From NCBI RefSeq assembly GCF_000316665.1, contig NC_019678.1, positions 2,294,001 to 2,358,000 of the forward strand: a stretch of DNA of 64,000 nucleotides. The letters are read 5' to 3'. Source of the stretch: Rivularia sp. PCC 7116 (GTDB lineage Bacteria; Cyanobacteriota; Cyanobacteriia; Cyanobacteriales; Nostocaceae). Positions 1-64,000 of this stretch are shown piece after piece. The stretch's first letter is position 1, and every line of letters begins with the position of its first letter. The position numbers and the translations under genes are program-made. Below the pieces are notes generated by a model, which made no database searches, had not been told where the DNA came from, and saw nothing but the letters and a program-made list of their open reading frames with translations.

Positions 1-1084
1 TGCTGTCTGGTGAAACAGTTTTACTGTTAAACCATTTCAGTAGTTTTTCTGCTTCTGAACTTAACTCTGGTGGAGTATCATTGTCTGCTAGTGAAATGGT
101 TAATGGTAATTGGTTGATTGGGTTAATTCCAATTGGTGGATTACCTTTTTTCTTGAATGTTTTATAGTCGCCATCCGTGGGATGTATAGCTATGGAAGCT
201 CGCACTGCTCCAGTCAATACACAGGGGTAAGCTTGCTGTTGTATCCACTGGTTGCGTTTATCGAACTGTTTCCATCTGCTTTCTGCGTATGTTGCAGCTG
301 AAGCACCTGTTAAAATTAGTACAAAATTATTGCGATTTTGTGCTGATATTCCTATATCCTCTACATTTGACGACTGATTCATAGCGATAAACATGATGTC
401 GTACTTCCTACCTTCACTCCCCAAGCGCTCTAATGTCCTTTCAACGCGGGTTGAATCATCAAAGTTTTTAAGGCAAGCTCCCAATTCATCCGTAAAGACA
501 ATCAAAAAATCATCTTCTTTAGGTTGATAATCTGCCTCACGCCGCAGGTCTAGCAAATTTTCTAATGCTTCGAGTTGTCGCTCAATCAAGGTAAAATCGC
601 TAAGTACCTTGATACCTAACTCCCTCCACAGCGGATTCCGGTTAGCATGTGGATCTAGTGCTAAAACTTGGGCGGGTTTGTTGGCAGTTAGCTTGCCAGC
701 CAGCCAACAAGCTAGTGAAGTTTTAGCGCTGCCACTGTTACCAAAAATAAGTACGCCTACGGCCTCATCTTCTAAATCATCCCAGTTATAAAAGTCCAAT
801 ATTTCTGTTTCTGTTTCGGGTGTTGGGTATTGGGTATTGGGTATTGGTCTTTCATTTTCAACCTTTAACTCTTTTTCGACTTCAACCTCAGCAACTTGTG
901 ATTGCTGCAATCGGCTTGATTCGGTGGTAGTACTAGCCATAAGCACGCCACCAGCAGCAGCACCTAAAATACTTCCAACAACTAATGGAATTTCAAATTT
1001 AAAAGGATGCTCTAAGCGAGCTGATCGAATGGGAGTAGGTGCAGATATAATCACCTCCCCAAGTAATACCAACTCTGGTATCAT
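1..1084 (-). CDS. FtsK/HerA-like P-loop ATPase of the mobile element (C-terminus beyond the left edge)
   Basis: The minus strand is open from an ATG at 1084 to the window edge (361 codons seen). Residues about 32-50 form a hydrophobic, Gly/Ala-rich segment that could be a membrane anchor. An acidic linker follows, then a nucleotide-binding domain with Walker A GNSGSAKTS at about 115-123 and Walker B LIVFTDE at about 194-200. An FIAMNQS stretch resembles the sensor strand of FtsK/HerA/TraD ATPases. The P-loop has Ala where Gly usually precedes the Lys. A GTG four codons upstream is an alternative start. Residues about 80-88 are encoded by tandem CCAATAC heptamers, a repeat within the gene. The role is inferred to be DNA transfer, packaging or partition for the element; the family match is by motif only. 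Confidence 0.72.
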   Translation of the reverse strand, partial: MIPELVLLGEVIISAPTPIRSARLEHPFKFEIPLVVGSILGAAAGGVLMASTTTESSRLQQSQVAEVEVEKELKVENERPIPNTQYPTPETETEILDFYNWDDLEDEAVGVLIFGNSGSAKTSLACWLAGKLTANKPAQVLALDPHANRNPLWRELGIKVLSDFTLIERQLEALENLLDLRREADYQPKEDDFLIVFTDELGACLKNFDDSTRVERTLERLGSEGRKYDIMFIAMNQSSNVEDIGISAQNRNNFVLILTGASAATYAESRWKQFDKRNQWIQQQAYPCVLTGAVRASIAIHPTDGDYKTFKKKGNPPIGINPINQLPLTISLADNDTPPELSSEAEKLLKWFNSKTVSPDS

Positions 1085-1146
1085 TATTTTTTCCACTCAC
1101 TGGTCATAGGTGCAACCGCTGTTGTTAGCCAAGCGGTTGCATTTAA

Positions 1147-1422
1147 TTAGTTAGCTCGTATCTGCTCAATCAAGGCATGTAACAATCCCTCCATGTCGGT
1201 AGGTTCTAGCTGGTCGGTGCATTCCCAAGCTACCCAATGCATCTCAGGTCTGATATTTCCATTCGCACGATTAGCTAAGTAAGTGCATATGTACTGAATA
1301 AAGAAAAGTTTTTCTCGAACGTTAAGTCCTTCTAGGTGCGAGCCGTATTTGTTTTGTATGTCGCCTAAAATCGACCTTTCACCCGGTGTATAGCTGGTGT
1401 AATATCCAAGTGGTTTACTCAT
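1147..1422 (-). CDS. small hypothetical protein of the mobile element
   Basis: A 91-residue soluble protein that I do not recognise. It has no signal peptide or membrane segment and reads as mixed alpha/beta (aromatic-rich start, then YICTYLANRANG and a C-terminal helix). It lies 62 bp upstream of the ATPase gene on the same strand, so the two probably share a transcript. Normal composition and operon position support a real gene. Function unknown. Confidence 0.6.
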   Translation of the reverse strand: MSKPLGYYTSYTPGERSILGDIQNKYGSHLEGLNVREKLFFIQYICTYLANRANGNIRPEMHWVAWECTDQLEPTDMEGLLHALIEQIRAN

Positions 1423-1450
1423 TGGTAGAATAGAACTCTAGGTGTACTTA

Positions 1451-1482
1451 ATAGGACTGCGGTTTGCTGGCAGTCCTATTTT
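1451..1482 (+). terminator. hairpin followed by a short T-run (first of three)
   Basis: A perfect 10-bp stem (ATAGGACTGC with GCAGTCCTAT) and a 9-nt loop are followed by TTTT on the plus strand. No plus-strand protein gene lies upstream. Two similar hairpins follow at about 116-122 bp spacing, so this is probably the first member of a repeated arrangement. Confidence 0.5.
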
Positions 1483-1497
1483 CAACTAACTAGCAAA

Positions 1498-1597
1498 ACC
1501 CCACGACGCTACGATTTACGGGTTATAACTGGATAGTCAATTTATTACTGATGATTTCAAGTTTTAGGGAAGTAGCGCGTACTTCCCATTTTTTTTT
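1498..1597 (+). ncRNA. candidate small RNA unit 1 (conserved motif plus intrinsic terminator)
   Basis: The unit starts with motif ACGACGCTACGATTTA (copy at 1503), flanked by CCC and GGG, and ends in a terminator at 1567-1597: an 8-bp stem GGGAAGTA/TACTTCCC, a 5-nt loop and a run of nine T. The arrangement repeats 112 bp downstream. There is no open frame here. The alternative is a pair of replication or partition iterons. Transcription is not shown, only inferred from terminator polarity. Confidence 0.4.
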
Positions 1598-1608
1598 ACA
1601 ACTTCTAC

Positions 1609-1719
1609 AACCCTACGACGCTACGATTTATGGGCTATATTGTGGAAGTTATATTCACATTTACTGATTGCTAATTAACTTACTAAGTGGGGAGTTGCGA
1701 GTACTCCCCATCTTTTTTT
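1609..1719 (+). ncRNA. candidate small RNA unit 2 (tandem copy)
   Basis: The same motif recurs at 1615 (ACGACGCTACGATTTA, then TGGGCTATA). About 75 bp later comes a terminator at 1689-1719: a 7-bp stem GGGGAGT/ACTCCCC followed by seven T. The motif is conserved while the terminator stem sequence differs from unit 1 and pairing is kept. That pattern suggests a duplicated structured transcript. Confidence 0.4.
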
Positions 1720-1764
1720 AGGTACTGACCACATAATGACTACTCGGTCTGTTATGGGTGTTCG

Positions 1765-2010
1765 CTAAGTTGAAGTCGAAGAAATTTTTGCCCCCTCAAA
1801 TGCCTCTATTAAGTCATCAAGAGAACAGTTAAAAACCTCAAGCAACTTTTTTGTTTGGGACGGAGTTAAGCGAGGTGAGACGCTACCTTGCTCCCACCTC
1901 CCGACAGTTGCGGTCTGAACGTCTATGGCTTGCGCTACTTGCCTTTGAGACAATCCGGCTCTTTTCCTTAACGACATTATGCTCAGGGGTTCTTTCTTTG
2001 CTCTTTCCAT
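1765..2010 (-). CDS. XRE/Cro-CI family helix-turn-helix regulator
   Basis: An 81-residue single-domain DNA-binding protein. An HTH_3 fold covers about residues 10-70: LRKRAGLSQRQVAQAI and the recognition helix TATVGRWEQG, then a Leu-rich closing helix. It is probably the lysogeny-type repressor of the integrated element. A 10-bp perfect inverted repeat lies just upstream of its start and is a natural autoregulatory operator. Family assignment is firm; the target genes are inferred. Confidence 0.88.
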   Translation of the reverse strand: MERAKKEPLSIMSLRKRAGLSQRQVAQAIDVQTATVGRWEQGSVSPRLTPSQTKKLLEVFNCSLDDLIEAFEGAKISSTST

Positions 2011-2017
2011 ATTATAC

Positions 2018-2066
2018 TATAGACACCTACGATAGACATATACTTCTAGCCAACACGTCTATCGTA
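2018..2066. promoter_or_regulatory. likely operator of the XRE repressor
   Basis: TACGATAGAC at 2028-2037 is repeated as its exact reverse complement GTCTATCGTA at 2057-2066. A further related half-site (CTATAGAC) lies at 2018-2025. The sites start 8-18 bp upstream of the repressor ATG, inside the expected promoter, which fits autorepression. Confidence 0.6.
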
Positions 2067-2210
2067 CTTATCTACCAATAAACTGCAATTAGCAGATACG
2101 TGTAACATATCTGCTAATCATTACTATCTCATTATGAAGTTGAGATCAAAATATGGGAACTCGGGAGGTATGCTGCGAGCCAAGACCCAGTACTGACAAG
2201 CAATTTCGCG

Positions 2211-2241
2211 AAAAAAAAAGGAGCTTGATAAAAGCCCCTTA
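2211..2241 (-). terminator. intrinsic terminator of the KGK gene
   Basis: Read on the minus strand, a stem AAGGGGCTT/AAGCTCCTT with one mismatch is followed by nine T. It lies 20 bp after the stop codon of the KGK gene. Confidence 0.6.
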
Positions 2242-2261
2242 GATGAGTATGAATAACTGGC

Positions 2262-2570
2262 TTATAAATCTAGTTGTTCGCGTAAGTCGTTCAAAGATGA
2301 TGCTGATGGAGATGCTGAAGTTTTATCTGGAGTGAATTCAAGCTCAAAGCTTACTTCAATCCTAACCTTACCTTTTAGCCAACCACCGCCTTTGACTGAG
2401 AGACATTGGCACGTAATGCCCTCCCTTGCCCACTCGCGATAATCATCGTCAAAGCGTTCCATGATTTCGTTTTTGATTTCGTCAACTCTTGATGTTGGTT
2501 TGTATGTAAGGTTTTCATCCTTATCCATCGAAACCACATCGTCATCATTCAAAATAATTCGTTCCGTCAT
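2262..2570 (-). CDS. KGK domain protein
   Basis: About 102 residues. It shows the pattern of the cyanobacterial KGK family: DDDVVSM near the start, a middle helix, CQCLSVKGGGWLKGKVRIEV, then an amphipathic strand. The Lys-Gly-Lys motif is visible in WLKGKV. Molecular function of the family is not known; members often occur on plasmids and other mobile DNA. An in-frame GTG six bases upstream (2576) is an alternative start. It is divergent from the plus-strand replication operon. Confidence 0.75.
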   Translation of the reverse strand: MTERIILNDDDVVSMDKDENLTYKPTSRVDEIKNEIMERFDDDYREWAREGITCQCLSVKGGGWLKGKVRIEVSFELEFTPDKTSASPSASSLNDLREQLDL

Positions 2571-2760
2571 AATCACTTACTGAATGCCTACTACTAGCAT
2601 TCCCAGACAGAAGAAAAACCAAAACCCGTAAATCAACCTACCTATATATGTTGAATGACTAGAAACCCGAGAAAACACCGATTCCAAAAATACGAAAACC
2701 CTCCGATTACAGTAACCGCAGGGCTTTCATACCGTGGAGGTAGTTCCATCTACCAAAACC

Positions 2761-3105
2761 ATGAATTTAATTATAGTCCTGTGGCTGTTAGCCATGTCAT
2801 TCGCAGCGTGGGTAGTCTTCCTCAACTACCAAGCACACAACCAAACACCGTGGTGGTTGCTTTGGAGCAGATACAACCGTGGAATAAAACATCCTCGGGG
2901 ATTCAGGAATGTAAAACGCCCAAAGCCAAAAAGGTTAAACATCCCCACACACCTACCGGCTTGGCAACAACTACTTGCATTGGTGCGCTATGACGAAAAA
3001 ACAGCAGTGCGATTGTACCATTACGCCAAAAACTGCAATCCAGGAAAGTCAGAAAAGTGGGTTTTGGAAAAAGCTCTTTGGGACTTGGAGCGTGATAGGT
3101 GGTAG
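2761..3105 (+). CDS. small membrane-anchored hypothetical protein
   Basis: About 114 residues. An N-terminal transmembrane helix (LIIVLWLLAMSFAAWVVF) precedes a basic stretch and a helical C-terminal domain (LVRYDEKTAVRLYHYAK, then KWVLEKALWDLERDR). That C-terminal pattern recurs in small cyanobacterial proteins of unknown function, as far as I recall. A GTG at 2734 could add nine residues. It is first in a plus-strand run of overlapping genes. A longer overlapping frame at 2655-2993 is rejected because this one carries the membrane segment and the recognisable domain. Confidence 0.6.
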   Translation: MNLIIVLWLLAMSFAAWVVFLNYQAHNQTPWWLLWSRYNRGIKHPRGFRNVKRPKPKRLNIPTHLPAWQQLLALVRYDEKTAVRLYHYAKNCNPGKSEKWVLEKALWDLERDRW

Positions 3106-3367
3106 CTTACAGCGATTATTTTTACACCTGCGGCTATGGATGTGGGCGGCTACTAAAACCAAAAACTTCCATTGCTTTGAAATTGGATTTACCAAAATAA
3201 TTCATATTACTGCTAATTACTATCCCAGCAGTTTTGAGTTTTTATTAATAACTATCTCGTTTAGTAGACCAATGTTTTACCTGTTTGAGCCAGGTCATAT
3301 TATTGGTGATTTTTGTCGCGAGCATGGTTTTAATTACGAAGTTTTTGAAGATGATATCCCTTTCTAA
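3092..3367 (+). CDS. hypothetical protein of the element
   Basis: About 91 residues from a GTG overlapping the end of the previous gene; ATG 3140 would give 75 residues. Aromatic-rich, with an alternating hydrophobic middle and an acidic C-terminus (NYEVFEDDIPF). Not recognised. The stop overlaps the ATG of the next gene (TAATG), which suggests translational coupling and supports this frame. Confidence 0.45.
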   Translation: MIGGSLQRLFLHLRLWMWAATKTKNFHCFEIGFTKIIHITANYYPSSFEFLLITISFSRPMFYLFEPGHIIGDFCREHGFNYEVFEDDIPF

Positions 3368-3591
3368 TGACCAAAGAAAGTAACGAACAAAGAATACTCA
3401 GACTAGAAGGAACTATCGACGCGCTTAAGTTTCACTTAGAAAACCTTTCTAAACAACTTCTATTGCTAGAAGCTCAAATTGCTGATTCAAATCCTTCAAA
3501 CGAGGACATTCGGCACTTAATAAAAGATACAACAAAGACTCTCCACACGATACAAAACATCTACCCATGCAGAAGAAAATGTAACCAATGA
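3367..3591 (+). CDS. small coiled-coil protein
   Basis: 74 residues. Positions about 8-40 have heptad-like Leu/Ile spacing (ILRLEGTIDALKFHLENL) typical of a short coiled coil. The start overlaps the previous stop and its own stop overlaps the next ATG (ATGA), so it sits in a tightly coupled operon. Function unknown. Confidence 0.6.
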   Translation: MTKESNEQRILRLEGTIDALKFHLENLSKQLLLLEAQIADSNPSNEDIRHLIKDTTKTLHTIQNIYPCRRKCNQ

Positions 3592-3857
3592 ATAATTCAA
3601 GCTATAACCTATTCGATGATTGTGACGATGAAATTCTACATAAAACCTCTCAAGCTACGGCTAACCTTGTGATTAAACTCATCGATTACATTCAACATGA
3701 ATTCAAAACCGATAGAGCCAAAGCAACATTTACAGCAGGAGTACTAATAGCATCATTGCCCGAGATGATTGAAGAAAATGAAGGCGGTAGAGAAGGCGTA
3801 CAGGAGATTATTAATGATTTTGAGAATATTTACAGCCAACAATTCAACCAAAATTGA
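3588..3857 (+). CDS. small acidic hypothetical protein
   Basis: 89 residues, acidic and mostly helical (TANLVIKLIDYIQHEF, then an Ala-rich helix and EENEGGREGVQEIINDFENIY). The ATGA overlap with the preceding gene indicates coupled translation. It lies 59 bp before the primase-helicase gene. Not recognised; perhaps an accessory replication factor by position only. Confidence 0.6.
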   Translation: MNNSSYNLFDDCDDEILHKTSQATANLVIKLIDYIQHEFKTDRAKATFTAGVLIASLPEMIEENEGGREGVQEIINDFENIYSQQFNQN

Positions 3858-3916
3858 TAAAAAAAAGAGCGCCAAAGGGGCACTCAAATGTAATTTAAAT
3901 AACGTTTATTATTAAC

Positions 3917-6643
3917 ATGATTATAACACAAAGTAAGTCCAAAAAGGTAGAATCTAGACCTGATTTTATTGCAGAAAAACATTGGCAAGAGTGGGTAGAT
4001 TCCGGTGTAAAACCATCAATAATTGCAGCAAATATTTATACAGAACTTGACGCAAGAGAGCTTGATAAAGCTTTAAACAGGAATAACAGAAGGAAGTGGA
4101 AACACTCGGATAACTTAGTTCCAGCTTGGCTAGTACGTGGAGTATACCCGGAAACTGGAGAGCTTGATTTAGGAGGAATACAAGCTAAGCCTGACAACCC
4201 AGAAATAAAACATGGCAAGATTCAGAAATATCTTGGAGCTTGCGAATATGGAACTTCTCCCCTCTTCCTTAGAGTAGATGATTTCGATTACTGGTTAAAA
4301 GTAATACAGGATTTACAAATACCAATAATCATTACAGAAGGTGCTAAAAAATCTGCGTGTTTATTAAGTAATGGTTATGCAGCTATTAGCATCCCCGGTG
4401 TGAGTACCTGTAGAAAGAAAGGTAGATTACACAAATTAATCAAAAAGTTCTGTGGTTTTGGTCGGTTGTTCTACCTTTGTTTCGACAACGATGTTGTTAC
4501 TAAGCGTCCGGTTCAGCTAGCACTGGAAGGACTAGCACGAGATTTAACCGCGACTGGTAGCAAAGTTATGGTTATTTCCCTCCCAGAAGGTGACGCTAAG
4601 GGAGTTGACGATTATATAGTCGCTAATTCGGTAGAAGCATTTGATCGACTGGTGACTAACGCTCAAACTATTGAGGAGTGGAAAGAAGACAATGATTTGT
4701 CATGGGCCGCCAAACAGGAACAGATTAAAAATAGGAAGAAATCAAAATTAGCTCGGGCCGTAGAAACAATTCAAACAGCGTGGGGTGATTTCCTTAGATG
4801 GAATGATTTGACTCAAGCACCAGAACTAGGGGACGAGCAATTAGAAATTGATGACCTAAGAGTTAAAATTGCTTTGGAACTGGACATGGACATTACCAAA
4901 GATGATTCAGTTACAGCAATTCGGACTTTAGCCAAAGGGCGGCGTTACCACCCGATAAAAGAATATTTACAGGATGTAGCGGAAAGTTACAAAGACGTAG
5001 AGCTAAGCATCATTGATAATCTTTCAACCGAGTTATTTGGTAACGACTCAGAAATTTGCAACATATATATGAAGCGCTTTCTGATAGGTTCGGTAGCACG
5101 GATGATGCGACCGGGTACGAAGATGGACAACGCGATTATTCTCCACGGTGCTGAAGGGATTAAAAAATCAACGTTTTGGAATGTTTTGTTTGGTGAAGAT
5201 TGGTTCTCAGATTCCATTGACGATAGCAATGGTAAAGACGAAAAAATGCTGATTCACGAGTACTGGTGTTTGGAATGGAGTGAATTCGCAACAGTTTACA
5301 AGCACAAAGATATTGAAGCGCTCAAGAAGTTTCTAGCTCAAAAAATTGATTCTTTTCGGAAACCATTTGAGCGAGCAATATCTAAGCACAAACGAGGATG
5401 CGTATTCGTAGGAACAACTAACAATCCAGAAATTCTTCAAGACCCGGCCGGAAGAAATCGCCGTTTTTGGATTGTCAACGTTAACCAAGAAATTGATATC
5501 GCCAAACTAGAAAAGATTCGCGATCAACTTTGGGCCGCTGCTTATTACTGTTGGAAACGAGGGGATATACACTATATCCCCGAAAAATCTCGGGAAGCTC
5601 ACTTACAAGATAAAGAGAATGAGCAGTTTAAAGCATCTCACCCGTGGCAGGAAATTATTGAATCATCTTTGATGGGTAAAAACCAAACTCACCTCGGAGA
5701 ATTGTACGATTGCTTGGAAATTGAAAAGGGGAGAAGGGAAGCAAGGCACCAACGTCAAATAGTTGAATGCTTAAAAATTCTTGGTTGGGAATCCACAGAC
5801 GAAAGAGGTTTCGGCCCTAATGGAAGCAGACCGCGATTATGGAAACGAAAAACTCAGAAAAAAAATAGTAATTTTGGTGGTCAGGTGGATCACAATGTTC
5901 AAAGTAACGGTACAACAAGTAATACAGCCTGCCCACCTACTGATCCACCCACCGATCCACTAAAAAATAAAACAAATACATCAAACCCTCAAAGCAACGC
6001 ATATCAAGGGGTTCTAGATATCCTACCCACCGATCCACCCACTGATCCACCCCAAAACCAAAATAATTATCAAAAAGAAGTTCGGACTGATCCACTACCT
6101 GCTACTGGATCGGTGGTGGATCGGGGGGTGGATCAGCCAAGAAATAGCGCTGGTAATGGATTCAGCCCGACTGATCCACCTAACCACCAAAAACGTAAAA
6201 ATAAAAAAGAAAAAATTCAACCACACCCAAGCTTTGAGAAAAATAAAAATAGCTCAATAAAGATAATCGGCATGACCGGAACGTGGAATGTTAGATATCG
6301 AATTACCAGACAGCACATTGACATTAAATATTCTTCCGATGATAGAACCGGCAGCCAAAAAGAATTTATCCAGTTACGAGAGCGGCTGACTTACAAACAA
6401 TTCCGGGAACAGGTAGAAGCGGCTATTTGGAAGCTAGAAAGCCAAATAATTGGCGATCGCAAGTTTCGGGTACAGGTGTGGAGCCGCGATGTGACGGAAC
6501 TAGAGCCGAAATGGGTTCAGGGGTGTACGTTAGTTTCGACTCCGGAACCACCCGGAAGTACGATGTTTATCTTTGCTTCACCCGAAGGTCGGGTTATCCC
6601 CAAAGCGGGAATTGATGAGTTTGAGTTGATTGAGGAAATTTAG
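3917..6643 (+). CDS. primase-helicase: DUF3854 (Toprim-like) plus VapE-type ATPase
   Basis: 908 residues. About 60-260 match DUF3854, a Toprim-like fold of mobile-element primases: IIITEGAKKSACLLS holds the catalytic Glu, and FYLCFDND followed by KGVDDYI holds the metal-binding acids. About 370-590 match the VapE/virulence-associated E superfamily-3-like ATPase: P-loop GAEGIKKST, an EWSEF acidic motif and RNRRFWIV. A low-complexity Pro/Asp linker (T-D-P-P repeats, about 655-760) leads to a basic C-terminal region. The likely role is to initiate and unwind replication of the element. The linker DNA carries an ordered array of repeated sites that may be the origin (listed separately). Confidence 0.88.
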   Translation: MIITQSKSKKVESRPDFIAEKHWQEWVDSGVKPSIIAANIYTELDARELDKALNRNNRRKWKHSDNLVPAWLVRGVYPETGELDLGGIQAKPDNPEIKHGKIQKYLGACEYGTSPLFLRVDDFDYWLKVIQDLQIPIIITEGAKKSACLLSNGYAAISIPGVSTCRKKGRLHKLIKKFCGFGRLFYLCFDNDVVTKRPVQLALEGLARDLTATGSKVMVISLPEGDAKGVDDYIVANSVEAFDRLVTNAQTIEEWKEDNDLSWAAKQEQIKNRKKSKLARAVETIQTAWGDFLRWNDLTQAPELGDEQLEIDDLRVKIALELDMDITKDDSVTAIRTLAKGRRYHPIKEYLQDVAESYKDVELSIIDNLSTELFGNDSEICNIYMKRFLIGSVARMMRPGTKMDNAIILHGAEGIKKSTFWNVLFGEDWFSDSIDDSNGKDEKMLIHEYWCLEWSEFATVYKHKDIEALKKFLAQKIDSFRKPFERAISKHKRGCVFVGTTNNPEILQDPAGRNRRFWIVNVNQEIDIAKLEKIRDQLWAAAYYCWKRGDIHYIPEKSREAHLQDKENEQFKASHPWQEIIESSLMGKNQTHLGELYDCLEIEKGRREARHQRQIVECLKILGWESTDERGFGPNGSRPRLWKRKTQKKNSNFGGQVDHNVQSNGTTSNTACPPTDPPTDPLKNKTNTSNPQSNAYQGVLDILPTDPPTDPPQNQNNYQKEVRTDPLPATGSVVDRGVDQPRNSAGNGFSPTDPPNHQKRKNKKEKIQPHPSFEKNKNSSIKIIGMTGTWNVRYRITRQHIDIKYSSDDRTGSQKEFIQLRERLTYKQFREQVEAAIWKLESQIIGDRKFRVQVWSRDVTELEPKWVQGCTLVSTPEPPGSTMFIFASPEGRVIPKAGIDEFELIEEI
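5884..6180. repeat. ten-site YGATCCAC[CT] array inside the primase gene (iteron/origin candidate)
   Basis: Sites on the plus strand start at 5941, 5953, 6031, 6043, 6088 and 6172. Sites on the minus strand lie at 5884, 6105 (variant), 6115 and 6127. Three pairs are exactly 12 bp apart (5941/5953, 6031/6043, 6115/6127), about one helical turn. Both orientations occur while the reading frame stays open. I saw no similar density elsewhere in the element. Confidence 0.6.
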
Positions 6644-6656
6644 TTTTCATTTAAAA

Positions 6657-6935
6657 ATGTCTAAATATTTAGAAGAATTCATGCGTGAAAGACATGAAAA
6701 ATTGCGTGATGAAATTGACTTAATTAAAGGTCAACTAGAAAAAGTCGCGAGCGAGTATGAAGCGGCTCGTTCGGAAGTAAAAGCCGTTTATGACAGAAAT
6801 GAGGAACTCTCGTTAAAACCTGCGATAAAAATATTGCATGAAGCATCGCTGCTATTACATTTAGAAATTGCAATGATGAAACCTTTTTGTCCGGCGGATG
6901 ACGCGGCCCCCGATCCAAACGATGAATACTATTAG
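6657..6935 (+). CDS. small coiled-coil hypothetical protein
   Basis: About 92 residues from ATG 6657; a TTG at 6630 would add nine residues and overlap the primase stop. A long charged helix (residues 1-50, MRERHEKLRDEIDLIKGQ onward) predicts a coiled coil, followed by a hydrophobic helix and an acidic tail. It sits between primase and integrase genes in the same orientation. Not recognised. Confidence 0.6.
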   Translation: MSKYLEEFMRERHEKLRDEIDLIKGQLEKVASEYEAARSEVKAVYDRNEELSLKPAIKILHEASLLLHLEIAMMKPFCPADDAAPDPNDEYY

Positions 6936-6947
6936 GTTTTAGATTGC

Positions 6948-8087
6948 ATGGAGCAGTTAAAAGAAATTAACCAACGGCTCAAAGATGCCTGCATGGGGGT
7001 GCGAGTAGAGCAACAGGGAAATACCTTGTTTTTACGTGCAACTCTACCCCCAAAACCCAATTCAAACAAAAGCAAACCTTGCCAACAACGTATAGCCTTG
7101 GGCATCCGAGCCAATAAGAAAGGGATTAAGCGAGCAGAAGGGGAAGCTTATAAACTCGCTGGTTTACTTTCTTGCAAGGAGTTCAAATGGGAAGTTTACC
7201 TTCAATCAGATCCAGATTCTCCCCCGGTGCGTTATGTAGCTGATTTAGTCAAAGCTTATGAGGAATTCTATTTTCAAACTAGGCAACGCAATCACAAGTC
7301 AGAAACTACTTGGACAGGCGATTACTTCAAAATATTTAAACGTTTACCAACAGATGAATTACTTACAAAAGAAGTCATTATGGAGGTGATAACAGAAATA
7401 GCGCCTGACACAAAACAAAGAGTAAGAGCTTGCATGGCTTTACAAGCACTCGCTAACTTTGCAGAACTCAATATTGATTTAAAACCTTTTCGAGGAACTT
7501 ATTCCCCCAAAAGAACAAAACCGCGAGATTTACCTGATGATTTAGCTATCGCCAAAGTTTTTCACGGAATCAAAAACGAATCTTGGCAATGGATTTTTGG
7601 GATGCTGGCGACTTATGGTTTGCGTAATCATGAGGTTTTTCGTGTAGATTTTGATTCCATATTAAAAGGTAACTATATTGTCAGTGTTGGGGAAAATTCA
7701 AAAACAGGTCCTAGAAAAGTTTGGCCATGTTATCCAGAATGGTTTTCTGAATTTCGTTTGAATGAAGTAAGGCTACCAAACATAAGCCTTGACCGTTCTA
7801 ACACCAAAGTAGGAGAGTCTGTAACACAATGGTTTACACATAACATTCCTTTCGGTGCTTACAACTTACGCCATTGTTGGGCGGTCAGAACGCTAGGCTT
7901 TGGTCTTGACGTTTCTCTTGCAGCACAACAAATGGGGCATTCTACAAAAGTGCATACTGAAATCTATCATCACTGGATATCAGAACAGCACCACCAGCGA
8001 GCGTTTGAATTGATGATGATGCGAGAAAATCGCCCGCAGCCGCCAATAATATTAGGCCATAAACCAACTAAAAATTTTCTTGCCTAA
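6948..8087 (+). CDS. tyrosine-type site-specific integrase
   Basis: 379 residues. The N-terminal half has an Arm/SAM-like region (about 70-150). The catalytic part shows Arg in TYGLRNHEVFR (about 225), Lys in SKTGPRKVW, box II as YNLRHCWAVR (Tyr replaces the usual first His, a pattern I associate with cyanobacterial element integrases), MGHS, and the nucleophile Tyr in EIYHHW. It would catalyse integration and excision, and its position at the end of the element puts the attachment site close by. The C-terminal codons sit in an 11-bp tandem repeat (TCTTGCCTAAA twice, about 8077-8098), so the stop may lie near the crossover. Confidence 0.9.
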   Translation: MEQLKEINQRLKDACMGVRVEQQGNTLFLRATLPPKPNSNKSKPCQQRIALGIRANKKGIKRAEGEAYKLAGLLSCKEFKWEVYLQSDPDSPPVRYVADLVKAYEEFYFQTRQRNHKSETTWTGDYFKIFKRLPTDELLTKEVIMEVITEIAPDTKQRVRACMALQALANFAELNIDLKPFRGTYSPKRTKPRDLPDDLAIAKVFHGIKNESWQWIFGMLATYGLRNHEVFRVDFDSILKGNYIVSVGENSKTGPRKVWPCYPEWFSEFRLNEVRLPNISLDRSNTKVGESVTQWFTHNIPFGAYNLRHCWAVRTLGFGLDVSLAAQQMGHSTKVHTEIYHHWISEQHHQRAFELMMMRENRPQPPIILGHKPTKNFLA

Positions 8088-8187
8088 ATCTTGCCTAAAG
8101 AAAAATATCACTTCTCGGAAGTTATTACATCTGAAGCGCCATTATCCCGCTATGTAAACACCTGAATAAGTTGTTGAAACATATAAA

Positions 8188-8210
8188 AACGGGGAAAGCA
8201 ATTCCCCGTT
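8188..8210 (-). terminator. terminator of the kinase gene
   Basis: A 9-bp perfect stem AACGGGGAA/TTCCCCGTT with a 5-nt loop, followed on the minus strand by TTTTTATAT. It lies 28 bp after the kinase stop. It may also stop readthrough from the integrase on the other strand. Confidence 0.65.
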
Positions 8211-8237
8211 AGAGCGCTTAACTTATCACCTTAATAT

Positions 8238-9764
8238 TTACGGGTGTATAGTACCGTCTGGCATAGTTGCTCCCGTTAATTTCACATTATTTAAATCGAT
8301 TCCGTGGAGGTTTGTATATCGCAAATTTGCACCGCTTAAATCGGCACCGTTAAGTTTTGTACGATGAAGCCTTGCACCTCGTAAATCGGCACCGCGCAAA
8401 TCTACGTTAGTTAAATTTGCATAGGTAAGATTAGCGTTTGATAAATTTGCATTCTTCAATACTGCACTTCTAAGTCTCGCTCCTCTAAGATTCGCATCCT
8501 GGAGATTTGTATCTTTAAGTATAGCTCTTTGTAAGCGAGCATATTTAAGATTTGTGCCGCTTAAGTTGCTACTTTGTAAATTAGAATTCTCCAAGTTAAT
8601 ATGCCTTAAATTTGCATTTTTGAGGCTGACATTTTCAATTTGAGAATTACTTAAATTTACTTTCTGAAGCTCGCAGTCTTCGCACTCCTTTTTTTTCTGC
8701 AATCTATCAAGTAAACGATGAGTTTGTTCGCGTTCTTGCAGAAGCTCCTGTAACCGATTTATACGACTAATTCGGGTTTCTAGCTGTCTTTGTTTGTAAC
8801 GAAGACGGTAGATTTGTCTTTGCTGTCGTTCAATTTTATGCTGTTGCGAAATTGTAGATCTTTGAATTCCTTGAGTTCCGGCAATACCTACCCAAAGAAG
8901 TATTAAAAGTGCAAAACTCTGAGCAAAAACATTGCTTTCCTTTGATTTTTGCTGTACAACCACGGGAATTGACCGCAATGCTTCAAGTGCTTCTGCTGCA
9001 CTTGCAAATCTATGTTTGAGATTTGGCTCAACCATTTTACCCAACCACCCGGCAAATTTCGGATGAATATTCGATGGAAAACTTTTGAAATCAAAACGAT
9101 ATTCATCATCAATTAGTTTGCCTACATTAACCGAACGGGTACCGCTAAGCAAACAAATTAATGTCACACCCAAACTATATAAATCGGATGCTTCAGTTAA
9201 ATCGCGACCGAAATATTCTTCGGGAGGAATAAAACCAGGAGTTCCGGAAGCAACGCTACTAAGTGCTACTTCATTATTACTAACTTTTGCAAAGCCAAAA
9301 TCGACTAAGTAAGCGTTAAGATTTTTATCAACTAAAATATTTTCTGGTTTAATATCGCGGTGTATAATTTGCGGGTCTCGTTGTTGCAAATAAACTAATA
9401 TTTCTAAAATAGATATAGCAATTTGCTTAACTTGTTCCGGGGTAAACTTGTTCTCCGAAGCCAATGATGGAGCATCTTTATATTCCTGTACTAAGCAAAA
9501 ACCTTGCGGTGTTTCAAAAGAAGTTAAATAGCTGGGAATACGGGGATGATTTAACTGTTGCAGTACTTCTATTTCCCGTTCGTAAGCCTTAAAACCAGAC
9601 CAGTCGGCACCTACATCTGCAAAGCGAAACTCTTTGATTACTACTTTTTCGTCGGTATTTTCCACTTCCGCGAGGTGCGTTATACGTCCTCCGAAGCGAT
9701 TTTTCCCTAATTCCTTATTAACTTGATAGCCGAGATGCGAAAAATCTGTTTTTTGGATTGCCAT
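8238..9764 (-). CDS. Ser/Thr protein kinase with C-terminal pentapeptide repeats
   Basis: 508 residues from ATG 9764, chosen because GGAG lies eight bases upstream; an in-frame start at 9782 is less likely. Kinase domain about 10-265: a Gly-rich loop, the catalytic Lys in VIKEF, HRDIKPEN catalytic loop and DFG. A transmembrane helix at about 280-300 (FALLILLWVGIAG) is followed by a charged coiled coil and about 25 pentapeptide repeats (A(N/D)Lxx). The kinase is cytoplasmic and membrane-tethered, with a right-handed beta-helix at the end. This is a common cyanobacterial Hanks-kinase layout. The next gene upstream is an EAD1-GUN4 protein, which suggests one signalling pair. Substrate unknown. 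Confidence 0.92.
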   Translation of the reverse strand: MAIQKTDFSHLGYQVNKELGKNRFGGRITHLAEVENTDEKVVIKEFRFADVGADWSGFKAYEREIEVLQQLNHPRIPSYLTSFETPQGFCLVQEYKDAPSLASENKFTPEQVKQIAISILEILVYLQQRDPQIIHRDIKPENILVDKNLNAYLVDFGFAKVSNNEVALSSVASGTPGFIPPEEYFGRDLTEASDLYSLGVTLICLLSGTRSVNVGKLIDDEYRFDFKSFPSNIHPKFAGWLGKMVEPNLKHRFASAAEALEALRSIPVVVQQKSKESNVFAQSFALLILLWVGIAGTQGIQRSTISQQHKIERQQRQIYRLRYKQRQLETRISRINRLQELLQEREQTHRLLDRLQKKKECEDCELQKVNLSNSQIENVSLKNANLRHINLENSNLQSSNLSGTNLKYARLQRAILKDTNLQDANLRGARLRSAVLKNANLSNANLTYANLTNVDLRGADLRGARLHRTKLNGADLSGANLRYTNLHGIDLNNVKLTGATMPDGTIHP

Positions 9765-10005
9765 CGTTATCTCCACGCGCAATGATTGCAGCTTGATTCG
9801 TCATAATACGCAGGTATTACAAACTATTTTCACACAAAAAAAATCAACTGTTCAGATTTTGTACGATATCTTATCTTTATCTTCAAACTATAGCTTGCGT
9901 AAAGGGAGAAAAATTGGGGTACTTTTTTTTCGGTGCAATTCACTTCATGACTGGGGTTTTTTGCCAGTAATGTCCCACTGTAGTTTATCTACTCTTCTGT
10001 AAGCC

Positions 10006-10854
10006 TTAGATGTTAAACTTTACAAGTCTTGATGCGAGAGAAGAGAGTCCCAATACCTCCTCCAATCCTCCCTTTTTCTCTTCCAAGAAAGATATAAAAT
10101 CTAATCTTTCTGCTTCAGCTATAGTAAAAATTGCCGCAGCGCATAGAGACGGAAGGTGTCCATCTGGGGCACTTGGAGAGAAAGTTAGTTCTAAATAATT
10201 AAGCCATTCTCTGTTGAAGAACATTCCTTTACGCCAACCGACGCGATCGCCGAACTTTCCGTAATCTCTTTTAACACTTTCCCAAATGCGCTTTTGTAGG
10301 CTAAAACCAAAGCGACCATTACTATACTTTACCCAAAGTTGGTCAATGGTGCGTAAGTCAGTGCAAAGAATTTTTTGAAAGTCATCGCAATACAAATAGC
10401 TTTGTGATTCTACACCCGCAGCTTTCAGCATAACTCTTAGAGTTTCCTCATCCGCTTCCTTCCATTTCGCAGCTTTGAGCAAATCCCGCAGTCGGGTATA
10501 ATCAACTGCTTTTTCAGAACGAAGGTCATCTTCTTTTATTTGTTGTGGAGTTATTAATACTGGTTCTTCTACAAGTTGCGATCGCGAAACCCATTGTTGA
10601 CAAAATGCTCTTAACTGGGGATTTCCTGGATTATATTCAGATGCAGCATTAATCAGTTCTTGTAATTTTCCCTGTGTTTCAGCCCATGTAACTACTCTAA
10701 ATACAACTTCAGAATGATTCGCACCTGTAGCGACTTCACATAAAGTTTTATTCAAACCAAAGCTGAGCATCTGCTCAAGGGCTATGGGCGCAGGGAAGGC
10801 GTTTAAAAGAGCCTCATAGAAATCACGGCGCTGTTTACCATTCTCAAACCGCAT
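10006..10854 (-). CDS. EAD1-GUN4 domain protein
   Basis: About 282 residues. N-terminal 1-80 matches effector-associated domain 1: GKQRRDFYEALLNAFP, an LxxMLSFGL helix and NPGNPQLRAFCQQW. C-terminal about 118-250 matches the GUN4 porphyrin-binding fold: DYTRLRDLLKAAKWKEAD, CTDLRTIDQLWVKYS, GRFGFSLQKRIW, then FSPSAPDGHLPS. True GUN4 stimulates Mg-chelatase; EAD fusions are more likely sensors recruited to signalling or conflict systems. ATG 10854 fits the usual EAD1 start; a TTG at 10884 is possible. It is probably co-transcribed with the kinase despite the 240-bp gap. Confidence 0.85.
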   Translation of the reverse strand: MRFENGKQRRDFYEALLNAFPAPIALEQMLSFGLNKTLCEVATGANHSEVVFRVVTWAETQGKLQELINAASEYNPGNPQLRAFCQQWVSRSQLVEEPVLITPQQIKEDDLRSEKAVDYTRLRDLLKAAKWKEADEETLRVMLKAAGVESQSYLYCDDFQKILCTDLRTIDQLWVKYSNGRFGFSLQKRIWESVKRDYGKFGDRVGWRKGMFFNREWLNYLELTFSPSAPDGHLPSLCAAAIFTIAEAERLDFISFLEEKKGGLEEVLGLSSLASRLVKFNI

Positions 10855-10949
10855 TTTGCTTAAATCAGTATATTTGGCTAACAATATACTATTATTACCA
10901 ACATAAACCGAAGAATTCCTTATAAAATTGTCATTTAACTGATATCTTG

Positions 10950-11087
10950 CACCCCAAGCTCAGCTGCGCGTACAACCGCCTTGGAATAAATTCCCAGGCT
11001 CAAAAACAAAGTCGTCTCAAGACGACTGGATAAGGCTTTTAGTGCGTTTTAGCGTACTTTGTATATAAGCCTTGAAATTTATTTCTC
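10950..11087. repeat. dispersed structured repeat, copy 1
   Basis: Starts with CCAAGCTCAGCTGCGCG and ends with TATAAGCCTTGAAATT. It holds stems CCTTGG..CCAGG and AGTCGTC/GACGACT. A second copy at 16191-16462 has the same order of elements but a different, still paired, stem. This element accounts for most of the otherwise gene-free 10855-11207 interval. Confidence 0.75.
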
Positions 11088-11207
11088 TGCGTTCACGCGG
11101 CTAGCAGAGCGTACCGTAGGTATTGCGTGCGGGCTAGAAAGCCTCCGGCTTACAAGGCAGGTATTTGTAGATAACAACAATGTTGTAAGATACAAACACC
11201 AAACAAA

Positions 11208-12191
11208 TCACCGCGAAAAATTCGGCTCCCCAACTTCGGGAAAACTATCAAAATTCCGCCTTACCCAATCCATACCAACTTCATTGTTAAATTTAATCTT
11301 TTGAGGGCTATTCGCATAAATTTTGCCTAAAATATCAGCATCTTGCTCAATAACTACTCCCACAAGCTTTAGTAAATTTCGTTTAATTAAATGAGCAATT
11401 GGTGAGTATGCTTTGACAAACATGAGAATAAAAACGCGAGATTGATTTGAATATTCTGGAATATAAAAATGACATTCTTTAATACTAAAAATCGGACTTT
11501 CACCGTGCATAACTGCCATACTTGGAAAGAAATTTTCTAAATGCGCTTCTAATACTTTTGGCATTGCTAAAAGCGCGGGATTTTTTAAAATGTCTTTTAT
11601 TGTTGGTTTCTTCCGAGGTTGTGCAATGTAAGCATGGGAGTGAAATCCATCATCAATAAACTGCTTTAATTGCACCTCTTCGATTTCAAATAGCTCGCGA
11701 TGGGTACCATTTTGATGGTTGTAATCGTGCATATTCAATAGAAGCGAAAGAAAATCAGTTTGAATACTGCAATTACCCGTAAACCCGATAAATTCATATT
11801 CTGCTGCAATTTCATTCATAATATTCGGAATCGGAATTTTGGCTTCAAAACCTCCGTAAGTCCAAATAAAATCCCCTTGAATTATTAATTCCAATGGTTG
11901 TAACAGCGACTTAGTTGACTTATCATTACCGGGTAATACCGTACATCCTTCGCTATCAAATTCCAAAGCATGAAACGGACAAACCACCGTACTACTTCCG
12001 TCTGATTTAGTCACGCACCAACCTTCCGATAGCATTGCACCCATATGAGGACAAGCATTCGGCAAACAACTGATTTTACCCTTATCATCTTGCCAAAGTA
12101 CGTAGTCGTTACCGTAGAGAGAAACTTTCATTGGCTGATTCGGCTTCAGCATCGAACAATGTGCTAACAGCCACGGTGCGCCTTTTAACAT
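11208..12191 (-). CDS. Rieske [2Fe-2S] domain protein (oxygenase-like)
   Basis: 327 residues. The N-terminal Rieske domain has both cluster motifs, CPHMGA (about 47-52) and CPFHALEFD (about 71-79). The rest resembles the catalytic part of Rieske non-heme iron oxygenases, with HDYNHQNGTHRE as a possible iron-ligand region, but I cannot confirm a full 2-His-1-carboxylate site. Soluble, no signal. It is convergent with nothing and lies downstream of an AraC regulator on the same strand. Substrate unknown; the neighbouring SDR and ABM genes suggest modification of a small aromatic or polyketide-like compound (inference). Confidence 0.8.
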   Translation of the reverse strand: MLKGAPWLLAHCSMLKPNQPMKVSLYGNDYVLWQDDKGKISCLPNACPHMGAMLSEGWCVTKSDGSSTVVCPFHALEFDSEGCTVLPGNDKSTKSLLQPLELIIQGDFIWTYGGFEAKIPIPNIMNEIAAEYEFIGFTGNCSIQTDFLSLLLNMHDYNHQNGTHRELFEIEEVQLKQFIDDGFHSHAYIAQPRKKPTIKDILKNPALLAMPKVLEAHLENFFPSMAVMHGESPIFSIKECHFYIPEYSNQSRVFILMFVKAYSPIAHLIKRNLLKLVGVVIEQDADILGKIYANSPQKIKFNNEVGMDWVRRNFDSFPEVGEPNFSR

Positions 12192-12310
12192 AGTTATATA
12201 AGTTTTTAAGTAATAGATTGATGAGATTAGTTTAGTCTCGGTTAAACAAAACTGTCTCGCGCAATCTTCCGAAAAATAGCTAAATCTTCCGTTTTATCTT
12301 ATTCTTTGCA

Positions 12311-12352
12311 CATCCCTCTCCCTGCGGAGCGGAGAGGGAAAGACGGTGAGGT
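12311..12352. repeat. palindromic CCCTCTCC repeat
   Basis: CCCTCTCC/GGAGAGGG arms around TGCGGAGC, ending GGTGAGG. The same family recurs at 20437-20496, 20677-20736 and 47918-48025. Confidence 0.55.
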
Positions 12353-12371
12353 TTCTTTATGCTGCTCGCTA

Positions 12372-13265
12372 TTAACTGATTCTAAATTTCCTCGGAGTTA
12401 CACCAACATATTTACGAAAAACTTTTGCAAAATGACTTTGACTTTTAAATCCGACTAAATTAGATATTTGTATAATTGAAAATTCTTTATAAGACAAAAG
12501 ATATTTTGCTTTTTCAACTCGACATTTAGTTACGTATTGATGGGGTGCAATTCCCATTGATTGTTTAAATAAGGTGGCAAAATAATGAGGACTCATCTGT
12601 ACTATCTGACTCATTTGAGCAAGAGACAAATCTTTATCTAAGTTATCGTTAATGTAATCCCTAATTCGTTTCAATTTATAATTTTGCAGCCCATGGCTAT
12701 ATTTTTTGAGATTAACCTTTCGCGTTGAATAATGTTTTAATAAATGCACCGCTAACATATTCGCTGCTGATTCTACGTAGAGACGACTATCACTAATACT
12801 AGTTTCTAATTCTCGTTTAATTGCTAACCCAATTTGTTTAACTAAAGGGTCATATGCTTTTACTTGTTGTATAATTTCAATATTATCTATATTAATTGAT
12901 TCATCAACCGCACTAATTAAAAAATCTGGTTCAAAACTTAAAACAATAAATTGATTGTCTTGCTCAAATTGTGCTGCTGGAGAAGCTTGATAAGCCGGGA
13001 AAATTCCAATATCACTTTCCCCATAATATTGACGCTGCCAATTTTGATTTACCTTAAAACTTGCGTAGAAGCTTTGAGGAGAAATACCGATAATATGCTG
13101 AGAAGATAAAATTTCAGGAACTTGATAATTTAATTGTCGATGGTAATTAAAATAAAAACCATTACATAGAGAAACCGGGGTAGAAAGAAGCAACGGTAGA
13201 GGTAAAATTTGCTCTATTTGATGGGGTTGAGAGGCATTTATTTTTATTGCTTGCTCTGTTGTCAT
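12372..13265 (-). CDS. AraC family transcriptional regulator
   Basis: 297 residues. The C-terminal 100 residues contain two HTHs: SLAQMSQIVQMSPHYFATLF and SIIQISNLVGFKSQSHFAKV, ending FRKYVGVTPRKFR, typical of AraC/XylS proteins. The N-terminal 190 residues are a divergent ligand-binding half. Its start is only 46 bp from the divergent AraC gene at 13312, so both share one control region. It probably regulates the flanking Rieske and SDR genes (inference). Confidence 0.9.
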   Translation of the reverse strand: MTTEQAIKINASQPHQIEQILPLPLLLSTPVSLCNGFYFNYHRQLNYQVPEILSSQHIIGISPQSFYASFKVNQNWQRQYYGESDIGIFPAYQASPAAQFEQDNQFIVLSFEPDFLISAVDESINIDNIEIIQQVKAYDPLVKQIGLAIKRELETSISDSRLYVESAANMLAVHLLKHYSTRKVNLKKYSHGLQNYKLKRIRDYINDNLDKDLSLAQMSQIVQMSPHYFATLFKQSMGIAPHQYVTKCRVEKAKYLLSYKEFSIIQISNLVGFKSQSHFAKVFRKYVGVTPRKFRIS

Positions 13266-13311
13266 TACAATTTATATTATTGGTATACAAATTTATATCT
13301 ATTAAAAAAAT

Positions 13312-14169
13312 ATGATAAATACAAATAAAGTTTATCAAGAGAGAAGAGTTTGGCAACCTAAACATATTGATAATATCGAAATTGCCTATCGTGATTCTTC
13401 TGCTTTTAACCTTCCTGCTCATTTTCATGAAGAACTCGAAATTACACTAATGCAGGGCAGCAATTGGAATTTTGATTATCGGGGTGAAAAATTTACGGTT
13501 CCTCCTTTCAGTTTTACTTTAACTCAACCTGGAGAAACACACAAAGCTAGTTTTGAAAGCGATTTTAATTGTAGATTTTATGGATTGAGAGTTAAGGCTG
13601 ATTTATTAAAACAATTAGCAGAAGAAATTAAGGGTAATTATCAATACTTACCGTTCTTTTCGACACCAGTAGCTTCCGATAAAGAATTAAGTCAACTTAT
13701 TTTCACATTTCACGTCTTAGTAAAAAATTCTAAAGGATCAATCTTAAAACAGCAATCTCTGTTATTACAAATTGTAGAAAAACTTATTTTAAGGTATACG
13801 CAAGATAGTTCTAATTTAAAATATATAGGGAAGGAAAATCAATCGATTCAGCGAGTAAAAGACTATTTAAATGATAACTATGCTAAAAATATATCGCTGG
13901 AAGAATTAGCACGCATCGCCAATTTTAGTCCCTTTTATCTAAATCGAGCATTTCGCAAACAAGTTGGAATTCCCCCTCACAAATATCAAACACAAATTAG
14001 AATTGCCCGTGCAAAAAATTTGTTAAATAATTTATCTATTTCTCAAGTGGCTGTTAAAACAGGTTTCTCTAGTCAAAGTCATTTTGGCTGGCATTTTAAG
14101 AAAGTTATGGGAGTTACACCAAAAAAGTATGTGAAAGAGAGCAATATCTTGATAGACGCGAACATCTAA
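13312..14169 (+). CDS. AraC family transcriptional regulator with cupin-like N-terminus
   Basis: 285 residues. The N-terminal AraC-binding cupin is visible in LPAHFHEELEITLM and QPGETHKASF. The C-terminal double HTH is SLEELARIANFSPFYLNRAF and SISQVAVKTGFSSQSHFGWH, ending VMGVTPKKY. It lies upstream of, and 44 bp from, the SDR-SDR-ABM gene run and is its likely activator. It is a different subgroup from the divergent neighbour, so not a simple duplication. Confidence 0.9.
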   Translation: MINTNKVYQERRVWQPKHIDNIEIAYRDSSAFNLPAHFHEELEITLMQGSNWNFDYRGEKFTVPPFSFTLTQPGETHKASFESDFNCRFYGLRVKADLLKQLAEEIKGNYQYLPFFSTPVASDKELSQLIFTFHVLVKNSKGSILKQQSLLLQIVEKLILRYTQDSSNLKYIGKENQSIQRVKDYLNDNYAKNISLEELARIANFSPFYLNRAFRKQVGIPPHKYQTQIRIARAKNLLNNLSISQVAVKTGFSSQSHFGWHFKKVMGVTPKKYVKESNILIDANI

Positions 14170-14213
14170 TTCTATTTATTGTTAAACACTGTAACTGAAG
14201 CGTTTTGTTAAAC

Positions 14214-14951
14214 ATGACGGGTAAACTTGCAGGAAAAGTTGCAATCGTGACTGGCTCATCTCGCGGTATCGGAAGAGCTATTGCTCAAAGATTGGGAAAA
14301 GATGGTGCTAATGTTGTGGTGACTTATCACAGCAGTCAGAATAAAGCACAAGAAGTAGTGGAAGAAATCAAAGCTGAGGGTTCTGAAGCTATAGCGCTAC
14401 AAGTTGATGTAAAAGAAATTAACAGCGTGGGTAATTTATTCAAACAAACTCTCGAACATTTTGGAAAACTCGATATTTTAGTTAATAATGCTGCTGGTAA
14501 AAACATATTTAAGCCTACAGCGCAAATGACTGAAGAAGAATACAACAGTATGTTTGATATTACGCGGGGTGTATATTTTGCTCTACAAGAAGCCGCGAAA
14601 CACTTAGCCGATAACGGACGTATTGTTAGCATTTCTACTAGCGGAACGGTAATGGCAATTCCTGGTGGTGGAGCATATTCAGGATGTAAATCTGCAATTG
14701 AACAGTTTAGCGCTTGTTTGGCAAAAGAGTTAGGCGAACGAGGTATTACTGTAAACACAGTTTCGCCAGGAGTTACTGATACTGACGGTCTGGTATTAGA
14801 TGAAGAACAGGTAAATCAATTGATCGCTCAAACTCCGCTAAATCGTTTGGGTAAACCTGAAGATGTCGCGAATGCTGTCGCGACGTTGGTATCTGACGAT
14901 GCTCATTGGATTACGGGACAGAGTATTCGAGCCAACGGTGGAATTGTTTAA
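14214..14951 (+). CDS. short-chain dehydrogenase/reductase
   Basis: 245 residues from ATG 14214. Classical SDR: TGSSRGIG cofactor loop (about 12-19), NNAAG, active Ser in SISTSG, catalytic YSGCK, and PGVTDTDG. The basic Arg in the Gly-rich loop suggests NADP. Close to FabG-like 3-ketoacyl reductases in pattern. First of three plus-strand genes after the AraC regulator. Substrate not predictable. Confidence 0.92.
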   Translation: MTGKLAGKVAIVTGSSRGIGRAIAQRLGKDGANVVVTYHSSQNKAQEVVEEIKAEGSEAIALQVDVKEINSVGNLFKQTLEHFGKLDILVNNAAGKNIFKPTAQMTEEEYNSMFDITRGVYFALQEAAKHLADNGRIVSISTSGTVMAIPGGGAYSGCKSAIEQFSACLAKELGERGITVNTVSPGVTDTDGLVLDEEQVNQLIAQTPLNRLGKPEDVANAVATLVSDDAHWITGQSIRANGGIV

Positions 14952-14985
14952 TAGTTTTTGAAAGTTAGTTTGTAAAGGAATAAAA

Positions 14986-15702
14986 ATGGCAAATCTGAAC
15001 GGAAAAATAGCTTTTATTGCTGGTGGTGCTGGTAATGTCGGGGAAGGAATTGTCCGCTCTTTTCTTAAAGCTGGTGCAACGGTAATTACAACTTCTCGCA
15101 AGCAAGAAAAACTTGAAGAATTGCGAGGTTATTTAGGAGATTTAGCAAACGATAATTTTGTCCCTATAATTGGAGATTTAGGAGATTTGGAAAGTGCTGA
15201 AAAACTCCGCAGTCAAATATTAGGACAATTCAATCGTCTTGATGCTGTTGTTGCTTCTGTTGGTGGAACTTGGAAAAGTGGAATTCCCATGACTCAAGTA
15301 TCAATGGAAGATTGGCAAAAGTATATGTTTACAAATTTAACAACTCACTTCGTTTGCGCTCGTACTTTTCTACCCGTGCTAACTGAAAATAAAGGTAGTA
15401 GCTATACTTTTTTAGGTGGTTCTGCTGCTGAAAATGTAATTCCAAATTATAGTTTAGTTGCAATTCCCGCAGCCGGACAATTAATGATGGCAAAGGTATT
15501 AATGGAGGAAATGAAAGACAGTGGTGTTCGGATTAATGAAGTAATGGTTAACAGTTTGGTGAATACTCGTGCAACCGAAGATAATGCAAAATCTGAATGG
15601 ATAACAGCCGATGAAATAGGCGATTATGTTGCTTGGTTAGCTTCATATGAAGCACATATGGTTAATTCCAGCGTACCTTATTTACAAGAACAAAGTCGCT
15701 AG
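14986..15702 (+). CDS. SDR-family protein with a degenerate active site
   Basis: 238 residues. The cofactor loop AGGAGNVGEGI and the ASVGG strand are SDR-like. The catalytic region reads GGSAAENVIPNYSLVAIPAA: Tyr is kept but position +4 is Ala, so the YxxxK motif is absent. It may be a non-catalytic partner of the SDR just upstream or use a different chemistry. AAAGGA lies upstream of the ATG at a good distance. Confidence 0.85.
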   Translation: MANLNGKIAFIAGGAGNVGEGIVRSFLKAGATVITTSRKQEKLEELRGYLGDLANDNFVPIIGDLGDLESAEKLRSQILGQFNRLDAVVASVGGTWKSGIPMTQVSMEDWQKYMFTNLTTHFVCARTFLPVLTENKGSSYTFLGGSAAENVIPNYSLVAIPAAGQLMMAKVLMEEMKDSGVRINEVMVNSLVNTRATEDNAKSEWITADEIGDYVAWLASYEAHMVNSSVPYLQEQSR

Positions 15703-15743
15703 TTTTAGCTTTGACATTTAACCTTTAAACTTTGACCTTAATT

Positions 15744-16049
15744 ATGGTTACATTTATCAACATATTCACAGTTCAACCCGAAAAACAACAGCAAGCTTTA
15801 CAAAATATCCAGCGAGTTTATCAAGAAGTTGTCCGCATTCAACCTGGTTTTATTAGTGCGGAATTATTGCAGAGCAATGACGGAACTCGGGTAACAGCCG
15901 TTGCTCGATGGGAAAGTGAGGAAAATGTAGCCACATTGCGCGAGAATCAGAGATTTAAAGAGTTGCACAATCAAGATTTTTTTGAAGCAATAGAATCAGT
16001 TGAACCTAGGTTTTATACCAGAGCAATTGAAGTTAAACGAGGGGAGTAA
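15744..16049 (+). CDS. antibiotic biosynthesis monooxygenase (ABM) domain protein
   Basis: 101 residues from ATG 15744. Ferredoxin-like ABM pattern: TFINIFTVQPEKQQQAL, an IQPGFISAELLQS strand, VAVARWES-type strand (VTAVARWESEEN) and a Phe-rich end. ABM proteins act on aromatic polyketides, quinones or haem without cofactor. Third gene of the AraC-controlled run, so probably in the same pathway as the two SDRs. Confidence 0.85.
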   Translation: MVTFINIFTVQPEKQQQALQNIQRVYQEVVRIQPGFISAELLQSNDGTRVTAVARWESEENVATLRENQRFKELHNQDFFEAIESVEPRFYTRAIEVKRGE

Positions 16050-16190
16050 TAAAAATATTTTTAGTGGGAGCATCTTGCTTTCTATCAATAATAAGACAGC
16101 TAATATGGCTCTCACTAAATGAAGAAATTGAAGAAGTTGCAGCAAAGTTTATTTTCGCGAATTGCTATAACCAAAAAGTTGTGGGGAACA

Positions 16191-16462
16191 CACCAAGCTC
16201 AGCTGCGCGTAAGTAAGTAGGCAGAAAAAAACATACCTATATAACAGAATGTAAATTAGCCTTAAACCCTTACTCCGACTGCCGACTGCCAACTGCCTTG
16301 CCCTAATTACAATTTTCAACACCAACCTACTTAAAACCGCCTTGGAATAAATTCCCAGGCTCATATATAAAGTCTGATAAATCAGACTATGTAAGGTTTT
16401 AAGGCGATTTTAGTGCGTTTCAACGTACTTTGTATATAAGCCTTGAAATTGATTTCAAGGTT
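16191..16462. repeat. dispersed structured repeat, copy 2, carrying a nested insertion
   Basis: Same element as at 10950-11087: CCAAGCTCAGCTGCGCG, CCGCCTTGGAATAAATTCCC, then TTTAGTGCGTTT and a perfect hairpin CCTTGAAAT/ATTTCAAGG. The internal stem reads AGTCTGA/TCAGACT, where copy 1 has AGTCGTC/GACGACT. The rest of the 16050-16564 gap holds two GTGGGAGCA..TGC fragments at 16060-16075 and 16491-16509 and no gene. Confidence 0.75.
16212..16334. mobile_element. small MITE-like insertion within the repeat
   Basis: About 123 bp absent from copy 1 at the same point. It is bounded by inverted termini TAAGTAGG (16214-16221) and CCTACTTA (16326-16333) and contains short ACTGCC-type tandem repeats. 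No coding capacity. Confidence 0.5.
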
Positions 16463-16564
16463 CTTGTAAGAATTATAAAAATATCTGTAGTGGGAGCAAG
16501 ATGCTCCCTATCAATATAATAAGCACTTTTGGCTACGGTTTTTATAATCCTTCGATTCTCTCAA

Positions 16565-18739
16565 TCAAGTAGCAAGCAAACTAATATCAAAACCAGAATC
16601 AACAAACTGCTCGTTATAAGTATTCAAAGCCGAATCATCGAAATCTTCCGTCAAAGGTTGGAAAATTTCACCTACTTTATTCATCAATGAATCAACAAGC
16701 ATATTAGCACTTTGTTTAACACCAACTCCCATTGCTATAGTTTCTAATTCACCCAATAAATCATCGGCAATTTCGGCAGATTTATCAACTACAACCGACC
16801 AGTTACCGTTACCAATTACGATGCTGTTATCTGTATAAACTCTATTTCCGTTTCCGATTACCGTATTGTTATTACCAAAATCCCAGTTACCGTTACCAAT
16901 AGTCGTATTGTTATCTCCAAAATACCAGTTCCCATTACCAAGGGTTGTATTTTGACTGCTAGAATCCCAATACCAGTTACCGTTACCAACTGTATTATTA
17001 TCAACAGAAAAATCTAAATGCCAATTTCCATTCCCAACAGTTGAATTATTACTTGTACCATCCCAATTCCAGTTACCGTTACCAATCGTCGCATTCAAAT
17101 TACCGTAATTCCAATTAGCATTACCGATAACTGCATTTTCACTACCAAAATCTTGATTTCCGTTACCAATCGGAATCTCTCCTTCAGGAGTACTAAATAC
17201 ATTTTCGGAACCATTAAATGGAAGTAAACCATCAAGAGCAACATTTAAAATATCAAACGGAATTTCTTCTGCTAAGGTACCTTCACCAAAAGGATTGTAT
17301 TCACCGCTAGAAAAGGGATTCTCATCACCAACTAATTCTTGGAAAGAGTTAGCGGTATTGTTGAAGCTGAACATATCATTACGGAACAGCGTCAGTAAAC
17401 CATTCGGTGTTTGTAAAGGTGTTTCGTTACCTGCGAAAAATTCTGGAGAGTTAAGATTTGCGTTAAATTTTAAAAGACTTTCTCTGACAAGTTTTAAGGT
17501 TTCGCTGGTTGATTGATTGGGTATAGCGCTATAGTTAGCATCACCTTCACTAGCGTTGAGGAATGATAAATCTTCACCAGCAATCATTCCCAACATATCA
17601 AAGGATTGTGAGGGATTTCCACCACCTTCTCCACCAGCGAAAGGATTTTCACCTTCACCACCAGCAAAGGGATTTTCTCCACCTTCTCCACCAGCGAATG
17701 GATTTTCTCCACCTTCCCCACCAGAAAAAGGATTTTCACCTTCTGCACCAGCGAAAGGATTTTCACCCTCTCCACCAGCGAAAGGATTTTCACCTTCTCC
17801 ACCAGCAAAGGGATTTTCACCTTCTCCACCAGAAAAAGGATTTTCTCCACCTTCTCCACCAGCGAAAGGATTTCCACCTTCTCCACCAGCAAAGGGATTT
17901 CCATCACCTTCTCCACCAGCAAAAGGATTTCCACCTTCCCCACCAGAAAAAGGGTTTTCATTTTCTACCGTTGAATTAGAATCTTCGACAACAGAATTAT
18001 CAGTTTCAGTTTCTTCTGTTGGATTAGAATCTTCTACAACCAAATTATCAGTTTTAGTTTCTTCTGTTGAATTAGAATCTTCTACAACAGAATTATCAGT
18101 TTCAGTTTCTTCTGTCGGATTAGAATTTTCTACAACAGAATTGTCAGCTTCGGTATCTTCTATTGGCTTTGAATCTTCTACAACCAAATTATCAGTTTTA
18201 GTTTCTTCTGTAGGATTAAAATCTTCTACAACCGGATTTTCAGTTTCTTCTGTTGGATTAGAATCTTCTACAACCGGATTTTCAGTTTCTTCTGTTGGAT
18301 TAGAATTTTCTACAAATTCAACCTCATCTACAATATCTGGTGAAGGCAAAGGAGAATTATTATAACCTGGTGGTGGAGTAAATTCTTCTTCTCCAAAGGG
18401 ATTTTCACCATTCGCAAAAGGATTTTCTTCTGTAAAGGGATTACCTGCTGATTCTTCTTCGGTTTCATTCAAAGGTAATCTATCGCGTAGTTTATTGAAA
18501 AGAGAATCAATTCTTCCGTCAACATCCGCTTTTACTTCAGCAGTTAATGATTCTTGTGTAGTTTCATCATCAACTATCCATTGTCCGTTACCAATAACGA
18601 TATTACCAACTTCTAATATTGATTTTAGACTACTATCTAATTCAATATCATCAATTGAGGAATTATCAATTAATGAATCGTCAAAATTAATTAATTGGTC
18701 ATCACTTTGATTAATATAATTTAGTTCAGAAGATTCCAT
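16565..18739 (-). CDS. low-complexity protein with NPF-Gly and IGNGNW repeats
   Basis: 724 residues, not recognised. Order: an acidic N-terminus with one IGNGQW motif; NPF motifs (about 100-125); eight or so acidic NPTEET-VVEDS repeats (about 145-265); about 14 repeats of ENPFAGGEG type (about 265-375); a short unique region; about ten IGNGNW(x)nNNT repeats (about 520-650) suggestive of a regular beta structure; a helical tail. No signal peptide and no Cys-rich domain. GGAG lies before the ATG. The shared NPF[AS]GG motif links it to the protein at 19098. Surface, scaffold or phase-separating roles are guesses. Confidence 0.8.
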   Translation of the reverse strand: MESSELNYINQSDDQLINFDDSLIDNSSIDDIELDSSLKSILEVGNIVIGNGQWIVDDETTQESLTAEVKADVDGRIDSLFNKLRDRLPLNETEEESAGNPFTEENPFANGENPFGEEEFTPPPGYNNSPLPSPDIVDEVEFVENSNPTEETENPVVEDSNPTEETENPVVEDFNPTEETKTDNLVVEDSKPIEDTEADNSVVENSNPTEETETDNSVVEDSNSTEETKTDNLVVEDSNPTEETETDNSVVEDSNSTVENENPFSGGEGGNPFAGGEGDGNPFAGGEGGNPFAGGEGGENPFSGGEGENPFAGGEGENPFAGGEGENPFAGAEGENPFSGGEGGENPFAGGEGGENPFAGGEGENPFAGGEGGGNPSQSFDMLGMIAGEDLSFLNASEGDANYSAIPNQSTSETLKLVRESLLKFNANLNSPEFFAGNETPLQTPNGLLTLFRNDMFSFNNTANSFQELVGDENPFSSGEYNPFGEGTLAEEIPFDILNVALDGLLPFNGSENVFSTPEGEIPIGNGNQDFGSENAVIGNANWNYGNLNATIGNGNWNWDGTSNNSTVGNGNWHLDFSVDNNTVGNGNWYWDSSSQNTTLGNGNWYFGDNNTTIGNGNWDFGNNNTVIGNGNRVYTDNSIVIGNGNWSVVVDKSAEIADDLLGELETIAMGVGVKQSANMLVDSLMNKVGEIFQPLTEDFDDSALNTYNEQFVDSGFDISLLAT

Positions 18740-19097
18740 TTATAACTATTCTCCTAATAATAAATATAAGTTTGCTTCTATTAAATAGAGTAAGCTATTT
18801 TTAATTATAAGTATTTAAAGATTTCATAGACTTAGTATCATGCTTAAAAGATGATTAATTTATGTGCATTTGTACAGCCAGAAAAATTAAATTAATCTAC
18901 AGCTAATTATTGTTTATTTATATATAAATAAAAAGTAGAGACGTGAAAAAATTGCGCCTCTACAATGCGGCTATGAACCAAAAAATGCGAAGAAGTAATG
19001 TACTTTTATTTATGCTTTTTCGCTACATAATATGATTAGATAATTCAATCATTTTCAGTTGGCATTATATAGCTTCCAAAATATTAAGCATTCAATT
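18740..19097. other. AT-rich intergenic region
   Basis: 358 bp between the two NPF-repeat genes. No credible reading frame, RNA gene or clear terminator seen. Presumably holds the promoter of the downstream gene. Confidence 0.6.
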
Positions 19098-20009
19098 TTA
19101 GGAAAATGGATTGCCACCACCAGAGAATGGGTTGCCGCCGCCACCAAATCCACCAGCACCAGAGTCTCCACCAGCGAATGGGTTGCCACCGCCACCAAAT
19201 CCACCAGCACCAGAGTCTCCACCAGCGAATGGGTTGCCACCGCCACCAAATCCACCAGCACCAGAGTCTCCACCAGCGAATGGGTTGCCGCCGCCACCAA
19301 ATCCACCAGCACCAGAGTCTCCACCAGCGAATGGGTTGCCACCGCCACCAAATCCACCAGCACCAGAGTCTCCACCAGCGAATGGGTTGCCACCGCCACC
19401 AAATCCACCAGCACCAGAGTCTCCACCAGCGAATGGGTTGCCACCGCCACCAAATCCACCAGCACCAGAGTCTCCACCAGCGAATGGGTTGCCACCGCCG
19501 CCAAATCCGCCAGCACCAGAGTCTCCACCTTCAGTAATTTCGTCAGGAGTAGATGAACTTCCACCTGAAGGGCGAGCAAAAGGATTTAGCCCGCTAATAT
19601 CCTCTTCGCTAACGTTAGGAGTTCCATCCTCGTTCGTGTTAAGAAATAAGCCGTCTAGATTCATTCTTAATTGAGCGAATGGCGATACATTGCCACCACC
19701 AGAGCCTCCGAAGCCACCGCTTCCCGAGCCACCTTCACTACCGCTAGGAGGACCACCTTCTGAACCGCCACCACCGAAACCGCCAAAAAAGTCTTGCAAC
19801 TCAAAACCTTCTACATCAGTTAAACGGTCAAATGGACCTAAATTTATATCTTCCCCACCTTGCATACCGCTGTCATCAGAATCCTCAGCAGGAGCGCCAC
19901 CACCCCCGAATATATCTTCTGGCTCTAACCCTAATTCAAGCAGGGGAGCGAACACGCTTTCACTCAAATCTAAATTTCCACCTGAATTTTGGTTTGTATC
20001 TTCTGCCAT
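19098..20009 (-). CDS. Gly-rich NPF-repeat protein
   Basis: 303 residues. A unique acidic N-terminus (DLSESVFAPLLELGLEPEDIF), a Gly-rich middle, then eight near-identical 17-residue units ending in GGGGNPFA. AAGGAG precedes the ATG at good distance, supporting this strand although the repeat keeps other frames open. It shares NPF-(A/S)-GG with the 724-residue neighbour, so the two probably work together or assemble. No signal peptide. Function unknown. Confidence 0.8.
   Translation of the reverse strand: MAEDTNQNSGGNLDLSESVFAPLLELGLEPEDIFGGGGAPAEDSDDSGMQGGEDINLGPFDRLTDVEGFELQDFFGGFGGGGSEGGPPSGSEGGSGSGGFGGSGGGNVSPFAQLRMNLDGLFLNTNEDGTPNVSEEDISGLNPFARPSGGSSSTPDEITEGGDSGAGGFGGGGNPFAGGDSGAGGFGGGGNPFAGGDSGAGGFGGGGNPFAGGDSGAGGFGGGGNPFAGGDSGAGGFGGGGNPFAGGDSGAGGFGGGGNPFAGGDSGAGGFGGGGNPFAGGDSGAGGFGGGGNPFSGGGNPFS
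19124..19531. repeat. eight tandem 51-bp repeats (coding)
   Basis: Units of 51 bp with very few differences, encoding the 17-residue GGDSGAGGFGGGGNPFA repeat. The near identity points to recent expansion or homogenisation. Confidence 0.9.
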
Positions 20010-20398
20010 TACAAATTAATCTCCTTATTGAGAACTTTTTAATTAATTAGGAAAAAATCAAGTCAACAACTGCATATACTTGTTTAAAGATTTCCTAATT
20101 TATTTTCACCACTATTTATTGACAACTTCCTAACAATAATGATTGAATATCTTAATAGCTAGTTAGCTCGATGAATACCTAAAGCATTGCTTTTGGATGA
20201 AGATGTCAAATTACAAAAGCAACAATTAAAGATATTCCCTAAAACCGCGTTAAAATTCGTTTCCCTAACGCCTATGTATAAGAGTAATTGATTTATATAT
20301 TAAATACTATGAAGAATGTTTTGATGATTCTTTCGTTTCTTTAGATATTTTTTTTGATACAAAAGACCCGGATTAATATAAGATATTGAATTACACGA

Positions 20399-20533
20399 AA
20401 TATAGCGGTTTTCAGTTGAGTCCAACACACTCGAAACCTCACCCTCGTTCCCTCTCCAAAATAGCGGAGAGGGATGTCCGTCAGGACAGGGTGAGGTAGA
20501 ATTTGTATTCTATTCAAGTGAAATTAGCTATAA
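20399..20533. mobile_element. MITE-like inverted-repeat element
   Basis: Termini TATAGCGGTTTTCAGTTGAG and the inverse TATAGCTAATTTCACTTGAA bracket a palindrome CCTCACC..GGTGAGG with CCCTCTCC arms. A related copy lies about 240 bp away. No coding capacity. Confidence 0.5.
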
Positions 20534-20636
20534 TTTAATTAATATAAAATCAAATTTTCCTAAAAAGAAAATAAAAATAGATCAAATTAAAAACAATTTT
20601 TCTGATTAAATATAGGTATAATTAATTTTATGACAG

Positions 20637-20761
20637 TTATACAGCAGTTTTCATTTGAATCCAATACAAAGGGGCAACCTCACTCCGTCATACGGACACC
20701 CCTCTCCTTAGTAAGGAGAGAGGAAGGAGTGAGGTTAAATTAACTTTATGACGGCTATATT
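20637..20761. mobile_element. second MITE-like copy
   Basis: Starts TACAGCAGTTTTCATTTGAA, related to the terminus of the neighbouring copy. The core hairpin is ACCTCACTCC..GGAGTGAGGT with CTCTCCTTA/TAAGGAGAG. The remainder of the 812-bp gap 20010-20821 is AT-rich with no gene seen. Confidence 0.45.
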
Positions 20762-20821
20762 TATTAATTAAAAGGTCAAAGGTTAAAAATTCAAATGCCC
20801 AATGCCCTTTTACTTACTTAC

Positions 20822-21904
20822 TTACTTCAAAAATTTAGAAAGCTGTTCTAGTTTTTTCCAAGCTTCACCACTTTTCAAAACTTCTTTAGCAATAACTACA
20901 CCTTTAGTACAACGCTCAACAATATCCTCTCCGTCAACGGCTTCGCCAACTTCTAAAGCTAAAGCTGTATTTAAAGCCACTACATCTTGTTGAGCTTGCG
21001 TACCTTTTCCTTGTAAAACAGCTTTTAAAATATCGGCATTTTCTTGAACTTCTCCACCTTTCAAGTCTCCGATTGGTGCGGGATTTAAACCTACTTTTTC
21101 TGCCGTTAATTCTAATAAACTTACTTGCCCGTTTTGAACCATCGCTACATCATTAACATCACCCAAACCGCCTTCATCCAATCTTTCTCTTCCGTGAATT
21201 ACTATTCCCCGACGAATCCCTAATTGCGATAAAGCTTGAGCAATTGTCTGTACTAAAAATGGATCGGATACACCAATAACTTGTCCTGTTGGACTCATGG
21301 GATTTACCAAAGGTCCAAGCAAGTTAAAAATAGTACGTATCTTTAAAGTTTTTCTTAAAGGAGCGACGGGCTTCAAAGCCGGATGCCAACCTGGTGCGAA
21401 CAAAAATGTCACGCCAATTTCATCAACCGCAGACCGCACTTTTTTGGGGTCAGCTTGAAGATTTATACCTAAAGCTTCCAGTACATCAGCAGAACCAGTT
21501 TTACTTGAAGCCGAACGATTACCGTGTTTGGCAACCTTCACCCCAGCAGCAGCAGCAACAAAAGCCACGGCAGTAGAAATATTAAAAGTAGAAGCACCAT
21601 CTCCACCAGTTCCGCAGGTATCTATTAATGGCAACTCAGATTGTTGATTTTCGATTCCTCCCAAAGACTGAGATTGCAAAACTTGAGCCATACCCACCAA
21701 TTCTTCTGGTGAGACTCCTTTAGCCTGAATAGCTGTCAAAATCCCACCGGAAAGCACCGGGGGAATTTCATCATTGAGCCATCCTTCAATTAATTCGGTA
21801 GCTTGAGTGATGCTCAGAGATTCCTTATTCAATAGCTGTTGTAATAAAGTAGACCACCGAGCGGTATCGGGAGTTTGGGAATTTTGAACTGTGGTTTGAG
21901 TCAT
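20822..21904 (-). CDS. trpD: anthranilate phosphoribosyltransferase
   Basis: 360 residues, normal length. Transfers phosphoribosyl from PRPP to anthranilate. Motifs: [14 protein letters not shown] (PRPP/Mg site, about 95-108), [18 protein letters not shown], and the GRERLDEGG segment. Last gene of the scytonemin supercluster in transcription order. A tandem TAGATTT repeat sits directly upstream of the ATG in place of a clear ribosome site. Extra trp copies are typical of scytonemin clusters and raise tryptophan supply. Confidence 0.96.
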
Positions 21905-21989
21905 GGGATTTTAGATTTTAGATTTTAGATTTAGAATTATTTGTAATTATTAAATTAAATAGACAATAAATGAAAAATATTAAATTATA

Positions 21990-22074
21990 GGTTCGTAGTT
22001 GCGCTTACTCTTCGAGAAAGCTTCGCTCATAGCGCCAAAAATGTTGAACGAAGACAGCGCAACTACGAATGAAC
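21990..22074. repeat. inverted-repeat element, copy 1
   Basis: GTTCGTAGTTGCGCT arm and inverse AGCGCAACTACGAATGAAC. A separate hairpin GGTTCCCAG/CTGGGAACC lies at 22085-22109. A second copy of the arms is at 22211-22266. These elements fill the 368-bp gap between trpD and trpB. Confidence 0.65.
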
Positions 22075-22210
22075 TATTTTTACTGGTTCCCAGTCTGTGG
22101 CTGGGAACCCTTATATGCAAGTCTTTGACTTCTGATTATACAAGAGACAGAACCTCTCGAAAATCATTACCAGTTAGAAATTGGTAACCAGAGGTAACGA
22201 GAGATAAACA

Positions 22211-22266
22211 TTCGTAGTTGCGCTTTAGCCCTGTACATTTTTGGCGAAGACAGCGCAACTACGAAC
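22211..22266. repeat. inverted-repeat element, copy 2
   Basis: TTCGTAGTTGCGCT and inverse AGCGCAACTACGAA, with a shorter core than copy 1 and a shared GCGAAGACAGCGC segment. It ends six bases before the trpB stop, so it may act as a 3' hairpin of trpB. Confidence 0.65.
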
Positions 22267-22272
22267 AAACTA

Positions 22273-23511
22273 CTAAAGATTAATTACTTTAGCTACGGTT
22301 TGCACGTCTTTGTCACCTCTACCGGAACAGTTGATAACTAACTTAGGACTGCCATCTAGTTGAGGACAGAGTTTTTCTAAATAAGCAAAAGCGTGAGCGG
22401 TTTCTAGTGCGGGAATAATCCCTTCTAGTTCCGACACTTTTCTAAATGCATCCAAAGCTTCTTTATCGGTCACGCTATAGTATTCAGCGCGATTCATATC
22501 TTTAAGAAAACTGTGTTCTGGGCCAACTCCGGGATAGTCCAAACCGGCGCTGACTGAGTGCGCTTCGATGACTTGTCCGTCACCATCTTGCAGTAAATAA
22601 CTCATCGCACCGTGCAATACTCCAACTCTTCCTTTGGTCAAGGTTGCTGCATGTTTTTCGGTAGCGACACCTTCACCGGCTGCTTCGACTCCAATCAAAC
22701 GCACGGATTCATCGTTAACGAATTCGTGAAATAATCCCATTGCATTGGAACCACCACCAACACAAGCTAAAAGAATATCGGGTAATCCACCCCATTTTTC
22801 CTCGCATTGATTGCGAGTTTCTACGCCAATTATTGCGTGGTAATCGCGTACCAACATTGGATAAGGATGAGGTCCGGCAACGGAACCTAAAATGTAGTGT
22901 GTAGTTTCTACGTTTGTTACCCAGTCGCGGATTGCTTCAGAAGTTGCATCTTTTAAAGTTCCGGTTCCAGCTTCTACAGGGCTAACTTCCGCTCCCATCA
23001 ATCGCATCCGGAATACGTTGAGCGCTTGTCTTTCCATGTCGTGAATACCCATGAAAATCACGCACTTCAAACCAAAACGAGCGCAAGCTGTAGCAGTTGC
23101 AACACCGTGTTGTCCTGCTCCGGTTTCAGCGATAATTCTTTGTTTACCCATGCGTTTAGCCAACAAAACTTGAGCTAAAGCATTGTTAATTTTGTGAGCG
23201 CCGGTATGGTTTAAATCTTCACGCTTTAAGTAAATTTGCGCTCCAGAGCCATCTGGTTTTGCATAATGTTGAGTCAAACGTTCCGCAAAATACAATGGGC
23301 TTGGTCTTCCTACGTAATCGCGTAATAAACCGTCCAATTCAGCTTTGAAATCGGGGTCATTACGATACTTTTCGTAAGCAGTTTCCAATTCTAGCAAAGC
23401 TGGCATTAAAGTTTCGGGTACGTACTTTCCACCGAACTTTCCAAATCTTCCCAAATTGTCGGGACGAGCAACTGATGAAATTTTTGAACTGATATCTGGA
23501 GTACTGACCAT
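22273..23511 (-). CDS. trpB: tryptophan synthase beta chain
   Basis: 412 residues, normal length. PLP enzyme condensing indole and serine. Motifs: [18 protein letters not shown] with the PLP Lys, [15 protein letters not shown], and the phosphate-binding GGGSNAMG. Partner TrpA is encoded two genes upstream with tyrP between them, an unusual separation for trpA/trpB but known in scytonemin clusters. Confidence 0.97.
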
Positions 23512-23649
23512 TTTTTAATCCTTTAGGTAATTTTTAAAGTTTGAATTTTGAATTGGGGATGGGGCATTGGGCATTGGGCATGGGAAGATAAGGGGATAAG
23601 GAAAAATCAAATAATTTAATTCATATCTCCTAACTGCTCGCTGTATGTC

Positions 23650-25041
23650 CTAGCGGACATGCTTCGCTAACACTGCTCGCTGTTTTTTAGCAACCGCAAG
23701 TAGTGCAGCAATACTTGTGAAAGCCAGTATAGAAGTGGGTTCTGGTACTTTCTCCGGTTGGGGGGAATTTTGTAGGGTATCGTAGTTGTAGCCTAGTTTT
23801 GTGTGGTCTAAAACGTCAATTGGTCTAATTACATCACCAGGCTCAAATTCTGGTAGTAAAGATAAAAGACCTTGCAAATCTTCAGTTTCGGCAAGTAATT
23901 TACCACCATCCCAAGGCCACATTTTATCGTTGAGGTTATGTCCTTCTGGTTGTCCCGATTCTGGATAGTATTCGGTACCTGAATGTCCATTTTCTTGCCA
24001 TTCTGCCCAAATTCTATCTACATTGGCGTGATGCAGCCAGAATATTGGGTCATAAGGAGAACTAGGAACGTTACTCATGGTACCTAGTCCTTTAAATTGA
24101 ATATTTTCTAAATCCGAATCGTCAATAATTGCTCCCCCAACGTATGAATGCATATAGTTGTGAGTGAAGCCTCCACGAGTTACGTTACCATCTTCATCGA
24201 CAGTAATATATCCTTCTAAAGCAGGACGGAATAGAAGATAATCATCTAGAGCCAGAACTTTATCGATTTGTTCTTGAGGTAAAGGATAATCACTGGCAGG
24301 AAATTGTCCTAAAAATCGGACAAGAGAAGTTCCTAAAGATTGTCTGGTATCTCTATCAATATTTATCTTCTCGTTTAAAACCCATCCTTCGGCTTCGGAA
24401 AAATTACCGGACACAACTGGTCCCCCTTCCACAACCAAACCCCCTCCAAAAGCAATATTATTAGGAATATCACTTGGAATGTTATTGGGAATATTACCAG
24501 GTGGAACATTATCAATATCGGGAATATCTGAGGGAATATTACCTGGAATACCACCTGCAATATCAATTGTTACACCTTCACCGTTGATTCCCAAAAAGTC
24601 TTTTTTAAAAATCGTATCAACAGCTTCTGGTTGAGTCCAATCCCAATAAGGAAGAGTTACATTTGAGTTTACTGATTGTAAAGCTTTTTCAAATCTTAGT
24701 ATATATTCGCGATGCCAAGGTAAAAATGCCGAATTCCCATGAGCTATATCGAAATCTTGGTTAAATTTTGGCATTTCCATTGCACCATTTTTGCGAGCTA
24801 AACTCATTGCTCCCAAATGTACGCCTACAAACTGGTCGTAAACGCTGATTTCGCTGCCTTCAGGAATTGTAGTTTTTAGAGTTTTGATAGCATCAACTAA
24901 ATCAGTTTTCTCTTTTGAAGTCAAATCCACGACGTTTTTTCTAACTACAAAATCACCGGCGATCGCCAAGTTTGAAAATATATTTAAGCTACAAACCAAA
25001 CTAATAGCAGAAATGGACAACCTATTAGAGATAAATTTCAT
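23650..25041 (-). CDS. tyrP: exported tyrosinase with PEP-CTERM tail
   Basis: 463 residues. A signal peptide covers about 1-28 (ends NLAIAG). Type-3 copper site: His75, His101 and His110 (CuA), His294, His298 and His338 in WLHHANVDRIW (CuB). A PEP-CTERM sorting tail (VPEPTSILAFTSIAALLAV, then basic) lies at the C-terminus. It probably oxidises phenolic precursors in the periplasm or envelope. An Ile-Pro-Asn-rich insert at about 164-198 between the copper sites is made of short repeats. The last residues after KKQRA are encoded by repeat DNA. Confidence 0.92.
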   Translation of the reverse strand: MKFISNRLSISAISLVCSLNIFSNLAIAGDFVVRKNVVDLTSKEKTDLVDAIKTLKTTIPEGSEISVYDQFVGVHLGAMSLARKNGAMEMPKFNQDFDIAHGNSAFLPWHREYILRFEKALQSVNSNVTLPYWDWTQPEAVDTIFKKDFLGINGEGVTIDIAGGIPGNIPSDIPDIDNVPPGNIPNNIPSDIPNNIAFGGGLVVEGGPVVSGNFSEAEGWVLNEKINIDRDTRQSLGTSLVRFLGQFPASDYPLPQEQIDKVLALDDYLLFRPALEGYITVDEDGNVTRGGFTHNYMHSYVGGAIIDDSDLENIQFKGLGTMSNVPSSPYDPIFWLHHANVDRIWAEWQENGHSGTEYYPESGQPEGHNLNDKMWPWDGGKLLAETEDLQGLLSLLPEFEPGDVIRPIDVLDHTKLGYNYDTLQNSPQPEKVPEPTSILAFTSIAALLAVAKKQRAVLAKHVR

Positions 25042-25182
25042 TAATTAACAAGTAATAACTAATAGCTTAATTAGGAATGGGAATTAGGGATTAGGTATGA
25101 AAAGATAGAGAAACAAAAGAAATTATATTCATAGCTCCCGTCCTCTTAACTCCTAACTCCCGTCTTCCTAACTGTTCCCTGT

Positions 25183-25998
25183 TCACTGTTTAACTAACTG
25201 CTCGCTAGAAATTGCGGCTTTTAATTCTTTGGTAAGTTCTTCGACTGCTTTTAATCCTTCTTCGGGTGTACCGTTTGCTAATCGCTTTACTAAAGCACTA
25301 CCTACGATTACTGCATCAGCACCCCATTCTTTTGCCTGAGCAGCATGTTCCCCACTGGAAATACCGAAACCGATACCAATTGCTTTATCGGTGACTCCGC
25401 GTAAGTCATCTAGAATATCCTTGACGCGAGTTTGTAGACCAGAACGGACTCCAGTAACACCGGTTACACTCACTAGGTAGATAAAACCCTGAGAATATTT
25501 AGCGATCGCGCTGATTCTATCCTTGGAACTCGTAGGAGCTACGAGCAAAGTTAGTTCGATACCAAATTCTTTAGCTGACTCTATCAAATTTTCAGCTTCT
25601 TCCAATGGCAAATCGGGAACTACTAACCCTTTGACACCAACTTTGGCGACTTTTGCTAAAAACTCTTTAATCCCTAAATTTAAGATGGGATTGTAATAAG
25701 TGAATAGAATAATTGGTGCTTGTAATTGGGGAGTTAATGTTTTCAACATCTGTAAAACATTATCCAATTTCGTACCTTTTGCCAAAGCACGAGTAGCAGC
25801 AGCTTGAATTACTGGGCCATCAGCTAAAGGGTCAGAATAAGGGACACCTAATTCAATAAAGCTAGCACCATTTTTATCTAAAATTCTCAGTGCTGCTTCT
25901 GTAGTTTCTAAATCTGGATCGCCCGCAGTTATAAACGGAATTAAAGCACAAGTATTAGATTTTCTTAATTCTTCAAAACGTTGAGATATTGCAGTCAT
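25183..25998 (-). CDS. trpA: tryptophan synthase alpha chain
   Basis: 271 residues, normal length. Cleaves indole-3-glycerol phosphate. Catalytic Glu in [17 protein letters not shown] and Asp after it, [15 protein letters not shown], and the phosphate loop [12 protein letters not shown]. The stop lies within an ACTGTTC-type repeat and a TTAGTTG repeat starts right before the ATG. Confidence 0.97.
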
Positions 25999-26106
25999 GT
26001 TATTAGTTGTTAGTTGTTAGTTGTTGATTATTAATAGTTAGGAGTGAGGAATGAGGAGTTATTCAATCTACCCCATCTACCCCCTCTGCCCCCCCTCTCT
26101 ATTCTC

Positions 26107-26952
26107 TTATCCGAGCAGCTTTCGTACCGCATCTTCCACATCGGGCTGCCTAACTAAAGATTCTCCGACTAAAACGGCACGAGCGCCAGCTTTTTCGACG
26201 AAATCTAAATCATCAGGTGTATATATACCAGATTCGCTAATAACGGTAATTCCGAAACTTTGCAATTGCGATTTTCTTTGAGCAATCAATTTTTCTGTAT
26301 TTGCTAAATCTACAGTGAAATTCTTGAGATTGCGGTTGTTTATTCCGACCAATTTTACGTCAGGAAGTCTTAACACTCTATCTAATTCTGAAGGAGTATG
26401 GACTTCTACTAAAGCTGTCATTTTCAAGCTGTGAATTACCCGCAAAAAGTCTTTCAACTGTACGTCGGATAAAATCGCTGCAATCAAGAGTACTGCATCA
26501 GCGCCCGCAGTTCTAGCTAAATATATTTGATATAAATCAACAATAAATTCTTTGCATAATAGCGGTAATTCTACGCTTTTTCTAACTCTACGTAGGTTGT
26601 CAAAGCTACCTTTAAAAAAACGACTGTCTGTGAGAACTGAAAGACAGGCGGCTCCCCCTTTTTCATATGCTTGGGCTATATTAACTGGGTCAAAATCTTC
26701 CCGAATAATTCCTTTACTTGGCGATGCTTTTTTTACTTCTGCAATTAAACTAGGACTGTGAGAATTATCTTGCAAAGCCTTTAAAAAATCTCTTACCTTT
26801 GGTGCATCTTTTAGTTGTTCTTGCACCTTAGCTAAAGGAGATTCCAATCGCATTTGAGCAACTTCTTGCCTTTTATGCAAGACTATTTCCTCAAGTATGT
26901 GTCGGGGCCTAGTTAGCATATGAATTCTATTGGTAGTTGTCACATTATTCAT
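26107..26952 (-). CDS. trpC: indole-3-glycerol phosphate synthase
   Basis: 281 residues. TIM barrel with [26 protein letters not shown] (catalytic Lys and surrounding), [23 protein letters not shown] and ISESGI, all hallmarks of IGPS. No fused TrpF. GGAAG upstream of the ATG. Supplies TrpA. Confidence 0.97.
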
Positions 26953-27007
26953 AATATTACTTCCTTAGAACGAGTAAGGCGAGCCTCTGTATATTTATTG
27001 CTAATAC

Positions 27008-27391
27008 CTATAATTTATTTAGTAGCAGTTTGTTACCTTTATGCAATAATAAGCCCGTACCAATAATTCCTATGCCAAGCAAAGTTGAAGTATGCCCTGC
27101 TTCTGGAACTTTTTGGGGTACTGTAAACGAACCAGTTAATAAGGCTGTACCTGTAGTGCTAGGTTCTGTTGTTGCGTTTGGGTCAAAAATCGTATTTTCC
27201 GAAAGTGCTAAAGTCCCCGTTGCAACTTCAAACTTGCCTTCTCCACCCACAATAGTTGTAGTACCAGAAATCGATGTTGTAAGGTCTTCAAAGTTAGGTA
27301 TAACAGTACCAGTAGTAGTTGCAAATAATTTATCGTCACCGCTACCAACAAATGTCTCAGTCAGAACTGGTAATCCTTCTATACCAAACAA
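27008..27391 (-). pseudogene. N-terminally truncated PEP-CTERM protein remnant
   Basis: 127 codons. The end VPEAGHTSTLLGIGIIGTGLLL plus basic tail is a PEP-CTERM sorting signal variant, preceded by a Thr/Gly-rich extracellular-type segment. There is no signal peptide, ribosome site or ATG: the frame opens at TTG after a TAA seven codons upstream. It sits between trpE/G and trpC and is best read as a decayed exported-protein gene. Confidence 0.6.
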
Positions 27392-27511
27392 CGATACACT
27401 TCGGATTTATATGAAGATGTCTGGTTCGGGCGGCAGATGCTTAACAGTTAAGAGTTATCAGCAAGTAAACAATTGCTTATTAGTTACTGATAACTGTTAG
27501 TGATTAACTGT

Positions 27512-29713
27512 CTAAGTTACAGGTACCACTTCCGAATCTTCGGACTTCGTATATTTGTAAACGACGTTTTTAATCATTGCCAATCCAGCATCTCCAGCCA
27601 AAGTCATGATTGATTCTGGGTGAAACTGTACTGCTGCAATAGGCAACGTTTTATGTTCAACTGCCATAATCACATCGTCTTCTGACATTGCGGTAATTTT
27701 CAATTCTTGAGGAAATTTATCCTTGAGTGCAAATAAAGAATGATATCTACCAACTGTAATAGCTTCGGGTAAATCTTTAAACATTACCGAATCTGAGTCA
27801 GTAATATTAATCCGGGAAGGTTTACCATGTTGTGGATAATCTAAAACTCCTAATTCACCACCAAAAGCTTCAACAATGCCTTGCAATCCCAAACACACGC
27901 CGAAAACTGGGATATTACGACGCATACAAACTTTAACAGTTTGCTGAACTTTAAAATCACTTGGTTTTCCCGGTCCTGGAGACAATACAACTAAATCTGG
28001 ATTTTCGGTATCAAAAACTGATTCATCAAATCCATGACGGAGTGTTTTTACGGATGCTCCAGTTTGACGCATGTAGTTCGCCAAAGTGTGAACAAAAGAG
28101 TCCTCGTGGTCGATTAATAAAATGCGTTTTCCAGCTTCTACATCGCCAACACAAGCAGTTAAAGACTTTGCATCGCATTTGGCGGTTTTTACTTTTTCCC
28201 CTGCTCGGCGAATAGTTTCAAAAGCTGCGGCAGCTTTAGTTAAGGTTTCTTGTTCTTCGGCTGCGGGGATCGAGTCATACAATACTGTTGCACCGACTCG
28301 GACTTCGGCAATTGAATCTTTGAGTCTAATTGTCCGTAAAATCAATCCCGTATTCAAATCGCCGTTAAAGCATAAGTAACCTACCGCACCACCATACCAG
28401 CGTCTGGCACTGCGTTCGTTCTGTTCGAGATATTCAATTGCTGATTTCTTCGGTGCCCCCGTTACCGTCACAGCCCAAGTATGAGTTAAAAAGGCATCCA
28501 AAGCGTCAAATTCTCGTCTTAGCGTACCTTCTACATGGTCTACCGTATGGATTAGATGACTGTACATTTCAATTTGACGGCGACCAATTACTCGTACAGA
28601 ACCCGGTTTGCAAATCCGCGATTTATCATTGCGATCTACGTCGGTGCACATGGTTAATTCGGATTCATCTTTGAATGAATTAAGTAGCTGACGAATTTGC
28701 TTTTCATCATCGAGAGCATCCCTTCCCCGCGCTATAGTACCGCTAATCGGACAAGTTTCTACCCTTCTACCATCAACTCGAACAAAGATTTCTGGGGAAG
28801 AACCAATAAGGTATTCTCCACCTAAATTAAATATGAAGCCGTAAGGACTCGGATTAATTTGCCCTAAAGTGGTGAATAATTCTGAAGGTTTCGCTTCACT
28901 GGTTTGAGAAAAGTTTTGTGAAGGTACAACTTCAAATAAATCGCCACGGCGGAAGTAATCAAGGGCACCTTCTACCTGCTTGGCATATTCGCCTTTCTCA
29001 TGATCTGAGGTACGCTCCTGAGTCAAGCGTTTACCTCTATAATCTATAGATTCACCAGTACGAGGAAGATTCTGCGTAGTAGCTTCTCCTTTCTCAAACT
29101 CATAACTGAGACGATAAGCACGTTGCAGATAATAGTCAACAACTACCAACTCATCAGGTAAATACAGCACTAAATCTCTTTGATCGTCCGCACGCTGCAA
29201 GCGTTGAGAAATTGGTTCAAACTGAAATACTAGATCGTAACCAAACGCGCCATAAAGCCCTAAATGCTCATCTTCATCGCTGTAAAAAGCTTGTAGAATA
29301 TCGCGGATAACTGTAAAAGCTGAAGGTTGTTTGCTGCGCTCTTCTTCTGCAAAAAATTGTTGCGATCGCTTGATGGTACCGGTAATACTTGCCGTAGTAA
29401 TTTCGACTTGTGCTAGTTGCGAATGATTTGATAAACGCTGCAAAAGCATTGGTAAAATCACCTTACCGCGTTCGTTCAAAGCCTTAATACTAAAACTTTT
29501 ATCTCGGGTAGCTATTTCCAGAGGTGGATTTACAAATCCAATTGCCCATCTTTTGTATCTTCCCGGATATTCATAATTACTTTTGAGCAAACCCCCACGC
29601 TTTGAATCAAGGTGAAACAATATATCTTGTAAGGCTGCATCAATCTCAACTTCCGTAACCGTGCGAGATACATTAATACCGCCACTAGTTATGTAAGCTT
29701 GCTTTTCGATCAT
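27512..29713 (-). CDS. trpE/G: fused anthranilate synthase, components I and II
   Basis: 733 residues. TrpE part about 1-520: chorismate-binding signature CPISGTIARG, DVDRNDKSRICKPGSV, AVTVTGAPKKSAI. An N-terminal LLKSNYEYPGRY matches the tryptophan feedback-site region. TrpG part about 530-733: glutamine amidotransferase with Cys in VFGVCLGLQG and His-Glu in QFHPES. Makes anthranilate from chorismate and glutamine. The fused form is known in some bacteria, including heterocystous cyanobacteria. AGAGGAA lies before the ATG. Confidence 0.96.
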   Translation of the reverse strand: MIEKQAYITSGGINVSRTVTEVEIDAALQDILFHLDSKRGGLLKSNYEYPGRYKRWAIGFVNPPLEIATRDKSFSIKALNERGKVILPMLLQRLSNHSQLAQVEITTASITGTIKRSQQFFAEEERSKQPSAFTVIRDILQAFYSDEDEHLGLYGAFGYDLVFQFEPISQRLQRADDQRDLVLYLPDELVVVDYYLQRAYRLSYEFEKGEATTQNLPRTGESIDYRGKRLTQERTSDHEKGEYAKQVEGALDYFRRGDLFEVVPSQNFSQTSEAKPSELFTTLGQINPSPYGFIFNLGGEYLIGSSPEIFVRVDGRRVETCPISGTIARGRDALDDEKQIRQLLNSFKDESELTMCTDVDRNDKSRICKPGSVRVIGRRQIEMYSHLIHTVDHVEGTLRREFDALDAFLTHTWAVTVTGAPKKSAIEYLEQNERSARRWYGGAVGYLCFNGDLNTGLILRTIRLKDSIAEVRVGATVLYDSIPAAEEQETLTKAAAAFETIRRAGEKVKTAKCDAKSLTACVGDVEAGKRILLIDHEDSFVHTLANYMRQTGASVKTLRHGFDESVFDTENPDLVVLSPGPGKPSDFKVQQTVKVCMRRNIPVFGVCLGLQGIVEAFGGELGVLDYPQHGKPSRINITDSDSVMFKDLPEAITVGRYHSLFALKDKFPQELKITAMSEDDVIMAVEHKTLPIAAVQFHPESIMTLAGDAGLAMIKNVVYKYTKSEDSEVVPVT

Positions 29714-30549
29714 GGGCTATTCCTCTGGAAAAATTGCTGAGTATGCAGTTAAACGTTAAGTCAAAAATTAAAAATCAAAAAAATCAAATTTAGGTAGAAG
29801 CTATAAATGCATTCACCTCTGCTGTTTGTGGTTATACGACTAATTACTTTATTATCTTCACTACCGTGGATTTCTAACTTATGACTAATTCTAATTACAA
29901 ATAAATTACAATAATTCAACCACAGTATAATTGCTAAAACCTAGTCAAGCTAATGTACCGCTCAATACTACGTGAGATATTAATAAAAATTTGAAAAAAT
30001 ATGCATTTAAAGCTCAAAATAAGACAACCAATTTAATTTGTGTCGCAAGTTTTCGCGAACAAATATTCTTTGTATAGGTATACGCTTTGATTCAAAGCAT
30101 ACAGTAAAACACAAACCTAATGCAAAAAATTACAGGTATAAGCGGAACAGCAATATCCGGAAAACCCCTAGCCGTGAACTTTTTAAATGTCTTAATAATT
30201 TAAGACTACTAGATATCGTGCAAGGCATACATGAACTTTTTTTCGATAGGTGTGTCCAATTTTTAGCTGTTACATAAGTTTACTAAAAAAAAATGACATA
30301 CAAAAAATCAGTATTATTGCTACCATCCAGAGTATGAAAAAGATTATATGTCTTCGGAGGGGGAAGAGGGGGAAGAGGGGGAGAGGGGGGAGAACAAAGA
30401 TTATTTTAACCTTCAACCTTTTAACTTGTTCCTTGTCTCCGGCAAGGAATACAATATTGGAGGCTCTGCCTCTTATACACAGAGGAGGCGGAGCCTCAAG
30501 AAATGACATTCCAAGTCAGAGACTTGGAACGAGCGGGCACCTTTAACCT
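29714..30549. other. 836-bp intergenic region with repeats
   Basis: AT-rich left part without a credible gene (a 79-codon plus frame at 30038 has no support). At 30357-30390 a GGGGAAGA purine tract. At 30426-30533 a three-hairpin repeat: CCTTG..CAAGG, GAGGCTCTGCCTC..GAGGCGGAGCCTC, CCAAGTC..GACTTGG. A related copy lies at 41402-41502. Confidence 0.6.
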
Positions 30550-31959
30550 TTAACCTTTCACCTTTAACCTTTCACCTTTAACCTTACCAACCGTTAAATG
30601 CTGCAATATCAACTCACATACATCGGTTGCTTCGATAGATGAAGCATTAATTAAGTCACTTTGTTTACTAATTAATAAAGGTCCCATTTCGGGGGTGGGG
30701 GGAATACAGCCATGAGAACCTTTTACTAAGGAAGCATCTAATGGAATCACATCCATCAAGTAGCGAAAACCTAGCTTTTTCTTGAGCAACTTTAAGCCTA
30801 CTTTGAGTTTGGGAAATTTGATTTGAGGATTGACAAATAATTCTACTGGATCGTAACCGGGTTTGCGGTGAATATCTACTGCTCTGGCAAAGTCTGGAGC
30901 GCGTTTATCGTCGAGCCAGTAATAATAAGTGAACCATGCATTACTGTTTGCAACAGCGATTAATTCCCCGCTTCGAGAATGATTTAGATGATAATCTGGC
31001 TTGCTAGTTTCGTCTAAAACGTAGTCTATTCCCTCAGTTTCTTTTAACAGGTTTTTGACTTGAGGAATACAATCGGCATCGTTGACGTAAACATGAGCAA
31101 TTTGGTGGTCGGCTACGGCGAAAGCTTTACTAGCTCCGGCATCGAGGAGTTCTCTTCCTTCTTCTTCGCGAATGGCTAATAAACCTTTTGAACGCAATAA
31201 TCTATTAATATGAATAGGTTGGGAGACAGATGTAATTCCATATTCTGATAGGACAACAACAGAGGCTCCGCGTTGTTCGTAAAAATTAATTAAATCGCCG
31301 CAAACAGCATCGACTTCTTGCAATTCTTTAGCTATTTTGTCTTGATTGGGACCAAATTTTTGCAAACAGTAATCTAGATGCGGTAGATAAATCAAAGTTA
31401 AATTAGGGCTGCATTTTTCTTCTACCCATTTTGATGAATTGGCAATCCATTGTGTAGATGCAATTGATGCAGTTGGTCCCCAAAAGTTGAATAAAGGAAA
31501 CTGTCCGAACTCTGCTTGTAATTGCTCGCGAAAATTACTTGGTTGAGTATAAATATCGGGTATTTTTCTACCATCAGCAGGATACATCGGTCGGGGAGTT
31601 ACTGCATAATTTGCCGATGAATACATGTTGTACCACCAGAACATATTAGCGCAGGTAAAATCAGAATCCAATTGTCTTGCCATCTCCCATATTTTCGGAG
31701 ATTGAACTAACTTATTCGACTGTCGCCAAAACTTAGTTTCACAGTCATCTCTAAAATACCAACCATTACCGACAATGCCATGCTCTGATGGCATTTTACC
31801 CGTTAAATAAGTAGACTGTACCGAACAAGTAACCGCTGGTAAAACTGGTTCTACAGTGGCAACTTTTCCCCCCTCAGCCCATCGCGAAAGCATTGGTGTA
31901 TGCTTTCCTAATAAATTTTTAGTTAATCCGACTACGTTAATTACTACTGTTTTATTCAT
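30550..31959 (-). CDS. eboF: EboF-type phosphodiesterase/nucleotide pyrophosphatase
   Basis: 469 residues, alkaline phosphatase superfamily: nucleophile region PAVTCSVQSTYLTG (about 42-55), GNGWYFRDD, IYLPHLDYCLQ metal-binding segment, VVLSEYGI and HSRSGELIAVA. Matches the ebo-operon member described as a type I phosphodiesterase. Genetics in Nostoc punctiforme tie ebo genes to precursor export for scytonemin; the enzymatic substrate is unknown. The C-terminal GKVKGERLKVKG is encoded by a tandem CCTTTAA-type repeat that runs across the stop. Confidence 0.88.
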   Translation of the reverse strand: MNKTVVINVVGLTKNLLGKHTPMLSRWAEGGKVATVEPVLPAVTCSVQSTYLTGKMPSEHGIVGNGWYFRDDCETKFWRQSNKLVQSPKIWEMARQLDSDFTCANMFWWYNMYSSANYAVTPRPMYPADGRKIPDIYTQPSNFREQLQAEFGQFPLFNFWGPTASIASTQWIANSSKWVEEKCSPNLTLIYLPHLDYCLQKFGPNQDKIAKELQEVDAVCGDLINFYEQRGASVVVLSEYGITSVSQPIHINRLLRSKGLLAIREEEGRELLDAGASKAFAVADHQIAHVYVNDADCIPQVKNLLKETEGIDYVLDETSKPDYHLNHSRSGELIAVANSNAWFTYYYWLDDKRAPDFARAVDIHRKPGYDPVELFVNPQIKFPKLKVGLKLLKKKLGFRYLMDVIPLDASLVKGSHGCIPPTPEMGPLLISKQSDLINASSIEATDVCELILQHLTVGKVKGERLKVKG

Positions 31960-31960
31960 A

Positions 31961-32051
31961 TGTTAGTTGTTAGTTGTTAGTTGTTAGTTGATAGTTGATA
32001 GTTGATAGTTGATGATCCACACCCGACCGGTGAAAGTTGATAGTTGATAGT
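31961..32051. repeat. heptamer tandem repeat (STRR)
   Basis: TTAGTTG units grading into ATAGTTG, interrupted by GATGATCCACACC..CGGTGAAAG (about 32011-32035), directly before the eboF ATG. The interrupter is found inverted at 48237-48266. An IR relative of the 21990 element lies at 32090-32143. Confidence 0.8.
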
Positions 32052-32173
32052 GTAAATATAATCTTTTTAGGTATATTATTTTTTATAGGTTCGTAGTAAG
32101 GCATTTAGTCTTTAATTCGACCACTTTAGCGCTTACTACAAACCAGTATCGACTAACAACTAACCACTAACAA

Positions 32174-33427
32174 CTATCTACTAACTACTAATTCTTGATG
32201 ATTGGTTGCTTGTAATTTCCATAAAACCCATTCATACTCGCGCTGAATGGATGCTGCGATATCTACTTTCATTTCGGGAGGTAAAACTTCCCAAGTGTAG
32301 GTTTCAATTTCTAAGTGATTGCAAATGTCTTTATGTTGCAATAGTTCAAATACGGTAACTATATCGTCTTGAGTTGATTTCAATACTTGATAGTCATCGA
32401 TAAATAATGGTACGTGAAAATGGGTTCTCCATTCACAAGCGTTGCTTTCTTCGAGAAAAGATAAGGCTGTGGTTAAATCTCGATAATTCTGTAAACTTCC
32501 GTCAGCATTGCGAGCAATTACTTGATGTAAATATGTGGATTCGGCAAAAGGTTGCAATCTTTCTTTGAGTAACAGCCTTTTGCTTTTGTCTTTGGATATT
32601 TCGGCTTTTAATGCAGCACTAATCTGAATTTTGCCAATTTGGATGCCAGCAGCTTGAAATTTTTCAAATACAGAAACCGGATTTTCATACTCTACTGCAA
32701 AATGGCAGGTGTCGTAACACACTCTCACGTGTTCGAGTAACAGTACTTCGGCTGCTGCTTGAGGAATTGCTAGGTTTTTGGCTAAATATGTTCCACCGAT
32801 GGGTAACAAATATTTTTCAAAGTATTTTATGACTTCTTCAGCATTTTCAATTAATCCATCCGGCTCGGGTTCTAAATTCAAATGCAGAACTTTATCGGTT
32901 GCAGCCCGGATTCTTACCATTTGCGCTACGACTTGAGCTATATGGATAGTAGCACTGCTCATTAATTTGGCTTGAGAAAGTTGATTGCCCTCAAACCAAG
33001 GTTTATAAGATATGGGTACTGTAGAAATACTACCTTCTATTTCTTCGGGCAATAATTCGGCAAGAATTTGAGTCAATCTTAATGTATAATCCAAACGCTC
33101 TTGTTTAGACCAATCCGGTGCATATACTTTGTCTTTTACAACTTGTAAGTGAAATCCACCGTAGGGAAAACCATTTAGCGTGAAAACATATAAATCGTGT
33201 TCGTTTAACCACGATTTAAACTCTTCCAAGGTATTTCCTTGTAAAAGTTCTCTAGATGCTGCATTTGCTAAACGCAATCCGATGCCGAAAGGTTGGTTGG
33301 GCGATAGCTTTTTCTTCAAAGAAGGAATATATTGCTGCAAATTAGCAAAAACCTGAGTCCAATCTTCACCGGGATGAATATTGGTGCAGTAAGTTAGGTG
33401 AAAATTTTTGTTAGAAAAGACTTTCAT
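32174..33427 (-). CDS. eboE: EboE, xylose-isomerase-like TIM barrel
   Basis: 417 residues. Starts with SNKNFHLTYCTNIHPGEDW, then AP-endonuclease-2/xylose-isomerase-like metal-site segments: LHLNLEPEPDGLIEN, VCYDTCHFAVEYENP, THFHVPLF. Soluble. Ebo operon member; substrate unknown. Its last residues (ELVVSR and stop) are encoded by a TTAGTAG tandem repeat. Confidence 0.88.
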   Translation of the reverse strand: MKVFSNKNFHLTYCTNIHPGEDWTQVFANLQQYIPSLKKKLSPNQPFGIGLRLANAASRELLQGNTLEEFKSWLNEHDLYVFTLNGFPYGGFHLQVVKDKVYAPDWSKQERLDYTLRLTQILAELLPEEIEGSISTVPISYKPWFEGNQLSQAKLMSSATIHIAQVVAQMVRIRAATDKVLHLNLEPEPDGLIENAEEVIKYFEKYLLPIGGTYLAKNLAIPQAAAEVLLLEHVRVCYDTCHFAVEYENPVSVFEKFQAAGIQIGKIQISAALKAEISKDKSKRLLLKERLQPFAESTYLHQVIARNADGSLQNYRDLTTALSFLEESNACEWRTHFHVPLFIDDYQVLKSTQDDIVTVFELLQHKDICNHLEIETYTWEVLPPEMKVDIAASIQREYEWVLWKLQATNHQELVVSR

Positions 33428-33485
33428 ATTTATAACTGTTTATCAAATGCTAAACGCAAATTGCGAATTGCAACATTGCGAATAA

Positions 33486-34685
33486 TTACATTTTCGCATT
33501 AGATAACAGGGTAATTGCTTGTTGATATGAAGAATTTTTTACTGCATGAACCTCAATTTCTTCTCCAATTCTTTGCAAAAGTGTTAGGGTTAGTTCTCCA
33601 CCCAAATGTTCCCGGAATTCGTTTAACCCGCGAAACAAACATCTGGGATGTTCTATATTAGACTCTTGGGCAAGTTCGGGAATGTATAATTCAAATCCTA
33701 ATATCTTGAAGGTATTTAGTATATTTTGCCATTCGCAATGTGAAAGCATTCCTTCTAGATAAGAATAAGTGCTGTCTAAAGCAATACCAATTGCCACCGC
33801 TTCCCCATGACGCAAACGATAATTAGTCAATTGTTCGAGTTTATGAGCAGCCCAATGTCCAAAATCTAGAGGGCGAGAAGAACCCATTTCAAAAGCATCA
33901 CCGCTATTAGCAATATGCTGTAAATGTAGCTGGGCGCATCGATAAATTACCTGCTGCATTACTTCTATATTGCGACGAGCTAAGAGTGCAGCATTATTAG
34001 AGATAAATTCAAAAAATTCTGCATCTTTAATCAGCGCAACTTTCACCGCTTCAGCAATACCCGCTCGCCAATCTCTATCATCTAGACTGTTAAGAAAATC
34101 GAAATCGTTGATAACAGCATAAGGTGGTGCAAAACTTCCTAAAAAATTCTTTTTACCGAAAGCATTGATACCATTTTTAACACCTACAGCAGAATCATTT
34201 TGAGCCAGTACAGTTGTAGGAATACGGATAAGACGAATTCCTCTATGGGCAGTAGCTGCCGCATATCCAACTAAATCCAGAACCGCACCACCACCAATTG
34301 CAATAATATAAGAGTGACGACAAATACCGGCATTCTCGACTAACTGATGAATATCTTCTAGTAATTGAGGATTATTCTTTGCTGCTTCACCGCCGGGAAC
34401 TATCATTGCTTCGGCAGATAAAGTTAAAATATCAGCATTGCGATCGCAATATTGCCGCAATTTCGAGAGCAAGTCACCTCGATGTTCCAACAAACCACCA
34501 TCGACAACAAACACAATCTTTTTAGGCTTTGCTTCGCCATCATTTTCAATAATCTGCGCTAAAAGCGGATTATCCAAATCAAAAATCCCGTTAGTGAAGT
34601 GAACCGGATAATTAAAAGTCACCTCAACCCGTTGCTGAATCGGTTGCAGATTATATTTAGGCTTGCTTTTTACTTCTAATATCAT
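33486..34685 (-). CDS. eboD: EboD, dehydroquinate-synthase-like sugar phosphate cyclase (the 'aroB' of scytonemin clusters)
   Basis: 399 residues, longer than the about 360 of AroB. Sugar-phosphate-cyclase features: NAD-binding AIGGGAVLDLVGYAAAT, RIPTTVLAQNDSAVGVKNGIN, AEAVKVALIKD and RHGEAVAIG. Compared by eye with AroB, the NLGH motif is DFGH and the Lys of the KAEVV segment appears replaced by His, so true dehydroquinate synthase activity is doubtful. It is followed directly by eboE-eboF. An aroB-type gene sits here in scytonemin clusters; the sequence fits the ebo family better. Confidence 0.82.
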   Translation of the reverse strand: MILEVKSKPKYNLQPIQQRVEVTFNYPVHFTNGIFDLDNPLLAQIIENDGEAKPKKIVFVVDGGLLEHRGDLLSKLRQYCDRNADILTLSAEAMIVPGGEAAKNNPQLLEDIHQLVENAGICRHSYIIAIGGGAVLDLVGYAAATAHRGIRLIRIPTTVLAQNDSAVGVKNGINAFGKKNFLGSFAPPYAVINDFDFLNSLDDRDWRAGIAEAVKVALIKDAEFFEFISNNAALLARRNIEVMQQVIYRCAQLHLQHIANSGDAFEMGSSRPLDFGHWAAHKLEQLTNYRLRHGEAVAIGIALDSTYSYLEGMLSHCEWQNILNTFKILGFELYIPELAQESNIEHPRCLFRGLNEFREHLGGELTLTLLQRIGEEIEVHAVKNSSYQQAITLLSNAKM

Positions 34686-34699
34686 GATTAATTATAGAT

Positions 34700-34799
34700 A
34701 ATTGGGAATTCGGAATTGGTAATTGGTAATTGGTAATTGGTAATTGGTAATTGGTAATTGGTAATTGTTCACTGCTCACTGTTCACTGTTCACTGTTAA
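34700..34799. repeat. heptamer tandem repeats (STRR)
   Basis: About eight GGTAATT units followed by CACTGTT units that reach into the 3' end of dsbA. The dsbA stop lies inside the array. Confidence 0.85.
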
Positions 34800-35402
34800 C
34801 TGATTAACAAACGCTTCTTTTGACTGAGAACCAATTACTTTTATTTCGTTGTTAATAATAAAAAACGGTACGCTATTAATACCCAAACTATGGGCATTGT
34901 CTGATTTCATCACAATTGCGTTGAGAGCAATTTTATCATTCAAGTGCAACGCTAAATCTGGAAAATCTATTCCGCAAGATTTCGCGATTGCTAATATTAC
35001 TTCAATATTTCCTAGATTTAAACCCTCTTCAAAATAAGCTTGATAAATTGCTTCAACAACTTTAGCTTTAGAATCTTCTGGAGTTAATTCAATTAATCTA
35101 TGAGAAAGAGTAGTATTAACAGCCAATCGCACTTTTGTAAAATCCAAAACTACTCCAGCAGCTTCACCCATACGTTGCGTATAATCAAACATTTGCTGTA
35201 ACTGCGAGAGTGAAATCCCTTTTCGCTCTTGCATAAAATCACGAAACTCATATCCCCCACTAGGAACCGAATTATCCAAAAGAAAAGGATGCCAGCGAAT
35301 ATCTACAGCTTCACCATTATATTCAGATAGCGCATCAAAAAGATGCTTTTTGCCAATTCTACACCAGGGACATACAGTATCATGAAATATATCTATTTGC
35401 AT
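34776..35402 (-). CDS. dsbA: DsbA/FrnE-like thioredoxin-fold oxidoreductase
   Basis: 208 residues. N-terminal thioredoxin active site CPWC (about 11-14) after MQIDIFHD, then an all-helical insert and NSVPFFIIN with the cis-Pro. No signal peptide, so it is of the cytosolic FrnE type rather than exported DsbA. Consistently present in scytonemin clusters; role unproven. The last residues (LTVNSEQ) are STRR-encoded. Confidence 0.88.
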   Translation of the reverse strand: MQIDIFHDTVCPWCRIGKKHLFDALSEYNGEAVDIRWHPFLLDNSVPSGGYEFRDFMQERKGISLSQLQQMFDYTQRMGEAAGVVLDFTKVRLAVNTTLSHRLIELTPEDSKAKVVEAIYQAYFEEGLNLGNIEVILAIAKSCGIDFPDLALHLNDKIALNAIVMKSDNAHSLGINSVPFFIINNEIKVIGSQSKEAFVNQLTVNSEQ

Positions 35403-35689
35403 AGCTTTTTGATAACTATAATTAAACAGAATTTACAAAAATAGCAGAGGGCACAAGAGAAAAGTGCAAATGGAAATTTATTTCTAAATGAAACTGCTCC
35501 CAACTCACTCTGAAATTAAATATCAAATTACTTTTTCTACCCCCTCTTCCCCCTCTTCCCTCTCTTCACCCTCTGCCAAACATAGTTAATCGTAAAGCCG
35601 GGAAGAAAGTAGCTCCCAACCCGGAGACTGAGAACTATTCAAATGCATCGATTTCTATTATCAACTGCTGCTTATGCCTATCTTCTTTA

Positions 35690-36616
35690 TCAAGTAGTAA
35701 GTAAAACATTTTCACTATCATCTTTTTTTACTTCCTGCTGATGTTTTTGTGAAGTAAAATTATCATGAATTAAATAATCTTCTACTGTTTGTTTCAGCTT
35801 ATTTTCAGAAGTCAGAGCTTCATTAAAGAAACTTTGAGTAGATTCAAACTCTTTTATCAATGCTTCTCTATCTTTACTCGCTACAAGTTTAGCCAAACGA
35901 TTATATGTTTCGGCGAGAGAAACTATCATTTCGCATCTTTCTTCAGTTGCTAAAATAATATCCGCACACAAATGCGAACTTTGAGCAAATAAACGTTTAA
36001 GAATATCGATTTCTTGAAGATAAGTTGGACTAGCCATCGATAAACTACGCTGAATATCGATATTTTCTTCAGCTAAAAATACACCCAAGCTAAACCTATC
36101 AAAATGACGCATTGCTTGAATAATGACCATCATTTTATCGTGTTCTTTGGCTGTAGATTCCACCAACTTGCTACCTTTAGCTGCAAAGAAATCTAGCAAC
36201 CATGTAAATTGAGCCTCATTGCGTCCCCCACATACCACCACAATCTGTTCTGCAAAGGATTCAACTTTAGGTCCAAACATCGGATGTAATCCCATTACAG
36301 CACCTTGGTGGTACTTTAGCATCGCTTGCACGGGTTCAACTTTGACACTGGTAATATCGGCGATCGCTGTTGTGGGTTTTAGATATTGAGCAGCACGTTT
36401 AATTACCTCTACAGTTTTCTCAATGGGAACCGAAACCAGTACTAAGTCAGCATTGCTAAGTAATTGATCCGCAAATTGCCAATCTTGATTACCAAAAGCC
36501 TCTACATTATGCCCGCTCTCTGACAGTTCCCTGGCAAAAAACTGTCCCATCTTGCCTTTTCCACCGATAATAGTTATCCGCCGAGATTCGCTCTCACTTT
36601 CTTTTTTATAAACCAT
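35690..36616 (-). CDS. tyrA: prephenate dehydrogenase (TyrA)
   Basis: 308 residues. Rossmann motif IIGGKGKMGQFFA (about 16-28), GLHPMFGP, and IQAMRHFDRF, as in TyrA enzymes of the E. coli kind without the chorismate mutase domain. Converts prephenate to p-hydroxyphenylpyruvate, the second substrate of ScyA. The basal pathway enzyme of cyanobacteria is usually an arogenate dehydrogenase; this copy is dedicated by location. Confidence 0.93.
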   Translation of the reverse strand: MVYKKESESESRRITIIGGKGKMGQFFARELSESGHNVEAFGNQDWQFADQLLSNADLVLVSVPIEKTVEVIKRAAQYLKPTTAIADITSVKVEPVQAMLKYHQGAVMGLHPMFGPKVESFAEQIVVVCGGRNEAQFTWLLDFFAAKGSKLVESTAKEHDKMMVIIQAMRHFDRFSLGVFLAEENIDIQRSLSMASPTYLQEIDILKRLFAQSSHLCADIILATEERCEMIVSLAETYNRLAKLVASKDREALIKEFESTQSFFNEALTSENKLKQTVEDYLIHDNFTSQKHQQEVKKDDSENVLLTT

Positions 36617-36941
36617 AAAATTGAGTCTTAATATTTAAAAAACAAACGCTAAAAAGAGCGTAATTATGAATTAATGTAGCGATATTCTTTCAATCATAAA
36701 TGCCAAACTGACTACAATATTGTTTTCGTCTGTTTTTGCTAAATTATGTGAAAAATATTTTCTCAAAACATAAATTTAGTTTTAATAATAAATATTTAAT
36801 TAATTTGGTTAATATTTTTTAAAATCGATTAATTTATATTTGTTTAAATAAAGATGAAATATATCCACAATCCCTGAAATACCTCAAACATCCGATAAAT
36901 GAATTCAGTAAAAGCAAATAAGTAACTCCAACCACTAACTA
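36617..36941. other. AT-rich intergenic region
   Basis: 325 bp upstream of tyrA. No gene seen. CTAAC/CCCTAAC tandem repeats at 36930-36960 run into the 3' end of the glycosyltransferase gene. Confidence 0.6.
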
Positions 36942-38222
36942 CTAACCCCTAACCCCTAACTTCTTTTGCATTGCTGGTAAAATACCGGGAATTTTGCGAG
37001 AAATAGCTTGAGAGAAAACAGCTTCATAAGCCACTAATGCTTGTTCAAAGGAATAGCGCTCGACAGCAAAATTTCTTGCCTTTATACCCAATTGCCTCGT
37101 TAAAGCAGGATTGCTATGTAAACTCATAATTGCAGCAGCTAAATCTTGGGGTGATTCTGGTGCGACAACGACACCACCACCACTTTGCCTAACAGCACGT
37201 GCTGCCGTACCTGAAGCAGGAACAGAAGCAATAATTGGACTTCCTGAAGCTAACAATAATGGTATTTTAGAAGGCATATTAAAAGAAATGACGTTGCGTT
37301 TTTGTACAACTAAACCAACATCAGCAGCCGCTAGCATCTCCGGTAACTTTTCTCGCGGTTGCAGCGGTAGCAATAGAACATTATCCGCACCACAAGCCAG
37401 ACAATATTTTTGCAGCCTTTTCAAAGCCTTTGATTCCCCAGCAATTACAAAAGCAATCTCTGGAATATGTGTTAACGATGCTGCTGTTTCAATTACCGTT
37501 TCTAAACCTTGAGTTAAAGCAATATTGCCTGAATAAAGCACCACAAATTTATTCTCTAATTTGTAACTAGCTTTCCAGTTTTTAGCTTTTTTTGGCAAAG
37601 GGCGAACAAAATTTACATCAACCCAATTAGGAATGCAGGCAATTTTGTTGATTGGAACTTTCTTACTAACTAAATTTTTAACAAACCCGTCGGCAATCAC
37701 GCTAATTGTATGAGCTTTTCTATAAGCAAACTTCTCTAAAGTCTCTAAAGCCCGAATCATAAATTTGTTCTTTAATAATCCAGTTTTGATTGCAGCTTCA
37801 GGTAAAATATCTTGGACATTCAATACCAACGGACAATGATAAAACCAACTTAGCAAAGCTGCCGGTAATGAAACTAATAAAGGTGGAACCGTTAAAAGAA
37901 TAACATCAGGTCGCCAACCATTTAAAGCTTGAGGCAAGCTTGTAAATACGAAGCTTAATTCCAATAGCAACCTATCAATTAAATTAGGCTTAGATTTAAT
38001 TCTTAAATAACATCTTTGAATAGTTACACCATTTTTCTCTTCTGTGGTATACCATTTACCCCGATACTCCTCATAAATCTCGCGCTGTGGATAATTAGGC
38101 ATACCCGTAATCACCCGCACTTGATGTCCCTTTTTTACTAACCCCTCAGCAAGCTCAGTCATTAAAGGTGCAATTCCGATGGGTTCGGGATGATAATTAT
38201 AGGAATAAATTAGAATCTGCAT
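36942..38222 (-). CDS. family 4 glycosyltransferase (WcaI-like)
   Basis: 426 residues, GT-B fold. N-terminal YSYNYHPEPIGIAPL and GHQVRVITGMPNYP are WcaI/colanic-acid-type signatures; the C-terminal donor site includes YSGNIALTQGLE and FNMPSKIPLLLASGSPI. A gene of this kind occupies the same place after scyF in Nostoc punctiforme. It may glycosylate the pigment or matrix. The final LGVRG is encoded by a CCCCTAA repeat across the stop. Confidence 0.9.
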   Translation of the reverse strand: MQILIYSYNYHPEPIGIAPLMTELAEGLVKKGHQVRVITGMPNYPQREIYEEYRGKWYTTEEKNGVTIQRCYLRIKSKPNLIDRLLLELSFVFTSLPQALNGWRPDVILLTVPPLLVSLPAALLSWFYHCPLVLNVQDILPEAAIKTGLLKNKFMIRALETLEKFAYRKAHTISVIADGFVKNLVSKKVPINKIACIPNWVDVNFVRPLPKKAKNWKASYKLENKFVVLYSGNIALTQGLETVIETAASLTHIPEIAFVIAGESKALKRLQKYCLACGADNVLLLPLQPREKLPEMLAAADVGLVVQKRNVISFNMPSKIPLLLASGSPIIASVPASGTAARAVRQSGGGVVVAPESPQDLAAAIMSLHSNPALTRQLGIKARNFAVERYSFEQALVAYEAVFSQAISRKIPGILPAMQKKLGVRG

Positions 38223-38316
38223 TTACATCGACTTTTATAACTTTATTGGGAATTTACATAGGGCATGGGGATAACTCGCAGAGTATCTACCCACTATCTT
38301 AATATTAAAATGTATC

Positions 38317-39216
38317 CTAAGTTACACTAAATAATTTAGCTAGCATTATAGATATAGGTAATAAACTTAACAGTAACAAACCATAACTAAAACCGGCAAA
38401 ACTACAGCTAACAGTTGCATCTAATACTATAAGAGATAAAACCCCCGAGCGCACTGCTGTACGTATATTTTCTGCACTTGGTTGACTCACAGCTTGCACG
38501 AAAGGCAGCAGAACGCGCCAACTCAGTAGAATTACGAATGGTAATACCGCTAAGAAATAAGATTTATTTAGCAAACCCAGCCCTAATAGTCCGGCAATAA
38601 CCATACCCATTAATATCAAAGCTACAACACCGGTACTGCGTTTTCCGCCATGTACTTCACCTTGGCTGATAGCTGTAATCGCAGCAATATAAGTAATTGG
38701 AATTAAAGCTAAATACCAGTTTTCCCTCAGCATTGGCGACAATATACTCACACCCAACAGTAAATTACCACCGCGACAAATCCCCATATTTAAAGGGCCA
38801 AAAAACGTATGATGTTTTCCGTAAGCATCGTAAAGCAAAGCCGCAGCAGCCACACCACAAGCAATACAAAAACTTAACCAAGAAACTTGAGCCGCAGCGA
38901 ATACACCAATACTTAAAAGTATGCCTCCTAAAACAACTGCTCCCCGTAACGAGCTTCTACCGCTGGGAATTGGTCTTTCTGGTCTTTCTTTGGCATCTAA
39001 ATCGGCATCAAATACATCGTTAAATACAACACCGCCGCCGTATAAACCAGTAGTAGACAAAATTAGCCATGCTACAGGTAGCGGATTACCCACGATGAGA
39101 AAACCCGAAGCCGCAATACCCGCTAGCACATCCGCCCAAGCGGTAATAATATTCGCAGGTCGCGTTAACTGTAGATACGCCCAGAAGCGATTGGTGTTTA
39201 AAGTTGCCGTGTTCAT
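38317..39216 (-). CDS. eboC: EboC, UbiA-family prenyltransferase
   Basis: 299 residues, about eight or nine membrane helices. Aspartate-rich motif NDVFDADLDAKERPERPIPSG (about 65-84) and second site YDAYGKHHTFFG. UbiA enzymes attach isoprenoid chains to aromatic or other acceptors in the membrane. Central member of the ebo operon. Natural acceptor unknown. Confidence 0.92.
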   Translation of the reverse strand: MNTATLNTNRFWAYLQLTRPANIITAWADVLAGIAASGFLIVGNPLPVAWLILSTTGLYGGGVVFNDVFDADLDAKERPERPIPSGRSSLRGAVVLGGILLSIGVFAAAQVSWLSFCIACGVAAAALLYDAYGKHHTFFGPLNMGICRGGNLLLGVSILSPMLRENWYLALIPITYIAAITAISQGEVHGGKRSTGVVALILMGMVIAGLLGLGLLNKSYFLAVLPFVILLSWRVLLPFVQAVSQPSAENIRTAVRSGVLSLIVLDATVSCSFAGFSYGLLLLSLLPISIMLAKLFSVT

Positions 39217-39337
39217 GTTTTTAGAGTGGGGAAGAGGGGGAAGATGGGGAAGAAGGGGAAGATGGGGGAGAGGAGGGAGAAGGGGTAGTTATAAGTTATT
39301 TCCCCATGCCCAATGCCCAATCCCCCATGCCCAACTT

Positions 39338-40240
39338 TCACTCAATCAATGCATATTCAGATTTTTCAACAACTGGCTTTTGTCCGCGCAGTACCGAGTT
39401 GCCGCTGAATAATTCTCGCTGATCGATTGGCGATGGATTCAACCAGTCAGATTCTTTGATTTGTCCGCTTTGGCTGTATGCTGCAAGAGCATTTTCGTAA
39501 CAGGTGGCTCGCATATGCGCTTCTGGAATTCCTCTTTCTATCATTAATTGAGCAGTTTTCGGTACTGCTAAAGGATCGCTTACTCCCCAGTCGGCGCTGC
39601 TATCTACGATGATTCGTTCGCAGCCGTATTGACGTACAACTTCCACCATGCGAGCATTGCCCATTTTGGTATTTGGATAAATTGTAAATGCTGCCCAGAA
39701 ACCTCTATCTAATACTTCTTTGACGGTTTCTTCATTGTTATGATCCATTACCACCTTGGATGGTTCCAAACCATGTTCGATACATACATCCATGCTGCGA
39801 CTAGTACCCGCTTTTTTATCGCGGTGCGGTGTATGAATCATCACCAGCATATCTAATTCTTTCGCTAATTCTAGCTGCAAGCGAAAATACTTGTCTTCTG
39901 CCGGTGTCATGTCGTCGTAACCAATTTCGCCGATGGCAACAACACCTTCTTTACAAGCGTACAAGGGCAATAATTCCATTACCTGTTCCGCCAAAGGTTC
40001 GTTATTTGCTTCTTTTGAATTCAAGCCGATGGTACAGTAATGCTTAATGCCAAACTGCGAAGCCCGAAACCTTTCCCAGCCCACCAAGCTGCTGTAATAA
40101 TCTTGAAAAGAACCAATATTAGTTCTCGGTTGTCCCATCCAAAAAGCAGGTTCAATTACCGCAACAATACCCGCATCACGCATTTTTTCGTAATCATCGG
40201 TAGTGCGGGAACTCATATGAATATGTGGATCGATATACAT
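39338..40240 (-). CDS. eboB: EboB, TatD-like metal-dependent hydrolase
   Basis: 300 residues. Amidohydrolase fold with HIH (His6, His8), Glu in AIGEIGYDD, His in MIHTPHRDKK, MDHNNE and Asp in VDSSADWG. Soluble. Ebo operon, between eboA and eboC. A purine-rich GGAAGA tract and short repeats fill the gap to eboC. Confidence 0.92.
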   Translation of the reverse strand: MYIDPHIHMSSRTTDDYEKMRDAGIVAVIEPAFWMGQPRTNIGSFQDYYSSLVGWERFRASQFGIKHYCTIGLNSKEANNEPLAEQVMELLPLYACKEGVVAIGEIGYDDMTPAEDKYFRLQLELAKELDMLVMIHTPHRDKKAGTSRSMDVCIEHGLEPSKVVMDHNNEETVKEVLDRGFWAAFTIYPNTKMGNARMVEVVRQYGCERIIVDSSADWGVSDPLAVPKTAQLMIERGIPEAHMRATCYENALAAYSQSGQIKESDWLNPSPIDQRELFSGNSVLRGQKPVVEKSEYALIE

Positions 40241-40250
40241 GATAAAAATT

Positions 40251-40318
40251 TTGGTAATTGGTAATTGGTAATTGGGAATTGGGAATTGGGAATTGGGAAT
40301 TGCTAATTGCTAATTGGT
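40251..40318. repeat. heptamer tandem repeat (STRR)
   Basis: GGTAATT units changing to GGGAATT units between eboA and eboB, 11 bp upstream of the eboB ATG. Confidence 0.85.
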
Positions 40319-40437
40319 AGCTGAGATAGTTAAGAGTTGGATGTTTAGATTTTAGAAATTAGGAATTGGAGATTAGAAACACAGAGGAGCTTTTCGACTC
40401 ATTACCTATTACCCACTACCCATTACCCATTCCCATT

Positions 40438-41364
40438 TCACTTAACATTCTTCCAAGTTAGTCTTCCTGCTCGAATATCGTTTTGTAATTCTGGATATCG
40501 AGCTAGAATAATTTGGGCTTCGGGTAATGGACATTCAGCACATGCTAAAGCTGCTGCTGTTCTTTCGAGTAACTTCTGCTGTCCTTTACCGTTTGAATAG
40601 GTTTTAGTTTGAGACTCTGTGAGAACGCGCTCTAAATCTGCTAACATCTCATCGTTGGCAAATTTTCCTACACATCGCCATAATTCGGGGGATACATCGC
40701 GTCTGGCTGCCCATCTTTCATGAGCGTAATCTAACAGCATCCTTGCCAAATCAGGGTTTGCTCTTTCGTCAATCCCTTGAATTAAATGTAAAGGACTACC
40801 AACAAACAAAGCTTTTAAAACCATCTGATTCCAAGCTAGGTTATCTAAATATTTAGCTGGATAGGGATTTTGTAAAGCAACCGCATTGAATACTGCCGTC
40901 ATATTACTGCGGATACCTTCAGCAGCGCGATCGCGAAATCTTTCGGGATAAGGAAGCAGGGGTAATGCTTGATATAGCGCTACTAATTCCCTAACGTCGG
41001 CGGCGGCAAATACTTGATCTAATGTCTGTAAATATTTATCTGCGTCATCAGATGGTAAACTTAATACCAGTAATGTACGAGCCGCTTGGTCTATAGTCCA
41101 TTCACCCGGATACCAGTTATCGCAGATGTTGGAGGCTGATTCTAATTCTTCTAATGTCGGCTGAATCTCTTTTTTATCTGTATAACGAGGTACAGCACTG
41201 AAAGCTGTAAAAAATAGAAAAGGTGCCGCACCCTCGCTTATCAGCTGTCGCTTTTGATTTAACCAGTTCAGAGCTTCAGTATTAACTTGTCGGGATACCC
41301 AACGGTAAAGTAACTCTTGGGTAGTAATATTTTGCGTTTCTATATAACTTGTAGCAACAGACAT
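40438..41364 (-). CDS. eboA: EboA
   Basis: 308 residues, soluble, all-helical, HEAT-like in appearance (repeated helix pairs such as VRELVALYQALPLLPYP and FRDRAAEGIRSNMTAVFNA). Matches the operon position and general character of EboA, the first ebo gene, whose biochemical role is unknown. Lies between scyF and eboB. Confidence 0.85.
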   Translation of the reverse strand: MSVATSYIETQNITTQELLYRWVSRQVNTEALNWLNQKRQLISEGAAPFLFFTAFSAVPRYTDKKEIQPTLEELESASNICDNWYPGEWTIDQAARTLLVLSLPSDDADKYLQTLDQVFAAADVRELVALYQALPLLPYPERFRDRAAEGIRSNMTAVFNAVALQNPYPAKYLDNLAWNQMVLKALFVGSPLHLIQGIDERANPDLARMLLDYAHERWAARRDVSPELWRCVGKFANDEMLADLERVLTESQTKTYSNGKGQQKLLERTAAALACAECPLPEAQIILARYPELQNDIRAGRLTWKNVK

Positions 41365-41401
41365 TTTTATATGTAGTAGTTAAATAATTTTAGTTATTTC
41401 C

Positions 41402-41502
41402 TCGTTCCTTGGCTCTGCCAAGGAATACATAGCTTGAGGCTCTGCCTCACATGAAGGCAGAGCCTTCTGATGACGTTCCCAGCCAAAGACTGGGAACAAG
41501 AA
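41402..41502. repeat. three-hairpin repeat element
   Basis: Consecutive stems TTCCTTGG..CCAAGGAA, GAGGCTCTGCC..GGCAGAGCC and GTTCCCAG..CTGGGAAC. Same architecture as 30426-30533; single-stem relatives at 22085 and 54889. Confidence 0.75.
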
Positions 41503-41534
41503 TTAAACGAGAATCAATAACGTCAAATCCTAAA

Positions 41535-42692
41535 TTAAGCAGATTGCTTATTCTTCTTCAACTTAGTTGCAGCAGCACCAAGAGCAAATACTCCAAAACC
41601 GAATAAAGTTGCAGGCTCGGGTACTTTTGTCGCGACTTTCTTACCTTCTACATTTAACACCTGTACGCGACCGGTGAAGAAATCACCCACATACAATTTG
41701 TTGTCGTTGTAGCTCAAACCACCACTCCAGTTAAACTTACCTGGTTCTAAATCGGCGGGGTTTGTGGCAAAAGGTAGTTCGCCAGGTGCGGGAGGACCGG
41801 CATTTTCTACAGCTTCACCAAATATAGTTAATAAATTACCGTCTTTATCAAATACTTGAACGCGGTTATTTTGTGAGTCAGCCACGTAAATATTATCTTG
41901 TTCGTCCACATCGATACCGATTGGCTCGTTGAATTGTCCGGGTGCAGTTCCTTCAGTACCAAATGCATAAAGGAAATTTTGCTCGGAATCAAGTACCTGA
42001 ATTCGGTTATTAAACTGGTCGTTAAGATAAATATTGCCAGTTGTATTGGATATAGCTATACCAGCAGGACCATCAAACTGACCTGGTTCGGTACCCAAGC
42101 TACCGTAGGTTTTAACTAATTCTCCATCTCTGCCGTAAACTTTGACTACGTCACCGCTAAAATCTGTTACGTGTAAATTACCTTGCTTGTCAAAATCCAT
42201 ACCGCCAGGACCGAAGAAAATATCTCCAGCACCTTGACCGCTAAATGAACCGAAGGAAGTTACAAATTCTCCACTGTCGGGATTGTATACGTCAATTTCG
42301 CTGTTAAAAACGTCACCCACGTATAAGTTGCCGGTTATAGGGTCAAATTTCAAATCTGCTGGTTCGTCTAAACCCGCTCCTTTCCCCTGAGCGCCGGTGC
42401 CAATAGCCCGGAGATATTCACCATCGGGACTAAACACATCTACTCTATTACCAACATTAGGAAGGAAAGTATCCGTTGTTGGATCGTAGCCACGACCGTT
42501 ACTTACATAAATATTGCCGGTTGCATCGCGCTCTCCCACACCTTGAGGTACGAAAAGCTGTCCGGGAGCAAATCCCGGCTCGCCAATTGACTTATCGTAT
42601 GTAAGACTTATTGCTTTAGCTTCGGCAGTTGCTGCCAAAAACATGAATCCTGCACTCGCAAGAGCTAGCGATAAATTTGCTACTAACTTCAT
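41535..42692 (-). CDS. scyF: ScyF, exported NHL-repeat protein with PEP-CTERM
   Basis: 385 residues. Signal peptide about 1-25 (ends TAEAKA). At least five NHL beta-propeller repeats (for example PGQFDGPAGIAIS, NNRIQVLDS, NNRVQVFDKDGN). C-terminal VPEPATLFGFGVFALGAAA then Lys-rich: PEP-CTERM. Expected in periplasm or envelope, where late scytonemin steps are thought to occur; catalytic role unproven. Confidence 0.93.
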   Translation of the reverse strand: MKLVANLSLALASAGFMFLAATAEAKAISLTYDKSIGEPGFAPGQLFVPQGVGERDATGNIYVSNGRGYDPTTDTFLPNVGNRVDVFSPDGEYLRAIGTGAQGKGAGLDEPADLKFDPITGNLYVGDVFNSEIDVYNPDSGEFVTSFGSFSGQGAGDIFFGPGGMDFDKQGNLHVTDFSGDVVKVYGRDGELVKTYGSLGTEPGQFDGPAGIAISNTTGNIYLNDQFNNRIQVLDSEQNFLYAFGTEGTAPGQFNEPIGIDVDEQDNIYVADSQNNRVQVFDKDGNLLTIFGEAVENAGPPAPGELPFATNPADLEPGKFNWSGGLSYNDNKLYVGDFFTGRVQVLNVEGKKVATKVPEPATLFGFGVFALGAAATKLKKNKQSA

Positions 42693-42867
42693 CCTTGAAA
42701 CTCCCGATACTGCTAGTTATACTTTCTATTAGGTAATGTCTCCAGGTCTTGACCTGGGACTTGTACAGCCAGTTGCTGCTGATGAAATCTATCAAACAGC
42801 AACTTGCTGTTTTTTTTACTTGTGAAGTTCTAGGTATTATTTACCGTTAACTGTTAATTGCTAACTG

Positions 42868-44310
42868 TTAAAGAGCTTCAACCTTGTCCAAAATTTCTTC
42901 TAGCTTTTCTTCCTGACGCTTGCGCTTCTTGTATTGAGAAGTTGCTCCTGCTGCTGCAACTCCTAATAAGCCAAGTACGGAAGCGGGTTCGGGAACTCTT
43001 GCTGGTTTGTCACCACCTTTAGCTAAGTCAATCTTCACTAATTGACCCTGTTCTGCTAAGCGAGCGCGGTTTGCAGTGTATAAAGCACCATCGCGATAAG
43101 TTAAACCAGAAGCTGCTTCTAAACCATCGCCGTTCCAAATGGTTTCGCGAGTTCCATCGGCAGCTACTTTAATAATCGAACTGCTAATATCGCCGACTAC
43201 TTCACCACCTTGAAGAATGTTCTTCCACTCGGAAGTATTCATGTGTTGCAACACGTACAGGTTGCCTTCTTCGTCGTATGCGGTACCTGTCAACTGAGTA
43301 AAGCCATTACCATCATTGGTGATTGTCTCTGTGATATTTAAATCACTGTCAACAGAATATAGACGCGCTCTACCTTCTGGATAGGGGAAGTAAGAATATT
43401 CAGCTACGGTGAAATCACCATCGGGAGATTCGGTAATTCCTGTAGGTACCGATTGGAATGTGATGGGGAAATCTTGACTTGCTTCTTCTCCCCCTGGAGG
43501 TGGTCCGCTTGGTGGTTCGCCACCTTGACCGTTAATTGCTGGTAAGCCTGGTGCATCCGATGGTTGTTCTCCACCTGGGATTTCACCGGGGGGTTCAAAG
43601 CTAGGGAATTCGAGTTCGCTTTGATCGACTGGCAGGATGGGGAATGCAGCTACTTTTTCAATACCACCTTGGTCAAGTGGTGTTTTCCAAATGACATTTG
43701 CACCACCATCAACTACAAAAGCTGTATTGTCCTTAATTGTCATCGCATAAGGATTGGTGATGATGTCAGTACCATCGGGATTGTTGTCTACTTCATACTG
43801 AGCAAAGTCGGCAACTTCTCTTCCTAAAGCGCCTTGTTGCAAATCGACTTCGTATAGTTTTCCGAGTGTAGGAGTCTGTAGAATCGGTCCGCTAGTCGAA
43901 GGATCGCCAGCATAACCCATTAATAAATAAGCTTTGCCATTGTCATCAAATTTTAAATCCGCAGGTCCAGCCGCTTGTTCTCCAAACGGAGTCAAAGCCA
44001 AGGAAGCTAAATCTGGAATGACTGTTTGAGTGCTACCATCGGTACCAATTTTAAGCAAGGAGCCTGTATTTCCAGCACACAAGGGAATAAATTGCGAACT
44101 TGGAGACGGAACGCATCTTCCGTCTTCGCCATCTCCACCTTTACCGCTGGTTGTCAGATAGATATTTCCCTCAGAGTCAAAGTCAAAGTTACGAGGGTTA
44201 TCTAATCCGTCAGCGAGTACAGACAGCGAGGCTGCTCTTGCTGTGGTTGTGCCTAATATCGAGGCGATGCTTACCGTAAAAAGCGTTAAAGCGATTGACT
44301 TAAACTTCAT
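42868..44310 (-). CDS. scyE: ScyE, exported ScyD/ScyE-family propeller with PEP-CTERM
   Basis: 480 residues. Signal peptide about 1-26 (ends TTARA). NHL-like propeller with GLDNPRNFDFDSEGNIYLT, AAGPADLKFD, VPTGITESPDGDFTVAE and LYVLQHMNTSEWK. A Gly/Pro/Glu-rich insertion lies at about 240-275. C-terminal VPEPASVLGLLGVAAAGA and basic tail: PEP-CTERM. Homologous to ScyD along its length, so probably an ancient tandem duplication with export signals on one copy. Confidence 0.93.
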   Translation of the reverse strand: MKFKSIALTLFTVSIASILGTTTARAASLSVLADGLDNPRNFDFDSEGNIYLTTSGKGGDGEDGRCVPSPSSQFIPLCAGNTGSLLKIGTDGSTQTVIPDLASLALTPFGEQAAGPADLKFDDNGKAYLLMGYAGDPSTSGPILQTPTLGKLYEVDLQQGALGREVADFAQYEVDNNPDGTDIITNPYAMTIKDNTAFVVDGGANVIWKTPLDQGGIEKVAAFPILPVDQSELEFPSFEPPGEIPGGEQPSDAPGLPAINGQGGEPPSGPPPGGEEASQDFPITFQSVPTGITESPDGDFTVAEYSYFPYPEGRARLYSVDSDLNITETITNDGNGFTQLTGTAYDEEGNLYVLQHMNTSEWKNILQGGEVVGDISSSIIKVAADGTRETIWNGDGLEAASGLTYRDGALYTANRARLAEQGQLVKIDLAKGGDKPARVPEPASVLGLLGVAAAGATSQYKKRKRQEEKLEEILDKVEAL

Positions 44311-44459
44311 AGTTGCTGAAATCGATTAATAGTTTATGGAATAAATGCGGTTCTCTGAAGAACAGCCCCAATGATTGGGATATGAATATCAAGCATAAAA
44401 TCGGCTTGAAACTTGTTTCCGTTTGAATATCCTGGGTTTTGACAATCTATAACGCCCTA

Positions 44460-45602
44460 CTAGATATGAGAACGGGGAATATTTTTAGTCGGATTTTCAA
44501 CTTTAATAATCTGTCCAATTCCCGGACGACCGCCTCTATTGATGATATAAAAATCACCATCTGGCCCTATTGTCAAGGCTGAAGGCATCTCCAATCCGTT
44601 ACCCTCAATAAGCGTTGTACGCTCGCCATCTGGGGCAATTTTAATCAATGCTCCATCTGCTTTTCCTTTCCAGCCAGACTTATTCATATGTTGCAAAACA
44701 TACAAATTACCATCGGCATCGAAAGCCATATCTATTAACTGAGTAAATCCTTGCGCGAAAACTTCAACTTCGCCTGAATCACAAATTCTATAGATATTTG
44801 CCCCTGCTTCGGGGAAAGGAAAGCCGCTAAATTCGCAAACGTAATAAGCTCCATCAGCACCTTTTACTACATCTGTAGGTACTGATTGAATAGACACTTC
44901 AGATGGTGGAGCTTGTGGATAAGCACCAGGGGGTGGAACATGTCCCCGGTCAAAGTTCTGCGATTTAGCACCGGGAAATATTGGATTGATTAATATCCGC
45001 TGGGGAATCTCAGCGATTAATTTCAAATCGCCGCTATCAGTATTTATGCTGAAGAGACTGTTCGCGCCCGCATCAACTACTACCAATCTATTGCCATCTA
45101 CGTATAAAGACAAGGGATTGCTGGCAACTTCATTATCCCTTGATGCAATCTTGTTTAAAGCTTCACAGTTAGTGATATCTGCTATACTTGACCAAGTATT
45201 ATTACCTTCTACATATGTAATAATTTTACCTAAATCTGTATTGCCGAGAGATTTGCGAAAAACTGGATTTGCGGCATATCCCAACACAATATAAGCTTTC
45301 CCCGTACTATCGAACTTGATATCGTGGGGACCAGCAGCACCAGAACCATCAGCAAATGCCACGGAGGGTAAACCTGTTAAAACACGTTTAATGGTGCCAT
45401 TCTCAATTTTGCAAATGGCACCACTCAAACCGTAACTTAAGTTTCCTTGACCGCTAGGAGAAGGAATTGATGGCCCATCTCCACCAGTTCCTGCTTCTGC
45501 CACATACAAATTACCCTGGGGATCGAATGTTAATCCTTTGGGATTATCAAAACCTTCGGCAATTATCGTAAAAGATTTATTTGTAAGTTGCTGTACGCTC
45601 AT
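44460..45602 (-). CDS. scyD: ScyD, ScyD/ScyE-family propeller
   Basis: 380 residues. Same propeller as ScyE (AEGFDNPKGLTFDPQGNLYVAE, AAGPHDIKFD, LYVLQHMNKSGWK) but without a recognisable signal peptide or PEP-CTERM tail. By sequence it looks cytoplasmic unless exported by another route. Function unproven; reported as dispensable in Nostoc, as I recall. Confidence 0.92.
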   Translation of the reverse strand: MSVQQLTNKSFTIIAEGFDNPKGLTFDPQGNLYVAEAGTGGDGPSIPSPSGQGNLSYGLSGAICKIENGTIKRVLTGLPSVAFADGSGAAGPHDIKFDSTGKAYIVLGYAANPVFRKSLGNTDLGKIITYVEGNNTWSSIADITNCEALNKIASRDNEVASNPLSLYVDGNRLVVVDAGANSLFSINTDSGDLKLIAEIPQRILINPIFPGAKSQNFDRGHVPPPGAYPQAPPSEVSIQSVPTDVVKGADGAYYVCEFSGFPFPEAGANIYRICDSGEVEVFAQGFTQLIDMAFDADGNLYVLQHMNKSGWKGKADGALIKIAPDGERTTLIEGNGLEMPSALTIGPDGDFYIINRGGRPGIGQIIKVENPTKNIPRSHI

Positions 45603-45707
45603 TTCTCTTCATATAAATGACTTAAGATTACTAATAGAAAATCGTCAAGAAAGCACCCCGATGATAGATAGATTTTTGAATTCATTCCTATGAAAGATTC
45701 CGCCATA

Positions 45708-46652
45708 TTATTGCGGAATATAGCTCATGCCTCGATTAAAGCTTTCCATGTTGCCAGCCTTGCCTTCAAGCATCCGTTTGATGTTCATGCTTTCGGCACC
45801 TAAATCTTCAATTTGCAGCTTGCCGTGAATTTCGGATTGATCGGCTTTCCAAAAACTGATTCGATGCATAATAAAACCACTTGCTTCTGGATCTGCAAAT
45901 GCGTAGGAGGCGGGTATTAATAGCATGGGAGTCCGCTGATAATACTCAAATTCAGGATAGTAACATTCTTGTTCGAGCAAGTAGTATTTACTCAAGCCAT
46001 GTAGCTGCACCCTGACTTTTACTTTGCGATCGTACTCATCTAAAAACTCTCCTTCTGACTGAGAAATTTCACCATTAGCCCTGAGTAAATGGGCCCAATC
46101 GTCCATATTTCGCAAGTCTTGCAGAAATTCGATACCCATTTCAATTGGAGCATCAACATAGATAGTATCGGTATCTACAAAGTGTTTTCCTTTCGCTGCC
46201 GAAGTTAAACCAGCTTTACGTTCTAAGTTCGCCTTCAAAGAACGACATTCAGAAGTATGTACTGTATGAATTCCTTGCATAATCATGCCGGTTTGCCGCT
46301 TGGGATCGACAAAACTCAACCAGTGAAAATACACGCCTTTTTCGTCAGTACCGGGTTCAATATAGTCGGTAGGGAAAAGCAGCACTGGGTAAACCTGGAA
46401 ATATTTTTCATATTCCAATCCACAGTGCCATTCAATGCCATAGAATTTGGGATTTTCTAACTTTTTTACATGATAGTAAAGGTCTTCGTGGTAGCCAGAC
46501 GCTGTTCCTCTGTAGGTATTGTCATCAATTTTTTCTTTCATCCGACTAAACAACGTCCATTCATCCAAATTCTCAAGACTACAAAGATAGTCAAAAGCTG
46601 TTTTAGGCGAAGTTGCAATATAAGCCGATGTCGCAAATGTATTCTTTTCCAT
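45708..46652 (-). CDS. scyC: ScyC, cyclase of scytonemin monomer assembly
   Basis: About 314 residues from ATG 46652, with GGGG seven bases upstream; an in-frame GTG at 46658 is less likely. Two SRPBCC-like halves: TSPKTAFDYLCSLENLDEWTL and DAPIEMGIEFLQDLRNMDDW, consistent with an internal duplication. Known in Nostoc punctiforme to cyclise the ScyA product to the tricyclic ketone. Soluble. Confidence 0.93.
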   Translation of the reverse strand: MEKNTFATSAYIATSPKTAFDYLCSLENLDEWTLFSRMKEKIDDNTYRGTASGYHEDLYYHVKKLENPKFYGIEWHCGLEYEKYFQVYPVLLFPTDYIEPGTDEKGVYFHWLSFVDPKRQTGMIMQGIHTVHTSECRSLKANLERKAGLTSAAKGKHFVDTDTIYVDAPIEMGIEFLQDLRNMDDWAHLLRANGEISQSEGEFLDEYDRKVKVRVQLHGLSKYYLLEQECYYPEFEYYQRTPMLLIPASYAFADPEASGFIMHRISFWKADQSEIHGKLQIEDLGAESMNIKRMLEGKAGNMESFNRGMSYIPQ

Positions 46653-46664
46653 TACCACCCCTGT

Positions 46665-46716
46665 TCAATTACCAATTACCAATTACCAATTACCAATTAC
46701 CAATTACCAATTACCA
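46665..46716. repeat. heptamer tandem repeat (STRR)
   Basis: Seven or so ACCAATT units in the gap between scyB and scyC, ending six bases before the scyB stop. Confidence 0.85.
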
Positions 46717-46721
46717 GCAAC

Positions 46722-47846
46722 TCAACTCTTACCGTTTTTACCATTAGTTGATGTAGTAGTTGCTAAAACTTTTTTAATATTTTTAGCGTTAGCAATTCTT
46801 TCTTCTGCTAACTGTTTAGAAGCATCATCTGTGGTGATTTGCTGGTTTTCGGCTCGGTCAAATATATCAAGTAAAGTATTATAAATATTCCTTACTTGTC
46901 TAAAGGCTTTTTCTTCGTTGTAACCAATCATTTCGTTATAAACGTTGATTAATCCTCCAGCATTAATCACATAATCGGGAGCGTACAAAATACCTTTTTC
47001 AACAAGCATCATTCCATCTTGTTTTTCCTGACCAAGCTGATTGTTTGCAGCACCAGCGATTACTTTTGCTTTAATTTGAGGAATTGTCTGGGCATTAAGA
47101 GTCCCACCCAAAGCACAGGGAGAAAACACATCAACATCAAGCTGATAAATTTCTGAAGGTTCTACTACCGTAGCACCAAATAAATTTTTTATTTCTGCCG
47201 TTCTTTCGGGGTTAATATCAGTTACAAAAAGTTCTGCACCATTCTCATGTAAATGGCGGCAAAGATTTGTGCCAACATTTCCCAATCCCTGAACCGCTAC
47301 TTTTAATCCTTTTAAATCGGAAGTTTTTAAGCGAAACTCTACAGCCGCTTTTAAACCTAAAAATACTCCCCATCCGGTTACAGGTGCCGGACCACCAGAT
47401 TTTTCTTCTACACCTACAACATAATTAGTTTCTTTACTAATTTTGCGGACATCTTCCGGGGTCATATTGACATCTTGACCGGTAATAAAACGTCCGTTTA
47501 AGCTATTGACAAAACGCCCGTAGGCATATAAAAGTTCATCAGTTTTATGGGCGGGATTTCCTATAATTACCGCTTTACCTCCACCAACTGGAATGTTCGC
47601 ACAAGCAGCCTTATAAGTCATACCTCGACTCAAACGTAAAGCATCTTTTAATGCATCTGCTTCCGATACATAAGGCAGCATTCTTGTTGCCCCCATTGCC
47701 GGACCTAAACTTGTATCGTGAATTGCTATTATTGCTTTTATATCTGGGTCTTTACCATTGCAAAATAAGACTTGTTCGTGACCCATTTCCGTCACATTTT
47801 CAAAAAGATTCAAACTAAGAACTCCTGATAAATTAAATTCATGCAA
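46722..47846 (-). CDS. scyB: ScyB, tryptophan dehydrogenase
   Basis: 374 residues, Leu/Phe/Val dehydrogenase family. Catalytic Lys79 in RGMTYKAACANIPVGGGKA, NAD loop VQGLGNVGTNL. Oxidatively deaminates tryptophan to indole-3-pyruvate, the first scytonemin-specific step. Gene order with scyA and scyC confirms identity. Confidence 0.96.
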   Translation of the reverse strand: MHEFNLSGVLSLNLFENVTEMGHEQVLFCNGKDPDIKAIIAIHDTSLGPAMGATRMLPYVSEADALKDALRLSRGMTYKAACANIPVGGGKAVIIGNPAHKTDELLYAYGRFVNSLNGRFITGQDVNMTPEDVRKISKETNYVVGVEEKSGGPAPVTGWGVFLGLKAAVEFRLKTSDLKGLKVAVQGLGNVGTNLCRHLHENGAELFVTDINPERTAEIKNLFGATVVEPSEIYQLDVDVFSPCALGGTLNAQTIPQIKAKVIAGAANNQLGQEKQDGMMLVEKGILYAPDYVINAGGLINVYNEMIGYNEEKAFRQVRNIYNTLLDIFDRAENQQITTDDASKQLAEERIANAKNIKKVLATTTSTNGKNGKS

Positions 47847-48310
47847 TAAAAGTTATTTGTTAGTTGTTAGTGGATAGTGGTTAATAAGTAAGTGGATCAA
47901 ATTAAATATAAAACCTCACCCTGCCTCCGGCTTCCCTCTCCTTACTAAGGAGAGGGATTGAGAAGCCACTGCGTTGGGCGGGTTCCCCGACTTATAGCAA
48001 GTGGCGTGGTGAGGCTTTATCTTATATTTAATTATGCCTACCTACTTAGTGCAATACAGTTGCCGATAAATATTCTCTCTCCTTGCTTGTCTCAACAGAT
48101 CGATTTCTGAACTCAACCGTATTGGTTAATAGTGAGAGTATCTTCTTCCCCGGTTTCTAGAGAGCAAGATGCTCCCGCTACCCTGGATTAATTGAAATGA
48201 CTATATAATTTCTAAAAATTCTTAATACTCCTAACTACTTTCACCGCTCAGGTGTGGATCATCAACTAACCACTAACCACTATCAACTAACCACTATCAA
48301 CTAACGGGAC
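47847..48310. other. scyA-scyB intergenic region with repeats
   Basis: 464 bp inside the operon. Holds GTTAGTGG-type STRR at both ends, a palindromic element at 47918-48025 (CCTCACC..GGTGAGG with CTCTCCTTA/TAAGGAGAG), an AGAGAGCAAGATGCTCCC fragment at 48160-48177, and an inverted copy of the 32011-32035 unit at 48237-48266. No gene. Confidence 0.65.
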
Positions 48311-50161
48311 TTAGATATTCGGAAATGATGCTTGTACTTTTGGCTTTTGTTCGGAAGTGGATTTCACTCCTTGAGAAGCCAGACCTTTATTGCGCCCTTT
48401 GGAGGGAGCAGGTCTATCTGGGTCAATCAGAACATCGATTATTATTGGACCATTTGCTGCGATCGCTGTTTCTAAAGCTGCTGTAATTTCAGATTCTTTA
48501 GTCACGCGAATCCCTTTTGCTCCCATTCCCCGAGCAATCATTTCAAAATTAGTCTCGGGGATGATTGCATCTGCACCCGTCATTCCCAACATTTTCATAC
48601 CTTGATGGCACATGTTGTAACGAGCATCGTTGAGGACAATCCAAATAGCTGGAATCTGATATTTAACTGCCGTGCTGATTTCGTTATTCATCAACATGGC
48701 TCCGTCTCCAACAATGGCTACGGCTATTCCATCGCGAGCTTGAGCCGCACCGACTACACCAGTTACGGCATGTCCCATCGCGCCCACTCCAGTGCTGACT
48801 CGATAACGATTAGCTTGACTAAATCGCAATAGATTCGTTGACCAGGTGAACGAGTTGCCGCATTCAGCCATCACAACCGCATCGGTACCATCAACAATCA
48901 CCTTCTGAATTGCTTCCATCAAGATTTCTGGTCTAATTAAGGATTCAGAACCAGCTTCAACTGGAGAACGTTCCGGTTTTGGTAAAGATGAAGGTTGAGA
49001 TGCTTTTAATTGAGACTCAGATATTTCTTCGGCTTCCAATATATCTAGCAACTGCAAAACAAAGGCTTTGACATCAGACACAATTCCTATAGTTTCTGCA
49101 TGAGGATAAGCAACTCCCGGCACATTGGCATCTACATCGACATGGATGAAACCTTCGGATGGAACCATTTCTTGATTCCAAAAAGATGTCGGCTCGCTCA
49201 AACGACTTCCCAATACCAAAGTCCGGACGGGAGCCTGCTCCTGCATGTAAGTCATTACCGAACCGTGACCTCCCAAACCAGTTACCCCAATAAACTGAGG
49301 ATGGTTTTCTGGGAAAATCCCTTTACCACGAGGCGAACACATTACTGCCGCTCCGGTTTTTTCTGCCAACTGACGGATTTCTGAAGCTGCACCACGGGCA
49401 CCAAATCCCAACCAAATAGCAAAAGTTCCGCTTCTAAGCAACTTCGCTACATTCCCTACTACTTGTGCATCGGCAGTGACTAAAGAACAGCTAACGCCTT
49501 GTTCGGGTAGCTGAGTTTCATCCATCAGCATGTTCTGTACTGCCGTAGGGATAGTCAAATGAGCTACATACCCACCTGGTTGAGACATTCCTACAGCAAG
49601 TTTACGAAATATTTGCGGTAATTGAGCCGCAGATTCTACTGTGCTAGCATAATTAAACACCGTACCCGTAGTAAAAATACCACTACTAGGTAAGGTGTCG
49701 GTACTGGTTTCCTGAATTGCCCACCGTCCTCGCTGCGGTGCGGAGGTGCAAGCTGACAGCAAAATCACTTTTGCTCCTTCACCACGCGCAGCAAATAATC
49801 CGGTCAAAGCATTTGTTATACCAGGTCCTGCTGTGGTAAACACCACAGTAGGATTACCGCTAGCAAAATAACCTTCTGTAGCAGCAAACGCCGCTCCAGC
49901 TTCGTGACGAAAATTCAATACATCAATATCGCTATTAGATAAAGCCCCCCAGAGTGATGCCATAGCACCTCCGGAAACTCCATAGGCTGACTTTACTCCC
50001 AAATTTTCAAACATCTGGGCGACTGCATCAGCAACAGTCATATTTTCGTTACTTTCTTGTATAATTTCGCTTGCAGTCGCTTCTATGCAACTACCACTAA
50101 GAACTTCCTTACGATCATTTACATTATGAGGAGAAGCTCTTTTAGTCAAGTTTTGAACCAT
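48311..50161 (-). CDS. scyA: ScyA, ThDP-dependent acyloin synthase
   Basis: 616 residues, acetolactate-synthase family. Pyr-domain Glu in NFRHEAGAAFAATEG, PP-domain GDGAMLMNN followed by NDARYNMCHQG. Couples indole-3-pyruvate with p-hydroxyphenylpyruvate. First gene of the cluster; a 1.57-kb spacer separates it from the divergent regulators. The N-terminal 40 residues precede the conserved domain and look unstructured. Confidence 0.96.
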   Translation of the reverse strand: MVQNLTKRASPHNVNDRKEVLSGSCIEATASEIIQESNENMTVADAVAQMFENLGVKSAYGVSGGAMASLWGALSNSDIDVLNFRHEAGAAFAATEGYFASGNPTVVFTTAGPGITNALTGLFAARGEGAKVILLSACTSAPQRGRWAIQETSTDTLPSSGIFTTGTVFNYASTVESAAQLPQIFRKLAVGMSQPGGYVAHLTIPTAVQNMLMDETQLPEQGVSCSLVTADAQVVGNVAKLLRSGTFAIWLGFGARGAASEIRQLAEKTGAAVMCSPRGKGIFPENHPQFIGVTGLGGHGSVMTYMQEQAPVRTLVLGSRLSEPTSFWNQEMVPSEGFIHVDVDANVPGVAYPHAETIGIVSDVKAFVLQLLDILEAEEISESQLKASQPSSLPKPERSPVEAGSESLIRPEILMEAIQKVIVDGTDAVVMAECGNSFTWSTNLLRFSQANRYRVSTGVGAMGHAVTGVVGAAQARDGIAVAIVGDGAMLMNNEISTAVKYQIPAIWIVLNDARYNMCHQGMKMLGMTGADAIIPETNFEMIARGMGAKGIRVTKESEITAALETAIAANGPIIIDVLIDPDRPAPSKGRNKGLASQGVKSTSEQKPKVQASFPNI

Positions 50162-51729
50162 TATTTAATATACGCTCCCTGAACGAGGGTTGGGTGTACC
50201 TGAGTATTTACGACTTCTTGGATGCGCTTCTAATTACAACTAAAATTGTTGGCTATGCTTCTTTACTATTTCCTTATAACTTCACACCCAGCCATACAAA
50301 CACCGGGAATGGCTAATTACCACTTTTGCCGTCAGTAGAAAAATTTTAACTGGAGAAGCAAAACAACCAAGACTCTGTGTTTATAGAAACAAGCCTACAT
50401 AAATTTTATATGTTGCTGCAATGAAAAATCTTTTGATTACATTGTCTATTCTTTTGCTTTTCTTTACATTTTGAATTAACTATATAGCTACCCAAGTAAT
50501 TAAATTATCATTTCAAATAAGCATAGTTACCAGTCAGTACAGGCAGTAGAAGGCTTTTTTGCACTTAAATTCAGATCGGAATCCTATTTGAATCTTGCGA
50601 GGTATGCTGAGAATCAAACCTATGTACAGCAAGTTTTCAACTAAATTCTTTTTTCAAAAATCTGCGGAGGAGTCCTATCTCAATAATTGGTAATAGTAAA
50701 TAGCAGTCAAAATGAAATAAGGACTTACGCAAAGCGCCGGAGGAAGATAGCAATCCCAGCATTTCCCGAGACGAACCACACCCTGCGAATGAATACGTCG
50801 CTGTCGCTTCTAATTACGCAATTACCTTATTTTTATGTAAGTCCTATAAATTTATAAATAGATAAGCAAATATACTGATTCAGGGCAAACTACATTAGGG
50901 CTGAAAGTTACTTAATCTCCCAAGATAATACTAAATACTGATATTTGTTTATATATACCTTTAGATAGATGCATATATTTTTTAGAGGCATAATTACCCT
51001 TCGCAAGTATCTCTCATGACAGATGCTTTACAAGTAAATTTTATAGTTAAATTTTTAAAGAGATAATGAGAAAAAAAGTTAAGTTAAATGAAACAAACTG
51101 GTTAATATTTTCTCCTACAAGTAATAATTATCCGTAGATTTTCTTTTATATATTTTATATCTCGTAAGTGTATTCACACAAGCACAGCATCTTGTTAGTA
51201 TTATAGGATACAACTAATTCTTGATTAAGGCTATTAATAAAACTATAAATTAAGTCACTCAAATAGCAACTAAATCAATAGAGCAGATAATTAGTTTCAA
51301 CGGACATCTATTTATACATGCATCTAAAATAGTTTACTAAGTATTTTTATACTCTTCGATTGTTCTGTATGTTGGCTATTTTAAAGAACTGATTCAGTCA
51401 TTATCTAATTGATACTGCAAGCAAAATAGATACTTTTTAACAAATATTAGTAGTATTTATTACATAAACAATGACTTTGAGCCTTTTTAAGCGGCAAATA
51501 TAAATTTTTCTGTAAAGTTATATTAATTTTATTAATTTTTTGATAACTTAAATCTGGTGGAGGTAATTGCAACCTAGTTTGCAAAATAATTGTTTTATAG
51601 AGAGCTATAAGCAAAAATGCTTACCGAAACTGCTTTCATTGTGATTTGTTGCTTCCTAAGCTAGCAACTGAGCGTCAAATCGTTGAATTCTCAAGCCAAC
51701 TCAAGTAGCAAGTAGATTTTAATGACATT
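50162..51729. promoter_or_regulatory. long divergent control region between scyA and the sensor kinase
   Basis: 1568 bp, AT-rich, no credible gene or RNA identified. It must contain the scyA promoter and that of the histidine kinase gene. A stretch at 50598-50636 (GAGGTATGCTG and flanks) resembles 2164-2207 in the mobile element. No repeat was found close to either start. Confidence 0.6.
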
Positions 51730-53688
51730 ATGATTATTGAACCCAACTCTAAAATCGGGTTAGAACTCCAAGAGGAGTTAAAAGTAGCTCATATACTCGT
51801 AAATCACTGTAGAGACGCTGTCTTTTGCGTAGGGAAAGATGGTAATTTTCTTTATATGAATGATGCCACTTGTTCGCTTGTTGGATATTCACGAGAAGAG
51901 ATGCGTTCGTTAGGGTTAAGAGATATAGATGCTTACTGGGAGAAAGGAAAATGGCTACAGCAATGGCAGCGACTCAGGCAGCAAGGTTCGGTAAGCTTTG
52001 AAACTTGCTATCGAGACAAAGCGGGTGAGATTTTAGATGTTAATTTGACTTTGGTTTTAGAAAAATTAGAAAGCAAGCAAATATGTTGTGTATATGCTTA
52101 CAAAGTAACTGAAGAACAACAAAATTCCGAATTGCAGCAGCCAAAATCAGCTTCTCCTGATATAAGGAATGGTTTAGAGCAAGAAATTGTTGAGTATCAG
52201 AAAACAGATGATGACTTGAAAAGTTCTCTTTCTTTGCTGAGTAATACCTTAGAATCGACTGCAAATGGCATACTTGCGATAAACTTTGATGGAGAGATAC
52301 TTTATTACAACCAAAAATTTATGGATTTATGGCATTTGCCACCAGAAATTAGGTTATCAAGAAACTGTAGTAAAGCGAAAGGTTTTTTTGAAAGTCAGAT
52401 TGAAGATGTAGAAGTATTTCGTTCGCATATTTGGGAATTACCTGCAAAATCGGATTCTGAAACTTATAATCTGTTAAAATTGAAGGATGGTAGGATATTT
52501 GCACACTATTCAGAGCCTTATGTACTCAATGGCGACATTATTGGTAGAGTGTGGAGTATCTGGGATATTACAGAATCAAGGCGAACGGAGGAAGCATTAA
52601 AGCGAAATGAAGCGAGATTTCGTACTTTAGCTCAAAATACGGAAGCAGGTATTATTTTAGTTCATGATGATTATGTTTGTTACGCTAATCGAGCAGCAGA
52701 AATTCTAACCGGTTATTCAGTCAAAGAATTAACTCGTAACAATTTTAAATTTGAACAGCTAATTCAAACCAGACAACACAGACAGGTACGCAAACAAGAT
52801 GGAGCTCCAACTTGTCAGTACGAAGAAATGCAGATTCGCACAAAGCAAGGTTTTTCTCGCTGGTTAGCTTGTACTTTGGAGCGACTTGATGGAGTGCTTG
52901 ATTTTGCTGGTAAAGAAGTACAAATGATTACAGCAATTGATATTACCGATTATAAGCTAGCCGAATCGGAACTGCGACAAGCCTTAGAGCAAGCCAGAAG
53001 ATTGAGCGAACTCAGACAGCGATTTGTTTCGATGCTGTGTCATCAATTTCGGACTCCACTCAACGTAGTTTCTTTCTCTTCTGACTTACTCAGACGCAAT
53101 ATTCATCAGTGGAGTCAAGAGAAAAACCAATCTTATCTTGACTTAATTCAAGACGCTGTAGAACAAATAAGCGAATTACTTGATGAAATTCTGTTGTTTG
53201 GTAAAGCAGAAGCTGATACATTGAAATGCGAACCAAGACAACTGGATGTAAAGCAATATTGTCGAGATATCGTAGCACAGATTTATTTGGCTGGAGGAAA
53301 GCAGAAAGCAGTAAACTTCCAAAGCAAAGGTGAATGTTCGACTAGGAGCGTAGACCCTAAATTATTACATCATATTTTAACTAACTTACTTTCTAACGCC
53401 ATTAAATATTCCGTAGGTAGTAATCCAGTCACTTTAGAACTTATATGTAGAGAGGAGGATGTTATTTTTAACATCATAGATCGAGGAATAGGCATTCCAG
53501 CAGTAGATCAACAGCAAATATTTGAGCCATTTTATCGAGGTAGCAATATTGATAGTATACCCGGTACGGGACTCGGTTTATCGATTGTGAAAACTCTTGC
53601 AGATATACATGGATGTGAAATCTCGCTGTTAAGTGAAGTTGGCGCGGGAACTACTTTTACCTTGAAAGTGCCATCGTCTAAAGACTGA
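51730..53688 (+). CDS. PAS-containing sensor histidine kinase of the scytonemin locus
   Basis: 652 residues, no membrane segment, so a soluble sensor. Three PAS domains: about 20-130 (FLYMNDATCSLVGYSREEM), 170-285 (GEILYYNQKFMDLWHLPP) and 295-410 (YVCYANRAAEILTGYS). HisKA about 430-495 with phospho-His in CHQFRTPLNVVSF. HATPase about 535-650 with NLLSNAIKYS, DRGIGIP and GTGLGLSIV. Equivalent by position to the kinase next to scyA in Nostoc punctiforme that controls the cluster under UV-A; the signal is inferred. Confidence 0.92.
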   Translation: MIIEPNSKIGLELQEELKVAHILVNHCRDAVFCVGKDGNFLYMNDATCSLVGYSREEMRSLGLRDIDAYWEKGKWLQQWQRLRQQGSVSFETCYRDKAGEILDVNLTLVLEKLESKQICCVYAYKVTEEQQNSELQQPKSASPDIRNGLEQEIVEYQKTDDDLKSSLSLLSNTLESTANGILAINFDGEILYYNQKFMDLWHLPPEIRLSRNCSKAKGFFESQIEDVEVFRSHIWELPAKSDSETYNLLKLKDGRIFAHYSEPYVLNGDIIGRVWSIWDITESRRTEEALKRNEARFRTLAQNTEAGIILVHDDYVCYANRAAEILTGYSVKELTRNNFKFEQLIQTRQHRQVRKQDGAPTCQYEEMQIRTKQGFSRWLACTLERLDGVLDFAGKEVQMITAIDITDYKLAESELRQALEQARRLSELRQRFVSMLCHQFRTPLNVVSFSSDLLRRNIHQWSQEKNQSYLDLIQDAVEQISELLDEILLFGKAEADTLKCEPRQLDVKQYCRDIVAQIYLAGGKQKAVNFQSKGECSTRSVDPKLLHHILTNLLSNAIKYSVGSNPVTLELICREEDVIFNIIDRGIGIPAVDQQQIFEPFYRGSNIDSIPGTGLGLSIVKTLADIHGCEISLLSEVGAGTTFTLKVPSSKD

Positions 53689-53839
53689 ACTTTCGGCTCT
53701 TAGTGTTTCAAAAAAATCTTCAATTAGTCAATGATAATTATTGTATAGCTAATCAACTATATAACTAATATGTTTATACATTTTTAAATATCCTTATTTA
53801 CTCGGCGTAAAATTCCAAAACCCAACCTGTATAGCAATT

Positions 53840-54664
53840 ATGATGAACGCAGTCTCAAAAAAAATCCTAGTAATTGAAGATGATGCTCGTACCAGAAATA
53901 TGTATTTAGATGGGCTTGAGAATGAAGGCTTTGAGATGATAAGTGCGTCGAATGGTAGTACGGGAATCCAACAGGCTGTTACTAATTTACCAGATTTAGT
54001 AATTTGTGATATCTTAATGCCCGATATTGATGGTTTTACCGTTTTAAGAAAATTGCGTCAAAATCCCCTCACAGCTATTATTCCATTTATATTTTTGACA
54101 GGTAGAGGTAGCCAAGACGATTTTCGTAGAGGTATGGATTCTGGTGCTGATGATTATATAGCCAAACCCGCAACCGTCGAACAGTTGTTAAAAGCGATCG
54201 CAGCTAGACTGGAGAAAAAGCAAGCTTTCTTGAGTCATTGTTGTGCAAATTATGGTGTGTCTCTATCGGGAAACAAAGAAAATGCTTCATCAACCCAAGA
54301 AAAGTCGATTTTTCCTGTTGTTCCTCAGTTGAAAGAAGTTTTTGATTTTATTGAGGCTAATTATCAAAAGGGAATTACATTAAGCGATGTAGCTGAGGCT
54401 GTTGGTTATTCGGCTGCTTACTTAACGAATAGAGTCGCAAAAATAACCGGAGAAACCGTAAATAGTTGGATTGTTAAGCGTCGCATGGCAGCCGCACGTT
54501 CTTTACTTAAGAATACCAGTAAAAATATAGAAGAAATAGCTAGCAACGTCGGCTATCAAAATGCCTGTCATTTTTCTCGACAATTTCGACAGCATCATGA
54601 TATTCCTCCCCAAACCTGGAGAAAAAAGCATCAATTAATAGAACGTTATGCAGTAGAAGTATAA
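53840..54664 (+). CDS. REC-AraC response regulator
   Basis: 274 residues. Receiver domain 7-125 with acidic pocket EDD at 13-15, phospho-Asp57 in ICDILMPDIDG and Lys in DDYIAKP. C-terminal AraC HTH about 165-270 (SDVAEAVGYSAAYLTNRV, IEEIASNVGYQNACHFSRQF). Lies 151 bp after the sensor kinase, same strand; the expected direct activator of scyA and the divergent cluster. Confidence 0.93.
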   Translation: MMNAVSKKILVIEDDARTRNMYLDGLENEGFEMISASNGSTGIQQAVTNLPDLVICDILMPDIDGFTVLRKLRQNPLTAIIPFIFLTGRGSQDDFRRGMDSGADDYIAKPATVEQLLKAIAARLEKKQAFLSHCCANYGVSLSGNKENASSTQEKSIFPVVPQLKEVFDFIEANYQKGITLSDVAEAVGYSAAYLTNRVAKITGETVNSWIVKRRMAAARSLLKNTSKNIEEIASNVGYQNACHFSRQFRQHHDIPPQTWRKKHQLIERYAVEV

Positions 54665-55727
54665 AGTACACTCAGCAATAATTTAATCGCAAGTTAAAAG
54701 TACGCTAATTACAAGTTAAGTTAGTGAATATTTGCTGTAATATTGACGCATTTTGGGGTAAAGTGCACAAGTTCCTCATGGCAGACTATTTGGCTTTCAT
54801 CTAATTTTCTCTTATACTAATTCTTCTTTGTGACTTAGTATACAATATAATATTCTGACGAGCGTACATTACCGGGTGAGAATTCACAAAGGCTCTGCTT
54901 CTTTCTAGTTTACTGGAGGCAGAGCCTTCAATCATTGTTTACCGGTAACTTCTCTCCATCCCACAGGAGTAGTAGGTTGGGTTGAGCGATAGCGTTCATC
55001 GAAGATGTGACGAAGGCATAACCCAACAAACGGTTGATAATGTTGGGTTTCGTTCCTCAACCCAACCTACTATTGTTCTTAACTGAACCGTATTGCTTTA
55101 TATACTTGCATAATAAATTACCAGTACAGTCCGATTACGTACTTAATCATAACTTTATAAATAAGCCATTAAATTAAAGTATATTTGATTATTTTGTGGC
55201 GACAAAAGATATATGTTATACGTAAATATAGCAAATATTGATTAAAACTTAGATAATGAGAAATATTAACTTTTTAATATAAAGCAACAAATGTTTCATG
55301 ATTAATTTATTTTTATATTGAGTAATTTAAGTCGAAGAAATATATAGACGTTCAAATATTAATTGTTGATTATCTATATTAAGTGGGGTAACTATAAACA
55401 GCAGATTTTAACAACTTATTTTATATGAAACGTGTTTAATTAAATTAAATATTAACACTTTTATAGCAGTCAATAACTTCAATATTACTTATTCAACTGA
55501 TTTAAAAATGATTAATTTAGACGTTTTTTAGAGTTTATCAGAAATATATTTAATTTCATCATAATTTTATATATAAAAAACGATTAAGAGTATCAAAGTT
55601 ATCAATTTCATTGATAGCAAATTTAAAAAAATGAATTAAGATATATAAAATTCTTCACTAGACTAGTAGATTTGTAAAAATTAGCTAATCTTCTGAGTAA
55701 GTATACACACAATTAATTGAGGTAAAA
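54665..55727. other. 1.06-kb AT-rich intergenic region
   Basis: No gene seen. Contains the 54889-54930 GGCTCTGC hairpin, the MITE-like element at 54970-55072, and a very AT-rich stretch from about 55090 to the next start. Confidence 0.6.
54970..55072. mobile_element. MITE-like nested palindrome
   Basis: Perfect 16-bp arms AGTAGGTTGGGTTGAG (54971-54986) and CTCAACCCAACCTACT enclose a second perfect hairpin AACCCAACA/TGTTGGGTT. No coding capacity. Such AACCCAACCTAC palindromes are widespread in cyanobacteria. Confidence 0.65.
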
Positions 55728-56435
55728 ATGAATTCAAAAATGAAACGTTTGCAAGAAGTTATTATCACTGATTTATTGGGTAACTTACCCGCAATAGCTT
55801 TAGGACCAAAGTTAAGAAAGCTCATATACAAAAGTATATTTAAAGATATGGGTAAATCAGTTTATATACAAAATGGTGTTGAGTTACTTGGTGCCTATAA
55901 TATCGAAATTGGTGATGGAGTACATCTTTTTAAAGGAGTGCGTGTAGATGCTCTGGGAAATGAAAATAACAAAATTACTATAAAAGAAGGAGTTGCTATT
56001 GAGCGCAACGTAGATATTGGAGCTTTAGATAATACCCATATATATATTGATAAAGGTACATTTATTGGCGTTGGTGCTTCTGTTGCTGGGCCAGGAAATG
56101 TCAAAATTGGTAAACGCTGCTTAATTGCTGCTCGTTGTGGCATATTTGCAAACAATCATAAATATGCAGATCCATCTAGATATATTGCCGACCAAGGAGT
56201 TACTTGTCAAGGAATTACTATCGAAGATGATTGTTGGTTGGGACATGCCGTAACAGTAGTAGATGGAGTAACTATTGGCAAAGGTAGCGTAATTGGTGCC
56301 GGTGCGGTTGTAACTAAAGATATTCCTCCTTATTCAATAGCTGTTGGTACGCCAGCAAGAGTTATTAAAAGTCGTCTTCCTGAAGATTCTATTAATTCTA
56401 AAGACTTAGAAATCATCTCTGCTAATTCTGTATAA
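55728..56435 (+). CDS. left-handed beta-helix acyltransferase, copy 1
   Basis: 235 residues. Hexapeptide repeats from about 50 to 215 (IEIGDGVHLFKG, NVKIGKRCLIAARC), catalytic-type His in IFANNHKYADPSRYIADQG, then IEDDCWLGHAVTVVDGVTIGKGSVIGAG and the PPYSIAVGTPARV ending of sugar/antibiotic O-acetyltransferases. Probably acetylates an exopolysaccharide or glycan. Nearly collinear with the gene at 56623. Downstream of the scytonemin regulators on the same strand but after a 1-kb gap. Confidence 0.88.
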   Translation: MNSKMKRLQEVIITDLLGNLPAIALGPKLRKLIYKSIFKDMGKSVYIQNGVELLGAYNIEIGDGVHLFKGVRVDALGNENNKITIKEGVAIERNVDIGALDNTHIYIDKGTFIGVGASVAGPGNVKIGKRCLIAARCGIFANNHKYADPSRYIADQGVTCQGITIEDDCWLGHAVTVVDGVTIGKGSVIGAGAVVTKDIPPYSIAVGTPARVIKSRLPEDSINSKDLEIISANSV

Positions 56436-56444
56436 AGATATTTT

Positions 56445-56630
56445 ATGATGTCCAATATTGGGCAAAAATTTAGTATATCGGAGTCCAAGTATGGTCATGA
56501 ATTATCTTTATCATCATCAACTTGGCAATTAATTAATGCACCTGTTTTTCCAAACTTTGGTCTCAGATATTTGTGCAACAAAATTATCAATACCTTAAAC
56601 CTTTCGCCGAGTAAATATAATTATGAATAG
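56445..56630 (+). CDS. possible small protein between the acyltransferase genes
   Basis: 61 codons, not recognised. Starts ten bases after the first acyltransferase stop and overlaps the next ATG by eight bases, an arrangement that suggests coupling. Composition is ordinary (Ser-rich start, then Pro/Phe/Leu). Could equally be chance. Confidence 0.3.
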   Translation: MMSNIGQKFSISESKYGHELSLSSSTWQLINAPVFPNFGLRYLCNKIINTLNLSPSKYNYE

Positions 56631-57330
56631 TAAAAAGGCTGTATCAAAGTGGAAACGCTTACAAGAAACAGTTTTAACTGTTTTATTGGGTAATATTCCG
56701 ACCAAAGTTATAGGTTCCAATTTAAGAACTTTTTTTTACCGGGGTATCTTTGCAGGTCTAGGTAAACAAGTTTACCTACAGGATAATGTTGAATTTATTA
56801 ATACTCCTTGTATAGAAATTGGCAACAGAGCGCAAATTTTGCGAGGAGCCAATATAAACGCCATTGGAAGTTCCAAAAATAAGATTTCCATTGGTGATGG
56901 AGTTCAAATTCAACAAGGTGTTGATATTAGAGCTTTGAACGATACTCACTTAACAATAGAAGAAGACACATTTATTGGCCCATATGTATGTATTGCTGGG
57001 CCTGGAAACATTAAAATAGGCAAGGGCTGTTTAATTGCAGCCCACAGCGGATTATTTGCGAACAACCATAATTTTGTAGATCCAGTTCAATACATCGCCA
57101 GACAAGGAATTACCCGTAAAGGAATTGTGATTGAGGATGACTGTTGGCTCGGACATAATGTAACAGTTACAGATGGAATCACCATTGGTAGAGGTAGCGT
57201 CATTGGTGCTGGATCTGTAGTTACAAAAGATATTCCTCCTTATTCTATTGCTGTAGGAGTTCCGGCAAAAGTCGTTAAAAGTCGTATTGGCGAAAAGGTT
57301 AGGAAGGAGGAGTTAGGAGTTAGGAGTTAG
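56623..57330 (+). CDS. left-handed beta-helix acyltransferase, copy 2
   Basis: 235 residues with the same layout as copy 1: KRLQETVLTVLLGNIP at the start, LFANNHNFVDPVQYIARQG around the catalytic His, IEDDCWLGHNVTVTDGITIG, PPYSIAVGVPAKVVKSR. The strong similarity marks a tandem duplication with divergence. The last residues (RKEELGVRS) are encoded by a GGAGTTA repeat that includes the stop. Confidence 0.88.
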   Translation: MNSKKAVSKWKRLQETVLTVLLGNIPTKVIGSNLRTFFYRGIFAGLGKQVYLQDNVEFINTPCIEIGNRAQILRGANINAIGSSKNKISIGDGVQIQQGVDIRALNDTHLTIEEDTFIGPYVCIAGPGNIKIGKGCLIAAHSGLFANNHNFVDPVQYIARQGITRKGIVIEDDCWLGHNVTVTDGITIGRGSVIGAGSVVTKDIPPYSIAVGVPAKVVKSRIGEKVRKEELGVRS

Positions 57331-57357
57331 AGGTTAGGAGTTAGGAGTTAGGAGTGT
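57301..57357. repeat. heptamer tandem repeat (STRR)
   Basis: GGAGTTA units covering the end of the second acyltransferase gene. Followed by a small hairpin GTAGAGACGTAGCA/TGCTACGTCTCTAC at 57356-57384. Confidence 0.85.
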
Positions 57358-57622
57358 AGAGACGTAGCAGTGCTACGTCTCTACAGCTCGCGGAGTGAAT
57401 TCGGGTTTGTAGTTGCCGAAACATAAGCGTGGCGATCGCCGTCGAAAAAACAACCCGTCTACTTTAGCTTATAAATAACGAGTTGAGAAAATCCACTTAG
57501 GGCATAATGAAATTTATATCCTCCAAAAATGTAGCTATTTTGGGTAATATAAAAGAGTTAACTTTTCTGCAAAAGCAGATACTAAAAATAACTTTTTCAT
57601 TTAAACCTGCGGAGAAATTGCT

Positions 57623-57739
57623 ATGTTGACTTTAAAAATCGCTGTTTATATTGTAGTTGGGCTATTTATCGCGACATTTATTTTTGGATTCTTGTCAAAT
57701 GACCCAGCTCGTAATCCCGGACGTAGTGATTTTGAATAA
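57623..57739 (+). CDS. psbI: photosystem II reaction centre protein PsbI
   Basis: 38 residues, exact usual length. Starts [12 protein letters not shown], one transmembrane helix, ending [18 protein letters not shown], the highly conserved PsbI tail. Thylakoid membrane, near the D1/CP43 side of photosystem II. GGAG eight bases before the ATG. A single-gene unit with its own terminator. Confidence 0.96.
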
Positions 57740-57795
57740 TTCATAGTCGATGAACGTCTATAGTCACTGCATTTGCAGAGAGTATTTTTAACGTC

Positions 57796-57866
57796 AAGGA
57801 CACGTAGAAAGAATTATAAGCAATTATTTTCTTCACTAATTTCTTTCGCAAACGTGTCCTTTTTTG
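57796..57866 (+). terminator. terminator of psbI
   Basis: AAGGACACGT (57796) pairs with ACGTGTCCTT (57852), with inner pairing GAAAGAA/TTCTTTC, and is followed by TTTTT. About 57 bp after the psbI stop. Confidence 0.65.
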
Positions 57867-58006
57867 GGCGGAATCTGCTCGCAGGCTAAGTAGAAGGCTA
57901 AAGTGAGAAGTTTAATATTGCTAAATGTAGTATGCTTCTGACTTGTTTATTAACTGTTCTTTAGCTTGCTTTAAAGACTGTTTGTTGGCTTATATAATGC
58001 GTAAGT

Positions 58007-60523
58007 ATGCTTCATCCAGTTCTCCCCCCCCCGCCTGAATTAACGAGTGTTGTTGATTCGCTTGCCGTAGCAGATGCATCTAACGGTAATACGAGTACAT
58101 CAAATAGTACCGTTATCCAAACATCTCCTACACCCGAAACGAGTCTCGAACAGGGAGAAAAATTTTCCCCGCCAAAATCCTTTTTGAGTCAAAATCAAAA
58201 ATTATCGGCAACTAGCGAACCGGAAACTATTCTCCCACCAGAATTTTCATCTGCTCCAGTCGTCAAAGATGCGCCGCCTTCGACGAAACAGTTTCGCGTT
58301 GGTTATCCCTCAAGCAGCGAACAGATATCATCTGAAAATTTCAAACATTTTGAAGCAGTCAGCTTTCCCCGAAAAGAAGAGGAATCTGCTACAACATCAG
58401 CTAACAACTCTCAAAAACTAGCTGACAAAAAAACTCCTCCCCAAAAAAGCCCAAAACCCACGAAAATAGAATTTTATTCTCAAAATAAAAATTCTACAAA
58501 AGCTCCCGCCACTATAGAATTTAAATCTCGTTCTCAGATACAGGCTCAACAACAAACTCCGGAGCAAATTCGACAACGAAGTGTACCCATACCTTCCCAA
58601 CAGCCGGGAAGCCCAGAAACCCCACCAACCCAGCAGCGACAACCATCACAAACTCCACCCGAGACAAGAAGAGTTATTGAAATTGTCGCAGATAAGCAAA
58701 TTTACGACGAACAACGTCGAGTTGTGACCGCAGAAGGTAACGTAATAGTTAGATTTGACGGTTCTGTAGTAGATGCAGATACTTTACAGGTAAATATAGA
58801 TAATTTAATTGCCGTCGGCGAAGGAAATGTAGCAGTTACCCGAGGCGAACAGGTTTTAAGAGGACAGCGATTTACATATAACTTTATTCAAGATACTGGC
58901 GATTTAGAAGGTGGAAGCGGCGAAGTTAATGTCGCTCAAGCAGCAGAGGATTTATCTTTCGACTCTCCCGCAGTCGCAGCAGGTGGCGTTCCCCGTCGTC
59001 CTCCTAGCGATAGAATTAGAAGAAATCAACCTTTAACTGGTGTTGGTAGCCCTGGGGGAATCGGCGTGCGTTTGGGTGGTAGAGCGGCTCGCAATTTACC
59101 ATCGGGACAACAAGGTGGTGAAGTTAGGCGCTTGCGTTTTGAAGCTGCAAAAGTAGACTTTTATCCCAGAGGATGGGAAGCAAAAGATGTCCGCATCACC
59201 AACGATCCCTTTTCTCCTCCAGAATTAGAGCTACGTGCTGATTCGGTTACTTTAAATCAAATTTCTCCCCGACGCGATAAACTCCGATTAAGAAAACCAC
59301 GCTTAGTGTTCGATCGGGGTTTAACTTTAGGTATACCGGGCTATACAAGAACTATCGATCGCAACCAACGCGATGCTACACCCGCACCAGTTTCTATCGG
59401 TTTTGATGGCGACGAACGGGGTGGTTTATATTTAGAACGCTCCTTTAGAGTTTTAAATACACCGCAGCTAAACTGGAAAGTTACACCACAATTTTTTGCT
59501 CAAGAAGCCGTACAAAATAATAACGGAGGCTTCCCAGCCCTATTTGGTTTAAGATCGACTTTGAATGCAACTCTTAATCCGCGATCGCAAGTTAAAGCAT
59601 CTACAAGTTTAACAAGTCTAGATTTAAACGATTTAGAAGACAATTTACGTGCTAGCGTGCGATATAACTATTTACTAGGTGATGCTACAAATCCGCACCA
59701 AGCAACATTAGAATACAGCTATCGCGACCGTCTCTACAACGGTAGTCTCGGTTTCCAAACCGTACAAAGCAGTTTCGGCGGAGTTATAACTTCTCCCAAT
59801 ATCCCTTTAGGTAAATCCGGTTTAAGCCTCAGATATCAAGCAGGTGCCCAACAAATCAGCGCCAATACCGATAGAGCAGACTTGTTAGATGTAGTTCGCA
59901 GCAACAACCGTATTTCTTTAGGTCGTTTTCAAGCCAGCGCCAGCATTGGTGGTGGTATCAATCTTTGGCAAGGTAAACCCTTACCACCGACTAAAACAGA
60001 AGGTTTAAAATATACATCCAATCCTGTTGTCCCCTACGTTCAAGTATTTGGTAACGTAACTGGAACCGGCAGCTTTTACAGCAACGGCGATAGTCAAAAT
60101 ACCTTAATCGGTACCATTGGATTGCAGGGGCAATTTGGTAATTTCTCCAAAAAGTTTTTAGATTATACCGGCTTCAATATAACTTATTCTCAAGGTACAA
60201 ATGACGGTTTATCACCCTTCCTATTCGATCGCTATGCCGATAGAGAAGTATTGAGTGCCGGTATCACACAACAAATCTACGGGCCATTTCGCCTTGGATT
60301 CCAAACAACCATCAACTTGGATACCAGCGAACGTACTAGTACTGACTATATATTAGAATACAGCCGTCGTACTTATGGAATAAGCCTACGTTACAATCCC
60401 GTATTAGAACTCGGTGGTATTAGCTTCCGCATCAACGACTTTAACTGGAGTGGTGGAACCGATCCATTTTCCAACGATGCCGGAGGAGTTAAGCCAGTAG
60501 TTGGTGGAGTCGAGCAGCGGTAA
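58007..60523 (+). CDS. DUF3769 protein, OstA/LptD-like outer-membrane protein
   Basis: 838 residues. A Pro/Ser/Thr/Gln-rich disordered N-terminus (about 1-220) with PSQ/QTP stretches, then an OstA/LptA-like beta-jellyroll (about 220-300: VIEIVADKQIYDEQRRVVTAEGNV, RGQRFTYNF), and a long beta-barrel with alternating strands to the end. DUF3769 is the cyanobacterial stand-in for LptD. Likely role: lipopolysaccharide delivery to the outer membrane. No obvious signal peptide at this ATG; the true start may be upstream with a different arrangement, or the family lacks a canonical one. Confidence 0.82.
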   Translation: MLHPVLPPPPELTSVVDSLAVADASNGNTSTSNSTVIQTSPTPETSLEQGEKFSPPKSFLSQNQKLSATSEPETILPPEFSSAPVVKDAPPSTKQFRVGYPSSSEQISSENFKHFEAVSFPRKEEESATTSANNSQKLADKKTPPQKSPKPTKIEFYSQNKNSTKAPATIEFKSRSQIQAQQQTPEQIRQRSVPIPSQQPGSPETPPTQQRQPSQTPPETRRVIEIVADKQIYDEQRRVVTAEGNVIVRFDGSVVDADTLQVNIDNLIAVGEGNVAVTRGEQVLRGQRFTYNFIQDTGDLEGGSGEVNVAQAAEDLSFDSPAVAAGGVPRRPPSDRIRRNQPLTGVGSPGGIGVRLGGRAARNLPSGQQGGEVRRLRFEAAKVDFYPRGWEAKDVRITNDPFSPPELELRADSVTLNQISPRRDKLRLRKPRLVFDRGLTLGIPGYTRTIDRNQRDATPAPVSIGFDGDERGGLYLERSFRVLNTPQLNWKVTPQFFAQEAVQNNNGGFPALFGLRSTLNATLNPRSQVKASTSLTSLDLNDLEDNLRASVRYNYLLGDATNPHQATLEYSYRDRLYNGSLGFQTVQSSFGGVITSPNIPLGKSGLSLRYQAGAQQISANTDRADLLDVVRSNNRISLGRFQASASIGGGINLWQGKPLPPTKTEGLKYTSNPVVPYVQVFGNVTGTGSFYSNGDSQNTLIGTIGLQGQFGNFSKKFLDYTGFNITYSQGTNDGLSPFLFDRYADREVLSAGITQQIYGPFRLGFQTTINLDTSERTSTDYILEYSRRTYGISLRYNPVLELGGISFRINDFNWSGGTDPFSNDAGGVKPVVGGVEQR

Positions 60524-60531
60524 GTCAGTTA

Positions 60532-60631
60532 TCAGTGAGCAGTGAGCAGTGAGCAGTGAGCAGTTATGAGTAGCAAGTAGCAAGTAGCGAGTTAAAAGTT
60601 ACCAATTACCAATTACCAATTACCAATCCCC
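60532..60631. repeat. heptamer tandem repeats (STRR)
   Basis: AGCAGTG units at 60536-60563, AGTAGCA units, then ACCAATT units to 60626, between two convergent genes. Confidence 0.8.
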
Positions 60632-60636
60632 AATTT

Positions 60637-62175
60637 TCACTTCCACCAAAACTGCTGTAAAGCTTTGGCAAATTTGACGATTACTTCTTCAATTTTCAAC
60701 ATTGTGTTGTCAATCCATGCCAAAACTTGTTCTAATGGATGCTTTTGATAACCAATTATTTCGGCTTTGGTTTCTATCCATTCAGGTTTAGCTTCCATTT
60801 GTGTTGATTCATCGGCTTGAGTTTGAGTAATTTCTCCTTTGTTTGTATTTTGCAATTCTGAAGTGGGGGAAATTGTGATTTGTTGCGATTTTGCAGAATT
60901 TTTTATGGCATTAATGCGAGTATTTTCTTGCGGTTTCTGCAAACCGGCTTTTTCTTTTAGTCGTAAAGTTCGCCAATTAGGAAGTTGAAAGCGCCCAAAT
61001 AGTTTTTCTGAGGAATTGACTTTTGGTGAAGAATCTAGTTGCTGTTGGCTAGCTGCTAATTTGTTGGATATTTTATTTCTGGGATTTAATTGGGGGAATC
61101 CGTTACCAAATAAATCGCTACTGCTCAACCAATCGTCTGCTGATGCTTGACTTTGTAGTTGAGGAGTTTTGATTTTCCCTGAAGCAAGGTAACTTCTGTG
61201 GGGAGTCTGCTTAAATTCTTTCGCTGCGGGTTTAGTGTAAAAGTAATTAAAGGCTGCTGAAATTAAAGTTTGAATTTTTGATTTTTGAGTTTCTAAATTT
61301 CTATCAGCTACTACCTGCTCTTTGCTGAGAGTTTTTTCTTGATTTCCATAGAAAAAGATATCTAATTTAGTTCGCGCTACTTTTATCAGCTCGCCGCTGC
61401 GCTGCCTTACTATCAACTGAGCGCGGGATACGGGAACCAAAGCATTTGTTTCTAAATTCGCAACTACTGTATCTAAAGATGCTACTGTGGCAGGGTTTAT
61501 CGATAAATATTTATGTTCTCTTTCTTCAACATCTACCCCAGGTAATGCTTTTTTAGCATTCTTGTCTGAAATAAATCTATTTAAGAAATTATTTGTTCTA
61601 GATGATATTTTTGTTTCCTGGTTTTCTTGAGACAATCGCCACAAACGCCAATAATTAGCAATCTCAGAAATTATCTGGTTTTCTAAAGCTTGCTGCTGTG
61701 ATGGAGTTAAAATATCTAAAATTTCGTTATTGCTGGTGACAAGAACTAAATTTTGACTGGAAAGCTGGGAAGCAACTCCTTGAATTTTTTGAGCAGAATA
61801 ATTATTAGCAGTAACTGGATGATTAGCTGTAGTAGTTTGGCGTGACGTACTTTTTAAAGAAATATCTGGCTCAGTTGTAATATACCGCGTTTCTACATTT
61901 GCAATTACCCGAGCGATCGCGCTGTCGGAGACGGGTTGTGATGGTTGCAAATACAGCTTGGATTCTTCTGTGGTTCCAGGAAGTTGAGTTCCGGCAGAGT
62001 CAGCAGCTTTTTGTACCAGTAAATATATTGATTTGGATAGTGCTTCGGCATACCAACTTGTAGCAACTTGTAATTGTCGTAACGAACGTCCGAATCGTTC
62101 GCCCAAGCGCCGGGATTGTTTGTGAAAGAAGTTAAATAGCCTGCTCTGATAACGTCCGTTGGAAGCAGAAGACAT
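60637..62175 (-). CDS. hypothetical cyanobacterial protein
   Basis: 512 residues, not recognised. A basic N-terminus (about 1-45) with an amphipathic helix, a long Ser/Gln/Lys-rich middle without a globular signature, and a final helix with Trp and Leu (PLEQVLAWIDNTMLKIEEVI). No signal peptide or transmembrane helix. Convergent with the DUF3769 gene and divergent from the mannosidase gene. Confidence 0.7.
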   Translation of the reverse strand: MSSASNGRYQSRLFNFFHKQSRRLGERFGRSLRQLQVATSWYAEALSKSIYLLVQKAADSAGTQLPGTTEESKLYLQPSQPVSDSAIARVIANVETRYITTEPDISLKSTSRQTTTANHPVTANNYSAQKIQGVASQLSSQNLVLVTSNNEILDILTPSQQQALENQIISEIANYWRLWRLSQENQETKISSRTNNFLNRFISDKNAKKALPGVDVEEREHKYLSINPATVASLDTVVANLETNALVPVSRAQLIVRQRSGELIKVARTKLDIFFYGNQEKTLSKEQVVADRNLETQKSKIQTLISAAFNYFYTKPAAKEFKQTPHRSYLASGKIKTPQLQSQASADDWLSSSDLFGNGFPQLNPRNKISNKLAASQQQLDSSPKVNSSEKLFGRFQLPNWRTLRLKEKAGLQKPQENTRINAIKNSAKSQQITISPTSELQNTNKGEITQTQADESTQMEAKPEWIETKAEIIGYQKHPLEQVLAWIDNTMLKIEEVIVKFAKALQQFWWK

Positions 62176-62381
62176 GGTAAAAATTAAAAAGTTAGAAGTT
62201 ACAGCTAAAAGATAATAATTCGAGACAAGTATCTAGATACGTTTTTATTATTTCACAGCTAATTGTATTTACGGTTGTTTAATATACCGCTAGTAAAAAA
62301 TAAAAAATTGATAGGTATCTTTTTTTGCAAGTTCTTTTACTATTGAGCGTATAGAACTTTTCACCCGATTTTAGCTGAAAG

Positions 62382-64000
62382 ATGATCGCACCCCTACCTG
62401 AATCTAATACAAATTTAAACTCACAAGGTAATTTGCAAACTATTTCGCAAACCGTTGAAAAGCTGCGTGCTTTTTCGGAAGCAGATGTTCGGCAGCATTG
62501 GCGATGTTTTTCAGGTGATATGAGTATTGCTGAGGTTTTCGCGTCAGATTTTTCCGATTGGGAAACGTTTGAGTTGAATGCGAAAGGACATATTGCTTGG
62601 GAGAAGGGGAAAAAAGTGCTTTGGTTGGCACAAAAAATAATTGTCCCTTCAGATTTGCAAGGTTATGCCCTCAAAGGTTTGTGTTTGCGATTGGCTTTAG
62701 TTTGGTGGGCAGATTCCGCTCAAATCTATATTAATGGTTCTTTGGTAGGTGAAGGAGATTTATTTGATGTTTCGCAAAGAGTCTTATTAACTCAAGATGC
62801 AATTGTGGGGGAAGAATTTACTGTTGCCTTGCGTTTGGTAAGTCCGGGACACGATAATGGGGCTTTAGTTGGTTCTAAGTGTGTTTATGAAGCTGTTGGC
62901 AATAATCTTTATCCGGGTTTTGTGGCTTCGGAGTTGGCGATAGTGCAGCGTTATTGTGAAGCTTTTGCTCCGGATGAGTTGGATGTGGTTGCTGGGTTGG
63001 TAAAGGAAGTTGCTGAGGAAGAGAAGGAAGAATTAAATAAATCTTTGGCTAATTTACAAAATCAGCTTCAATCCAAAATCTCTCATATACAATCCAAAAT
63101 CCAGCTTGTTGGACACGCACATCTCGACATGGCTTGGTTGTGGCGGGTAAGCGAAACTTGGGAAGCTGCAAAGAATACTTTTGCATCGGTTTTAAAGTTA
63201 CAGGAAGATTTTCCCGAACTAATTTTCTGTCATTCTACCCCCGCACTTTACGCTTGGGTGGAAGAAAACTGTCCCGATTTATTTGCCCAAATAAAAAAAG
63301 CTGTTGAAAATAATATTTGGGAAATTGTCGGTGCTTTTTGGGTAGAGCCGGAATTAAATATAATTTCTGGTGAGTCGATTACTCGTCAATTATTATACGG
63401 TCAACGCTACGTAAAAGAAAAATTTGGCGAATTTTCTACAGTGGCATGGCTTCCCGATACTTTCGGTTTTTGCTGGACTTTACCGCAATTTATGGTTAAT
63501 GCCGGAGTTGAGTATTTTGTTACTGAAAAGCTGATTTGGAACGACACAACAAAATTTCCTTATGGCGCTTTTTGGTGGCGATCGCCCGACGGTAGCGAAA
63601 TATTTAGTTTAATGTCAGCACCGATTGGTGAAGGTATCAACCCGGAAAAAATGGTAGAGTACGCAATTGCTTGGGAAAAGCAGACGGGTTTGCAAAATTA
63701 CCTATGGCTCCCCGGAGTTGGCGACCACGGCGGCGGACCAACTCGCGATATGCTAGAAATAGCCCGACGCTGGCAAAGTTCAAATGTATGTCCAGAATTT
63801 GAATTCACCACAGTTGAAAAGTATTTACAGGGAATCAAGGAAGAAGGGATGGGGGAAACAATCCAAAATCCCATGCCCAATGCCCAATGCCCAATGCCCC
63901 ATTCCCAATTCCCAACCTGGAATGACGAACTATATTTAGAATTCCATCGCGGTTGTTACACTACTCACGGCGACCAAAAGCTTTACAATCGTCGCGGTGA
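62382..64000 (+). CDS. alpha-mannosidase, GH38 (C-terminus beyond the right edge)
   Basis: 539 codons seen from ATG 62382. N-terminal beta-domain about 1-235, then the GH38 catalytic domain: GHAHLDMAWLWRVSETW (zinc His/Asp), AFWVEPELN, and WLPDTFGFCWTLPQFM containing the nucleophile Asp. Hydrolyses terminal alpha-mannose. Two stretches are repeat-encoded: around 63069-63106 (AATCCAAAATC twice, just before the zinc motif) and 63868-63918 (CCAATGC heptamers), both kept in frame. Confidence 0.9.
   Translation, partial: MIAPLPESNTNLNSQGNLQTISQTVEKLRAFSEADVRQHWRCFSGDMSIAEVFASDFSDWETFELNAKGHIAWEKGKKVLWLAQKIIVPSDLQGYALKGLCLRLALVWWADSAQIYINGSLVGEGDLFDVSQRVLLTQDAIVGEEFTVALRLVSPGHDNGALVGSKCVYEAVGNNLYPGFVASELAIVQRYCEAFAPDELDVVAGLVKEVAEEEKEELNKSLANLQNQLQSKISHIQSKIQLVGHAHLDMAWLWRVSETWEAAKNTFASVLKLQEDFPELIFCHSTPALYAWVEENCPDLFAQIKKAVENNIWEIVGAFWVEPELNIISGESITRQLLYGQRYVKEKFGEFSTVAWLPDTFGFCWTLPQFMVNAGVEYFVTEKLIWNDTTKFPYGAFWWRSPDGSEIFSLMSAPIGEGINPEKMVEYAIAWEKQTGLQNYLWLPGVGDHGGGPTRDMLEIARRWQSSNVCPEFEFTTVEKYLQGIKEEGMGETIQNPMPNAQCPMPHSQFPTWNDELYLEFHRGCYTTHGDQKLYNRRG
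63868..63918. repeat. in-frame heptamer repeat inside the mannosidase gene
   Basis: CCCAATG units giving way to CCCAATT, translated as a Pro/Asn/Gln-rich loop before TWNDELYLEFHRG. The reading frame continues to the window edge. Confidence 0.75.

Follow-up and report, generated by a model that had tools for sequence, protein, structure and literature searches.

A both-strand iteron array inside a cyanobacterial VapE-type rep gene as a probable replication origin

A rep gene in the genome of Rivularia sp. PCC 7116 carries a dense cluster of short repeats within its reading frame, which raises the question of whether the cluster is an origin of replication that is also translated, a protein-binding site of another kind, or a repetitive stretch of protein. 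We analyzed the gene within a window of 64,000 nucleotides (contig NC_019678.1, positions 2,294,001 to 2,358,000; the positions below are those of the window), together with its relatives in genomes, plasmids and viral contigs. Our reading, to which we give a probability of roughly 85%, is that the array serves an integrated mobile element as its replication origin and that the Rep of this element reads it.

The rep gene and its repeat array

The rep gene (3917..6643, plus strand) encodes a protein of 908 amino acids, in which a DUF3854 domain (residues 125-240, 4289..4636; PF12965, E = 1.5e-33), a VapE helicase domain (residues 364-571, 5006..5629; PF05272, E = 5.6e-65), a winged-helix domain (residues ~578-644, 5648..5848), the linker bearing the array and a C-terminal domain (residues 766-908, 6212..6643) follow one another, all on the plus strand. 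DUF3854 has been described as TOPRIM-related (PMC10079941). The winged helix, the proposed reader of the iterons, comes from AlphaFold modeling of residues 271-660 (mean pLDDT 83.7), in which it was predicted as three helices and a beta hairpin, with pLDDT of 68-90 over 10-residue blocks. The six top PDB matches of this model, which covers the helicase and the winged helix, were chains of 7pds (query TM 0.78-0.79), an entry titled 'The structure of PriRep1 with dsDNA', and Rep matched 7pds_A by sequence as well (E = 3.6e-28). NrS-1, poxvirus D5/E5, the SaPI5 primase-helicase and papillomavirus E1 were among the lower-ranked matches. PriRep1 is a helicase of a staphylococcal island. PADLOC returned nothing for Rep. 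The genome of Rivularia sp. PCC 7116 possesses one full-length copy of rep and one partial match to DUF3854 only.

An integrase-like gene lies downstream of rep on the same strand (6948..8087), with a Phage_integrase match under the Pfam cut-off. The direct-repeat search for the ends of the element gave only a 20-mer at 8187, which resembles a terminator stem, and no tRNA was found in positions 1-14000 of the window. Two adjacent ORFs of AraC-type regulators in opposite orientation were noticed by eye at 12372-14169.

The array (5884..6180) begins 8 bp past the end of the winged-helix profile, inside the rep ORF. The sequence-only reading had reported ten copies of YGATCCACY in both orientations within 297 bp; the array, its two strands and its span were recovered, albeit nine copies are exact and the tenth carries one mismatch. 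Four of the ten copies are on the minus strand, namely iteron 1 (GGTGGATCA, 5884..5892), iteron 7 (6104..6112, the copy with the mismatch, read from the sequence as ACTGGATCG on the plus strand), iteron 8 (GGTGGATCG, 6115..6123) and iteron 9 (GGTGGATCA, 6127..6135). The plus strand bears iterons 2 (TGATCCACC, 5941..5949), 3 (CGATCCACT, 5953..5961), 4 (CGATCCACC, 6031..6039), 5 (TGATCCACC, 6043..6051), 6 (TGATCCACT, 6088..6096) and 10 (TGATCCACC, 6172..6180). Three pairs were indeed found 12 bp apart (5941/5953, 6031/6043 and 6115/6127), and the translation confirmed that most plus-strand copies read T-D-P-P; at the minus-strand copies the gene encodes V-D-R/H/Q. Two gaps between the iterons are candidate melting segments (5963..6030, 63% AT; 6053..6087, 71% AT), but their AT excess is only slight because the gene upstream is already 60% AT.

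Outside the array, a single further exact copy of YGATCCACY was found in the whole 64 kb. The core GATCCAC occurs 14 times in the window against 3.9 expected, with 9 of the 14 inside the 297-bp array, and none of 100 dinucleotide shuffles of the window reached that count. Inside the rep gene, seven copies of one 8-mer fall within 400 bp, where protein-preserving shuffles of synonymous codons (n = 100) gave at most five. When the own genome of 8.73 Mb was searched for the inverted pair GGTGGATC-N35-60-GATCCACC, all three forward matches were located within the array and the reversed-pattern control gave none.

Arrays behind the winged helix in relatives

A match was found in 35 of 150 near genomes (E 1e-30) and in 53 of 388 genomes sampled across the class (E 1e-40), both counts including the own genome. 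The single-protein scan of genome contigs gave one locus (L032), which is the same match as L003. We read 90 loci (L001, L003-L031 and L033-L092) and eight plasmid records that we selected among the 263 that matched. Before counting, we dropped L002 (DUF3854 only, own genome), L032 (on the same contig as L003) and L095 (the same plasmid as L018, judged by length). The remaining 97 genes were reduced to 88 by setting aside five without a profile match (L026, L027, L065, L074 and L086) and four with a match ending short (L039, L068, L075 and L092). We counted as an array any 8-mer that occurred five or more times within 400 bp, located from -60 to +1000 bp of the end of the winged helix (wHTH).

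Arrays were found behind the winged-helix codons in 62 of the 88 relatives, at a median start of +8.5 bp and on both strands in 59 of the 62, and the word often changes from one relative to another. The upstream control stretch of equal length yielded an array in none of the 88, and five copies were reached by dinucleotide shuffles (20 each) in a single relative. The relatives are not independent of one another; 48 of the 62 arrays remained when VapE identity was held below 80%. With respect to the rep ORF, 48 of the 62 arrays are embedded, 12 lie behind the rep stop and two straddle it.

The other 26 relatives have fewer than five copies within 1 kb, seven of them having four. Five of these 26 carry an array further downstream, at 1.1-2 kb: L061, L070, L071 and L084 have five or six copies ~1.6-2 kb past the winged helix, possibly with a gene inserted between, and in L100 (a Phormidium yuhuli plasmid) the VapE ORF ends at the winged helix with six copies of GTGGATCA, the core word of the window, 1.1 kb beyond. 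A longer upstream stretch contained a repeat in three of the 26 (L013, L025 and L100). L013 has five copies of AGGTGTCA upstream of rep, overlapping in sequence with GTGTCAAC, the four-copy word behind its winged helix, and L025 has ten copies of TAGGGATA within ~380 bp ahead of its VapE gene, which bears no near downstream array. Among the genes set aside, three DUF3854 genes in which the VapE profile found no match (L065, L074 and L086) repeat a word 9-13 times within the ORF; the plasmid relatives of L065 are annotated as DUF5906. In L026 and L027, the ORF reached the limit of the retrieved sequence.

The arrays share a geometry. In the 62 arrays, neighbors on the same strand are mostly 8-12 bp apart and opposed clusters ~45 bp apart. 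Neighbors separated by 6-16 bp are on opposite strands in 14 of 319 cases, whereas those separated by 34-60 bp are so in 104 of 136 (500 orientation shuffles gave no more than 84). Restricting the count to the 48 non-redundant arrays gave the same picture (77 of 105; shuffles at most 64). At least two opposed pairs at 34-60 bp were found in 37 of the 62 arrays, against no more than 27 in the shuffles. In the relatives, the AT content was 62% in 26 gaps of 85-150 bp, 56% in 103 shorter opposed gaps and 53% in the genes. Copies on the same strand are spaced mostly by 9 or 12 bp where the array is coding and by 9-11 bp where it lies behind the stop, for which reason we regard the 12-bp spacing as partly an effect of the reading frame. 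The check proposed earlier was whether the octamer and its 12-bp spacing persist in homologues while the linker protein changes; L004 and L008 keep the octamer, but the spacing is not fixed, as 9, 11 and 12 bp are all common. The alignment-derived iteron consensus (~cTG[TA][TC]CCACC) serves for display only, since the orientation is uncertain in several arrays.

The similarity of the iterons tracked that of the wHTH with the whole of VapE held constant (partial 0.18, p = 0.0005; 48 arrays), and also that of a trimmed wHTH (partial 0.13, p = 0.0125; 46 arrays). No correlation with the iterons was found for the VapE slice directly before the winged helix. As two VapE slices lying 100-155 and 155-210 residues ahead of the wHTH end correlated too (partial 0.08-0.09, p ~0.04), the specificity for the iterons is not cleanly assigned to the wHTH. 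The covariation between winged helix and iterons is significant but weak and not exclusive.

Comparison with known origins and competing explanations

Among the top-ranked results of word searches in open papers, none concerned an origin of DUF3854-VapE genes or an experiment on this family. Classical iteron plasmids of the RepA/Pi type combine a RepA-type initiator with direct iterons on the same strand, and this class was ruled out by the VapE helicase and the iterons on both strands. The layout of the window appears nearer to the rep-ori of phage-inducible islands (PICI/SaPI), overrun by an ORF. PICI origins have been described as lying directly 3' of the initiator gene, with two sets of iterons flanking AT-rich DNA, and the rep-ori of EcCICFT073 was demonstrated to replicate (PMC6092414); the Rep of SaPIs, apparently acting as two hexamers, was reported to recognize the iterons via its C-terminal domain (PMC7581432). 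As far as these accounts go, the window shares with SaPI and EcCICFT073 a helicase initiator and iterons that follow right behind its C-terminal domain, which would bind DNA in the window as well (the predicted winged helix); the division of the iterons into two sets around AT-rich DNA may also be shared. The helicase is of the VapE/D5-like AAA+ type, judged by PF05272, the match to 7pds_A and the fold (TM 0.79). On the other hand, SaPIbov1 and SaPI5 were described with an AEP-type primase (PMC7581432) in place of DUF3854, and the ORF of the window passes through the iterons to end in an extra domain. The iterons are immediately 3' of rep in L058 and L066, but inside the ORF in the window. This comparison covers the replication module alone.

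The O protein of phage lambda is not known to be a helicase. Its gene provides a precedent for an in-gene origin, with iterons and an AT-rich tract in mid-gene, in which extra iterons were reported to become extra residues (PMC7466680). The iterons of the window type differ from those of lambda in being short, located on both strands and variable in word among relatives, and the AT tract of the window is weak. Taking the 3' origins of PICIs together with the in-gene origin of lambda, we regard the array of the window as a PICI-like origin overrun by the rep ORF.

Two further systems resemble the window in part. CyRepA1 and CyRepA2 (pSYSA and pCC5.2) were described as plasmid replication proteins of cyanobacteria with an N-terminal DUF3854 (PMC10079941); they have a DEXDc helicase, and the rep of the window, having VapE instead, falls outside CyRepA1. 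We considered CyRepA1 as a further carrier of arrays, but the genes of pSYSA and Moorena had none at the sensitivity used. A five-copy repeat was noticed well outside the gene in the Moorena locus. The orf904 of pRN1 was described with a C-terminal winged helix and with an indispensable origin region directly behind the gene, but that origin is a stem-loop of ~100 nt without iterons (PMC4234260).

Very probably, the in-gene array is where replication of the element starts, a site found just 3' of the gene in some relatives and inside the ORF here. In the mechanism that we propose, the winged helix behind the VapE helicase would bind 9-bp iterons spaced by about one helical turn. Two helicase rings pointing in opposed directions would be loaded at iteron clusters of inverted orientation, which face one another at a distance of ~45 bp. 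The AT-richer gaps between the iteron modules would then melt, and the DUF3854 part would do the priming. The element itself would be mobile and active at present. In PICIs, SaPIs and some relatives, the corresponding origin is located directly 3' of the rep stop codon. As the ORF continues through the origin to a further domain in the window, the linker would be protein code and origin at once. We see an even chance that such origins are set by geometry rather than by sequence, with the 9-bp word drifting along with the winged helix while the ~45-bp separation of opposed clusters and the helical-turn spacing are kept. In the same scenario, the origin moved between non-coding and coding DNA in cyanobacteria as the rep stop was gained or lost, and the C-terminal domain was a selected addition that made Rep carry the code of the origin as a linker.

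Iterons of plasmids can also act in copy control. The array may accordingly be a site bound by Rep for autoregulation or copy-number handcuffing, or a partition site, with initiation elsewhere. Binding alone would account for the link between iterons and wHTH, three relatives without a near array have an upstream repeat, and the CyRepA2 replicon was reported to require a region upstream of rep, where small RNAs were described for CyRepA1 (PMC10079941, PMC10899382). However, the location at the 3' end of rep, the two inverted sets and the AT-richer gaps match functional PICI origins, and no array was present in the ~1 kb upstream of the 88 genes. The upstream control of CyRepA1 is no direct analogue, because the pSYSA and Moorena genes encode another type of helicase and have no array in the gene. 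We thus consider a pure control or partition site improbable, and the origin remains the preferred reading.

A chance cluster, or a relic repeat without function in the Rivularia sp. PCC 7116 genome, is less probable still. The element could be a dead remnant, and six of the seven other genomes of the same genus that we searched have no match at E 1e-30. Chance is excluded by the shuffles of window and gene and by the arrays of the relatives, and a relic is at odds with the intact ORF and the divergence from L032, estimated by the NG86 method. The N-terminal-DUF3854 part, the winged helix and the C-terminal domain (0.13 over residues 766-906) gave dN/dS of 0.06-0.13 at a dS of ~2, near saturation; dS was saturated for the VapE segment, which gave no value. 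For the linker, the protein of which is 38% identical, dN/dS was 0.61 and dS 0.89. The low dS suggests that silent sites of the linker are held, and the low dN/dS beyond the array suggests that the C-terminal domain is translated and kept; by these estimates, residues 766-908 are under purifying selection. At least two kinds of domain were seen at the C-terminal ends of relatives, some of them SH3-like by eye.

Finally, T-D-P-P and V-D might be a protein motif that expanded, with the DNA repeat following from codon use. The window alone is compatible with this, because its plus-strand copies share one frame and its minus-strand copies another. The relatives are not: L004 and L008 (45 and 47% protein identity) keep the octamer of the window in other reading frames, so that TDPP and VDR of the window become SGSSGSSGS in L004 and VDHGGSGGS in L008 (SGS, VDH/GGS or DP from the same octamer), and each of the 48 embedded arrays spans two to five of the six classes of strand and frame. 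Synonymous shuffles fell short of the observed copies in the window and in most relatives with arrays. Among the 12 arrays past the rep stop, five share their DNA with another ORF of at least 80 aa: short plus-strand ORFs (123 and 116 aa) cover those of L051 and L090, minus-strand ORFs extend over parts of those of L063 and L087, and in L059 the overlap is at one edge. The remaining seven have no such ORF over them, by which we take protein-level expansion, the least credible of the alternatives, as refuted. As one and the same array can mix several reading frames, we conclude that selection acts on the repeat as DNA. The earlier reading, an in-gene origin recognized by the product of the gene itself and a repeat that did not arise by expansion of the protein, is thus supported by the frames of L004 and L008, the recurrence in 62 of 88 relatives and the 12 arrays past the rep stop.

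Plasmids, viral contigs and wider use

In the eight plasmid records, the array was the densest 8-mer in six, including L099, where it tied with another word, and another repeat was denser in two. L094 (a Microcystis plasmid) has ten copies of CCGTCGCG in ~315 bp at 16241-16559, outside the rep gene. Strand-composition skew had been proposed for mapping the origin, but the cumulative extremes of GC skew did not mark the array in these eight plasmids, perhaps except the 5.8-kb L093; with an amplitude of only 1.9-2.8 root-n units, GC skew was not used. DnaA boxes numbered two in 26 kb versus three in 122 kb, too few to judge.

The alignment-based scan of viral contigs gave 169 matches, while the single-protein scan gave none. 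Among the best 80 of the 169, at least five copies were found at the equivalent place in 19, of which 17 have them on both strands and 13 past the stop; 61 had fewer than five, and the upstream control gave none in 80. In five of nine further plasmid records that we picked (L101, L103, L105, L107 and L108), 8-13 copies start 1-108 bp behind the VapE stop, and Komagataeibacter, Roseomonas and Apilactobacillus are among the hosts of such plasmids. The other four records have fewer than five copies (four in L102; three in L104, L106 and L109). Going by the plasmids surveyed, these data suggest that the PICI-type origin layout is wider.

If the reading proposed here is correct, the arrays would pinpoint the predicted origins of dozens of plasmids, integrated elements and phages of cyanobacteria, and the array-bearing reps may supply replicons for cyanobacterial genetics. 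The pairs of winged helix and iteron word would form a natural series for work on the recognition code, and a similar origin layout both outside and inside the reading frame would make a clean case of overlapping coding. One observation is odd: the Nostoc sp. TCL26-01 plasmids L096 and L097 have their word in common (GGTGGAAC, ten copies each) yet coexist, which speaks against a simple rule of iteron incompatibility.
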